Below, piece by piece: positions 1-64,000 of a stretch of 64,000 nucleotides of DNA; position 1 is the first letter of the stretch; the number at the start of each line of letters is the position of its first letter. The DNA lies in assembly GCF_028769735.1 (NCBI RefSeq), contig NC_088169.1, positions 45,847,229 to 45,911,228 on the forward strand, in the 5' to 3' direction. Source of the stretch: Zonotrichia leucophrys gambelii (taxonomy: Eukaryota; Chordata; Aves; Passeriformes; Passerellidae). The notes beneath the pieces are model-generated. The model did no database searches, was not told where the DNA came from, and saw only the letters and a program-made list of their open reading frames with translations. The position numbers and the translations under genes were made by a program.

Positions 1-284
1 TAATTATGTTAATGGTACTTTACTGATATTTGAGACAGGCTAGTTTATTTAGTGCCTTCCTTTGGGGCTGGCATAGATGACAGAAGATCTGCATGAGGTC
101 TGTGTCTTCCTGAACTTGCAGAGTTGGGCCAACCATCTTAACCAAAGCTTCTCAAGTGGCTTTCAGTTCCTACACTCAAGCAACTGAATTAAGCCACTGC
201 TTCTTTGAGCACCAGTTTCATCTGACTTTACAAGTTGTAGCAGGGCACTTGGAAAATCTGTCACTCAATGGCAGCTTGGCAAGT
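1..284. other. Host non-coding DNA, nothing recognised
   Basis: No open frame of note, repeat or regulatory motif could be supported here. It is moderately AT-rich sequence leading into a CR1 fragment. Confidence 0.5.
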
Positions 285-441
285 TGAATATGAACTCGTA
301 GTGTGCCCTTGTGGCCAGCAGTACCTTGGGGTGATCAGGAAGAGCGTGGCCAGCGGGGCAAGGAAGGTGATCCTGCCCCTCTGCTCAGCTCTAGTGAGGC
401 CACATCTGCGGTGTTGTGTCCTGTTCTGGGCTCCTCATGAT
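285..441 (+). mobile_element. CR1 LINE fragment (3' part of ORF2)
   Basis: The stretch reads like the sense strand of avian CR1 in the part of ORF2 after the reverse transcriptase core: 'agtgtgccc..gtggccagcag', 'gtggccagcgggg', 'ctagtgaggccacatctgc', 'tgttctgggctcctc'. The frame is broken by indels and both ends are truncated, so this is an old inactive copy. The assignment rests on remembered family sequence, not a database search. Confidence 0.75.
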
Positions 442-1329
442 TTATGATTACAATTACAATTTGTGATAATGTTTGCATTGAAAACATGCAAGATGAAAAA
501 GTTACAGTGATAGAGGTAAAGCATGAGAAAGTTGTGCTGATGATTCAAATATCATCTTGTGTTTCAAGTGCATCTAACAAACCTGTCACAAGACATTTGC
601 AGAAATTTTTCAGCAATAATTTTGAAATAAGTTAAAGCAGGACACATTCATACAAAACTCTCTACTAAATATTCTAAGTTCCAAAGACTTGTTAGAAATG
701 GGAAAACTCAATTTCTCTGAATACTGTATTATTTGATAAAGGCACGATGTTACCTTTTCTATGTAAATTCATTAGAGTTTTACAAAATACAACTTTCTTT
801 CAGTATTCTTGTCTTCCTCCTAAAGTGAATAGTCATTGAACAACTTCTTTTAATAAATTTACTGAGATGACAGTAGTTTCACATATAAATTTCTCAGGAT
901 GACAGTATCTGGTTGATGTACTTATAATCCAAACATACAATTTTCCTTAACTAAATGTAAGCAAGGATGAAAGACCCTTCCCACAAGCATTTTTAAACTG
1001 GCTTAAATGTTATCATATTGCCTGATTACTATTCTGTTTTCCTTGATAGCTCTCAGTTTTAATGCTTGAAGAGTACAGACTTAAGAAAGTCTTCTGTCTG
1101 GATAACTTCCACTCAGATTTATTTGAAAATATTCTGAATTCTTTGGAATAAGATCTATTTGTGCCAACCTTTGGGTTCTGTCTTATGTAATTGTGACACA
1201 AATTCCAAGCCCAGCCTCTCAGAAGAAAAGAATCTCAAAGTGAGAAAATCTGGGATTTTTCCAAGCTTGTTTTGTGGATTTTGACTACATGTGTTAGATC
1301 CACAGTGGAACCAAGTGATTCCTGTGCTG
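442..1329. other. Host non-coding DNA, AT-rich
   Basis: AT-rich sequence between a CR1 fragment and an LTR. The short frames here (60-76 codons) have no recognisable composition or motif. Nothing else is supported. Confidence 0.5.
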
Positions 1330-2125
1330 GTGTGGTTTACTGTCTGTACTGGATTGACCTGGGCGGGCTGCCAGGTGCCCACCAAGCCATTCCCTTCCTC
1401 TCACTCTATCAGTAGGAAAGGCAGAGAAAATCTGATGAAAATCTTGTGGGTCAAGATAAGGACAGGGAGATAGCTTATGTATTCCTATCACAGGCAAATG
1501 AGACAGAACTTAGGGAAATTAATTTAATTTATTGCAAATTAAACACAGTAGGATAATGAGATTTAAGAAAAAACCTGAGCCCATCTTCTCCCAGTTTCCA
1601 CTTATCCAAGAGATAAGAGGGATAACAGAGAGGGGGTCCTCTCCAGGGTCAGCAGTTCCTGCTAGGACCCTGCTCTAGCATGGGCTCTCCACAGACTTCA
1701 GCTGTCATCAGGACATATCTACATGCTCTGGCATTTGATTATCTACAGGCTGCAGGGTGGATCTCTGCTGCACCGTGGTGCTCCTGGGGCTTCATTGGGA
1801 CAACCAGCCTCACCATGGCCTGCTTCATGGCTTGCAGGTGAATCTGCACCTGGAGCAAACCCTCCCTCTCCTTCTTCACTGACCTTGGTGTCTGTAGGTC
1901 TATTTCGCATTTTTTCACTCCTCTCTTGCAGCTGTTGTGCAGCCATCTTTTCCCATTTCTTATGTAAGCTATTACAGAGGTGCTACTACCTTTTCTGATT
2001 GCCTCAGCTTTGGCCAGTGGAAGGTCATTCTTGGGACCAGGAGGAACTAGATTTTGGTGCTTGGCCCAACAGCCATCCCTGCATATTTCCACCCTGGAAA
2101 AACAACAGGTGTTTTGTTCCATACA
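1330..2125 (-). mobile_element. Old avian ERV LTR (solo, antisense)
   Basis: The plus strand shows the antisense text of a common avian LTR: 'gggctgccaggtgcccaccaa' near 1365, 'aagataaggacagggaga' near 1453, 'ttaatttaatttattgcaaatt' near 1520, then 'ggctgcagggtggatctctgctgcaccgtgg' near 1748, 'accttggtgtctgtaggt' near 1883 and 'ctgattgcctcagctttggccagtgg' near 1996. Read on the minus strand, AATAAATT near 1527-1534 fits the polyadenylation signal of the LTR. Compared with the family I recall, the middle is shortened. No internal retroviral genes are adjacent, so it is a solo LTR or LTR remnant. Both boundaries are approximate. Open frames inside it (for example 1739-2122) are LTR sequence, not genes. 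Confidence 0.65.
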
Positions 2126-5100
2126 GATGTTTATGCATCTGTGTCTGCAGGAGTCTGTATTCTTTCCAGATCTTCTTGGGTTTTGTTCCCTTTTCCCTAT
2201 TTATTATATAGAAAACAAAACAAAAGGAAAAGTCTTGCCTCAGGTGAGCCTTCTGGGCTCAGCTACTCAGCCTTTTGCCATAGCCATTTTTCTATTATAA
2301 ATTCAAAGGCAGACCTTATTAGAAAGAGAGGGAAATAACCAAAGAGCTGACAGCACTCACATATAAAAAGTTGACAGCATCAATTGTAGCAAAAATATTT
2401 TGCATATAGATTATAAATTCCACAGAAAAAATAAATAAGCCGTAAAGCAGAGTAAATCTCATTCACTTTTGAAACGTGGTCAGGATAGTAGCTGCACAGA
2501 AACATTTCTTCATTTACTGCAGAATCAGATTTCAGCTGAGGACTGCATTGCTGTTTTTGCTGTAGAAAAACCTTCTACAGATCAGTAATCCATAAATATA
2601 CATCAGAGCTAGGACTTAAAGCCTAATGTGACTAATCAGTTTAAGTTTTGAATGTAGAACTGAGGAGGCAATACCTGACTGCAAATACAGCCTTACTACA
2701 TAGTAAAGGCTATAACAGGGGGCTATATTAATCTTAGGGATGGATGAAACTTGGAATTTCTGCCTGCAAAGCAAACTCACCAGCCTATCTGATGTGCTTG
2801 CAAAGACTGCAAGCGCAGCAGGGTGAGGTATTTGATTTGTGAATGTTTTTTGTTCAGCAAGAGAGAGCATGAAAAATAGTCTTTATTTCCAACCAGCTTG
2901 TGGCTTCATGTTTTGTTTACAAAAGTACATCTCTACTTCCTGTATTTTTTGTAATACAACTTAAAGACTGCTATTCCATGTTGAATAACAAAACAATGGA
3001 ATCCTGATCTCAGTCACCTGAATTTTTAAATCTTCTTCATTACACTTCTTTTTTTTTTTTTTTTACCTGGAATTTATCTTTCTACCTTAGCTTTGGGGTA
3101 GAAATTATTGGCCTTTTCCAACACTGTAATTATTTAAGGAAAGCAGCCCATGGAGACTTTAATTTTTGAATTTGTGAAAACAAGAAAGGTAACATTATGA
3201 GAAAAAAAGCATCCTTGCTGATGCAGTATTCTTGTGATCCTAATACTGATACTGCATTGTAGAGCATTGAACAATGCTTCCCTCTAGCATTTCTGATGCT
3301 TCAAATAAACATTGTATTTATAAGGACATAACATATTGTTTGTAAGCAAAATTGTTTTCATTAAGTATACTTAGAATTTCTTAATTATTTACTGCTGATA
3401 ATTTTGCAGAGTAGTGAAAACAAGAAGCCTTCCTATAATCTTGTTATCTAGTAAAATGGTATTTTATCCCCTTTTGTCCATAAATATTAAAAGGGACCTT
3501 CCTTCCAAGTCCTCTGGAAGAACCTGTGCTTTTTGGTGGGGTTGAAAAAAATGCCCACTCTAGATGCTTAATCTCAGGGAAGCTACAACTCAGAATAGGT
3601 AAGAATTTTCATTCCCATGGGAAAAAAAGGCAGGAATATGGACATAAAAGAAGTTGTGGAATCACTTAACTATCTGCATCTATTAATTTTCTCTTGCTGA
3701 AAAGGTTACCGTTTAAATGACACAGAATTAACAAAGCTAACGTACATTTTAATGTAAGAACACATTTATTTGTTTCCTTATGTTATTTTTGAGAGTGAGA
3801 AAAGCCATAGTACATTTCAAAGGAATATTGCTGTCTAGTTTCATTTTTCATAGATAATACCTTTCCCGAGTGATATCATAAGTATTATGAAGCTGAGTGT
3901 AAATGTCCTTTATTGGTTCCTGTTAAGTTCAAATAATTCTCATGCTACATTTTCATCCAAATTTTTCTTTTCAATATTATAGTACTATTAATTTTTACTT
4001 TCCCCCCTTCACTTTCAGTCTTCCCATTTTCTTATTTTTCTAGTTATCTTCATTTTTAGCAGATGCCTTCACTGTATTACCCCACTCCTTGGCACAGATA
4101 ATATTCAAAAAGAATCAATAGATATGCCATTTTTGTTTATTTTCACCATTCTTATTTCACTGCAATTTTATTAAAATCAGCCCATTCCAGGTCTCATGGT
4201 TTGTTTTTCTTTACCCTCCTCATATTTCCATGCTCTGCAGTGTTGACATACTTAAATCAGTTCAAACTGCAGTTTGCTCTTTAATTCTGTGAAGATCTCT
4301 TCTTTTAATCAGTAATAAAAAAAAAATATTTGTACAAATGACTCATGTAACATTCTTATATGGATCTTGACATAAATTCAGACTCTGTTAGCAAAAAATA
4401 CATGAAAAAGAATTTTATATCCTTACTAGCAACAATGTGCAGCCTTTGCTTGTGTTACCAGGCACAGGAGTGATGCAGTTTGTTAGTTGAGTGGAAATGT
4501 ATTTTCCTACCATTCTCTTACCATTTCCTTTTTTTTTTTTCTCCCCCTAGCTTTGTTTACTTCTGATTTTGCGAAGTGAATTAGTCCAAAAAATGTCCAA
4601 GAAATACTGTAAAGACCACAAGAGGACTGGTAAAATCAAAAAGCAGAGCCTTTCAGTGAACTGCCAGCTCAACAGTGAAACAATATTAGACTACCTACCA
4701 TATGTTCAGATGAAGTATATTTATAGATGTATATATCTATAAGTATAGATGAAGCTTCTAAAGCATATTACTTACTATTCCATATACTAAAAATAAAGTT
4801 CAATGTAGTTGGAAACATTGTAGATCAATGTTACCAAAGTCTGGCAACTCCCATTTCTATTTTAGAAAAACGGCAGTTCTACTGATCTGAAGTTTAAAGT
4901 TGTATGAATTGAATTATGTATGGCCCTTCTGCACTTGGCTAGATAAATAAATCAGTTTCAAGCATCTGAGGTGTCTGCTAGTGAGTAAACCTATAACCTA
5001 CTGTAACTGTAGAGTTTGGGTAAAGATAATTAACTCAATTATTTATTTAATAATATTTGAGACAAAAAATAGACTACTGTATATTTAAAGTCTGAACTTT

Positions 5101-8100
5101 ATATAAGCTTTCATCTGATTGATAATATCTTTGATTCAGAAGTTGTTTGACTTAAATAAAATAATAAAAAAATGGCTAGGAATAAATTAATTTGGTTTTC
5201 TTTTTCCAATATGACAAGTTGACAAAAATTGTGCTTCTCATTGTTCAGTTACAGTTACATTTGATGTTATAAAATTTTGTGTTTTAATCTTTGTGTTTAA
5301 TCTTGTGTTTTAAATCTTTGATGTTATAAAATCTTGTGTCTCTTTGTGTTCTAATTGAAGAGGCAAAGTAATATTTTGAATTTTGAAATTTCCAAGTATT
5401 GAAAGTAGTTTTGCATTACCAGGTTGCTAGTTTTTAGGGATTCTTTTTTGTTTGTTTGGTTTGCTTTAGTTTGGTTTCAGTTTGTTGGAGTTTCCTTTGG
5501 TTTTGTTTTTTTCTGGTTTTTTGTTTATTTTTCTTTAAATAACAGAACACTTCAGATTAATATTAGTTTAATAAAGTTTTCTTTTATGTCTCTGACACAA
5601 TTCTCATTTCTATTAAGCTGTTTTGCATTGCTTCAAAGTGCTGTTGATCTATGAATTGTAAATATGCAAAGGGTTAATTTTTTATGTCTGTAGCATGCCT
5701 CAACTTTCTGGTTTTGTGTTTATTATTATGTTTGTATTTGTTTGAACATCACTTCATTGCAAGAAAATATTCTGAAGCTAAAAGTACTTTAAACTATTTT
5801 GAATCTAAGAACACTCTGTCTTCATCTTAGAATCATTGCTGACTTGGCTTTGTTCATTAATAAGGTTTCTGTTATTTTTCTAGCTTTTTTGTACCCATTC
5901 CCATAGTGACAAAACCATAATAATATTACCTATATTAATATTTTAATAATACTCATTATTTAATTTTCTTTGGGTTTCCTTTGTGTGCAAATAATAATTT
6001 CCTAATTAGTAATGCATCATGGCTATTAAAAAGAATAATTATTCTACATATTCTAACCATCCTTATGCTTGTGGTGATAACTCTTAAAAATAAAGTAAAT
6101 ATAGTTCTCATATGGCATTGTGAATCAGCCCTTCCTAACAATGGAAAAGAAATTAAGACACCAAAATTAAGACAAAGAAATATATTTAGAAATGTGGATT
6201 AAGAATTAGAGGCCAGCTCATGGTGGAAACTTCAAAAGCTTTTACCTTCTGTATCACATGGGGATAACGTAGATACAGGAAGCAGTGTAGCACTCTAGAT
6301 ATTGTAGGTTAATGCAGAAATGTAAGCCTATGACCATTCAGCACTGCCTGCACACTTTGAAGGGGTGAAGTGGATTTACTGGTTCTGCCATCCCAGCTAG
6401 GCCACTGTTGGATGTAAGGAGAGTGTGTGTTAAACATGGATATTTGCATGGCATTGCTTTGGAAGCAAAGCCTAAATGCCTTTGGTAGGGCAGTGGAGGT
6501 AGAGGAAAGTCCCACATCTTTTGCAGTTTCAGCTTCAGTGAAGATTTCTTCAGCAATTCTCAGAGAAAAAAAGTATTTAAAGACGTGTACTCTTAAATGT
6601 TTTCAGTGGCTTGAAGGAACTTTGCTCCCATTTGGTTAATATAATCTACATACAAGACTAAAATCACAGAAAATATCTCTCTAGCTGTCTTTTCAAAAGT
6701 CAGTTGAATGTGATGGTAGCAAGTAAAGTTAATTGACTTAAACTTGATAGCTGTGAAAGCCTAAAACTGAAATTCTGCCATGATTTTGTCAATGCATAGA
6801 GGTAAGGATGCTCCTTTACTACACAGGGCACCACAGTTTCATTCTGGCAGCATGCAGGAATAATAGTCTTGTGAATTTCTTTGTTGGATACAGGGCTGTG
6901 ACTACAATTAAACCGTGAAGTTTATAGAAGAATAGAACATCTGAATTTGCATTCAGTAATATATGCCAGCAGGCTCTTTAGTTCGTATCATTACATGCCA
7001 GCTTGCTGACATGCAACCAAACCAATTAAGGAAAGTCACTCGAGCAAATGTATCTACCCCAGGCCATGAAACTGAGCTGAAAAATATTTCACATCATTGA
7101 AGGCAAAGTAGCTATGATTTGCCCTGTAGTAAATGCCTATTGTTTGGCAGATACAGGTAGTGCTCTTCATTCTCTTTTGGAGGGCAGCCTGGAGATTTTA
7201 CTGGACAGAGCATTATGGAGCAATTATGGGAAGGACTGAAAGACCAAGACCCGTAGCATCTAACAATGAGACAAATGGTTACCACTCCTGTGAGAGATAA
7301 TAGATGATGCCTGCACTTAGTAGTAGTAGGTCCTGGACTGCTTACACCTTAAGCAGTGCAAAAGACCATGGGAAGAAACCACTTCAAGGTCAGCTGCACT
7401 CCAAGCCTGCATGAACTCTAAATGCAGAAGGAAAAACACAGAGAACCTTCATATCCATCTAATACCAGGGAAGGTTCTGAACAACGTTGATACTGTTGAT
7501 ACTGTTGTAGACAAGGACTAATGGACACAGCTACATAAAATGTTCTATATTTTACATTATATACTACATATAGAATGATTGGGGTTTGTTTGGTTTCTTT
7601 CATTTTTAAAGGAGGCATTTAACTCTATGGAGATAATAAAATATCAAATTTAACTCTATATGCTTCTTAATTATAGCTTTTAATATAACATGTTTGAAAC
7701 AGGTCTCTCTCTTAGTACACTCAGTATTTGAGTGATGAAAACAACCCCCAATTAAAAAAAAAAAAAAAAAACAACTAAACAAAATAACAAAAAAAGAAGC
7801 AAAAAATATGCAATTTACATACTGTCATAAATTTAGCCATATGAGATGAAATCTGGGCCAAAGAACACAGAAATCTGGGCCAAAGAACACAGAGGATGCC
7901 ATAAGGTTCTGAGTAATAGATCTCCTCATGTGAAAGCAATGAAATTATGAAGACATTGATCTAAAGACTGAAAAGGTCTCATTGGTATATGACTTGCAAT
8001 GTATTCACAGAGAGATGATCTGTACAGGAAGTCATTACAACACCCGAATAATCTAAATTCTGGTTAAGACTCGGACGCCATGTATTTTGAGATACAAAGT

Positions 8101-9769
8101 GCAACTTCAGGTCATGGATGAACATAAATGGAAAATACATTCTAACCTCTAGGCCTGTAGATTACATAAATATATAACATATATGTTCCAAATGGTTGAC
8201 TTAGTAGTAAGGACATTGGAAATCCAACTAATAACAATGTCTATGGATTAGGAATAAGCTCATGCTAATACCGAATCATGAATCTTGAATGTTGTAGCAG
8301 CATGGGTGCTAGAAGAAAAAGCAAAACGTCAGGGTCCTGACACTCTAGTCTATTTTGATGTATGACAGAACTTGACATTTAGTCATCTTTAAGTTATGTG
8401 CATGATAATACTACAATCCCATAATAATAAGAGTCACTTTAAATTCCCACTATCATAGCCTGGGCAGAAAATAAAATTTTGGGATTTATGCTATGCAGAG
8501 AAAATGCCATATCAAGTAACTAAATATCATCCTAACACCTTCCTGAAACTGAAGATTAAAATTCATAAACAGAGACACTTAGACACCTAGTCCAAAGAGT
8601 AGGAGACTTTTATCTCAGTATTGAGTAGATCTGTACATGGCCTGGAAACAACCCAGGAAAACATGGATGATAATTGAGACTCAGAAAAAACAATATTTGA
8701 TAATATAACATAGCTATTCTACCATCATCTCTACAAGGAAGCTTCATGTTATGCTTAGGACTGAGTTTCCCTTGTTTTGCATTGGCTTTTGTTAATGCCC
8801 ACATACAGAAGAAATTACCCATTTGCTCTACATAAAGGAGGTCTCTTCAAGATATCAAGTGCTCTAACATCTATTTCTTCTCTACAGGTGAAAGAAAAAA
8901 AAAATAGAGTCAAAAACTTCCAAACTTTCAGTCTCCAGACAATTTTTCCCTGCACTGATGTGGAAACAATTTGGATGGGTGGATGGATCTGCATTTCCTA
9001 TATATAAATGACGCTACATAGGATTCAAATGAACTAGAAATGCTACATGGACTGTAAGAATATGTGTTATTTACAGTCAGTCTTGTTGCTACTTATTCTA
9101 TCTGAATTTTGTCAATCTTTCACACAAATAAGAAAAATGTAATTGTACATGCACGTGTAAAATCCGAATACAAGTTCATGCAAGATGAATATCAAATTTG
9201 TGAGTTAAGGTCTTCCAGCCTATGCTTCAAAAGTGCTGTAAAGTGCATCAGGAAAATGCACTTATCCATTTATTTACATCTCCTGTACTGTCTTCTACCA
9301 TTACCATTGAAATGTGATTCCTTCTAGTCTTACACAAAATAGATTATCTCCTGTAAAACTTCTAAGTCCTACCTTTATATGTCATGTCAATGGAGTTTCC
9401 CCCCCCCCCAATTCTTTTACTGAGAATACTAAACTGTTTTGTTTAGTTTTTTAATGAATTTGCTGAGAACAAACAGACAATAGAGCCAAGTAGAAGAAAA
9501 TTTATCTCACCAAAAGGATGAGGTATGTATCTAGAGCACTCTGAGAAAAATCCATGGGTCAGTTCTGCTAGGCATTATTACACTGGAAATGGTGAGAATG
9601 GAGGACTCTGAATGGACTCTGCTCAAACATGCAGCATGATGCCTCTATTAATAATCTTGACTGTACCAAGTTCTGACTAAAAATTTGTGTCACGCCTTCC
9701 ATATGAAAAAATGCCTCATAATTGATGTTTTTCCTCACTTTGAAATGTGTTTATATAGAGCTTATTTCT
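2126..9769. other. Host non-coding DNA, AT-rich, simple repeats only
   Basis: About 7.6 kb of AT-rich DNA. It contains a T-run at 3050-3064, an A-run at about 7755-7773, imperfect TTGTGTTTTAATC-like repeats at 5270-5345, a perfect 22-bp tandem duplication at 7849-7892 and a C-run near 9401-9409. Six-frame coding potential is low: the longest frames are under 100 codons and T-rich. No exon, RNA gene or transposon end could be supported. Confidence 0.5.
7849..7892. repeat. 22-bp perfect tandem duplication
   Basis: The unit 'aaatctgggccaaagaacac' plus 'ag' occurs twice back to back with no mismatch. The sequence is not low-complexity, so this looks like a recent replication-slippage duplication. 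Confidence 0.9.
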
Positions 9770-10060
9770 TTCTGAGACAGCTCGTATCTGTAATCAACTG
9801 CATCATGGCAAGGGCAACTAACGGGAAGAGATGGAAGCCATAATGCTGCTGGAAAATGTGACAAGGCTACAACTTACTTGCCATCACTGAAACTTGGTGG
9901 CATGAAATACAGAGCTGGAGTGTGGCTATTGATGACCACAAGCTGTTCAGAAGGGGCAGGAGAGGAAGAGGAGATGAAGGGCTTGCTGTGAAGACACAAC
10001 CCTCGTTGTGTAGGGATGGGGTCAGGAAAGCCAAAGCATGGCTGAAATAGAACTTGACAA

Positions 10061-10137
10061 GTTCTATTCATTCAAATAATGATTATGTTTGCATGACTTT
10101 GTGTTCTGTAAATATAATTCAACATGAGAATGTACAA
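10061..10137. repeat. ~70-bp insert in CR1, related to a copy at 12437
   Basis: CR1-like sequence is interrupted after 'aacttgacaa' and resumes at 'gggtgacaagaagggc'. The intervening AT-rich stretch contains 66 bases (10072-10137) that align without gaps to 12437-12502, with 56 of 66 identical by hand count. This looks like a short dispersed repeat of unrecognised family, or a fragment of a longer element. Confidence 0.55.
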
Positions 10138-10920
10138 AGGGTGACAAGAAGGGCTTCTACAGGTGTATGAGGCAGAAGAGGAGCACAAATGACAGCATAT
10201 GCTCCTGTTGAGCACAACTGACAACCATAAGAGCTGAGGAGTAGAAAGGCGGGATACGTGGCATCTTTTGCCTCAGTTTCACCGGCAGTCTCTCTTCCCA
10301 CATCCCTTGAGTGGATGGATCACGAGAGGGGGACTGGAGGAACGAACTGTAAGAGATCAGATTCATGACCTGCTTGCAGGCAAGACCACACTGATCTTTG
10401 CTAGTGCTCACACATTCATTCACACACCTACACTTGCTCTAGTTCCTGGTACCACTGATGCTGATCTATCAAGATAGCGTACTGCCTCAAAAAGACCTAG
10501 ACATTCAGCTGAAAAAATAAAATAAAATAAAATATAGGTGTTCAGAGAATATAGAAAGTCATGTTCATGGCTACCTGAGGAACCTGAACATACATAAGTC
10601 TGTGGGACCTGATGCCATGCATTCCAGAGCCCTGGGAGAACTGGCTGATGCAGCTCCCAACTCATTCATCGCCATATTTAAAAAGTCGTGTCGGATAAAG
10701 TCTCAGGTAATTAGAAAAAGGTAGACATTGTACCCACCTTTAAAAAGGGTATGAAGAAGGACCCTGGGAAGTACTGACCTTTCAGCCTCACCTCTGTGCC
10801 TGAGATCATGGAACAGATCTTCTTAGCAGCTCTGCTAAGGCACACGGAGGACAGGGAAGTGCTTAGGCTTCACCAAAGTCCTGCCTGACCAATCTGGTGG
10901 CCTGTGAGGGAGTGGCTACA

Positions 10921-10965
10921 TCAGTGAACAAGGTAAGAGTTCAACTCAGTGAACAAGGTAAGAGT
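10921..10965 (+). repeat. Short tandem duplication inside CR1
   Basis: The 20-mer 'tcagtgaacaaggtaagagt' occurs at 10921-10940 and again at 10946-10965 with period 25. It falls in the region before the CR1 RT core and is one of the lesions that break that frame. Confidence 0.85.
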
Positions 10966-12436
10966 CCTAGCTGTCAGCTAGTCAGGCTTTTGTAGTGCCT
11001 TTGACCCAGTCCTCGACAACATCCTTCTCTCTACATTGGAGAGTGATGGGTTTGATGGATGAACTATTCGATGGATAAGGAGTTAAATGGGTGTTTGCAT
11101 GCAGAGGGTAGAGGCCAATGACTCAATGCCCAGACAGAGACTGGTGACTGGTGATGTCCCTCAGCAGTCTGTATTGGGACCAATGCTCTTTAGTATCTGC
11201 ATTAATGATACAGACAGCAGGATCGAGCACATCCTCCACTGTTTATTTTGAAGACATAGGAACACAGGATTGAATAGACATCTTGAAGCACTAATTCCTG
11301 TTTCTTGGCATTCATGAATTTAGCAAACTCAGTTTGAAAGACCAACAGACAGGTTTATGATGTTTTTTTCCCCTTAAGTCCATTGACATCACAGTTAATA
11401 AAGATTATTTTAATATCCAGTGCCATTTATTCAATTAAGCATTTACTTTCTCAGCAGGCTGCATGCTGTACAATACATGTCCTTAGGCAGCAGATAAAGA
11501 AATCATGAAAGTCTAGACAGTTCCTGACTTCAATCTCTAACTTTTATCTGAGAAAGTTTTTCTATATCTGAGACTTTAAAATGAAAGATCAAATACCAGG
11601 ATTAAAGTTCAGAGGTGGCAGTGATGGTTTAAGATGAAACAGAAAAAAAGAAAGAAAAATAATAAAACCAATCCTCTGCAAATAGAGTATCTTGTTGCAT
11701 TAACTATTACTACCAGTTTAAGGATCAGAAATGCAGTTTCAGCTCCATGAAGTGAAAACATTAAAGACTTAAATCCCATTGATTCTGATGGTATTTCTCC
11801 GCACAGAAAAATAAAGTATGGTGTTTTGAGTAAAACACCATGAAATGAAAGAAACATCTTGCAAGATTGTTATTTAGCTGGATGTCACAGAGATGATTTT
11901 TATATAGACCTCTTTTTCTTGCTCCAGGTAACCTCAGAGTGAACCACATATATAATTAAATATAATGATTAGTATCATACAAACACTTGAAGACAAACAT
12001 AGCCATGCTTGCTTCTTTCATACTTGTGACAAACTTCCAAGATAAACTGGGTATATATATATATATATATTTTATTTAAATAGACATAGCAATGCAAATG
12101 CAGGAAGATCTTAATACTACATGTTTCTTTAACACCTGTCTTGTATTTCATCTTCCTTACATCCCTTTTGCAATCATTTATGGGCTCATGGTTCATCAGA
12201 ATGAGGAGGAAAAGGGCAATGAAACAACTCTCTTATACCCATGAAAATATATGAAAACTTTCTGCGTGTGTTAGACCCTGCTAAAGCCCTGTCAAAATCA
12301 CTTGGTCAAGACTGCAAATGTCTGCTATGGTACCAAATCACTGGTTAATTTTCTGCTCACCGAAGTGAATGAAGTGACCCTAATTAATGTCAACGAGTCA
12401 AGAATGCCTCCATTCAGTTTCCAGCACTCCCTCCAC

Positions 12437-12502
12437 CAAATAATGATGTTGTTTACATGGTTTTGAATTCTATAAATTTAATTCAAGATGAGAATGTACA
12501 AA
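12437..12502. repeat. Second copy of 66-bp dispersed repeat
   Basis: It aligns base for base to 10072-10137, beginning 'caaataatgat' and ending 'atgagaatgtacaaa', with 10 mismatches in 66. Its flanks differ completely from those of the first copy, so the repeat boundaries are close to these coordinates. No terminal inverted repeat or poly-A tail is visible. Confidence 0.55.
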
Positions 12503-13489
12503 TTGCTGCTGACCTTTCTGTTAGTTTTTCTGTGTTGATCCACAATCCCAAGGAAAAAGGGAACTGACCATATGAAACTGAAAATCCAAGGATTTATTGT
12601 TGCCTAAGTATAATCTTAAACTTTTTATGAAAACACAACAACTACTGAGATTAGTTGAGCTGCAATATTATTAATATATTCCAAATGACTACAGAAAACT
12701 TTGTTTATAATCACTTTGAAATGTGTCAACAAACATGTTAATATTCATGTGTAACAAGTACAATAACAAATTCAATTATTTGTCTTTTCCATTATCTCAC
12801 ATTCTTGTGATGTTAGATATTGCTGCCTAATTAGAACAACTGCAGAGATAAGACTTTCCACTTGCTACTCATTTCCACAAGCTAGTAAAGTTAATTCATG
12901 TCAAGGGATAAATTCCTTTTATCCAATTTTAATACCATGTGTTTGTGAAGGCTCATTATCAGTGGTTTAATATGCTTAATCAATTCTGAAAAAATTCAAA
13001 TGTCAAAGAAATTTTTAAGAAACAACATGTATGGAGATAAACTGCAAAGGGTCTTTTATCCATGTTTATCAATACAAACAGCTGTCTGATTATTATCTGA
13101 AGATAGTTCATTCACTGTAGCATAAATAGAAATTATATGATGTCAAAGTATGACTTTCAAACTGGGAAACTTCCATATTTCATAAGTTTTCTTCATGATG
13201 TGTGTTTTTACCCCCACTACAAATTAACTTAAATCTACTTTTTATTGTCTAGTAGTGGTAAAATCCTCTAAGGGAGTGTCAAAATCCTCCAAAATCTTTC
13301 AAAGATTTTATCTAAAATTTTTAGAGGTTTTTTTGTTTACTAAATAAAAAACTGCAGTTGCATAACAAGGTTTAATTGTCTTGACCAAAAGTTTTAGGGG
13401 TTTTTCCTCCTCAAGAACTGTAAATGCCACCAGGGACCATTTACAAACACACATACCCATACACACACACAGAGGCACACAGATTAGGA

Positions 13490-13545
13490 AAAAAAAAAAG
13501 ATAGAAAAAAAGATAGAAAAAAGATAGAAAAAAAATAAAGACAGA
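13490..13545. repeat. A-rich AAAAGATAG-type tandem repeat
   Basis: Three to four imperfect copies of an A-run followed by 'gatag' with period about 12-15. A simple low-complexity tract. Confidence 0.8.
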
Positions 13546-16500
13546 TTATAGACTGATGAGATCAAGGGGATAGTTGTATAAACACATTCAGTTGCTGACT
13601 ATGTTTAATTATTGAATTAATAGTATTCTGTTTAATTTTGTCCACACAAACACAATGGCCTCTTAATAGTGATTAAAAAAAGCATTGCAGTGTTTCTGAG
13701 ACACTTTGAGATAAAGTGATTTTCAGAATTTATTTCTCTCTAAGCTGAAGTCCTATGTACTTTTGAAAGAATGGTGGATGTTACCAGTTGTCATTTTTCC
13801 ACATATTTTTGTTCTAGTTATAACATTGTCATCCTTAATTCAGGATTTGGAAATATCAGTGATCTCAGAATATTTGTGTATATTTTTCCACCACAGACTA
13901 AAGAGATCTATGATTTTGATAAATCTAAACAGATCTGGCATCTATTCTTTTTGTCAGTACAGTGAAGAACACATTAAACAGAAAGGTGCCATCAGGTAGT
14001 TATAGGAAACAATTTAATAAAACCTCTAAAAATCCTCTTGTATCAATTTTTAAAGCAGGTGGTAAAATCAAGTAAAATAATATTTTAAGGAATATGTTTG
14101 ATTGTGGGGGTCTATGAAATATTTTAGCGTAAGTTTATAATTTATTTATTGTAGGGTAAGTTTATAATTTATCTGTGTAATGTAAATTACCAAATAGCAA
14201 TATATTCCTTCCAGTTTTATATATCTCATCAGGGAAAAATAAAATCTTGCTGGAATTAAAGACTGAACAGGAAAAGCAAAGAGTACTTGATTCTTCCTCC
14301 TGCACTGTTCCAAAATTCGGGATTTTCAAAACTGTGCAGATATGTCTGCCTTTTACTGAAGAGAGAAGTTATTTTTATTCCTGTTATTTCTGTCCACTCT
14401 TTCTGTGTGTATCCTCCACCCACACAAACAGGTATGTGTGCAAACACACACACACAGAGATAATTACATTTTGGGAGGCACACTCATTGTAACTAAATTA
14501 AATTGTAGTTCCAAAGAAATGAACTGGGCTAATGATTACTACAGCAGTTCGTTTGGAGAGTGACAACTGAATATGAAGTTACACAAGTACTTCTAATCTA
14601 AATATGCCATAATTTAAGATAAATAACATGGTGTTTAAAATTCTGGCATCCTCTGAATCATTGTATAGATTAATCTATGTGTTCATGTTACTTTTGCCAA
14701 AGTTGAAGCTGTAACTAAAGTTGTTTTTTTTTCCTGTCAAAAAAGACAGCAGTGAATCACCTTAAATATATTTTTCTGTTTGTAAGGACTTTTCTTTAAA
14801 TCATTCTGTATTTTTGAAATGCTGTCAAAATAGACCTTTTTTATCTGTTCACAGAAAGAAATTTAATAGGAATGTTGACAGTATCTGTCATTTTAAAATA
14901 AAAACCAGACAACATGCTACATGGTTAAACTCAGGGAATAAAATTATTTACTTGATGATAATAGATTTTGGGATATTTTTCTACATTGCAGACTTATTAT
15001 ACATATCTTTATTTTTAATACCCATGAATTAAGTGGAAACCATAATTATACTTTACTGCATTATAGCCCAACCATTGCCAGAAAATAATCATGGCAAGAG
15101 GTTAATCAGTAAAACCTTTTTTTTTTCAGTTAAAATTTAGGAAATAAAGGTTGTTCCTAACTCAGAGACATTTCCATGTTCTTGTTTTTCAGCAAGACAA
15201 AATTAGTTTTTAACCTCATTGAAATTCTCAACCATAAGAAGTTTTATTAGAAAAAGTAAAGAATAAGGTCATTCTGTCCTCTCCATGAAGAAGATTAAAC
15301 AGCTACTATATAAAAGCATTAGAGATGAGATTACCTTGAGATTCTCTAAGGAACTTCAGACATCCCATAACAAATTTGCTCCAAAACTATGTAGATAATA
15401 AACAAACAAACAGGACTGCTGTGGTCTTCTGAATAAAAGAGCAGCAAGATGTATCACTGAATGTGAATTTAATTCACAAGGACATTTTCTTTTTCAAATG
15501 CTGTTGAAATTGAGCATGCAATTTAAAAACCCTCATCCTAGTAATGAAAAGTGAGCTGCTTAGTCACAATAACTATGACAACCGAAATACACTTTTGGCA
15601 ATATTGAAATAATTCTGTACATAAATATATTTAAAAACTGGTTTGTATGTAAAACACATCAGAGCAAAGAAAAGAAAAGGGTTATTTTTACTTTAAGTGC
15701 TGAGGATAAATAAAGCTTCAGGTATATATAGCATTCTGCAGCTGGGAATCTAACATAACATTCATGATTAGTGCTCACCATCTCTTAGCTTTCATCCTGC
15801 TTTTGCAGGTAAACAACCAACTTATTGGATCATCACTGGCAAGATCATAAATTCAGAGCATTATTTATATGTTTGGTAGCTATACTGAGTTCCAGTTAGT
15901 ATGTGGATGAACAGCAGAGGTGGTTTTTTTTTTTGGAAAACATTATTTATTCAGTAATATATTATGAATAAATACAGTAGTTTGATTTTGCAGGTGTGGA
16001 AAGTAAAATGCAAACATATTTTTTCACACACTTACCTGTTTGTGCCCTGCTAAAGTGCCTGTGTTAGGAGAGAGGTTTCTCTGTTTCACTGAGGGAGCAC
16101 AATGCACTGCACAAAGGAGTAGCAGCATGGAGTGCCACTGTATATCCAGAAACTCAGTCTCCCAGTTGCCTTTCCTAGTCCTTAAGCAAGTGCCCTGCCG
16201 TCACAAAGGGAATCATATCTACATTTCATCATTTGTAAATCTGCCTTTCCTCTCTGCATGATGGCAGCACACAGGTGAAATCAGGAGCCCACTGTTTGAA
16301 ACACACAAGCACGATATCCCTCCTCTTCTGGCTTTTTTTTCTTTTTGCACTCTCTTCAAGATACAGAGAGGTAAAGTAGGCTCTCATTTAGACTTATCAC
16401 TTAGGTGCCTGGGCTACATGGGAACAATCCTGTCAGAAGTGACTTGGGAAGAATATGCACAGAACTAAGTTTGTGCTGCTGCTGACTTCAGGAGAGATCT

Positions 16501-18121
16501 TGGGCTCTCTCAGTGATGCTGGAACTGCTTATGACTCAGCTCTGGGTCAGAGTCAAGTACTCATCCACAATGCTCCAGTTTCCAGGGAAATGAAAGATGA
16601 ACTCAGAGGCTAACTCTTTGAATTTATGAAGACACATCATCTAAAATAAAACTGAAGACAACTATAGTGAATCACTGCAGAGCTATATATCCTGACTTCT
16701 GGCTGTTTTCTTTCCCCTTGAACAAATTGTATCTATTTAAAGAGCAGTAAAGATGAAAAAATGTAAATAGTTCCTAAAGAGAAAGAAGGCTTGAAATATT
16801 TCATATTTCTAATAGAGACAATATAAATGAATATGCTTAAGGTGTGGTTTTAAGTAGCTCAATATTTAAAGTCCCTTATTAAAAAAAAAAAAAAAAACAA
16901 AACCAAAAATCAACCAGTCTTAGGTCTTAGATCATGTTCCTGATGAATACATGAATACATATAATTTTTGTTTTATGAGATATTTTTTCCATATTTCAAG
17001 ATCTGAGTTTATGTAAAATAATTGTTAAATATTAAAAAAGGAATACAGCAAGACAATGCAGCTTAAACTTGACGTATCATTATCCAGATCAAATTCCAGA
17101 CATTGCTGAGGCAAATGCAGGGATAATATTAAGCTTGGTAAGACCTGCCTTGTAAGAACAGCCTCAGGAAAGAATTGCAACTGCATGATTCTCAGTCCTA
17201 TACCTACTATTTTTCAAGTTTTCAAAAGTCACAGTCAAAGGTTGATATAAAACTTCAGTTTAGCCTAGTTTAGGATGGATCACTACATTATCTTTACCTT
17301 TTTTGTCATTCTCGTTCCTTGAGGAAACCAACATTTATTATTCAAGTGTTGCACTTCCATTTCTTCTTCAGAGGGCACACACTCTCCCTGGATCAGCTTA
17401 TTTTATTAAAGCAAAATAAACCTCATGAAACAGATAGTTTTAACATTTTATCCTTCATTAGTTACAGTATTTCTCATATACACCTTATTCTAGGTGTGCA
17501 TTTTATTTGCTTGTTTTGTTTTTCTCAATAGCTCATCATAATTGCACTGCTAAAGCCCCCAATCCATATATTTTTATGTCAGCATGTCATTACAGAATGT
17601 AATATATATGATAATGGTGCAAAGCGTGACTAGTAAGCTCCTTCTTGTCATAAAATTTGAGATACCACCAAGCCATCCACCACTGTTTTGTTGGAGAAAG
17701 ATTATACAAATCCTAGAAGGACTAGTATTTAATGCCTCTGAGTCACAGAAAAACATCTTACTGTTTCCTTTTGGTTCCTTTAGGTGGTTGAAACTATGTT
17801 TGCCAAATACTTTTCTCCATGCATCTTACCTTTCTTATCTCAGAAGCCCAGAGTATAACTTAGCATAACATTTTAAAAATGATTTATGTGCCTGAATCTT
17901 GGAGGAAAATAATGATCCTGGGATCATAAATTATTTGGCCTTTTGAAAACCTAAATTCTTGGCTCCTCTGTGTAGAGAGAGTAAGGACATAGCCTTAGTC
18001 TTATATAACTAGAGAATTAATAGGCATTTTCTCATAGAAGAGATATTTTCATACTTGGTCCTACTATAACAACTGTGAAGCAAGCAATCAGCAAAATAAT
18101 GGAACCATATTTTTGCTCCTA

Positions 18122-18177
18122 TGTCTTCTCAACCAAGGGAAACTTGGTTTGTCTTGTCTTCTCAACCAAGGGAAACT
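18122..18177. repeat. Tandem duplication, 33-bp period
   Basis: 'tgtcttctcaaccaagggaa' plus 'act' is present at 18122-18144 and again at 18155-18177 without mismatch, separated by 10 bases. The duplication lies in a 69-codon open frame (18121-18330) that I regard as chance. Confidence 0.85.
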
Positions 18178-19154
18178 GAGGCAGACCAGGCTTTCATATT
18201 TGCACAACCATACAGCACTTACGCATTAACAGTAAAAAAATTGGAAACCACCTTCCTAGGTGAGCTAAATGTATCTACTCTTTCATATCACTTGAGAACT
18301 GACATGAAGTTTTTCAAAGATAATTCTTAACACTTTGAAGAATGGACAGCCTAGAATCAGCGGCTCACACTGCATTTCACAGCCTCACGTTTTGAAGGTT
18401 TCATATGAACTACTATCATCATTGAAACATGCGTCTTCATTTTTCTTGTTATTGACACTTTGAGATACAGAGTACTTGTCATCTACTTCTAATTCAAAAA
18501 GGCCCAGTATTTTGCAATCTTTAAAAAAATCTTCCCCATGAGCTTAGTCCTGTGCAGATCAAAAGAGAAATATGACAAAATGAACATTGGAAATATATAC
18601 AAGGAACTTTTCAGAAGCAGAAACACATCTTTCGCTTCCTGTTGCCTCCAAAATAACTTTCATTTTCCTCTCACTTTACACTTACAAAATTTTCAGATCT
18701 GATGGTTGCAAAACAGCAGTCACACCATAGTCTGACTTTGATATTACAATTTCTAGCACTATAGATAATCCCTATTCAGGGACCTCCACTGACTCAAGTG
18801 ATGTCTCTTGACCATATCCAGCTCTGAATGAAGATATGAAGCATGACAATGGCTTCATAGCAGGGAATGGAAATAAGAAATCAAAAATGCTCTTTGCTCT
18901 TCATCTGAAGGGAGTTATTCAGGTATTGATCAGCTGTCAGATGTACAGTAATCAACAGAACATGGGAACAGGCCTGAGCCTCTTTATTTCAGTTGTCCAC
19001 TGAATTCTCCTCTAAGACAATCTGGATAGAAGCAAGCACTTTGTGTTTTTTAATCTGAAAACAATATTCCACCTCATTGGATATTCAGATATCTGTTCTA
19101 CATTATCTCAAATGAACACTGTTCAATTAAATTCAGCCAATATGACCTGTTTTT

Positions 19155-19155
<1 letters not shown>

Positions 19156-19202
<47 letters not shown>
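19156..19202. repeat. (TAGA)n microsatellite
   Basis: About 12 uninterrupted copies of the tetranucleotide TAGA/GATA. Uninterrupted arrays of this length are usually length-polymorphic. Confidence 0.97.
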
Positions 19203-20744
19203 CTTTTGTAGTCAAAAAGTTTTAACGACAGGGCACATTTTATAAATATTTACTTATAAATAATTACTTTTAACTTTCCTCATTTAACTTCATGCTGATG
19301 TAGTAATGCTTTTAAGAGAGACATTTCATTAAGATAGGAGTCAATGAAAACCAACTACTACATTGTACGGAAAGTTTTGCTGGAGAATTGTGCTTGATGT
19401 CTTTTAAAGAGTAGTTTTATTTATAGTTGGAAATTTGCTAAGCAAGTTTCTTTATACTGAAATATTCATTATGTAGATCCATAAAAGTACTCCCTTGCTA
19501 TTTCTGTGGCTTCACAGGATCTAAACTAAAATAAAGTCATTATTTAGGCATCAGCAGTTTTGGAAATGTGAGAAAGCTAACTTTCTAAAGAATTAGAATT
19601 CTCCTTTTAAGGAGAAATTTTGGATGTTATAGATCCCAATGTTTTCCCTTGGTGGCATCATGCTGGAAAGGAAACAAAGCTAGTGTAAAAAACTACATAA
19701 TATCACAGAGATTCATGGGTCTGCAGAGAAATTTGACTTGATTAAACTTTTCGTAGATGGATTGGGATCATCCAGTATGTGGTGTACAGTGTACATATTT
19801 TGTGGCCTATATCAACATAAAGAGTTTCCAAATAAAAATATTAAAAACAGTTCGAACCACCTTGTTTCAGGTGAAAACCCCTTAACAACAACTGGATCTC
19901 AGTGGTTTGCCAGTATGAGGAAAAAAAGAAAACTAGATTTTAAGAAATTAAGGTTATTTTGAGCACTGCTTTAAATCTGTCTAGTAGTTCAGTTCTTTTT
20001 CTGTCTCTGTAAAATTTGAATAACATTTTTATGTGTAAATCATAGATAAGTACCAGCAGATGCAACCAGGAAGAAAAACATTATTCTGTATGAAGGCTCC
20101 TATTGCAAGCTCAGATTTTTCAACATATGTGTCAGACAGAAGTTATTTAAGTTTTAAATTTGAAATATTATGCTAAATATTTTAATTATTTCTAGGTTTC
20201 AATTTCTTTTTTTAGGAAATGAATGTTAGGTTACAAGGAACTCTCTGACTCACAGATAAATCTGATAGTTGAACATAATGCCTTTTGAATGAACACATTC
20301 TGAGCAAGCACAAAGAAAGAACAAAGCATATTTTACTACAGATAATTTAACTTATGTTAACACTTGACTACAAGAAAGCAATGAACTCCAGCACACTCCC
20401 TGGATTTCATAGTCACTGCTCTGCTCTCAATTAGCCCTCAATACTCTGAATCAGAGTTCACAGGTCTCCAATATATGTCAATCACACTGTGCTCCTTATT
20501 CAGGATTTGTCAAAAATCCCAGCCTTGTCTGTACTGTCTCTTAGACAAATAATTTTATCCTGTGTTTATGTATATTGGTTTCAAAGCCATTCTGGATGCC
20601 TCTAAGAAACACATATTCAAGGGAAAAAAAAATCCTGGGATTTAATGGTGTTACCTAAATAAAATATTAACCAAACTTCACACCACCTTCTGAAAAAAAG
20701 GGGGATGTCTTGTAGCATCCTCAAACACATAGATGCTAAAAGTC

Positions 20745-21410
20745 TGTTCCAAAGGACACATAATCTGGGCTCCCAGGCAGCTTCATCTGCTCTCGGACTA
20801 TTCTGGACTGACATTTGCCAGTGATCACACACTCACCTCCACAGCTGCTCTTGCTCCAGTGACTGGCAGCATGGGCACATGGGTCTCTGTCACGCTAAGA
20901 TCCCACTCTAGCTGTTGGCACATTAGTCCATGCTGCTGTCTGCAGTGCCTGGCACTGTGACTCCATGGTCTGCTGATGTGTGCACTGACTGTAGGGGCTG
21001 ACACTGACCCTGTTCTTCATTTTCCTCTCAACATTGAACGAGAGTCCATCCACTGCAAACGGAGTTAGAAATAGCAGGGCAGAAATAAGTCAGGGCAGAC
21101 TGTGCTGATGACATGCCAAGCATTGCCAGACAAACAGCATCCATGGGTTTACATGGAATCAACACTTTTATCACCTTATTGCTCCACATTTCTTTTTTTG
21201 TTCTTGTACAAAGCAACAAGTTCCCTCTCTTTCCTAACCTTCAGTTCTTTCTCTAGGCATCCCACCGTAAATCTTGTGCTATCCCAAGGTGCTTTCCCCC
21301 TGTATCACATAATGCGTCCCATACTTCTAGGCAGTGATCCCTCCTCAGTCCCAAAGGTACTCTTCCTGATGGGTGTCACACCTGGGCCAGAGCCTGTCTG
21401 TATGTGAATT
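20745..21410. other. GC-richer block, possible retroelement remnant
   Basis: Base composition rises well above the flanks and the text resembles old LTR or retroelement DNA ('cactcacctccacagctgctcttgctccagtgac', 'cctctcaacattgaacgagagtccatccactgc'). I cannot name the family or its ends. It abuts an ERVK-type LTR and could belong with it. Open frames here (up to 101 codons) have no recognisable domain. Confidence 0.3.
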
Positions 21411-21509
21411 TGTATGTGCTGACTTCAAAGTTTCTCAGCTCCAGACAGTGTCTTTGAGCCAATAGTTGTCACAGACATTTTTTTCATAATATTCTTTCTT
21501 TTAGGATTA

Positions 21510-21850
21510 TCCCTTTTGGGAAGCTGAGGCTCCAGAAGAAGAAGAATGTAAACAATTGTTATCGGCTGCTGTGAAGTGTAGCAGGTTGCCCCTGTGATTG
21601 GCTCATGTTCCATGTTAACAATTGGGGGCCAATCACAGGAGCAAGCTTGGGGACAGATTCCCTGGACACAGAACTTTGTTATTCATTCTTTCCTATTCTT
21701 AGCTTAGCAGCTTCTGCAACTTCTCTCTTTATTCCCTTTAGTATAGTCATAACGTATTATATATCATATATCAATAAATTCAGCCTTCTGATCATGAACC
21801 AAGATTCTCGTCCATCTCTATCACCCTGAGGAAACCTCATCGAGTCACTG
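21510..21850 (+). mobile_element. Songbird ERVK-type solo LTR
   Basis: The sequence contains the signature of a songbird class II LTR family that I recall: 'gtaaacaattgttatcggctgctgtg', two CCAAT-type segments around 21595 and 21630 ('gtgattggctcatgttcc', 'ggccaatcacagg'), 'aactttgttattcattc', 'tattcccttttagtatagt' with an AT tract near 21754, the polyadenylation signal 'aataaa' at 21774, and 'ccttctgatcatgaaccaagattctcgtc' before the end near 'ccctgaggaaacc'. There are no gag or pol remnants beside it, so it is a solo LTR. The start is uncertain by tens of bases. The family name TguERVK would be the first to test. Confidence 0.65.
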
Positions 21851-23292
21851 TAATAAATAGTTACAGACAGACAGATTTAGGAAGAAGCACTTACAAGAGA
21901 AAATGAGCTCATCCTGATACAGAGCTATTGTCCTTGCTTCTTTGTGATTTTAAATAAAGAAAAAGCAGATCTAGAATGCTGCAAGAAGCAGCTGGAAATC
22001 AATTTTCAATCTGAAAGCTGACGATCAATATTACTTTCTACGCCTGAGAAGATGAAGGCTGAGGTTTTCCCTCTGGATGACCAGAGCATCCATACTACCA
22101 GGGTGATCCACCACCATCTGTCATTTGGTTAAAATAATGTATTCTTTATGTTGCATTTAAGTATGTGTTTTGTGTGCTACAAGATAACCTAGTCTTTGCT
22201 CTAAAGATCCCGTGCATAAAGAGCAATGGGATTCATTACTTTTGAGACTCATTATGCAAACTGCTCCCCCAGATCCATATTATAGTACATCTGAAAATCA
22301 TTCCACATATCCAAATGTTCATTTTCATAGCACTTCATTTTTTCTTCAGACAATCTGCAGCACAATGGTCTGTGCAAGAGTGTGTCACATTGATATAATC
22401 AGGGGAGTAATATACGTGACCCAAAGGCTTTTTGTTCCTTGCAGCAGTTCTCCTGGTAATATCCCTGCAGTAATTATGAAGAATATGCAATGATGTGCAG
22501 AAATACTCTTCCCTCTGACACCCTGGGGAATTCTACAGGAACATGTCCTTGGACTTTTAGCTAGATTGATGTCCTACAGGTCTTTTTTTAGCATGGTGTA
22601 TGTGGATAATTTTTTATTCTAAAGTCTGTGGAGCTCTTCAGAAGCGATGCCCTTGAACTCCTGCCAAAGGGATTCCCTGAAGGCCTTGTGTTAGACAAGC
22701 ATAGTTTGTCCCAAATCTTTCAGAAAAACTAGTTTATCACTGTTGGAGGTTTTTAAGAGGGTGATGACTCCTGCTGTGTATATTTGCTTGGGATTTTAAA
22801 ATGACAAAGCCTCTGAGAGTATTCCATGTTCTTGTTTTGTCACTTCTATTAGTTGCATTAATAAAGGTTTTCCCCTTGTCATTCTCCAGCACTTTCAGTA
22901 ACTATTCTCATTTAGAAAAACTCTAGTGTATTCCACGTTTGATGTCACAATCTTATCCAAGACTACTTTATATTAGTTGAGTATAGGCAGCATAGCAATG
23001 ATGTTGCAAATGTATCTGACAATATGTAAGTGTGAAATAGACGAACGCTGGTGTGATGGAAATCACTTACAAGTCAGAATCAAATGAAATCAGGGAAGAT
23101 GTGTGACTTGGGCCAAACAAGCTCACCACTTTATAGCTGGATGCAGAGCCATACTGGAAAAAGTGAGAAACACATATTATTCTTTCCATGCTATGCAGAA
23201 TAAAAATTAAAAAAAAAAAATCATGAAGAGTTAAGGTAAGGTGATCAGAGATTGTGTCTCCATTTTTCTTTTCAAAATGCTTCCTATGGAAG

Positions 23293-23336
23293 CAGGAGAA
23301 ATTCTGCAGCTACTCAGGAGAAATTCTGCAGTTACT
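23293..23336. repeat. 22-bp tandem duplication, one mismatch
   Basis: 'caggagaaattctgcag' plus 'ctact' at 23293-23314 is followed immediately by a copy with one C-to-T difference. Confidence 0.85.
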
Positions 23337-26300
23337 CTGTCAAAGAGCTGGAGGAAAGAAATAGACCATGAGTCTTCTAGGATAAAAATATATGGATCAT
23401 AAATGCTTTGCATCAATCACTATTTGTTCTTTGACTTCTACTTCTTGCAATCTTACTACAATATATTATTGTATATATTGCATGCAGATATACATACTTT
23501 TTTAAATGAATGAATTTTTGTTTCCCCTAAATGAACTAAGATCTCAGTGTTTCTGCTCTTCACCTAAAGCCACATGAATCACTGCTACATTCAGATAATT
23601 CCTATCAGTGTCTGACATAACTTTCCATACACTTTCTCTATTACAGAATGCAACTTCATTAAAATCAGTCTGCTAGGACTTCTGTTCTTCTTATCTACCT
23701 GCAGGATTTTCATTAAAGATAGAGGTAATTAAGCTATGCAAAACAAATTAGAGTGTTGATCTCATGCCTGTTCAGGGAATGTGTGTTCTAGTCTTTATTC
23801 TCGGCATTCTACTCATTCTTCTTCTGGTTAGTGTATTTATGTATGTACTGGGTAAATCCAAAGACTTGGAAAGTGAAGGGAAGATTTATGACATGGTAGA
23901 AATTATCTCACATGTTCACAGGCTCTCATAGAAATATGATCATGTGGGAAATTTTTATTTCAGAACCAAAAAGAAATTGCCTAGTTGAAAAATCATATGC
24001 AACAAATGTAGCATTAGTTAGACCAAAGTGTTCAAAATATTTGAGATAAAGCATTTAGAAAATATGAATGTTTTAAGTTTTACATTTTGACACTTAGCAA
24101 GGACTGTTTTAGTGGAAACAATCTTCCAGTACTGACACAACAGCAATGTGTTAAGATATTAATAATAATCCTTTATTTCAAAAACTTACCAAAAAATTCA
24201 TTTAAAGACATTCAGTCTTTTAACAGTGAAAATCCCACGTTAAATTCTGAGTAAATATAAACAGACATGCACACAAAACTGCAATGTCTTAACAATAGTA
24301 TGATTCACACCTTCTAACTGGCTTTTGAAAATACTGTTTTCTTTTTTTCTCCCAGCTTGATGGTTATTTCTGCAAAAGTAATATTTTTTAGAGCTTCTGA
24401 AATGGAAAATCAACACTGTAAGGTTGTGAAGAGCTCCCTGTTGCCCTGGTGATTTACCATTGCACACAATTTCAACCTTTCTTTTATATAGTGCTATATT
24501 AATACTTGTGTATGAGCTATAGGGGAAGAAAAAATATAATTTCCAATGTAATTGAAACAAGCAGTGTATAACAAAGTGCTACATGAGGTGCTGAAGGTAT
24601 AATGGTTGTTGTTCATTCACAAAATTTGCTGACATTAAAGATCATAATATCTTTTGAAATGCAAAGTGGATGTATAGGTCACTTGAACAGTCTGCCTTCC
24701 TTCTGTTGAATTTTAAAAAGAAGAGGTAAAGAAATCCTTTTCAGTTTTCCTTTATCCTGATAATTTTCATGATTGCAATCCACAAATGGTCTCGATAGCT
24801 GTGCCGTGCGTTATCAGTCGCATGACCCAGCATGCCAATACGTGTTTCCACAGTGCAATACAGCCAGTAAACCCACACAAATATATAAAGACATACATTT
24901 TTACAGGTCATTATGTAGCTATTTTAAATCTCTCATGGTGGACCACATGAAACTTGTGTGTCATTGCTGGGAAGCCTTCCCACCATGGTTCAATTGCCGC
25001 TCTCTCTGCACACGCTGCAGAAGCTGCTGCATGCAGGGAAGTCTTTGAGATCCCCTGTGTTTGGAGGAGAGGGATTCTGTATGACACTTGAGAACTTCTT
25101 TCCTTGTTGCCATGTCAGTTTGTGTACTTTTCATGAAGCAGTTGCAAGATAAAATTTACATGAAAATCCATAAGACTTGGGACCAGAGCTCACATATGAG
25201 TTTTAAGAGAAGGGTCTGCAGGTACTCCAGAGCATGTTATCTTTCAAGTTTATGTTTCAAAGGAATAACAAAAGCCCAGATTTGTTTAGTACTCACATCC
25301 ATAGCTATATTAGGGTCTTCACCTGAGCTGAACTTTGTCCCTCATGCTTTGAACTGAAACCTCTGACTTTCACCATTTTGCAAGTATTTCTTACAGGCTA
25401 CCTGTTATCAGAGGTTATTCTGCTGCTTTGGTATTTCAGCCTCAGGCAAAATGTTCCTTCTAAACTTTGTAACCAGGTTTAAATTGTTATTTCTAATTCT
25501 TTCCACACACCTCATAGGGAGCAAAAGTATCTCTACTATGAATCTTTTATTTTCTAAGTATAGGCTAAGAACTCCACAATTATTTTTAGTTATTAAATAA
25601 GCAGATAATCAAGACATATATGAATCTCCTTATAATAAAAATATTAATTTTTTTCTTGCTGATGTGGAAAAATGTGTTAAAGGTCAAGCCAAAATTTTTC
25701 TGAATTGCTTTTGCTTAAGCCACATTTCAGAGGCAAAATTTAATAAAATATTATAAATCTGTAACAGTGCTTCCATGTAGTATTTACAAAAATGGAAAGA
25801 ACAATTGGAATTTTGTGCATTTTCACATATCCAAGTAACAATTCAGTTCACAAGGATGAAATTTATGAAAATGTGGAATAACATATTGAGGCTGGGAGCA
25901 TTGCTGTCTTTTCTTCTGCATTTCTTCCTTTCTTTTATTTTGTTTTTTAGTCTTTTCCTCTGTTTAGGAATATCCTTGCAATAGAGCCCTACTGCACTGA
26001 CAGGGTGTCTTGGCAAGGGTTTACTAGTGCTGTCACAAAGATTTAGTTTGGCATGAGGCAGAGCAAAGACTTTCTCAGTTTACCCAAAAAAAACTTATTT
26101 CTGTCTAAGAAGAGTAATGACACTCTTCTTCAAAAATTTTAGTAAGTTTTACATAATGATGTCAATATAAACATCCAAGATGCTCAATCACTTCCATGAA
26201 GTAAGCAAATGAACCAGGTGCCAGTTGCCAGAAATTTCTGTGTCAAGGGATTTATTTTGTTCAGTAAATAGCACACTGCTTTCTTTCTCATACAAGAATT

Positions 26301-29300
26301 TACACAATCTTTAAAAGTATATCAGATGTCATCTGCAATAGTGGACATTAGAAAGGCAAAGGTGTTAGTTAAATTATTTTGTGCCTGAAAATAATATCTC
26401 CAAGGTGTAATTTCATAGTTTTTTTGGTAGATAATGAAGTTGCTATGGAATAGCAAAATATTTAAAGAAACATCTATAGTCAAATACACAAAAGTATAGT
26501 GGAAATTAATAAAAATCATACAGAGCCAGGAAAAAGAAAGAAAGTTCCAAAATAGGTTTTGTTATATTTTACTGTAAGAGTGACATTCTGCTAGAAATCT
26601 TGTAAAAGGCTTCATAAAATCTTTTAGGTTTTTTTTTTTTTTTTAATTAAATGCAACATAACTATAATAATTGCATGTAAAACTGATTTAGTCTAAGGTA
26701 CACAGGAAAAAACTTCCAACAAGATGCATTTGTGATACTTTTCTAACATGATACAGGTACTAATCATGGCATGTAAGGATTATTCTTTTCTCATTGGTTT
26801 TGCATGAATCATTGCAGAACAGGAAATTTGTATTTATCAATTTTACTAATATTTCTTGTTTTAAAGTAAAATAGTATAAAACATTGTCTGAAGAAGAAAG
26901 TCATAGAATTGTTTGCTTCGAACAACAGTGTGAAGAGGACAAGGAACAGTAACTATTTCCTTTGAACTTTTGAGAAACTCACTAGCAAAAACAATCAAAT
27001 ATTGTAGGATCAGCTAGAAATGACAGATCTTCTTAAGATGAGGTGATCAAGAGTATTATACTATTTCTTGAGACATCATAGTATCTGGAGAGAGAGCACT
27101 CTGCTCCCCAAAGCAGTGTGGTTGTCCTTTTAAAATATCTCAGCAGTTACAGACTCTTTTCGTTAAATCCATTTTTGCTGACACTAGTACTTCCAAAGTA
27201 GTTAACAATTGCTAGAAAATGAAGTCAGCCTGGAAAGGTAGAAGGTGGAAGTTGTCACCTGCAGTACAGAGACATGCAGAAGTTACAATGTAAGGGAGAG
27301 CTCTGAGGTCAGAGTAAAATGCCAATCCTTTCACTGTGTACTTGGTAAGACCTGGAGTACAGTACTTCAAAATGGGTTAAGCAGTTAAACTAATGCAAGC
27401 AAAACATATGGCCCTGGAAAAAAAATTAGATTACATAAAGATTACAAGAGGCTTATGATTTCAAAATATACACTTGATATTAACTTCCATTCCCTCCACA
27501 CCAATTATTTTTCTTTATGCTTAACCAGGGATCCTCATTTGTAAAAGAAGAGATCATTCACTCATCTTGATCCATAGACAAGGTAAGAAAAATAGAAAAC
27601 ATTCAGACCATAGAAGACCTCTCTTGTACAGATCAATCTCTCCTGCAGTTCTTTCTGTCATCAAAAAGACCTTTTGTCAGGACTGCACTTTTTGTTTAAC
27701 ACAGGAAAGCTGATGAAAAAATCAGACACTTGAAAGAATAAAGGGAATAAAGAGCAGCAGAAAGTATTGAAAATCATTTTGAATGCTCACTTCATAAACA
27801 AAGCTACAAATGTTCCTCTCTGGTCGATGACTTCAGGGGCTTCTAGCACAAAGAATAACAAATTCAACTGACTTATGCTTGTAGAACAGGGCCAGAATCC
27901 CAGTATAGGCTGGTAGAAGAGGGAGATTGATTGACCTGTAGAGCGGCAAGACATGGGGAAAAAAAATGTTCTGTATTTGCTGTCCTTGATGTATGATGTA
28001 TTCCAAATGCCCAATGTTCTAGTTGAGGGAATTCTTGCTAAGATGAGAATGCAACAAATCCTAACATTTCTTACTATTGCTGAAATAATTCATGTCTCAG
28101 TAAGTGACAGAAAACCAGGTTAGTAAAAAGGTTTAGGGCTCAATATACAACTTTAAAGACACTTGCCTTGCCTTCACATATCTGTATATGTATACATATA
28201 CATGCATATATACTATGCTATTTTTAATGTCTTATGCCACTGCGCACTGCTTGTCATTCACAATTGTCATAAAACAATATTTCATTATGCAAAGAGATAT
28301 AAAAAAAAAAAGGTAAAGAAAACACCTGCAAACTTTCATTGAAGACGGTAGTAAGAGAGAGTGCTCGAACAAAGAAGGAAAAAAAGAGAAAGGCTGCAAC
28401 CATTTTTACTCAGAGCCTCCTTCTTTTTTGAGGTAAAATGATCAAGAATTCCTCTGTGGTATTCTAAGGAAATTTTCTTCTTGTACTGGCTTTCTTGAGA
28501 AACAAGGTCAGTCTTTCCATATCTCTTTCTAAATGAAAGAGATCTTTTGCTCACCTACCCAACACTATAGAGCTCCTGAGACACTGCATTATTGATGGAG
28601 ATGTTGCAGACCTGCACCACAGCTTTGCCCTATTCTTCAGAATGATTTCAAGGCAATCTGTCCTTTGAGTCTAACTGTTCTTTCAGCTCAATCACTTCTT
28701 TCTATAAATCCTCAGAAATCTCAAGATGGCTTTCTATTACATGGGAAAAGATAATTAAAAAAAAAAAAAAGGAAAATAAACCAACTAAAAAAACCCAAAC
28801 CACAAATGAAGCAAAAATTCTTACACAGTGAGAGATAAATTAATGCCTTCTCCAGAAATATGATCAATCTCTTAATCCAAAATATAAATTCTTGCATAAA
28901 TCTGGCTTTTGGAAAATATGCATGGTATTTTTCAAAACTACTGATAAAATTACTTATCTTTAAGGCTCTATGAATAATAAAAAAACTGAAGTTTCTCATA
29001 GCTCAGTTTTTTTCTCTGTAACATGAAATTTTTTAGGCACAGTTTTTTTTTGCATGTGACCATGAACACTAGTAACTATTGGAGTACCAGCCATGAGAAA
29101 AGGGACAAGGTTTGCACAGCAGTTTTCTCAGACACTGACCTATGGGTCGTGAATTGACTTTCAAAGGAATGACCACTCATCCTCACCACTTTTCTTGACT
29201 GTTTTAAACCTTTCAAGGTTTCCATTTATTGTTAACATCAAATCAACGTGCATTGCAAGTTGCCGGGCAGAAAGAGACAATCTTTTTAATCAAAGTGTCT

Positions 29301-32300
29301 CTGTGCCATCATGACAAAGTCCCTGTAGATATCTATAGTAAACATATTAAAAAAAAATTAGGATATTTTTATGCAAGCAATTCCTTATTTCAGAAACCAG
29401 CTTCTCTCCTAGGAGATGGAGTCAATATTTTATAGCAAGGCTAAATGTCTGTCTTTGGGCCAATGTTTTAAGGGGTCCAAGTAGAAAAAAAATATACACT
29501 GCTTGAGAAGCCATTTACTAGCATTTTTGGGTTGTTGTCTATCTGAATAAAATATGTGATTAGAAATGACCATGTATTTTTTTTTTCTATCATTAGTATC
29601 TTCCTGCTGTGACTACATGGATTTTTTAAAATTTTAATTTAGTCTTTATATTCCCATAGTCTTTCCTCTAATTTTAGTGTACTCCTGCTTTTGCAGAGAT
29701 CACAGAAGAATAAGTTGCCAGTAAAGTAACCATCACACTTTTTTTTTACAAAAGAACTGAAAAGTGAAGAAAACTATGGCAGCATTTATGATGTGCTAGC
29801 ATAATGAAAATAATATATAAACAAAAAGCTACCACACACTAACATGATTATGACTCAAATCATGCAGATGAGAGTTAGCATGTTAAAATAAACTATTTTA
29901 AATTGAAAGTATATATCTTATATATTAATCTGAAATTAAACATTTACAAGTGTCTGTCCATACACAAAACACTAAATAGAGCTGTGTATATTTTTAAGAA
30001 AGTGAAATGAGAGCTAGGAAAGCAGTAAATTTGTTCTTAATCCATTTGTTAACTTGTTCAACTCACCTTTCATATGTGGAGATGGTTTGAATTCTTATCT
30101 GGCTGCTTTTGCCTGTGCTGTCTTGAGCATCTTCTCAGACAGCAACTTATTAACAGTTATGATAAACACCCTAGGAAGATTGACAGAAAATGTACACACC
30201 ACCATTGAGAAAAAAATATTTTCATATGTCTTCTAAAATGTGCTATTCTCTACCTCCATCTACTGGAGAATTCTTAACAACTAAATGACTGAAGATTTTT
30301 CTAATTCTTCCTCAATGCATCTGTTATTTTCAAGGAAAGCTAAACACCAGTTCAGTGAAAAAAAAAAGACTTCAGACTATATGCCTCAAAAATAACATTT
30401 TAAGCATAATCATTAGCTCAGTCATTTCTGTTTGGATATAACCATTCTTATAAACATCTAAAGCTGTAAAAAATATAGTGACCTAAATTAGCAATATTTT
30501 TTTTTCAAAAAAGACAAACAAATGAGAAGCAAAACAAACAATGAAAGAAAACCCCATAGCAGCATCTCTTAGTCAATGGAAAGTCCCTAGATACCTTCAG
30601 CAGAACTGGAGAACTTCTCTGCATTCCAAGACTTCCACAAATATGAGTGTCTATCTATATTAATAGCAAATTTAATTCAATAAAAACTACAGCAAAATAA
30701 ATAGTGCTGAGGACCTTGATATCCACATTGCATGCATTTTCCAGTGCTTTACCCCAACCTAGTCATAGGCTGTGTACTGAGAACCCTTCAGCAGATGAAA
30801 TGACAGCTTTTTCTGGCAAAGTATAATTGGAAAGATGACCATTGTGTACAGTTTGAGAACCCCATATGGACGGCACTTCAGCACAGAGAGTACAAATGAG
30901 CTATTTATTCAAAAATGGACAAACAAGGAGATAAACAACCCTTTTGGTCTGAACCATAACATATAATGCAGCCATGCTGAGAGATGCCACTACACAAGCA
31001 AAGCCAAGCCACTCATAACTGATCTTTTGCTTCATGTCATTTTAAATTCAGGTTTTGTTTCCAAAGAGGTCACATGGCAGCATGTTTGCAACCATCTCCC
31101 TCAACAAAGCCCAGCCACATCACTTTCAGCATAAAACAGAGCATTCACTGCCACCTTGATTTAGTACTATTGTTGGGAAAATTGAAATTATCTCATAGTA
31201 TGTATTTTGGGCATAGTGGGTGACCTGTATTACATGTCTTCCTAAATTTCAGACTACAAGCCCACACCCTCTGTTTTCTAAGCAGGGCCTGCTAGATGAC
31301 CAGGACGCAAGTACTTTGGATGAAGAAGGGGTGATATGCAGATTACCCTAATTGTTCTTATTTCAGTTATGATCATCTCCTGGTGAAATGGAATCCCTTT
31401 TGCAGAAAGGAAACCCAGGCTCAGAATTGGAAAGAAATAGGTTGGAAAAAAGAGAAAAGGAAAAAAGAAAGTCTCTATAAAAATGAGTAAAGTTTTTGTT
31501 TTTAAGACCCATGAAATAAGTGATTTCTATAATATCAGACATATGAAAGCAAGAAAAAAAAGGAATTTTTCTTTGAAGAAAAAACAATATCAGTAATTTA
31601 GCTGAGTTTATTTCATTATATAATATAGAAAACATATTTAATTGCAAAAAACTAAGGAGTAACCACTGAATAATTATTGATACTGCTTATGGTTTTCATT
31701 TTTGCTTGCAAAAAATGTTTGAAAGAAATAGAAGTGTATTAAATTATGTAGGAAATACAAGCATATTAGCTACGTCACATTTCAATTACTCAGAGGCTAC
31801 TTAATTCACAGAACTTTATGGAACTGTCAATGTGTAGAAAAATTATGTGGTAATTAAAGAATTGAGGAAAAATTGTCATGTAGAAGTATCAAAATAATGT
31901 GAGCATAACTTTCAAAGTTTGGGGGTTTTTTTCTGTTCAGGTATTTTATTAACTGTAGGTTACTCCATTGCATATCCTAGAGGCCTCAACCTCCAAATTT
32001 CCTGACTGAATAGTTAATCTTAACACTGGGAAACACCAACTGACCTAATTTCCAAAATTCAGTTTGCAAAGGAAGGTGAGAAGTTGGTGTGCTCTCAAAT
32101 TTCTCTTAGACTTTGATTTAGGATATTGCCAGAATGTCCACTTGGGGCTTAGCAGTCACTCAAGCTTGGGAAGTGAAGCTATAAATTATCACTACTTCCA
32201 TTAGAAAATTTGGTTTTAGTCACTATTGTAATGGTTAGTCACATTATAGAAGCACTTAAGGATGTGGAGCATGTCCTAGTATTTATCACCCTTTTTTCCC

Positions 32301-33102
32301 GATTCTTTGTAAAAAAGCAAGTTTTCAAAAGACCAGTTTAAGCACAGGAACATCAATCCTCCCAAGGGAGTGTCAGAAATGTCAAATGCACCTGCAACAG
32401 GCAGTAACAACCACAATTTACTCCTATCCTTTTGTCTGCAGATGCTGTTTTCTTCTATTAGCAAGTACTGCAAGTCCTTCACAAATCACTGTGGTCATCT
32501 ATTGACTCATACTGCTCTAAACCTACAGACATTGTCATCAATGTACAAAGGCAGAGCGAAGAAAACATCATCAAACTATAAAAAAGCCAGAACAGAGGCC
32601 ATCCTGTTCTCCACCTCTCCTTCCAAACCCTCAGCTTTGATTTGAATCTGAAAGCTATTAGAGAGAAAACATTTTTCCTCCTTGACAGGCTAGAAAGTAA
32701 TTTGCATGATTCCTGACTTTTTGGGTAACAAGACACTTTGAGATGTTTTTGAAGAGCTGATTAATATAATTGGAGATTTCCCTCTTGGTATAAATGGCTG
32801 AGAAAGTTCAAACTAGAATTATGTTGCTTCTTGAAGGTAGTGTGTGAGCTTACTTCCCTTCTCTTTCTTCTTTATTGGTTTACTTAAATGGAAATGCTGA
32901 GAAGGCAAGACCATAATTCAGCAATTCACAAGTCATAGCATACAAATATAATGTGTTCTGTCTTACCAAGTATATTGAGAAATTAGGAGTTCAATAGGAG
33001 GGATCCAATATCATCAACCTATCAAGCATTTACATGAGTCTGAAAATATATTTGCTTTTTATATCAGATGTCGTTTTGTCTTTATTCAAATGTACAAAAA
33101 TA

Positions 33103-33210
33103 AACAAACAAAAAAACCCACAACCAACAAATCAACCAACAAAAGCAAAACAAAAAAAAAAAAATCCCCCACACCAACCAACCAACCAACCAACAAAATC
33201 AAAGCAAAAG
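33103..33210. repeat. A/C-rich simple repeat with (AACC)n core
   Basis: An A-rich tract with interspersed C, including a run of five 'ccaa' units at about 33174-33194. The 60-codon open frame over it is composed almost entirely of lysine, glutamine, proline and threonine and is an artefact of the repeat. Confidence 0.85.
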
Positions 33211-35003
33211 CAGTAATAAAACTTTAATTCATCTGCAGAAAAGGTGAGAGCTAAAAAGCATTTCTTTAATTATGTGATTTAAAGAATTACATGTAAATTA
33301 ATTAAATTATGTGTAAATATTCCTGCATGATTATTTAGGGATATGAAAGCATTAGAGACCAGAAAGAAATATTTCTCCTTACACAAGAACTGAAAATGTA
33401 TAATTTAGCTTTCATATAAACGAAAAAGTTCTTCCAGAAGCCTAACTTGTATACTGTAGTAAAGTTATTTAATGATTTGGTTTACCAATTCAGAAGAATA
33501 ATAATGAGTCTTGTTTTTCTTACTGCCCTTCATTTTGTTTTTATTGTCACCATAATTAACAAGATGTTATTCTGTCAGTATTTAATTAAGCCTCTCAACA
33601 GTGCCATTTGGTGAAGCTAATTATTTAGATTTCATACCTTTGCATCTTAGCTCATACCTTACCCTGTACATGAATGCAGATAGTTTGGAGAACAAACAGG
33701 ACAAACTGCAGATTTGTGTGCAGTCACAGGGCTTTGATCTCATTATGGAGATGTGGTAGGATAGCCCTTCTGACTGGAATGTGCTAGATCTCTGTTGGCA
33801 GAAGACATGGTTGCATTGTTGATATGTTATGGGTGGGGGAAAGCCATGAAACACAAAGTACAACAGGTTGATATACATCCAGCTTCAAGTGGGAAACCCA
33901 GGTATCTCCCCTGACAGGGAGAGTTTAACAGTGCCTGACATAACACTGTGGATCATATGCATATGAAATGGAGTTTGAGAAATTCACAGAACTGAAGTAT
34001 TTTAAGAAAACAATATATTAAACCCCCCTTTCTATTATCCTTGTATTGTCTCTTGCATCAAATTCCTGAGAGGGCCTTTTGGTCATCTAGCCAGCTAAAG
34101 AACAGGGAAGAAAGGAGTAAGCGATATTTTTTGGAGTGCATACAAAAGTCAATGCTTTACTGCATTCCTGTAATGGTAATAAAAATGTGAAAAATTAAAA
34201 ATAGCTAAATATTGCATATATAAATCAACAGTAAGTAACTGCAGACAGTTTTCCAGAAGTGTTGCAGTAGTCTTCAGATACACCACTGCTTCACTACTCT
34301 GCCTTAATTAGTTGTGTGAGAGAACAGGGTTTCCTAGTGGTATATTTCAAGGAATACTGGACTGGGCTGAGAGGATTTAAACCACCTTCTCTGTCCTAGT
34401 GATAGAATAAGGAATGGTGGTTAGATCTTGGAAGGAGAAAACACAGTAGTGACAACATACGCATGTGCTAAACATGTGCCAAGCTGCAAACCTAGGAGCC
34501 AAGTGCCAGGATCTGTTAGATCACAGAAATTAAAATACCAAAAAGCAGAGCAGGCCATCAAAACTTCTTACTCTAAAATATTAAGGAGATTCTAAATCTT
34601 ACATATTAAATGAATAGAGATGCCACATGGGAATGTCTTGATTCCCTCAGGGAAGATCTCATAAAAATGTAGATATGACAGAAGCTGATTTTTGCATTGG
34701 AATTAATACAAAATGCTAGGAGAATTATGGTACAAAACCTAATTTGACAACACATTTAAAAGACATCTATCAAAAATATTTTGCCATAATTTTAGTAAGC
34801 ACCATGAAAAAAAGAAAAAAATACAGTGACTAAAAAATCCATTTTAATATATGGTAGGACATGTAACTTTTAAAAGTAAACTCAGAGGAGACAAAAATAA
34901 AGCAAAAATTATTTTTAGCCTTTTATGTCCTTGTTGACTAGTCCTTTGTTCCTAGCTTGATTTCTCCCTGGAAATTTAGTTCCTTTTTCCTCTGTTTGGT
35001 TTT

Positions 35004-35052
35004 AGGTAATTCCGTATTACCTAATTAATGAATACGTTCCTACGTATTCATT
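35004..35052. repeat. Two adjacent short hairpins
   Basis: The first has arms aggtaat (35004-35010) and attacct (35016-35022) with a 5-nt loop. The second has 11-bp perfect arms, 35027-35037 and 35042-35052, with a 4-nt loop. They are 4 bases apart, in AT-rich DNA without nearby open frames. Confidence 0.8.
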
Positions 35053-35091
35053 TTTTATCCCATTTTGATCATTACTTTCAACAGTATTTTT

Positions 35092-35118
35092 GTAGACTTC
35101 GTAGACTTCGTAGACTTT
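35092..35118. repeat. GTAGACTTC tandem triplet
   Basis: Three consecutive copies of the 9-mer gtagacttc, the last with one change (gtagacttt). Confidence 0.9.
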
Positions 35119-36465
35119 GCTGCTCACCTGGGAGATTTCTTGTCCGCTGTGTTTTTAGAGTAGTATAATATACATAGTGTCATACAAATAAAACACCACA
35201 GGTTGCGAGAAGTGGAGGTGACTGTTGCACAATAGGGTGTCTTTGTCATTTCACCTTCCTCTGCTTCATCATACTGAGAAAGCCAAACAGGCAAAAAGGA
35301 GCTGTACATTTTGGACAATGACTATTCAGAAAGTTGGACTTCCCTGATTAAGGAGGACCTACACCTTCAAGTTCTTTCTGCATGGGGAGGGATTACACAA
35401 CCATGCAGTGTTTATTTAATTTTTGCTAGCAATGACAACAACCATAGGCGGCGAAAAGGGATTTGACAGTCATCTTGTGAGGGCAGCAGTCCTGAAGGCA
35501 CTGCTTGAGACAGACTAAGACTGCCAAATTTGACACAACCACAACAATAATTCGCCTTAAGACACAGTGCTGGCTAGGATTGACCAGCAGACTTCAAGGG
35601 TAGATCAGGAAGGCTTTACCCTACTGAGTCCTGTGACAGGACAGTTTCCCAGTGCTAGGTGCAAGGAACAATGGATGCCTTCCCAGGACTGAGCTGGTTT
35701 AGTTGTGCCAATCCTCATGCAGGTGAGCTTCAGTGTGGCACTGAGTCACTTACTGAAAGGGCTGCAGTAAGGGATGGATAATATTAAAAAAATCAGAGCA
35801 GAACTCAGCAGCAGGAAGATTGATGAGTTTTTCATAGATGTCCTGGAAATCCAACAGCCTCAACCCTGCTTTGTTAGCAGAGGAGAGCTAAGACTGTGCT
35901 TGAATCAGTAAAGCTTAGAGACCACAAGGTTAGGGCAGGCTGAAAGACTGGCTTTTCAGCAACAGGACAAAAGCTTCTCTCCTCTTGCAGATGTGCTCAT
36001 AAGAAGAAGAACTAAGACCTGGTAATGGATAAGCAGGAACAACTTCCACAAGGAAAGGCATATCAGGAAACCAAGTGTGATATGAGACAAAGACAGGGCA
36101 GTCTGCGATGCTGTTTAGGAACTTCTTTCTGCAGGTCAAGTTGACTCACATTTTTATATGTTTTGGTCCATTAGCATATTGGAGCGAATTGTCCTATTAT
36201 AGCTTTTGGTTATGAATTCCCATCCTTCTTGTTTTCCTCTCTTTGGTCCACCATTGTTTGTACTCTTGGGCCTGAGATTTGGATGGATGGCCCTTGATCC
36301 CCAGCTAGAGAAGGAATTTTAATAATTTTGTTTACCTACTCTGTGAAGAGAGCTTACTGTCCCCTCATATGAAGCTCAGAAATACAGACTAAAGCAGTAG
36401 AGAATCTGAAAAATATAAAATCTAAAACCTGAGGTATCAATTCCGATGCCTAACAAACCTTTCAG

Positions 36466-36904
36466 TGATTTTTTTTTTCCTAATCCATAATGTGAAACTC
36501 CTTGGGTGCAACTTGAGGCCATTTCCTCGTCTTTTCACTTGAGACATGGCAGAAGAGACTGATCCCACTTCACTACAATCTCCTTTCAGATAATTGTATA
36601 GAGCAGTGAGGTTCCACCTGGGCCTTCTCTTCTCCAGACCAAGCAATCCCAGTTACCTCAGTCACTCCCACAAGAGGTTTTCTTTGACCCTTCATCACCA
36701 TTGTTGCCCATGTCTGGACACAGTCCAGCATCTCAATGTCCTTTTTGAAGTGGGTGGCCCAAAACTGAACACAACACTTGATGTGTCGCCTCACCAGTAT
36801 ATTAACCTTGATACAGTTCAGGATGCCACTGGCCTTCTTCATCACCTGGGAACACACAGGCTCATGCTCAGCTGTGCATCAACCAGCATCCACAAGTCCC
36901 TTTC
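36466..36904 (-). mobile_element. CR1 LINE, 3' part of interrupted copy
   Basis: The plus strand shows the antisense of avian CR1: 'gcaacttgaggccatttcctcg', 'cttgagacatggcagaagag', 'cttctcttctccagacc', 'catcaccattgttgcccat', 'caggatgccactggccttct', 'ccagcatccacaagtcccttt'. It stops exactly at the left target duplication of the provirus and continues at 46146. The element is old, with several indels, and its extreme 3' end is missing or too diverged to see. Short open frames here (36573-36857 and 36594-36929) are CR1 remnants, not genes. Confidence 0.8.
36899..36904. repeat. Left target-site duplication CCTTTC
   Basis: The six bases before the LTR at 36905 equal the six bases after the other LTR (46146-46151). 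A 6-bp duplication is what alpha- and betaretroviral integrases produce. Its survival without change agrees with a young insertion and shows that this provirus did not arise by recombination between two proviruses. Confidence 0.95.
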
Positions 36905-37590
36905 TGCGCTAGGGCGTACGCGGCCCTAAATCCGGCTAGCTCGAGGGGTGAGAAGGCCAACGCCCCTGCGCATAGGAAGCCAGCTCCCTTCGGCGTCTTG
37001 GCCTCAGGCTGGGCTGGAGGAAGAGCTCGGAGTTGCGCACACGAGACGAATAAGGAGGTGACCACTTGCTGGGGGTGAACAGTCGGTTTATTGGGTGATC
37101 CGGAGGCACCAACAAGGAGGGGCACCAACCAGCAAATGGCCCCGAACAGGGGGAGCGACAAGGTTTTATAGGGAAGGGGAGGAGAGAGGAGGGGAGCCCA
37201 GCTATCCAATGGGGAAACTCAAAGGGAGGTACTGAACGTAACTGACATACACTAGAAACCAATGAATACAAAGTAAAGGAGGGGCCCCGGGACCACAGCC
37301 AATCACAACCCCCAGAGAGAAGAAGGTTCTCGAAACCTGGGAGGAGTGGGGGATGATTGACTGTGCCCAGGGAGGAGAAAAACATCTACTTATAAGGTGG
37401 GATGAGGGAGGAGCGGTCATACAAACTGTAACATTAGCAACTAAAAATAGCACGGTAACTAGGCAACTTAACTGACAAGGAGGCAGTGGCGGGAAAAACT
37501 GGGGAGAGAGGAACCATTTACAAAGAACAAAAGAGGGTACATTACATAAAATGGGGGAGTAAACTGAGAAACTTAAAACACACTACAACA
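36905..37590 (-). repeat. 3' LTR of the provirus
   Basis: 686 bp, starting TG and ending CA on the minus strand (TGTTGTAG... to ...GCGCA). It is identical to the LTR at 45460-46145 except at 36910 (T here, G at 45465 on the plus strand), six bases from the U5 end. It holds the same TATAAAA (37164-37170) and AATAAA (37087-37092) signals on the minus strand, of which the AATAAA is the one used to end viral transcripts. Inverted CCAAT boxes lie in U3 at 37206, 37259 and 37299. Confidence 0.97.
37087..37092 (-). terminator. Polyadenylation signal AATAAA in 3' LTR
   Basis: The plus strand has tttatt, so the minus strand reads AATAAA, 72 bases beyond the TATA box. A GT-rich stretch follows within 30 bases. 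This is the expected end signal for proviral transcripts. Confidence 0.8.
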
Positions 37591-37603
37591 TCTCCCGTTT
37601 CTT
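37591..37603 (-). promoter_or_regulatory. Polypurine tract
   Basis: Directly upstream of the 3' LTR the minus strand reads AAGAAACGGGAGA and then the LTR's TG. Such a tract primes plus-strand DNA synthesis in retroviruses. One C interrupts the purines. Confidence 0.85.
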
Positions 37604-37639
37604 AACAAATTAAATAAAGAAAACAGGAATGTCCGTAAC

Positions 37640-37957
37640 TCAAAAAGGAGGTGTCCGCGGCCGGTCCTGCCAATCTTCGCCTTCTTCGAGCTGGAGTTCG
37701 CCAGCCCACAGATGTTCTTGGGGCGGCTCGGTTGACCCCTCCTCGTCTGCAGCTCTTTCGGCCTCTGAGGAGAGGTCTTCCAGCTCGAAAGGTTCCTCTT
37801 GGGGAATTGTGGCATGATTGGCAGCCATAGTTGTGGCCCTGGCTATTAATTTTTGGACCAAACCGCGGATCAACATGAACAAAACTAAAAGTACAATCAA
37901 ACTCAAAACAATCTTAGAAACTGATTCTAAAACTGAACTGGCCCACCCGCTGAGGCC
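37640..37957 (-). pseudogene. env: Env membrane anchor and tail, downstream of a stop
   Basis: This segment is in the same frame as env and follows its TAG at 37958-37960 directly, with no further stop until 37640. It begins with a membrane-proximal stretch, then a hydrophobic segment (IVLSLIVLLVLFMLI, around 37923-37879) expected to span the membrane, then a charged, Glu-rich cytoplasmic tail of about 75 residues ending before the polypurine tract. The tail has ELEDL and LQLEEGE acidic patches. It is the C-terminal part of the transmembrane subunit, separated from the rest by a single nonsense codon. It would be translated only by readthrough. Confidence 0.85.
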
Positions 37958-39091
37958 CTAACTCTTGAAGATGTCTCCCAGCCAGTCTGATGTTTCTTGC
38001 TTGACCTGATGGACGAGGTCTTGTAGTCTTTTTATTGAGTGCCTGGCGTCCTCGGCTCTGGAGGACAGGTTCATGCAGCAGAGGCCCTCAAACTCCTCAC
38101 AGTGATGGTGATGAAGCAGCAATAGAAAATCTATTGCTGCCCTGTTCTGGAGTGTCGCTTGCCTTGTTATTTCCTCGTCTGTAAGGAGGTCGTATAGTGC
38201 GGCTGAAGTAAGATTGGCTTGTTTAGCCACCCAACACTCTAGGCGGCCCAATTCACCTAGAGATTTGGCTACCGATACCCAAGGCAACAAGATGGTAAAG
38301 GCAACCGACTTTGAATGGGACCAATGAGTAATTTCATCATCACAGTCCTCAGTGAGATCTTTAAGATCTCTTTTGGATCTAGCCAATTCGGATGTGATGT
38401 TGGTCTTTTTCCAATTAATAATTTGGGTGACGTTGGGGGTAAACAGCGTCAGCCGACCAAAGGTGCACGGCCCTCCGACTAGACCAGAGGGGATGCCTGC
38501 CCACGCTCGGTCGCCACAAATCAAAAACACCCCTCTTGGAAGGGCATAAGGGGTCCGCTTGGTGGTGGTAGGGCCGACGATCTTCAAAACGGCCCGACAC
38601 CACCGGTCCGCTTGATATTCTTTCTTTGCTTGCAGGACCACCTCAGTGCCCTTCTCGATGGGGGTAAGTGTATAATCAAACTGAAAACAAATAGTAGAAT
38701 TGGCAGAACCGAGTAGATGTAATTCTGTGGGCTCGGAGGGCGCAGGATCCAGCCTCGCCACTCCGTCTCTCCAGGCATTACTGGGTTCAAAACCAGGTAG
38801 GAAAGTAAGGCTCCGGGCCAAAATAGGGGAAAAGGTAGACTGAAAGGCAGGGGGGAACTCTCCTGGAGAGAAAGGGATCCCCACAAGGCAGGACGACATC
38901 GGGTCCTCTGCAGCGCCGGTGTCCAGGCAGATGCTGTCCTGTCCTAGCGATTGAGCCAAGGCACGCCAGACGTTAACTTTTGGCTGGGGAATGACCCACG
39001 GCTCCGTAGGTGGCAGAAGGAGTCCGCAGGTCGTCAGCATCAGCAACATCAGACAAGGGTTGGGAGCTAGCGTTGTCAAAGCGGGGGCCAT
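37958..39091 (-). CDS. env: Env, SU and truncated TM (anchor lost)
   Basis: I chose the ATG at 39091, 15 bases after a good splice acceptor; the frame is open to 39172, but no earlier ATG precedes it after the acceptor. The product is 377 residues. It starts with a hydrophobic signal peptide (LMLLMLTTCGLLL). SU carries N-glycosylation sites NST, NVT and NIT. A furin-type site RSKR lies at residues 238-241. TM follows with two cysteines (250 and 286) enclosing a hydrophobic internal fusion segment, a heptad-like region, and the cysteine motif CEEFEGLCC (CX6CC) at 331-339. This layout is typical of alpharetroviral envelopes; no CXXC is seen in SU. TAG ends the frame just before the membrane anchor, so the predicted product would be secreted, not anchored. 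Four consecutive histidines precede the CX6CC motif, which is odd. Confidence 0.9.
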   Translation of the reverse strand: MAPALTTLAPNPCLMLLMLTTCGLLLPPTEPWVIPQPKVNVWRALAQSLGQDSICLDTGAAEDPMSSCLVGIPFSPGEFPPAFQSTFSPILARSLTFLPGFEPSNAWRDGVARLDPAPSEPTELHLLGSANSTICFQFDYTLTPIEKGTEVVLQAKKEYQADRWCRAVLKIVGPTTTKRTPYALPRGVFLICGDRAWAGIPSGLVGGPCTFGRLTLFTPNVTQIINWKKTNITSELARSKRDLKDLTEDCDDEITHWSHSKSVAFTILLPWVSVAKSLGELGRLECWVAKQANLTSAALYDLLTDEEITRQATLQNRAAIDFLLLLHHHHCEEFEGLCCMNLSSRAEDARHSIKRLQDLVHQVKQETSDWLGDIFKS

Positions 39092-39104
39092 TTGGGGAGA
39101 TGTA

Positions 39105-39124
39105 ACTGAAATGAAAAGAGAGCG
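39105..39124 (-). promoter_or_regulatory. Predicted env splice acceptor
   Basis: The minus strand reads a pyrimidine-rich tract CTCTCTTTTCATTTCAG ending at 39106, with the first exon base at 39105. The env ATG lies at 39091. Tract, CAG and spacing all fit a retroviral subgenomic acceptor. It lies inside the last codons of pol or just after its stop, as is usual. Confidence 0.6.
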
Positions 39125-39141
39125 GTAAAAGTATATGGAAA

Positions 39142-42100
39142 TCACAGAAATGGTTCCTCTCCAAACAACCAATTTAAATAAAACATGCGAGGGGTAACGG
39201 TTGGAGCTGGGGGGGAATAGGAGGAAAGGTGGTACAAGAGGTCAAGGGGTGGAGGAGAAGCTGGAGGGGAGGGTTCTTCAAAAACAGGGGGAAGCTCAGG
39301 AGAATAGGAAGACGGTTGGTGGTGTTGCTTCCTTCGCCGACGCCAACACGCTTGCCGGACCTGCGGTACTGCCTCTGTCTTGGTCCTCTGCTTCGGGACG
39401 AAGGGCCTGACCCACTTAGATGGAACCCACTTGGGGCCTGAGGGAGTGGACACGCAAGCGTATCCCCTCCCCCAAGTCACCAAGTCAAAGGGGCCCTCCG
39501 TCCGCCAGGTCTCCGGATCCTTTACAAGAACCGGCGGCCTGGCTTTGGGCTGCAGCTGCTGGTGACTGCCGAAATGCCGGACCACTGGAGGATTTTGGCT
39601 GTCAAAAGAGCAATTCAGAAAATTGAGGGTGTAAAGAGCTCTTGACAGCCGGACGTGGGGGGTCTCCACCTTCATTGCCGGTTGTTGTCGGGACAGGATC
39701 TTTTTGAGGCTCTGGTGGGCCCTTTCCACCATGGCTTGGCCTGTCGGGGAATAGGGGATGCCGGTTTTATGAACTATTCCCCATTGTTGCAGGAAGCTCC
39801 GCAGTTCCTTGGAAGTGTACGCAGGGCCGTTGTCTGTTTTTAGGACCCTAGGGATGCCCAAGACAGCGAATGCTTGAAGCAGATGCTTCTGAACATCCGC
39901 TGCCTTTTCACCTGTGTGGGCAGAAGCGTAGATAGCTCCGGAGAAGGTATCGACTGAGACATGGACGCAACACAATCGACCGAAAGATGGGATGTGTGTT
40001 ACGTCCATCTGCCACACCTCACAGCTTGCCAGCCCTCGGGGGTTAACCCCCGAGGCCACGGTAGGCATTTGGTCATGCTGGCATTGGGGACATGTGGCCA
40101 CAATCGCCTTGGCCTGCTCCTGCGTCAGATTGAATTGACGAACCAGGCCAGGCGCATTTTGATGGAACAGTTGGTGGCTGATCTTAGCCTGACCGAACAC
40201 ATCTGGGAGAGGGGCTTGCGAAACAGCAGCCGCGGCCAAAGAATCGGCACGACGGTTGCCTTCCGCAATGAACCCCGGCAGGTCTGTGTGTGATCTCACA
40301 TGCATGACATAAAATGGATGCTCGCGGTGGGAGACCAACTCGACGAGCCTGTTCAACAATTCAAATAATCTTTTGTTCGTGACCTCTTGAAGAACTGCTG
40401 ACTCAGCTCGGGACACTACACCTGCAACATACGCAGAATCTGTGACCAAATTGAAAGGTCCAGGGAATCTCTGGAATGCCCTGACGACTGCGTCCAACTC
40501 AGCAACCTGTGGAGAGCCCTCCACAACAGCAACATCGGTCTCCCACTGCTGAGTTTGAGGATCCTTCCAAGTCATCACTGACTTGTGGGATGCTCTAGAC
40601 GCGTCCGTAAAAACTGTCAAATCATCCAGTGGCTCCCTGCTCTGAACCTTCTTCAATGATAATTTGAACTCCGAATTGAATAATTTGTGGGCCGGCCGAT
40701 CTACTGCGATGCGCCCAGTGTAGCTGTCAAGTGCAAACTGAAGATATTCATTAGTTTGCAGCAGTTCTTCAAAGGTCTTTAATTTTAATTGGCCCGATTC
40801 CAATTCAATTGGAATATGGATGCATGAGAAATCACACCCTGCAAGCTCCCTGATCCTCGATCTTGCCTTGAGGATCAGTTCGGCTACCAACTCCTGTGGC
40901 CGTGTCATTCTTTTGGACCGATGGTGGCTCAGGAAGACCCACTCTATGATTAAGAGCTTCTCTCCTGAGCCTTGGTCCTTCGGACTGTCGTCCCACTGAT
41001 GGATGATGCCATGAAGATGTGGCAATTTTCCCAGCACTATAAATTTGAATGGCAGGCCCGGATGGTAACGATGGGCCTGCCTGGTCGAAATAGCTTTTTG
41101 TACCCTCTCCAAGGCCACCTCAGCCTCTGGGGTAAGAGCCCTAGGGGAACTGAGCCCCTCTCCCCCTTTCAACAAATTGAAAAGGGGGGCTAGGTCTTCG
41201 GTTGAAATGCCCAGCCAGGGTCTCACCCAATTCAAAGACCCACACAGTTGATGGACATCTGCTAGGGTCTGGACTTTTGTCCTAATAGCCAATTTTTGCG
41301 GAACAATGGTCCGCTTTGTAATTTCAAGGCCCAGGTATTTCCAAGGTGGCATCCGCTGAATTTTGTCCTGCTGGAGCTCGAACCCTGCAGCAACCAACGC
41401 ATTGGTTGTCAGGTCAAGCGCATGGGCAAGCAGACTGTGGTCGGGCGCACACACGAGGATGTCGTCCATATAATGGTGAACAATGACGGCATCCCCGAGG
41501 GCTGTACGGATGGGTGACAGCAGCGAAGCGACATACCATTGGCAGATCACAGGGCTGTTCTTCATGCCCTGTGGAAGCACCCGCCAATGATAGCGCTTGG
41601 CTGGGGACTCACAGTTCACGGACGGAACTGTGAACGCAAAGCGCGGAGCATCGTCAGGGTGAAGGGGAATTTGGAAGAAGCAATCTTTTATATCGATTAC
41701 AGCCAAATTCCAATTTTGGGGGAGCATTGCTGGGGAGGGCATCCCTGGTTGAAGAGGACCCATCTCAACTATTAAATCGTTAATTTTGCGGAGGTCGGTC
41801 AGGAGTCGCCACTTGTCTTTGTTGGGCTTCTTGATGACAAACACTGGGGAGTTCCAAGGTGACATGGTCTCCTCCAGGTTGCCTTTCAGTAGCTGCTCCT
41901 GAACGAGCTCATTGAGCGCCTTTAATTTTTGCTTATTGAGTGGCCACTGCTTGACCTGTACTGGTTCATCAGAAAGCCAATTCAGCTTCCAGGTCCGGCG
42001 CTCCTCAGTGGCCACTGCCCGAAAAACCTGGGGAGCCTTCGGAAGGTCAATTTTGGCTCCCCACTGGGCCAGTAGGTCTCTTCCCCAGAGAGGCTCTGTA

Positions 42101-42888
42101 TAATCCAAAACAAACGGGCGTATCGAGGCCAATTGCCCGTCGGGCCCCTTAATTTGTACAATGCTCTTGGATTGGTTTGCCAATTGAAGGCCCCCAACAC
42201 CAGAGATCGTGCCCGCAGCGCTTTGCAAGCCCCAATGTGACGGCCACTCCCGAGAGGGAATGATCGTCACATCTGCACCTGTGTCCAAAAGACCCCTCAC
42301 TATCTTCTTGTCCCCGCCCAACGAAAGTTGACAGGTCAGGCGGGGCTTTTCCCTCCCCACTAGTTGTGCCCAGGCCACGGTCGGAGGCGATGTCTTCTCC
42401 GACGAAATCGTCCAGGGATCTTCTTCTGGCACTGGGATGGCCTGGGCAATGACCTGTCCCTTGGGGAGGAAAAGTGGGGGTCGGACACAGTACAGCCCTA
42501 CCGCGAAACGGTCCCGGTCGGTAGTTACTAGACCAGGGACGATGTGGATGTCTCGCGGTGTGTGCTTGGTGTCTCCGACAACGGTCCACCTGCAACGTCC
42601 CAGTTTCCTCCAGCGACCCGGATGTTGCAGGTCGACAGACACCAGCTGGATGTTACTGCTAGGGATGTAAAGGTCCCTAGTCAGCTGCAGCCTGTATGGA
42701 GAAGCAGAGGACATGGTGTTAATTGCAGGTACAGCACCACAGGTAGATAAGGTCACGTCTGAGAAATACGTCAAATCCGGCAAAGCGTATGTCGGCGGTC
42801 CTCTCCTGTCTCCTCCCTCCCCGCAGGTTGTTGAACAGCCCGCCGTACTTTTGTCATCGCGCAGGGAGGGGCTGCGCTCCAAACTTAG
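39142..42888 (-). CDS. pol: Pro-Pol polyprotein (dUTPase-like, PR, RT, RNase H, IN)
   Basis: One uninterrupted frame, entered by -1 frameshifting at the gag stop. It has no own start; residues are counted here from a TTG codon at 42882. A dUTPase-like stretch spans about 60-152. The aspartic protease has its active site LLDTGAD at 198-204. Reverse transcriptase (about 300-560) has LPQGMKNSP at 436-444 and YMDD at 471-474. RNase H has D760, E795, D815 and D880. Integrase has the zinc-binding pair H903/H907 with C931/C934 and catalytic D960, D1017 and E1053. The integrase C-terminal domain includes GRGYACV (1138-1144) and [10 protein letters not shown]. An extra Pro/Ser-rich tail of about 80 residues follows. 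All catalytic residues are present, so the enzymes may be functional. Motif style is betaretrovirus-like. The 3' end lies just before the env splice acceptor. Confidence 0.95.
42815..42877 (-). promoter_or_regulatory. Candidate frameshift-stimulating pseudoknot
   Basis: Ten bases after the slip site the minus strand has GCGCAG (42877-42872), a 7-nt C-rich loop, and CTGCGC (42864-42859): a perfect 6-bp stem. Six loop bases (CCCTCC) can pair with GGAGGG at 42820-42815, giving an H-type pseudoknot with a 38-nt second loop. Spacing and shape are as expected for retroviral -1 frameshifting. The fold is my hand pairing. Confidence 0.6.
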
Positions 42889-42894
42889 TTTTTT
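42888..42894 (-). promoter_or_regulatory. -1 frameshift slippery site A AAA AAC
   Basis: The last two sense codons of gag are AAA AAC, preceded by GCA and followed by TAA, so A AAA AAC sits in the correct phase directly before the stop. A one-base backward slip enters the pol frame, which is otherwise open. The same heptamer type is used at gag-pro junctions of betaretroviruses. Confidence 0.9.
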
Positions 42895-44118
42895 GCCTCC
42901 TTGTTCTCCTCCCTTTCCCGCTTCCGCCTGTACTCGAGGTAATCAAGGCGCATCGGGCACTGGGGCATCCAATGCCCGAGTTTGCCACAAAGATGGCAGG
43001 GGTGGGTGGTTGATGACCTTCTGCCGGACCCAGGTGTTGGGGGTCCGGCAACGGGGGCAGCTTCTGCTTCCATGAAGTCCGGCTCGGGGCATTCAGCAAG
43101 AGCCACAGATGTTCTCTTGGGCCGTGATGCCAGGGAGACCTGACGCACCACGACCTCAATCATGGCCTCTATCGTGGGCTGGGGACTTCGAGGGAGAGTT
43201 TTTATAGCCTTGCGGCACTCAGCGTTGGCATTGCTGAATGCCATCCGCTGAAGCATCCTCTCCCTGTCATCATCCCCGAGCGCCTGCGCCTCCACATATC
43301 GGTAGAGGCGCTCGATAAAGGCCATGTATGGCTCTTGCGCTCCTTGCCGGACCTCATCCTCCTCCCATTGGGAGGTCACCACCTCCAGCTTGAAGAAGGC
43401 CCGCTCAGCTGCCCGGGCGGTCTCTACAAGCTGGGAGGGGAATAAGGCCTTCGCCTGAGCTGCCCCCTCTGCCCACTGTCCCTCACCCAAAAGGTGTTCC
43501 TGGGTGATTACCAGACCATCCGCATCATGAGACATTGCAGGATTCCCCCAAATATTTGGGAGAACCTCCAATATCTCCCTCCTCCATTCCCCCACCCAGA
43601 CCTTAAACTCCATGGGCCTAGCAAGGCTGGAGAAGAGGGCCCTCAAGTCAGCCGGCACCAGATCTCCCTGTGCAAGGGCATTGCGGAGCATACCCCGGAA
43701 GTACTCTGACCCCCGGGAGTAGTCCTTCTGCGCCTTGCACAGCTCCTTGATCCGGGCCTGTGCTAAAGGCACCCACTGGGCCTGAGGGGTCCCCTCCCCA
43801 CTCAGGTGGTAGGTAACCGGAGCGGCTTCCAACAAGGGCGCCTGCTCCGGCTTCCGGTCATCCACCCCCCCCCGCCCGGAACACCAAGCGTGGGAACCGG
43901 AAGGAGGAGCGTGGGAACCGGAACTGGAGGAGGTTGAGGCGGGGTCTGGCAATGACGCAGGGTGAGGGAGTGGGCGTGACCAACCACCCCTCTCCGCCCC
44001 CTGGGTGACGCTCGGAGGCGGAGGGAAGTACAGAGGCGGAGCGGGGGAGGAGCGAATGGGGGCTGAGCCGGGGGAGGAGTTCGGGGAGGAGCTGATTGAG
44101 GGGCGGAGGACGGAGGAA

Positions 44119-44130
44119 GGGGGGGGGGGG
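44119..44130. repeat. G12 homopolymer in gag
   Basis: Twelve G on the plus strand (C12 in gag sense). PPxY motifs lie on both sides, in different frames, which makes this run the most likely site of the second gag frame change. A shorter C9 run lies at 43865-43873 and is the alternative site. Confidence 0.9.
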
Positions 44131-44645
44131 AGGGAGGATAGGAGGGAGGGGTAACCGAAAAGGAGGTTGGGTCTGGGGGAAGGAAGGGGTTGGGGCAAGG
44201 GAGGAAGGGGTTAACCGAAGAAGAAGGAGCCCTGGCGGGAACGACCACGTGGCCACCGCCATCTTGGGCTCCCAGGGAGCCATTTTGTGGATCATCAAGA
44301 AACCGAACAACTTTGGTCTTTTCAACTGGGGATTTGGGAACTGGGGTAGAGGGTGAGGAAAGAAGAGGAACCTGGCCAGGGCTCCTCGAAGGGGGAGGCT
44401 GAGCAGGTCGAGGGGGAGCAGGGGAAGGATGGACCCCCTGCCTCTTGTCGGCCTTCAAAATCCCCCTCGAGGGCTCCTGCCTAAGGGAAGAGGGAAAGGA
44501 TTGAGGGGTAAGGGCAACAGAACGAGGGGAACGGGGGGATAAACCAAAACTTGCGGGCCTTTTCTTAGGTTCCCCTGACGAGCGGAGTGCCGCAAGCACT
44601 CTGCCCGCCCAGAATGCCACGGTTGCTAATTTCGTCTCCCGGAAT
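44131..44645 (-). pseudogene. gag: gag MA end and proline-rich linker
   Basis: The open frame continues in a second frame to 43802, but its meaningful part probably ends at the homopolymer near 44130. It is rich in Pro and Ser and carries basic clusters. A PPSY motif (PPxY late domain, used to recruit NEDD4-type ubiquitin ligases for budding) lies at 44138-44149, eight bases before the homopolymer. A conserved-looking stretch (KTKVVRFLDDP) lies in its middle. Low complexity makes domain limits uncertain. Confidence 0.7.
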
Positions 44646-44850
44646 TAACAGCTTCTTCTAATTTGGCCAAAACGGCTGCCCAAAACCGTGGCTGCTTGGC
44701 AAGTTCCGGGGAAACTTCGGGGAACTTTGAAAAGACCCACTTAACTAAAAACTTTAACTCTTGCTTGGGGGCCTTCTGACCACCCCCAAGCAGCAAACCT
44801 TTAACAACATAATATACCTCCTTTTGGGATTTTCCCAAGCCAGCACCCAT
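44626..44850 (-). pseudogene. gag: gag matrix N-terminal part
   Basis: 74 codons from an ATG. The product begins MGAGLGKS, with glycine at position 2 as needed for N-myristoylation and membrane targeting. It continues with a helical, Lys-rich region (KAPKQELKFLVKWVF), as in retroviral MA. TAG closes the frame at 44626-44628. The neighbouring frame continues the protein-like sequence from about 44640 (…AFWAGRVLAALRSS), so the stop is a consequence of a nearby indel rather than a natural end. Confidence 0.8.
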
Positions 44851-44854
44851 GGCT

Positions 44855-44889
44855 CCTTTCTAGTGCAGGAACTGCTGTCACTAGAAAGG
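44855..44889 (-). promoter_or_regulatory. 11-bp stem-loop directly before gag ATG
   Basis: Perfect arms 44855-44865 and 44879-44889 enclose a 13-nt loop. The stem ends four bases before the gag start codon. In the RNA this could act in packaging, dimerisation or start-site control. Role is inferred from place only. Confidence 0.65.
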
Positions 44890-44982
44890 GGGAAAATCCA
44901 CTGGTGGTACAACCACCCGCCTGAAAAATAACAAAAACTAAAACAACAAGCTACTCGCCACCAGCCCCTGCTCCCCCCACTG

Positions 44983-45051
44983 TCCCCAAGTCTGGGGTTT
45001 CAGCAAAGGGCAAAAGGATTTGGGTGGTGGGTCCGGGCCCCAAGTCTGGGG
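44983..45051 (-). promoter_or_regulatory. Duplicated leader stem-loops
   Basis: CCCCAAGTCTGGGG occurs at 44983-44996 and again at 45038-45051. Each copy folds into a 5-bp stem (CCCCA/TGGGG) with a 4-nt loop. Two identical hairpins downstream of the predicted splice donor are placed as packaging-signal elements would be, present only in unspliced RNA. Confidence 0.55.
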
Positions 45052-45213
45052 ATACCGACCCCACAGGAAAGATAAAACAAAAAAGGCGCGGGGGTGAGGA
45101 AGAGCCTCAGGGGAAGAGGGTGGGGGGTAGGTCCCCAATGCAGGGCATGTACCCCTAGGGGAAGGTTAAAAAGGCAGGGGGGAAGTCGGAAAGGTCCCCA
45201 GAGCGGGGCCCGA

Positions 45214-45220
45214 TCTTACC
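45214..45220 (-). promoter_or_regulatory. Predicted major splice donor
   Basis: The minus strand reads TTGGTAAGA with GT at 45219-45218, a good match to the donor consensus at positions +1 to +5. It lies about 220 bases after the primer binding site and upstream of gag, as needed for a spliced env RNA. Confidence 0.45.
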
Positions 45221-45438
45221 AACTGGTGGCGACAGCAAAGGAAAAATCAGGTGGGGGTCTTCGTCTCCGGGGTCGTCCTCACTGGGTGCGAGGGGTCTCG
45301 ATCCCGATCCCCAGGGAGCGCTGCCCCTAAAACAGGGCCTGCTACTACCTGGGGTAGTGCGGCGTCCAAAGGAAACGAAATGTCCAATTCCGAAGGGTCC
45401 GGTGGTCAGCTGTCCAGGTGGTCAGTTGTCCACTTCAG

Positions 45439-45456
45439 GCCCCACGTTGGGCGCCA
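45439..45456 (-). promoter_or_regulatory. Primer binding site, tRNA-Lys type
   Basis: Three bases after the 5' LTR the minus strand reads TGGCGCCCAACGTGGGGC, 18 bases. This is the form complementary to tRNA-Lys(1,2), as known for primate betaretroviruses. Alpharetroviruses use tRNA-Trp, so this supports the betaretrovirus-like assignment of the gag-pol backbone. Confidence 0.9.
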
Positions 45457-45459
45457 CAC

Positions 45460-46145
45460 TGCGCGAGGGCGTACGCGGCCCTAAATCCGGCTAGCTCGAG
45501 GGGTGAGAAGGCCAACGCCCCTGCGCATAGGAAGCCAGCTCCCTTCGGCGTCTTGGCCTCAGGCTGGGCTGGAGGAAGAGCTCGGAGTTGCGCACACGAG
45601 ACGAATAAGGAGGTGACCACTTGCTGGGGGTGAACAGTCGGTTTATTGGGTGATCCGGAGGCACCAACAAGGAGGGGCACCAACCAGCAAATGGCCCCGA
45701 ACAGGGGGAGCGACAAGGTTTTATAGGGAAGGGGAGGAGAGAGGAGGGGAGCCCAGCTATCCAATGGGGAAACTCAAAGGGAGGTACTGAACGTAACTGA
45801 CATACACTAGAAACCAATGAATACAAAGTAAAGGAGGGGCCCCGGGACCACAGCCAATCACAACCCCCAGAGAGAAGAAGGTTCTCGAAACCTGGGAGGA
45901 GTGGGGGATGATTGACTGTGCCCAGGGAGGAGAAAAACATCTACTTATAAGGTGGGATGAGGGAGGAGCGGTCATACAAACTGTAACATTAGCAACTAAA
46001 AATAGCACGGTAACTAGGCAACTTAACTGACAAGGAGGCAGTGGCGGGAAAAACTGGGGAGAGAGGAACCATTTACAAAGAACAAAAGAGGGTACATTAC
46101 ATAAAATGGGGGAGTAAACTGAGAAACTTAAAACACACTACAACA
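45460..46145 (-). repeat. 5' LTR of the provirus
   Basis: 686 bp. On the minus strand U3 runs from 46145, with inverted CCAAT boxes (45761, 45814, 45854), to TATAAAA at 45725-45719. R starts near 45695, the AATAAA signal is at 45647-45642, and U5 ends in GCGCA at 45460. It differs from the 3' LTR at 45465 only. With both LTRs nearly identical the insertion is young on an evolutionary scale; I give no date because no rate for this host is known to me here. Confidence 0.97.
45719..45725 (-). promoter_or_regulatory. TATA box of the proviral promoter
   Basis: TATAAAA on the minus strand, with GC-rich flanks and CCAAT-type boxes upstream. A transcription start about 25-30 bases downstream (near 45695) is inferred. 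Confidence 0.75.
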
Positions 46146-46151
46146 CCTTTC
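46146..46151. repeat. Right target-site duplication CCTTTC
   Basis: It matches 36899-36904 exactly. The CR1 sequence continues across the site: 'caagtccctttc' on the left is followed by 'tgctgagcaactctcaagcc' on the right once one copy of the duplication is counted. Confidence 0.95.
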
Positions 46152-46480
46152 TGCTGAGCAACTCTCAAGCCACTCTTTTTCAATGCCACAGCACTGCACG
46201 TTGTTGTGACCCAAGTGAAGAACCCATCATTTTGCCTTACTGAACATAATGCAGTAGTCCATCAATCCAGTCTGTCAAGGTCCCTCTGCAAAGCCTTTTG
46301 ACTCTCAAGCAAATCAACACACCCATCTAACCTGGTGTCATCTGTGAACTGACCAAAGGCACACTGAATCCCCTCATCCAAATCACCATTAAAGATGTTA
46401 AATAGGACATGCACCAATACTGAGCCCTGGGAAATACCAATAGTGACAAGCCACTAACTAATTGAGGAGCTAGTATCATG
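46146..46480 (-). mobile_element. CR1 LINE, 5' part of interrupted copy
   Basis: Antisense CR1 text continues from 36904: 'ctctcaagccactc', 'catcaatccagtctgtcaaggtccctctgcaaagcc', 'tctgtgaactgacc', 'cccctcatccaaatcaccattaaagatgttaaatagg', 'caatactgagccctggg'. It fades out near 46455-46480, where a CR1 piece of the other orientation begins. This copy is much older than the provirus inside it. Confidence 0.8.
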
Positions 46481-46484
46481 TGCC

Positions 46485-46740
46485 CGTCTTTTTGGTCTCA
46501 GGACTCTTCCAGAGTATGAAATGATAGGACAAGAAGAAACAGCAAAAAATCTTTTCAATGACAGTGATCAAACACTGGAACATACTGCCTAGAGAGGCTG
46601 TGAATTCTTCATCCCTGAAGAATTTGAAAAGGTGGAAGGACAAATCCCTTTACAGCAACATTCCGGTTTGAAATATGTCCTCCTTTTACTGATCTAGGAC
46701 TGATGTCTCTAGGGCTCCCTTTGAACTGGAATTATAATTC
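46485..46740 (+). mobile_element. CR1 LINE 3' fragment, opposite strand
   Basis: Sense CR1 3' region: 'ggacaagaagaaacagc', 'aacactggaacatactgcctagagaggctgtgaattcttcatccctg', 'gatctaggactgatgtctctagggctccc'. It adjoins the minus-strand CR1 at about 46480 head to head, so two independent CR1 events met here before the provirus arrived. Confidence 0.7.
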
Positions 46741-47644
46741 TGTGCTCCTCCAAAGAGCAAGGGAAAGTCAGGTGAAACTTGCCAAATGGAGGAGGCTGAC
46801 ACTGTCTACTGAGAGCAACTGGACTTTGAGAGAAGGTTCAAGGAGAGTCAGCAGTCCAGAGCAGACAGAATTAACAGACATGAAGCAGATGAGGCTTCCA
46901 CCTGCACCTCAGTTGAGATGTTGAGAGAATTAACAAACTGTCAGACAGGTCTCAGTGGTGTGGAGAAAGAAAACTTCCTGGGGCCAAAAGAGGATTTTTA
47001 GACTTGGCTGCCAGCCAGGTAGTAACTCTTCCTTGACATCAAGCCTAGAAGCAAATCTCTGCAGGTAGGGAAGGATCTCACTGATGTTAAGCTCATATCT
47101 TGGAACTGTTTTCTTATAAAGAAGAAATTATACTGGCTTACCTTTTAAAACACAATTATTATATTTATTAAAATAATTAGTATAGTACAATTTTTGTGTT
47201 TGTGCTGATTTTTAAAATTCTTTTTTCTTTTTTTTCCCCCCTTTTCTTATCTTTTACAGTTTGCTGAAAAAAAAAAGAAAAAAAAAATTGGAATTTCAAG
47301 CAAATTGCCCTGGATTAGTTTGGGTATGATCTGCCATGCTGCAGTGCTTCAAAAGTGAAAACATCTTAAATGGATTTAGTGAAACTGCAGGGCAACATAA
47401 TTTAAAAGCTACTTTGTACTGTACTGGTCATGGAAAAATCACCTTATTTGATTGTCTGCAAAATATTTGTTTTTATTTTGAAAGCGTGGAAGCATGAATC
47501 TTAAGGAATTGCACAAAAACATGTAAAAATGTTGCCTGAATATAGTAAACTAGGATGAAATAATCGAAAATCAATAATTATTTTATTTCTCAGTTGTGCT
47601 GCGGAGTTCTTTTCCTCTGAAGATATGATTGAGAAACGACATAA

Positions 47645-47658
47645 CCACTAGAGGGCAG
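47645..47658 (+). promoter_or_regulatory. CTCF-like binding motif
   Basis: CCACTAGAGGGCAG fits every position of the CTCF core consensus (CCASYAGRKGGCRS). It lies about 1.5 kb from the 5' LTR of the provirus, in host DNA. The motif match is seen; occupancy is not known. Confidence 0.5.
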
Positions 47659-50600
47659 AGACGGATAACTTTTTAAATACATTAACCATAATTTCTTCTG
47701 CGGTTGCTATTTCTGCGACAAGTTAGTAATTTTGGACTGAAAATGAACTCCTGAGCTAGCTACTGACTAGAACGGAATGAAAGACAGATTTAAATTCAAA
47801 CATTCATTTGAATACCATTAATTAAGGTATGTGAGTCAAAATAATTTAAAGAATTACTAGGGATATAATTTAAGATAATTGCAAAATTACTGATGAGACA
47901 TGCAATCAGTAATGGAACAAGATGATGGGAAGAAAATATATGAGCATGATAAAGCAATTGTGAAAGGAAAAAGTTATGCTAACTGGGAAATAGAGAAAGC
48001 AGTATTTCCATATGTCCTGGGGGTGGGGAAAAAAATTTGATACAGATTTCTATGTTTACTGAAATAAAATAGAATATTGAAAATTTATATATGGCTAATT
48101 TATAGCTTGTTAGAAGAGCATATTTATACTAACTAGTTTTATATAGCATATACTTCCAAATAACTTCAATACATACAAATATATAAATAAATTTGTATAT
48201 GCTTAACATTGTGTTTTGTTGACTTAATCAAATTTTATCACATGCTACAATGGAAAGAACATAACCTTTTAATCACATTTAAATAGGCACCTAATTATCT
48301 CATATTATCTTATAGATGTCTTCATATAATATCTATAAAACTAAGGTGACGATGCTAAAATGCATTTTGTAATTGTAAAAGTAAATAGTAACAGCAAAAT
48401 GTGAATTTTCTGTATTGCCATAATAGCTAAGCAGGTTTTTTCTGGCTGAAATTCAGTTCAATGATGTTTAAAACATTAAAATGTATTTTCTTGACCCATT
48501 TCAATATTCAGTGGAGGGTTGTGATTTAATTTAGCTACCTGAACACAAACTGTTAATGTTTTATGAGACAACTTAGCCTGTTGGAATAATTTAGAAGGGT
48601 TTTACAGTTGTGATGTTCAAACTATAGAAGAATTGAGGCTTTTGGAAAGCACCTGGAGCCCACAAAGGATATACTGGGTAGACGTGAATTAATGCAATCA
48701 ACAGGACCAGCTCTGGTGTTACACTCAAAGTCTGGTTTATAGAGGAGGAGGAAGCACGCCTTTCAGATAAGTACAATCAAGAATTTATTGTTAATATAAA
48801 AAAGATTTTAAGAGTCTAATCAGTTTTAGTCTGCATCTAATTGTTGTGGAAGAATAAGAAATAATGATGCAGTTAAACTGTTGCAGACACACTTCTTTTA
48901 TACTCCTCTTCCTGCTCTTATGCTCACCCTTCCCGGGCTCCTTAGAGTCCTAAGGCTGGCTTCATTTAGGTTACATTTGGCAGGGTATTGACATTTTCAT
49001 CTCTGGAGTTCTTTGTCAAGAAAGGTATGACCTTCATGTTGATGGCTCCTTATTCCTTTCTCTAGGATTCAGTTAGAATTATTCTTGCATGCTTGCAAAT
49101 GCACATGTAAATCTTTGCTCTTTTCTCACTGGTTTGCACATCTGAATTTCAAGCAATGGTACTATGGACAGTGCCTTTACTTATCTTTGATATTATTGCT
49201 TTGTTGTCTTTGTTAGTTTCAAATCAATCTTTTGCCAGCTGGCTGAATGACCTGATGATATCTGCCAGGGAGCATGAATCTGATTCCCAGGAGAAGGAGC
49301 ATGGAGCCAAGATAACCCTAGTGCAGAGCCTGCCCTTACTGAGGGGGTGCAGCCCCACAGGAGCAAAGCAGAGCGACAAATGCAGGTCTGGTGTCAGCAA
49401 CAGGTCTCCCTAACAGTTCAAAAATCCTTAGAAAAACAAACAGTGAAAATTCACAGCTGAAGTCCACCCAAGACCCCCATCAGCAAGTCAGAAGTGTCAG
49501 GGGACAGAGCTGGTTAGAGGCAATGGATGCCCAGGTCTGTGCTGAAAAAGTGCTTCTGGGTCCATTGTCAGGGTCTTCCAGGTAACACTGGCCCAACCCA
49601 CTGAAGCTTAGTGGTGGCCTCAAAGCCCTGACACTATAATGAAAACTGCAAATCAATGTAAGAGGATAAATTATGATATCTGCAAGATTTCTAGGGTAAA
49701 AATATCCCTTAGAAAAACATACATGTGATTCTAGAATATTTAAAATCAGATAAGATAAATTGATGTATGCTGACTAATTTGAAGGCTTCTATTTATCATT
49801 TCCCTGCAAAGCATTTTTTTTCACATACTGAGAGAATAGTTTTCAAGATTGCAAAAAGTAACAAGGTAAGAATGAAAGATGTCATGCAGTCCTTGAGATC
49901 ATCAGCTTGTAGCCATATTATAGGATGAGTAAATTGTTGTGTTTATTATGATTCTGAATGCTTTTTCCAGAAGTAGAAGCACAGAAATAGAAAATATGTG
50001 GTTTGAATTAAGATATTCAGCTACTACATCATGGGCAGAATCATGTTATAGTCAAGATAAAAAAGACAGTTCTTGGGGACTCAACATTCTGAATCCCTAA
50101 GGAGAAAAAAGGAGCCATGAGGAAAACGAATGTCTTAGGATAGACATCATCTTATGTATGTTTTAGTCTGAGAATACCCAGCTCATCTAAATACTCAAAA
50201 AAAGAACAAGAATTATTTTCTGTTCACCCACATAATAAATTGGATAAGTACAAGTTCATTAATGGAAATAAAATAATCCTGTCTCATATATGATGGCATC
50301 TCTTTATGTAAGGTTTTCGCTTTCAAGAACTTTAATTTGTGCACAGATTATTACAACAAATTAAAATATGCAATGTCCTTGATTAGTTTCTAGAAAATAT
50401 AAGAAAATATATACAACAGTCAGCTAAAAATAGGAAAAGGGATGGAAAATTATTGTTGAATTAACCTGTATTCATATTATTCAGTATGCTAGTATAGCAT
50501 ACGAGTAAAATAGGATACTTAAAATGAAGAAATAACATTTAAACTATAATTAACATACTGTAGTCTACAGATGTATTTACTTGGTATTGTTATTTATGAC

Positions 50601-50914
50601 AGTAAAAGGGAAGTTATCAAAGGCTAATAACTCAATAAAGTTTGAAACCATTTAAAATGGAATGAAATAAAAACAGTTTGAAAAACATTAAATAATGAAA
50701 AACATAAGCTTATATTTCACAATGTCTTTCTTACTGGACAGTAGAAATAATGCAATTGAAAAGTTATAACTCTGAACTTTATATTTAAACAGCCAAGTTG
50801 TATTTTATAATTTATTCTGTTGCTACATTATAGCATGTCCTTTGCCAGCTTTTCACAACATTTGAATGATTTAAGAGTTCATAGCTATTTAAAAGTAGAT
50901 AATGATCGTTTATT

Positions 50915-51035
50915 TTCCAAGGCCAGGTTGGATGGGACATTAAACAACCTGTTCTACTGGAAGGTGTCCCTGCTTACAGCAGGGACATGAAATAGATGAT
51001 TTTTAATGTCCCTTCCAACCCAAACCATTCTATGA
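50915..51035 (+). mobile_element. CR1 LINE 3' terminal fragment
   Basis: Typical CR1 3' end: 'aaggccaggttggatggg', 'aacaacctgttctactggaaggtgtccctgc', 'tcccttccaacccaaaccattctatga'. It is 5'-truncated, as most CR1 copies are. Confidence 0.88.
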
Positions 51036-53769
51036 AACTTTCCTATAAACAGTGGTTTATCTTGTTTCATAGATTATAGGTATATTGAAAGAATGAAATA
51101 CATCAATTGTGGGATATCATGGTTTAGGATGAAACAGTGTTTACAGATATAAATTTCCTACTCTTAAAGAAGGTTGAGCTTTGACATCAAACATCTATGG
51201 AAAAGATGGTGACCCCTGAAAACTAATTCATGCCAGGGGTCATCAATTTTCAATTTCCACATTGACATACCTATTACTTTTGGGATCACTAATAATTAAG
51301 ATATGAACAGGATTGATTCCAGACAACCTTTATGACTTTTTTTCTCTTGGGCTTTGTATGACAGGGTAGACTACTGCTTTTACAGTAGCAATGCACTTCT
51401 TCAGATAGCTGTTGGGATTTTGCCAATAGACTCCGTCAGATTTGACACTGATTGTGATGGGAAACATATAGATGCAAAAGAAGCTGTTCCAAAGAACTTG
51501 CAGGTATATAGAGGGAAGAAAAAGCTGCTATTCCTCAGCAAGGTATAAACCAAATAGGTTATCTAAATACATTAATTCATTACTTATTGCTATTCCCAGT
51601 ATTTCAAGTGCTATTTTCATCAATTTTTCATATTATTTTTAAACTTTAATAAATTTATGATTTTTTCTTAGATGATACTTTTCCCTTAACCATTTGAAGT
51701 TTAGATTAATCAGTAGAGGGAATAAATAATAGTTTTCTAAGTGATTAAATTATAACAGTGTTAACTACATATGAGCTGTGAACAGTCTGAAGTATGGATA
51801 AGTATGTACATACTTTTAAATGTACCTAAAATAAAATACCTTAGATTCATGTGGCTAAAACTAGAAAACTAGTAAAACCGGAAGATGTTTTTTTAGTGGA
51901 TTACAATTCTCAACAGGAGGAAATAATTTGCTTCCCCAGTAAGTTAAAATACTATTTAATTAGTAAAAATGATCTCAATATGTTGAAATAAATACAAAAA
52001 GACTCCTACATGTTTCAGATGGTCCACTTATAGCATTTCCTTTGAGATGTACTACCAGGAGAGGGTGGTGTTGGGCTATAAATCTGAGGCAATCCTGCCT
52101 GCCTTCACTGAAAGTTCAGTTCTCATTTGAGTTTAGATACATTATTTTTCACAAGAAACTTTCAATTTTGACAAATAGTTTGAAGAAGACCAGGACATTT
52201 TAATGCTTTCAAATGTAATCTATATACTCTCTAATACTTTCAGAATGAACAGAGAATGAAAATATTTCTTGGGTGAATTTCCACCCTTCCAACCCCAAAG
52301 ACAAACATTTGAAATGAGTCATAATAATATGATTGTATATTATCAGTGTGTATGTATATAAGAAAAGGAAATGTAATGAGCACCAGGATTTAAAAGTTGT
52401 CTGAGTTCTCCTTAAATTTTTTTCTTTTCCTGTTGAATAAATTTCTTTTCACTTAAATTCTTACTCGGTTACAAAGGAATTATGGATTACAAATGACAAG
52501 TGTGATTTTCTGTCACAGCGTGAAAAGCATGATGCAAAATTAATCATAACAAATTTCTCATATAAACTGTAAAGTATGAAAGCAGTATTATTGCTGTAGT
52601 TCCTATCAGCTGCCCATTCTTAGCTTGACAAAACAGTCTGTTTCATGGAATTGTGTTAACAACCAGGAGAGACCCTTGCTCTGTGCCACCACTTGACTCT
52701 CAAGTCAATCATACTGCAACTCAGCTCCAGCAGCTCCGTGCTGAGGATCTGCCATCGTGCCATCAGACTTCTGCAGCTTGATCAGTGTCCTTTCTGCTGA
52801 TGAACAGATTGTTGCATAATTTACATTTGTATCTTACTGATCTGTTCTTTGAAACTGCTCCTCCATATCTTATCTCTATGATGCAGGGTAATAAAGACAA
52901 AAGGATGAAGAAAGCCAGTTTTACATACTAAGAAAATCTCTTAATATTCAGAACACTGGGTAGCAATGTTTTGCTGGGTTTTTTTCTTCCTTTGTAGGTC
53001 AAGTGTCAGAGAATAAAAAATGAAAAAGACATTCAAATTGCAGGCTAGTACTGGGAAAGGAGTGAGCATGTTCAATGGTAACATATTACTTGACACTCCT
53101 TGGTCAATTCTTGTTTATAAATAATTTTCTGTTTATAAAAAAATCCCAATATATAGGTTTATTTCCAATGACTCTATAGGGTCAACAAAAGCTTTGGTAG
53201 AAATCAACGAGTGTTTTTCCTGTTTACCTCAGCATTAGTCTTAATCTCAGTCAATATCACCTAGATAGAAGTGACACAACTGGACAGCAACAAGACAACA
53301 CATAGTTAACACACTCTTTATCTTTGCAATCATATGAGCACATCTATGCAGACAATACTCTCTCTATATATAATTTTAATTACTCACATTTCATTATTTT
53401 GATCTGCAGTCAAAAGTTCAAATACAGATATTAATTTTTATTTATTATAATTTATTTGCTATCTGCATAAATAATAAATGAGTACAGTAATTTTCAAACT
53501 CTCTACAGTTGATACTTCAACAATTAAAAAGAGATGCAGTTAAAACCTTGCAGCTCAGAAATGCAATTCCTATTTATAGGAAATGAAAGAATTAGCATAA
53601 TGCTGACAGTGTCAAAAGAATTAAAAAAAGTTAACTGAAATATAAAAATAGTTAATGTAAAAGTTTGAAAACAAAATGTGGCAGCATTGATAGTATAGAA
53701 AAATACACTGTATTTTTGCAATAAAGAGCCAATAGAGATTCACTGATTCTGTGTTGTTTGAATAGAATA

Positions 53770-53842
53770 GCATTTTAATTAATTAAATACATAAAATTAA
53801 ATTAAATAATAAAATTAAATAAATCAAATTAATTAATTGAAT
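53770..53842. repeat. AATTAAAT-rich simple tract
   Basis: Almost pure A/T sequence made of imperfect attaa / aattaaat units. No coding or regulatory meaning is apparent. Confidence 0.85.
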
Positions 53843-54031
53843 ATATTTGTTTGAGCTTCAATGATTTGTTTGAGCTTTAGTGATTATTCAAAGGATAATC
53901 TGTGTTTATGCTGCCTGGTTGCAAAAGATGATTGATACTCTAATAACCAATGTACTGGCATCAGTACCTTGAATTTCAATGCTTGCTTGTTTTGTGGTTT
54001 AGAAAATACAATTACTTGAGTATTTTAGAAT

Positions 54032-54084
54032 TAGAATTTAGGCAGAAGACCTGTGACCTTTAGAATTCAGGCAGAAGACCTGTG
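54032..54084. repeat. 24-bp near-tandem duplication
   Basis: 'tagaatttaggcagaagacc' plus 'tgtg' at 54032-54055 recurs at 54061-54084 with one T-to-C change, five bases apart. Confidence 0.85.
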
Positions 54085-54289
54085 GTCTTCACATTAGGTT
54101 TTATAAATGTTTCTTATTTGGTCCATGTTTTATCTGGAAGTTCACTCAAAGTGTCCAGTGCTTTGAAAGTTACATCCTTTGATGTAACATACATTTCCAA
54201 AATTATATACTAAATGTCACAGAAGTGCAGGCAGTTTTTTAAAAGAGCATAAACTGGTGTCTCAGTGGATTTGATTATCTGTTTTGCAC

Positions 54290-54945
54290 ACTTTTTTACT
54301 GGAATGAATATAATTTTTTTCACAGTAGCTGGTACAGGCCTGTGTTTTGGATTTGTGCTGGAAACTGTGCTGATAACACAGGGATGTTTCCATTATTGCT
54401 GAGCAGTCCTTACACAGAGCCAGGGCCTTTTCTGCTTCTCACATCACTGCAACAGCGCGAAGTCTGGGCGTGCACGAGAAGCTGGGAGGGAGCACAGCCA
54501 GGAAAGCTGACCCAAACCCTCCAAAGGCATATTCCATACCATACAGTGCCAAGCTGGGAGATAAAACCAAAGGCAAGGTTGGCCAGGGGTGCCCTCTGCT
54601 CAGGGACCAGCTGTGCATCAGTTGGTAGGTGGTTACCAGTGGTTTTCATTGCATCACTTGTCTTCCTTCAGGTTTATTTGGTTGTCTTCTTTATTATTTT
54701 CCCTTTTTTTCATTAAAATGTACTATTGTTATCATTATTATAATCATTGTTATTATTATTACTATTATTAATAACTGTATATTTCAATTCAATAATTAAA
54801 CTGTTCTCTCAGCCCACAATTTTTCTCACTTTTATCTTTCCAGTTTTCTTCCCCCCATCCTGTTGGAACAAGGAATGAGCAAGTGGCTGGGGTGGTGCTT
54901 GATTTCTGGATGGGGTCAAACTGTACCAGATTGGAACAAGAAATA
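54290..54945 (+). mobile_element. Avian ERVL-type LTR (solo)
   Basis: It follows an abundant avian LTR: 'cagtagctggtacaggcctgtgttttggatttgtgctgg', 'gctgataacacagggatgtttcc', 'ttgctgagcagtccttacacagagccagggccttttctgcttctcac', 'ggcatattccataccatacag' and 'gagataaaac' in the promoter part, ATT-rich repeats at 54735-54778, 'aataattaaactgttctctcagcccacaatttttctcac', and 'ggctggggtggtgcttgatttctggatggggtcaaac' at the end. No internal ERV genes flank it. The two open frames of 124 and 79 codons on opposite strands are LTR sequence. Its boundaries are approximate. Confidence 0.75.
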
Positions 54946-55464
54946 TCAAGTAAAAGAGAATTAATGGCCCACATTTTCATCCTAAAAAGGTACCTTTCAA
55001 AACTGGATTAGTTCACTATTTCAAATTGCAACAGAATCACTGTCTGCTTTACTCCAGACAATACATAAATATTACAAATTAATCAAAGATTGGTCTAGAT
55101 TCCTGCAAGATTGAATAATAATACATTTAAAAAGGAACATGTACTTATAATTGTTGTCATTAAATGAGCTTCTTAATATACTGGGATTCCTCTAAGCTAA
55201 TATCACCATAACTTGATTCATATGAATTGTGTTGCTTTAACATGGTGTTAAAGAGATTTTACACTTTGTTTTAAGATAATTAAAGTATTATTTACATTTC
55301 TCTCCACAGTAAAGAGAATACCATGGTAGATGACTTTGAATAAAACAAATTAAATGCTAATTATAATGTTTTGAGATATAGTAATCCAGTTCTGAGAATT
55401 GTTTGAAAGTATTGTGCCTTAAAATTCTGAACCCAACAGAATTTGAATTCCCAAAGCATTTCAC
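54946..55464. other. Host non-coding DNA, nothing recognised
   Basis: AT-rich, without open frames or repeats that I can support. Confidence 0.5.
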
Positions 55465-55660
55465 AAAATCACTGAACCACCAAAGCTGACAGGGATCTGC
55501 TTAGATAATCGAGTCCACCCTCTGTGGCTCAGGCAGGGTCAGCTACAGCAGCGTGACCAGGAGCAGGTCCAGTCAGGAGTTGTGTGTCTCTAGAGATGGA
55601 GACCCTACAACCTGTCTCTGCAACCTGCTTCATGATTTGCAGTCATCGCAACATCAAGTG
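55465..55660 (-). mobile_element. CR1 LINE fragment (antisense)
   Basis: The plus strand reads the antisense of a CR1 3' region: 'cttagataatcgagtccaccctctg', 'gcagcgtgaccaggagcaggtccagtcagg', 'ctctagagatggagaccctacaacc', 'ctgcaacctgcttcatgatttgcagtc'. It is diverged and short. Confidence 0.7.
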
Positions 55661-57848
55661 TCAATTTTGTGCCTAGTAGGCCTCTGAAAAATGTAAAATG
55701 TCAATGAAAAACACCAAGTTCAGCTTTGGCAAAAATATGGCCATTGTTTACACTGAAAAAAACTCCAAAAAGGAAAAAAAATTCAGTAATTAAGTTAGAT
55801 ATTTATTTTTCTAACTAAGACAGATTATATGCAACAAAGAGCAGTGCTCTCTAAATTGAAAAATATGGTTCATTCTGAAACCCTTTTTCTTATTTTTTCA
55901 AAACAAAATTGACTACAATCTGAAAACAGAGGGGGATAAATTATTCATACTTATTCAGTCAGGTTACACTGCACATTGTATTAATTCACTATTCACATTC
56001 TTAGTTATTAATTGGACTGAGATAGTGACTATCATGCTGTAAGTGGTGGTTATGAAAAAAATCTATCCCTGATGTCATACAGAATACCAGTCCCAGCTAC
56101 TGACTCAGTAGCTGTCCTACAGAGAAGCTCACTCCTGCTGATGGTCTGTGACTCAGTGAAATCCATATGGCTTTTCACAGGTGCCAGTACATGGTCAGTT
56201 GTTGCATCTTTCAATCACATAAAGATTTATGGAAAACTCAGAAAATTTATTCAGAAATTGTCCTTACTATGGGCTCTAGACAAAGCTGCTTTGTCTATAA
56301 AATTCCACATAAAAATGAGGTCAATTTGTTGCAAAGATTGAGTGTTCAGAAAATACTTTATTCATAGGAAAGCTACGTAGCCGGTAGAGTGTAGGGCAAC
56401 AGATTTTTGAAAGCAGAAATAATGTATTCAATCCTGCCTTTTGTATCTGTTATTGCCATTGAGAAAAAGTAAAGGTGTGCAACAACCTGATCACAGCTGG
56501 TGAGATGAACTTTCTCAATACAGTCACTACTTTACCCTATTCTTGTCTTCTTTAATAGAAGAAAGAACAGAAGTTCACTCTTCCTGACCTACTTTCTGCG
56601 TCTTTTTCCAGCAGACATATTCCTGCTCCTGTCCTTATTCCTCACCCCTGAGGACACTAAACTGAGTTTTTCTTTCCTCAGCCTAAAGAGGATTTTCTTC
56701 CCTTTTACAGAAGAGAAAATGTTTGATTCTGCTGTACCAATGCTCTTCTTGGTCCATGTAAGAAATACCAATATCTGAACCACAAACAACAGCTCAAGGT
56801 AAGATGCAGTTTACATGAATAAAAATTCCTTTTCTTACCTCAAAAGTGAAAACAAAAGTTCATTTGGTCTGCATTAGCCGACTGCACAAAAGCAAAGCAG
56901 GAGTCCACATCTGCCCAATAAAAAGCAATGCTAAATAAAGTTGTATAAGCCCATTCCTCTTTTAGAAAGAGAACCATATGAGTCTGAAGTCATGCCATCA
57001 AAATTACAATGCAAGTTATTGATAGAACATGCTGAAGTGATTAAAATACACCTTTCTATGCATTTCAGCATTTTATATACATCAGGTGTAAATTTTTGAA
57101 AAGAAATCTGACATATCTTCTGAACAAATGAGCTTAGATATAATTATACACTTTCTTAAATAAATGGAACTTTGCTGTAAAATCCTTATTTTTTTTTTTT
57201 AATCTAGGAAATGGTACACTCCTTACTCTGTTGATTGGAATTTTTTTCTACCTAACGTTTTTATTTTTGTAGTGACTAACATGAACCTTATATTTATTAA
57301 AGTTGCTTACTAAAAATAAATGTCTGTTTGAAAATAGAAGCCAAAAATGAGATCATTGGCAGATGTAGGTTTGTGTCTTCTTCCCACTTTGACAGAAAGG
57401 CTGAAAGTGGGTTCTATAACTAACAAATGGAATTTCTCTGATGTGCTCTATTTGCTCTGTGATAGTAGTGTGAGTGGGGACAAGGACTATGGCTAGGTGG
57501 CAGATTAGTAAGCTAAGAAAACACACTTAAGGAGGTAACTGCATATAACTGCACAGATCTGTCACACCTTTCCTGAGTTGTATCTGTGGTCAGGTGTATT
57601 CAGATTTTTACAGCTTGGGTGCTTCCAATTAGAGCCCAATACTCTTGCAGTCTTTACTCATCCATGCATCAACTGCACCAGCAAACATTGAATTTACCTA
57701 CAGACTTTTGGGAAGTAAAGCCAAAATAAGGTATTTGGAGTTCTTTTTCCAGTTCTACTACTTCTTGAGAAGTCTGGCTTCCTGGATATAGTGCAAAAGG
57801 AGAAATGGCCACTAGGGATTTAGAGATGGGGAGCTTTTTGTACCTCTG
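55661..57848. other. Host non-coding DNA, AT-rich
   Basis: No gene or repeat could be supported. Frames of 60-90 codons near 56072-56367 and 56589-56789 have no motif and no coding-like neighbours. Confidence 0.45.
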
Positions 57849-58400
57849 TGTTGTGGGTTAGCCACCTAGACAGTAAAGCACCACACAGCCTGCTCAGCTC
57901 CAAGCCACAGAGGGATGGGGAAAAGAATACAAAGACCAAAAGAGAAAAAAGAGAAACACTCACAGTTCAATAAAGGAAGGAAAGAAAGGGGGGAAAGTAT
58001 GTAAAACTGGTCACTCATCACCTCACATGAGTAGGGCAGTGCCCATTTTCTCCCTGAGCAACAGGTAATTTTCCAAAAATGGCCCTCCCCTTACTTTTTC
58101 TTGCTGAGCATCACACTTTATGGTAAGGTGCATCCTTTTGGTCCACTTGGGGCAGCTGTCTTGGTTGTGTGCCTTCTTAATTTCTCGCCTACTCCTGACT
58201 TACCCATGGTAGGGCAGAGTTGGAAGAACAGGAAGTCTTCATATGTCTCAGAAGTAGTAAAAACCACTGTCATGCAACTGGTTTAGTCACAAATCTACAA
58301 TATAACACTGTACACACAGCTGTGAACATCAACTGCATCCCAAACAGATCCAGCATACACTGGTACCTGCCAGCTTAAGATAGTTAATTTCTAGAATCAC
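57849..58400 (-). mobile_element. Avian ERVL-type LTR, antisense
   Basis: The plus strand shows the reverse of the same LTR type as 54290-54945: 'tgttgtgggttagccacctagacagtaaagcaccacacagcc', 'cagttcaataaaggaagg', 'tggtaaggtgcatccttttggtccacttggggcagctgtcttggttgtgtgcc', 'ctacaatataacactgtacacacagctgtgaac', 'agttaattt'. It has diverged considerably from the other copy. The 5' end (high coordinates) is blurred. Confidence 0.7.
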
Positions 58401-60765
58401 AGTGAATTACAGTGACTCCCAGAGTAGTATGTCCCAAAGATTGGCATCTTAAGCCAGACGAGACAAATTAACCCAAATATGCCCATACAAAAAAAAAAAA
58501 AAAGGACAATAGATCAACAAACTTGGACCTAATGAACTTTCAGACTCCCATCAATTCTGTATTTGGAAGTCAGAGTGGTGAGAAGCATGTTGCCAGCCAT
58601 CAAGATCCACTCTCTGCAGAACACTACCTATACTTTACAGATCCAGAGTGTTCTCTGACAGGTGTGCTCACTTGCTTCAGTTCCTGTGTGATGCATTCAA
58701 AGCTGCAGCTCAGGACGCAGTGCCTTTGTAAAGGATATACATTTTCAGAAAAAAGATAAAATCTTTTTCAAAGCAGAGCTTAAATGCTAATTCACTACTT
58801 CATTAAACTGGTGCTGGGTCTGTGAATCTTACTGTGTATATAGAACCTTCAAGAGAAAGAAATTAAATGCTATGGCTATTTGCAATCTAGCCAAATACCA
58901 GACTTGATTGGCTACTGCAGACTTTAATCTTAAGGTGTTTTTCCAAGTTGTCTGATATAATCTATTTTAGCTGGATTTGGTGAAATAACAATAGCATGTA
59001 ATGTGCAATTAGGTTAGGCACAAGCACACATTATCATGAATAGACTTAGGCATAGTCAGCATGTAGAAACTCATTTGTGTTTAATAGGATACTAATGTTA
59101 AATATCAATGCATTATTCATAGGCAAAAGGAAAGAAAATTGTTTTACACAGCAGTTTCAATATCTCATGTTTTCTTACTCATGTTTATTGAAGAAGAATA
59201 GAAAAGGAGTTTTGTAACACATACAAAAAAAAGAGTAAACATATGCAAATCGTATAATATCCTCTGTTCTGATTATTGATTACTGCACACCCAGTGGTTA
59301 TTTCTACTTCTCTTGTACAGAAGAGAAAGTACAGAAGAAAAAAAAAATTCCATTACCAATTTCAAAATATTTACACAATTCTTTTAGCTTTGGGCTTCAT
59401 CAGCTATTGATACTGAAGTAACATTTTTAAGTTTTATGAGGGCTAGGCAGTCAGCTGCTCTCAGGCCTGAAAGTCAGGAAATCTGACTATACTCCAATTG
59501 GAATATTCACAACTATAATTTGAAGCTGACTAATCAGAGGTGCAGATGGTAATTAATTGGCTGACTGTAACACATTGTTTAAAAAAAAAATTAAGTAAAA
59601 GATCAGTAACATATATAAGCTTACAATTATTTTTAAATGGATACTGACTGGAAGCCCAATGTAATCAGAAAAGAAGTCAAGGTCAATAGAAGTCTAGGCA
59701 AATTCAATTGGTTTCACACTGGCTTTTCTCTTGTACATGGATAAAAGGTACTTTATCCCATTCAGCTTCAAATAAAGTTTTGAATGGCTATGTGGTAGTG
59801 GAGAAGATCACTTCAGTCTAAACCTACAGTAATTAAGGTGAATGGACAACAAGGCTTCTGGGGTTTCAGATATTACTAAGAAAAAATTGATTTGTAGGGA
59901 TCTTTTTGAGCTATTAACACACCACCCAATGCCAAACCATGACTCAACCTTTTGTGTGTATGTTCTTGGGTCATTGGCAAGCAAAATACACTTTGAAAAA
60001 TATCCAACTGATTAATCATAACTGAAGATTGCAAGTACTCAGGTGACTTGTTTTCTACAGACCAGTCGCCTCTAGGCATTTTTTTTTAATTGACATTCAA
60101 ATATAGCCAAATTCAGGAGGAAAGGCAAGGAGAATCTGTCTGTTCCAAGGAGTTGATTCAGATCAAGAAATATTTCTCACTCCAACACCAAAATTTATGA
60201 ACAAGATGAACAATCTCAGAATTGGAGAGCAGATTTTAACTTTGATAATAAACCATTACATTGTGAAGAACTAGAAGTACTCTGTCGAAGGGTTAAACAA
60301 ATAAACAACAAAAATAACCACAAACAAACAAACAAAAAAGAAATAAAGAAGATTCAAGACCTATTGCACAGATACTGAAGAAGGAAACCACAAATTTCAG
60401 AAATGTTTACACATTTTCAGAGATCTGACTTACACAAATAAACAGGATTACTAAAGAAGTATGCAAGGGAAAATACCTTGGTTTCATCTGTTTCCATTGC
60501 TTCATACTTTATTAAATGAATAAGAATCCAGTATTTTGTAAGGAATCATGCTCTTAAGTATAGCAGTATAAAATGCATTTTCACTCAAGTACAACATTTA
60601 AAGTACCATATGACTTTTTAAATTGAAAAATGAAATAGAAAGAGTGCTAACTTCAATGTACCTTTCTTTGAATTTTTTTTTTTCAAGAAATGTGATTTTT
60701 TTGCCTGATGGTAAATACAATGCATGCAATGTTACATATATGCAGGTGCAGCCTAGAAAGACAAC
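58401..60765. other. Host non-coding DNA, AT-rich
   Basis: An A-run lies at 58490-58503 and an A-rich tract with CAAA units at 60295-60345. No gene is supported. Confidence 0.45.
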
Positions 60766-60862
60766 CATATCCTCAGCTGCATAAGATGTGTGGCCAGCAG
60801 GATGAGGGAGGTGATTCTCTAGATGATCTTTAAGGTTCCTTCCAACAGAAACCATTCTGTAC
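60766..60862 (+). mobile_element. CR1 LINE, internally deleted copy
   Basis: 'gtgtggccagcaggatgagggaggtgattct' belongs to the region just after the RT core. It is joined directly to 'ctagatgatctttaaggttccttccaacagaaaccattctgt', the CR1 3' terminus. Several hundred bases between them are missing. Confidence 0.7.
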
Positions 60863-63800
60863 ACATGATTTGTGTACTTATATATTAAGTATAAAAATAT
60901 GGGTGTAAATTAATTTAATTAGAAAATGCATAGGGATAATATAAATTTGTTTCTTTAACCCGTTTCCTTACAATTTGAAGATCTTTTTCAGCAGACTTTT
61001 CAAAGATTTGCTTCTCAATAAGGGTCATATAAAGGTGAAACTAAATGCTTAAAGAGTAGCCACTAGGCCAGTGTAGCACTTGTACAGGGGAATCCTTACC
61101 TTTCTTTACACAATGGCAATGTGTTCATGACTGCAAAAAGCCACACAAACAGAGTGTTCAGAGCAGAAGGACAATATGTAAAAAGAAACATTAGTTCTGT
61201 GAGGGAAATAGGTGATCTGTGTCTGAAGTAAATAATATACTAGGCACTGTTAGCTTCCATCATTATAGTACATTACATTATGGGGGTTTTTTGGTGTTCT
61301 GTGTGTATGTGCATATGCCATGTTCTTAGTTAAGTCTTAGCCTTGGTGACAGTTCTTCCATATACAATTTTAATTTATAATATATGCATGAGTTTTGAGT
61401 TCCTCAGCAGGCTCTCTCACATGTGAATAGTCAGATGCCACTTAGTGGTTCCAGGAAAATGTTTCCTTTCAATATCATATATTAAGCTGTCAAACCTGTA
61501 CTCTTACAGAGTTCAAAGAGTTCAAATGTTGCAAGAAATATAGGTGAAGAGTTGTTGATACAGACTTGGAACTTCTTGCAAGCAGGGATATATTATTTAC
61601 CTCCTACGTCTTGTGTGCTATCAATGGCTCCTTGTGTGCATCCTGAGAAGTGATGATGAGTTCTGAATGATGGGGAAAAAATATTTTCTCTCCACTGAAA
61701 TAGCAAATGCAAATGCTTATTCCTCCTGTTACCTTTAAACAATGAAGTTACAAATTAACAAGTCACCATGAAGATTTACATTTTGAAGACTAATCCGCAA
61801 ATAATATGTCTGCAGTAAATGTAAGTCTGACAGTTTTAGATTTTATATATCCAAAGTTCACAAAATTTAAAATTGTTGGAACAATTGATTAAGACCTGAA
61901 GTACAGGGTAAAAACTCTGTGTCAGTTCAACTGATATGCAGATGCACTTGCAGAATCACATTCTTCATAATAATCTGCTTAATGATTCATAAAATTATGG
62001 TAGAAAAAACAAACATTAGTCATTTTTATAAATTTGATAAATATGCAGTTTTTGAATCACAAATACTATTGATGAACATTCTCAGTATTTTTTAATTCTG
62101 TATGCTTAGATTAGGAAACTGTCCTATTTTTAGCAATTGATTTCTGGAAATATTTTTGTTATCATGTTTTACTCTTGTGGCTGTCAACTCAAAAGCAAAT
62201 AATGATGTTGTTTTCACTTTTAATGTGAACATCTATATTTGGAGATATTCTCTGTCTCAAACAGCCAACCACAAGTGTTAACACTTGAAAAATGTTCAGT
62301 AAAAATAGAAATAATTTAACTTGAAATACATAAATTCAAAACTAATAAAGAAAATAATGATTTATTTAGCTGGTCACAAACAGCTGAGAACCTTTGAGCC
62401 TTAACAGTAAAATGCCTGCAAATTGAGATTGAGTGACAAGGTTCATTAAAAGTAGCAAACTGCAAAAAAAAAGTGATGTGTTGAAACCAAATTGTTACAA
62501 TTCCTCAGGAATATTTCCTCTTATTTTTTATTTTTTTTCCAAAATTTATATTAAAAAATATTTAAATATAGAGAGATATAAATCTTATAAATTTATATAT
62601 AAAAGTTTACATATATGTGTGTGAGCAAAAATATAGGAAAAGATCTTGATAGCCTTCAGCACATGGAACAGTAAATTGCAATAGCCTTTTTGAGGTCAAT
62701 GAGGCCACCTAGAGATCCATCAGTGCAAAAGAAATTACTGGAATCTGACTGGTTGGAGGCTGCAGTAAACAGTCTGTATAATAATCCGAGGCACAGAAAA
62801 ACAAACCAGAAATGTTATGCTGCAGAGGGCAAATATGCTGGAGCACCACATCTATTGTTGCTCTCAAAAGGCTTTGTGACTCTGTGGCAGTGGGATGAAC
62901 AAGGAAGTAGCATGTGCTGCTTATAAAACCATCCCATGCAGTGCAGGAGGGATAAGGAACCCCCTTCTTGCATGGAATAAGCATTTTCCAGTGGCTGTAC
63001 TGTATCTGCTAATTATTTGTTTATGAGCATAAAGAAAATAATACCTTAAGCACGATACATGCCTTTAAAAATGCCCTCCCCCAAACCAGAGGGTTTTTTA
63101 TCTAAACAGTGTTTCATGGAAATAAAATGCAGTCTCACACGGACAGATACCAATGCTGTGCTAACATCTGTGAAACAGACAATTACAATCAACCCAGTCT
63201 TCTTCCTACAGAGCAGGATGGGCAGTTTAAAAAAGGGCTGACGGCAGTCATTGTGCAAGCAGAAGCACTAATATTCCATAATTTTATTTTTCCATAATAA
63301 AGCATGTACAACTGTGCATACTCACCCCTACCCCATTCACACTGAGTGGACTGGATTGACAGCTTTACAGTCTCATTTATATATTTGAATGATTCTGCTC
63401 TTCAACGTGATAGACATATTCTCCAGAGGACAAAGTTTCCCTTGTGGTGCGATTTGTGGAGTGTATTTGGGCTGGAATGCTTTCAGGTTTCTAAAGCAAG
63501 CATTTGCAGATACAAACTAAATGCAGGGACTGCCCAAGAGAACAAACTGCAGGAGCTGCAGTGGATGTTTACTGTTTTTTTGCAAAATCGGGTATTAACA
63601 GCCCTTAAGCAACCTAGAAGATATTTAGCTGAATTTTACTTTCTGAGGCTCACTTAGATAAGGGGAAAAAGAGGTGAGAGAAATTGCAGGAGGAGGAGCT
63701 GATCTGTCTCAAGGTGGAGCTGTATCTTGTATTAAATGACATTGGCAGATTAAAGCTCTCTGGTGGGGAAGGGCTTAAAGGCTGAGTCAAAAGCCAAGAA

Positions 63801-64000
63801 GTCTCTTTATTTACGCCTACCTCCCAGCCCCTGGCAATCTGACTAATAACAAACTGAGCTAACAAGAAAGACTAGAAAGAACAGAGAGAACACAGGAGCA
63901 GCTTGCATCTAAAAATCTGACAAACCAAGTGATCAAGTCAAGCTCTGCTGAGCATCTTGTTTGTTTACTGCATCCAAATGCTTGCAAACAGTTAACTATA
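60863..64000. other. Host DNA, AT-rich, then a balanced stretch at the end
   Basis: AT-rich to about 63050. From roughly 63350 to 64000 composition is more balanced, with a 103-codon frame (63346-63657) lacking any recognised domain, an AP-1-like TGAGTCA at 63783-63789 and purine-rich segments. This could be the edge of a promoter, an untranslated exon or a conserved element of a gene beyond the window, but nothing is decisive. Confidence 0.35.

What the first reader, a model, noticed from the sequence alone, without database searches (positions are those of the whole stretch)
36899..46151. Young recombinant provirus: betaretrovirus-like gag-pro-pol with alpharetrovirus-type env
The Lys-type primer site, A AAA AAC slip site, protease in the pol frame, dUTPase-like segment and RT motifs are betaretrovirus-like. 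Env has a furin-type site, an internal fusion segment between two cysteines, CX6CC and no CXXC in SU, which together is the alpharetroviral layout. The combination in a near-intact, young avian element suggests a chimeric lineage that was recently infectious in this host.
Basis: partly seen in the sequence, partly recalled or inferred. Interest (0 to 1): 0.8.

Follow-up and report, generated by a model that had tools for sequence, protein, structure and literature searches.

The report
Songbird provirus with mismatched envelope
A very recently inserted songbird retrovirus copy pairs the core genes of a betaretrovirus-like lineage with the entry protein type of chicken leukosis viruses, and several other songbirds carry the same pairing, although this copy itself looks broken.

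Summary
The element is real and its ends are exact: a minus-strand provirus at 36905-46145 with two 686-bp LTRs that differ at one base, a 6-bp target duplication, a Lys-type primer site, an A AAA AAC slip site, protease in the pol frame and a dUTPase-like domain. Its closest Env relative (98.9% identical) is from Zonotrichia albicollis, a sparrow. The pol/env conflict holds. IN, PR and CA score higher with betaretroviral than alpharetroviral structures, and RT scores best with HERV-K. The RT+IN tree rejects membership of Alpharetrovirus (AU p=5e-5). Env has the alpharetroviral 'avian gamma-type' layout and its TM groups with ASLV. Corrections: (1) the copy is not near-intact: gag lies in three frames and env stops before the anchor; (2) the chimera is old: gene models of six songbird genera show the same pairing and RT and TM distances correlate, so only the insertion is young; (3) placement inside Betaretrovirus is unresolved, and some tests do not exclude a broader alpha-side position. 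A 2013 review knew this Env type only from alpharetroviruses. My searches found no report of this pairing, but three relevant papers were not held. New variant of a known kind.

The parts
46146..46151 (-). target site duplication, 5' side (GAAAGG)
   Evidence: same 6 bases outside both LTRs
45460..46145 (-). 5' LTR, 686 bp, TGTT...CGCA, with TATAA and CCAATAAA stretches
45440..45456 (-). primer binding site TGGCGCCCAACGTGGGG (tRNA-Lys1,2 type, name recalled)
44629..44850 (-). gag, matrix-like start (MGAG...), frame closes at its end
   Evidence: 44% identical to the start of P0128; no Pfam match
44183..44638 (-). gag, proline-rich middle part, in a second frame
43155..43778 (-). gag capsid (Gag_p24 N and C domains), in a third frame (open stretch 42885-44210)
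42957..42998 (-). one CCHC zinc knuckle (nucleocapsid)
42888..42894 (-). A AAA AAC slip site, followed directly by the gag stop TAA
39142..42942 (-). pro-pol open frame, 1266 codons plus stop, one frame for dUTPase-like, PR, RT, RNase H, IN
42424..42729 (-). dUTPase-like domain upstream of the protease, catalytic motif degenerate (inferred)
42049..42336 (-). aspartic protease, DTGA
41107..41835 (-). reverse transcriptase and thumb, YMDD at 41461-41472
40222..40623 (-). RNase H
39403..40188 (-). integrase (zinc, core and C-terminal domains)
37961..39091 (-). env reading frame, 377 codons to an in-frame stop; SU 39091-38369
38369..38380 (-). furin-type site RSKR
38234..38344 (-). internal fusion segment between two cysteines
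38075..38101 (-). CX6CC of TM (immunosuppressive-type stretch just upstream, 38114-38152; name recalled)
37640..37957 (-). stretch after the env stop, same frame, with a hydrophobic anchor-like run and a tail
   Evidence: read apart from the part before the stop
36905..37590 (-). 3' LTR, 686 bp
36899..36904 (-). target site duplication, 3' side (GAAAGG)

Best explanation
This is a recently inserted, now defective copy of a class II endogenous retrovirus lineage of oscine songbirds. The lineage's gag-pro-pol is betaretrovirus-like and its env is of the alpharetroviral ('avian gamma') type. The env was acquired by recombination before the sampled lineage diversified, or the two viral lines inherited it from a shared source, and it has mostly travelled with its pol since. 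How it works: Lys-tRNA primed reverse transcription (inferred from the primer site); one -1 frameshift at A AAA AAC to make Gag-Pro-Pol (inferred from the site); integration by a beta-like integrase with 6-bp staggered cuts (6-bp duplication shown); entry in intact members by an Env that furin cleaves, whose SU and TM are probably disulfide-linked, with a Cys-flanked internal fusion loop (inferred from ASLV-type motifs). This copy either arose from an intact relative in the germ line and then decayed in gag and env, or was already defective and was copied with the help of intact relatives (inferred).
For: Structures: IN 253.7 bits to 7usf (MMTV, name recalled) against 166 to 7jn3 (RSV, recalled); CA 63.3 bits to HERV-K against 28.8 to RSV; PR 55.7 bits to 6s1v and 55.2 to 1nso (M-PMV, recalled) against 35.6 to the myeloblastosis-associated protease; RT 251 bits to 7sr6 (HERV-K, recalled), then HIV-2 at 151.7, no alpharetroviral RT among the 60 of 202 rows shown. 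In the RT+IN tree (35 rows) a 100/100 branch of length 1.03 puts the lineage with HERV-K, MMTV and reptile rows, away from alpharetroviruses, TgERV-F-like rows and LPDV. Path lengths from the window are HERV-K 2.04, MMTV 2.17 (each present with one domain only), LPDV 3.28, ALV-like 3.83. TM: best PDB match ASLV, E 1.8e-15, then filovirus GP2 from 8.5e-4, and 4jf3 (M-PMV, recalled) at 0.33; Pfam Avian_gp85, E 5.6e-14, over the last 48 residues or so of SU; TM tree joins it with ASLV and Coturnix, apart from gamma-type TM at 100/100. Pairing: 17 of 290 fetched proteins hold RT or IN and this TM in one gene model; 15 are passerine with a clear TM, 14 of them with pol upstream of TM. All 7 rows with this env in the RT tree fall in the window's clade. 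RT and TM distances correlate over 9 elements, r=0.75, 0 of 20000 permutations. Recent insertion: 1 difference in 686 bp.
Against: On RT alone, and on RT+IN, a tree that places the lineage with alpharetroviruses and TgERV-F-like rows (and LPDV in the second) against the beta and reptile rows is not rejected (p=0.133; p=0.112); IN alone rejects it (p=0.0079). In the first RT tree two reptile-side rows join the alpha side instead (91/71), unlike in IN and RT+IN. In CA, M-PMV's C-terminal fragment scores no higher than RSV (28.8 bits each), and in PR tethered HIV proteases score above the alpharetroviral ones. The TM join with ASLV and Coturnix rests on two alpharetroviral rows (fork support 90/43 and 85/73). 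Env-pol links in other birds come from automatic gene models that can fuse neighbours (P0115 has the parts in reversed order). Direction of the env transfer is not shown.
Confidence: 0.8

Rival explanations
1. The env was not captured from alpharetroviruses. This songbird lineage, or a relative, is the older owner of the avian gamma-type env, and alpharetroviruses took it from there. (This differs from the best explanation only in direction.)
For: Passerine TMs are diverse and form a sister set to the two alpharetroviral TMs rather than nesting inside them. The pairing is found even with the most divergent RT row that bears this env, P0235, 34% different from the window.
Against: Only two alpharetroviral TM rows were at hand; root and nesting are weakly supported.
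Confidence: 0.3
2. A fresh, unique recombinant formed recently in this host.
For: Very young insertion.
Against: Same pairing in gene models of Passer, Hirundo, Zosterops, Lonchura, Poecile and Sylvia, with RT and TM distances that correlate.
Confidence: 0.04
3. No conflict: the whole element is an outlying alpharetrovirus with a few betaretrovirus-like traits, like TgERV-F's pol.
For: RT-only and RT+IN AU tests of a broad alpha-side grouping are not significant (p=0.133; p=0.112).
Against: Grouping with genus Alpharetrovirus itself is rejected, p=5.45e-05 (this test was framed after the tree was seen). IN rejects the broad grouping, p=0.0079. TgERV-F-like rows sit on the other side of a 100/100 branch. 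PR, CA and IN score better with beta than with alpha structures.
Confidence: 0.08

Closest known systems
Passerine 'ERVK' (class II) elements, e.g. the ERVK bursts of Passeriformes in PMC11009239 (passages seen)
   Same: Several Pol relatives in songbirds are named ERVK-type by annotation (e.g. P0192, P0204, P0205), and recent activity fits. That this element belongs to the families counted there is inferred.
   Different: No passage I saw there describes the envelope type.
TgERV-F (Henzy et al. 2014; paper not held; known here through passages of PMC3758190 and PMC10536682)
   Same: Songbird class II recombinant whose env does not match its pol.
   Different: Mirror image: its pol is near alpharetroviruses and its env is mammalian gamma-type. 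Hirundo rows that fit that description (P0264, P0267, P0269: TM, pol on the alpha side) lie across a 100/100 branch from this lineage. The label TgERV-F-like is mine; no TgERV-F sequence was compared.
Alpharetrovirus (ALV/RSV, EAV-HP)
   Same: Env type: internal Cys-flanked fusion segment, CX6CC, no CXXC in SU; 6-bp target duplication (recalled for ALV).
   Different: Pol branch, dUTPase-like domain, protease in pol frame, DTGA, Lys primer site (the alpharetroviral state of the last four is recalled).
Type-D betaretroviruses and PyERV (PMC3758190 passages)
   Same: Betaretrovirus-like gag-pol with a foreign env; Lys-type primer site and dUTPase upstream of protease (recalled for M-PMV).
   Different: Their env is gamma-type, not the avian type; pro and pol frames differ in M-PMV (recalled).

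Membership tests
Avian gamma-type Env (Henzy and Johnson 2013) | CX6CC in TM | tested here: met
   38075-38101; 109 of the 120 relatives listed
Avian gamma-type Env (Henzy and Johnson 2013) | internal fusion peptide about nine residues after the cleavage site, flanked by two cysteines | tested here: met
   RSKR ends at residue 241, Cys at 250 and 286; 106 of 109 relatives with CX6CC have two or more Cys in the 110 residues upstream
Avian gamma-type Env (Henzy and Johnson 2013) | SU lacks CXXC (PMC9967133 passage) | tested here: met
   none in SU; 2 of 109 relatives have a CXXC upstream of TM, one (P0035) far upstream in a pol-fused model, the other not looked at
Alpharetrovirus | RT/IN inside the genus clade | tested here: not met
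   AU p=5.45e-05
Alpharetrovirus | protease encoded in the gag frame (recalled) | tested here: not met
   protease in the 1266-codon pol frame
Alpharetrovirus | avian gamma-type env | tested here: met
Betaretrovirus | IN and RT+IN closer to beta than to alpha references | tested here: met
   for RT alone the order is open or 90/81
Betaretrovirus | RT/IN inside the genus clade | tested here: inconclusive
   grouping with HERV-K and three unnamed rows: 90/81 on RT; not the best tree on RT+IN, AU p=0.199; reptile-side rows intervene
Betaretrovirus | dUTPase domain upstream of protease (recalled) | tested here: met
   as a fold: profile best match M-PMV DU, weak, E 0.056; model pLDDT 78; the 50 Foldseek matches listed of 807 are all dUTPases
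Betaretrovirus | gag, pro and pol in three frames with two slip sites (recalled) | tested here: not met
   pro and pol share one open frame, with the slip site at its start
Betaretrovirus | tRNA-Lys primer site (recalled) | tested here: met
   45440-45456
TgERV-F | pol next to alpharetroviruses with mammalian gamma-type env | tested here: not met

The most novel reading that the evidence does not exclude
The songbird beta-like lineage is a second, independent class II home of the avian gamma-type env, and possibly the donor from which alpharetroviruses got theirs. Together with TgERV-F (alpha-like pol, gamma env) it would show a three-way exchange of envelopes among retroviruses of birds.
Probability: 0.3. 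Interest if true: 0.75.

Novelty: new variant of a known kind. Interest (0 to 1): 0.55.

Why it matters
[quoted passage not shown] A diverse songbird lineage with the same env type on a betaretrovirus-like backbone gives a concrete candidate for the source or a parallel recipient. It makes the origin of the alpharetroviral env testable with existing bird genomes. It also means env type cannot be read from the 'ERVK' label in songbirds.

Tried and rejected
Viral contigs: no relatives of RT or of the Env alignment were confirmed. No tRNA and no Rfam match at gathering score in the window. Of the 8 open stretches of 110 codons or more listed outside the element, 5 were scanned and have no Pfam match at E 0.1; 3 were not scanned. 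Straight PDB and Pfam searches with the pre-protease segment found nothing; only the profile and the predicted fold showed dUTPase. No Pfam match to the matrix piece. No G-patch was reported after the protease, which proves little. LTR copies elsewhere in the window: none by blastn. The host genome could not be searched: the tool did not complete. Considered and rejected: a fresh unique recombinant; an outlying alpharetrovirus without conflict. The longer LTR alignment of 690 bp showed 2 mismatches, one of which lies outside the LTR. The second structural look at Env lists only syncytin-2 and filovirus chains among its 50 rows, which excludes no other family.
Full report
What is there. On the minus strand, two 686-bp direct repeats (36905-37590 and 45460-46145) start with TG and end with CA, and differ at one base. 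Both are flanked by GAAAGG. The insert is GC-rich (48-55% in the three 4-kb bins that cover it) in a 31-39% GC surrounding. Below the 5' LTR lies TGGCGCCCAACGTGGGG, which I recall as the tRNA-Lys1,2 primer site. With an assumed bird rate of 2e-9 to 3.5e-9 per site and year (recalled), one difference in 686 means about 0.2-0.4 million years; the upper 95% limit at 2e-9 is about 2 million.

Genes. The pro-pol frame is open for 1266 codons and holds protease, RT, thumb, RNase H and the three IN domains. The slip site A AAA AAC stands directly before the gag stop and fits a -1 shift into this frame. Capsid and one zinc knuckle are in the open stretch 42885-44210. The matrix-like start and the proline-rich middle lie in the two other frames, as shown by tblastn with Melospiza and Passer proteins (the Melospiza models also match the leader at 45215-45432 in two frames, which I take for a gene-model artefact). 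gag is thus broken in this copy. env stops in frame after 377 codons, before the membrane anchor. The closest database Env, 98.9% identical over 376 residues, is a 483-residue protein of Zonotrichia albicollis whose cluster has 14 members, so full-length relatives exist. The host is thus most likely that sparrow or a near relative (inference). No mend was attempted.

The pre-protease domain. Sequence searches alone found no dUTPase. A profile of 12 family members has M-PMV dUTPase as its best PDB match at a weak E of 0.056. The predicted structure (pLDDT 78) has only dUTPases among the 50 Foldseek matches listed of 807, best E 8.6e-4, TM-scores 0.44-0.61 by query length. In the printed profile alignment the stretch that faces the Ile-Asp of the M-PMV enzyme is not acidic, so I infer an inactive relic. 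The position upstream of protease is the betaretroviral one (recalled).

Pol placement. PDB scores favour betaretroviral over alpharetroviral chains for IN, CA and PR, and RT scores best with HERV-K; 60 rows were shown in each. The virus names of 7usf, 7sr6, 7jn3, 6s1v and 1nso are recalled. For CA the lead is HERV-K's alone: M-PMV's C-terminal fragment scores 28.8 bits, like RSV. For trees I used 41 of the 129 RT rows of 220 residues or more and 48 of the 117 IN rows of 200 or more, picked by eye for spread, plus references. Rows are called alpharetroviral by their match to RSV integrase (67-100% in the rows used) and one by name (EAV-HP); LPDV is named. RT: the window sits in a passerine clade (98/99) apart from a clade of alpharetroviruses, TgERV-F-like rows and LPDV (96/95) and from a HERV-K clade (99/93); their order is open, and two reptile-side rows join the alpha side at 91/71. 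A reduced RT tree of 34 rows joins the passerine clade with the HERV-K clade at 90/81 and puts a 99/97 branch between these and the alpha side. IN: a 100/100 branch of length 1.6 separates MMTV, reptile and passerine rows from alpharetroviruses, TgERV-F-like rows and LPDV. RT+IN (35 rows): the same split, 100/100. AU tests: lineage with genus Alpharetrovirus, p=5.45e-05; lineage with the whole alpha side, p=0.0079 on IN, but 0.133 on RT without LPDV and 0.112 on RT+IN; lineage with mammalian beta rows only, 0.199. The tests were framed after trees had been seen. So the lineage is not in the alpharetrovirus genus. It lies on the beta side in the best trees, and whether it belongs inside genus Betaretrovirus is open. 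Sharing one frame for pro and pol argues against filing it there.

Env placement. Pfam gives Avian_gp85 over the end of SU. The best PDB match of TM is ASLV at 1.8e-15; filovirus GP2 follows from 8.5e-4. The search gave 352 Env relatives, 120 of them listed. Of these 120, 109 have CX6CC, 106 of the 109 have two or more cysteines in the 110 residues upstream, 34 show an RX[KR]R site there, and 2 have a CXXC upstream of TM. 108 of the 120 rows carry an organism name, and every one is a songbird (order recalled). The Env shares 44% over 207 positions with a Coturnix pol-env protein (P0251) whose TM is of the same type and whose integrase was found with the RSV query; its first 172 residues give no alignment at E 0.01. 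In the TM tree (30 of the 129 TM rows found by phmmer, plus the window, ASLV and three gamma-type rows) the songbird and alpharetroviral TMs stand together against the TgERV-F-like gamma-type at 100/100; inside, ASLV and Coturnix form the sister of the songbird set with modest support.

Pairing. 17 of 290 fetched proteins hold RT or IN and this TM. One is the Coturnix alpharetroviral model, one (P0197) has a weak TM match of 34 residues, and 15 are passerine (Passer, Hirundo, Zosterops, Lonchura, Poecile, Sylvia by the names); P0115 among them has the parts in reversed order and may be a fusion. All 7 rows with this env in the RT tree and all 4 in the IN tree fall in the window's clade, while the 3 IN rows with gamma-type env fall on the alpha side. 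RT and TM distances correlate over 9 elements (r 0.75, 0 of 20000 permutations; without the most divergent row r 0.83, 6 of 20000). These are the window and 8 of the 17; 9 were left out for missing or short parts, reversed order or, for P0251, as alpharetroviral. Host relatedness adds to this correlation. I conclude that env joined this pol before the sampled lineage split, not recently in this host.

Prior knowledge. [quoted passage not shown] PMC10536682 (passages) lists TgERV-F and a 2019 study with alpha-type or gamma-type pol and mammalian env in birds. PMC4272516 (passages) reports an expansion of beta- and gammaretrovirus-like elements in oscines. PMC11009239 (passages) reports ERVK bursts in Passeriformes. 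Passages of PMC9967133, PMC6523648 and PMC6001957 did not mention the pairing. Ten searches showed no paper whose title or opening of abstract describes it; three of them listed only part of their hits (30 of 42, 5 of 9625, 15 of 30), and paywalled journals are mostly absent. Three papers that bear on it are not held. Priority cannot be claimed.

Noticed in passing
[not shown]
   Followed up: partly
P0264, P0267, P0268, P0269, P0275 (Hirundo rustica gene models): Gamma-type TM joined to an integrase of the RSV-like side, as described for TgERV-F: the mirror image of the window's pairing in the same kind of bird (P0264, P0267 and P0269 placed in the IN tree).
   Followed up: partly
P0221, P0224, P0252: Bird gene models named carbonic anhydrase-related protein 10, sorting nexin-14 and CDC14A contain retroviral Pol; probably annotation fusions.
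   Followed up: no
P0286 (Chrysemys picta) and P0289: Turtle and unnamed Pol rows sit next to the songbird lineage in IN and RT+IN trees but on the alpha side in the first RT tree; their env type is unknown and would show whether the avian env came later.
   Followed up: no
42957-42998: Only one CCHC knuckle was found by pattern in the nucleocapsid part.
   Followed up: no
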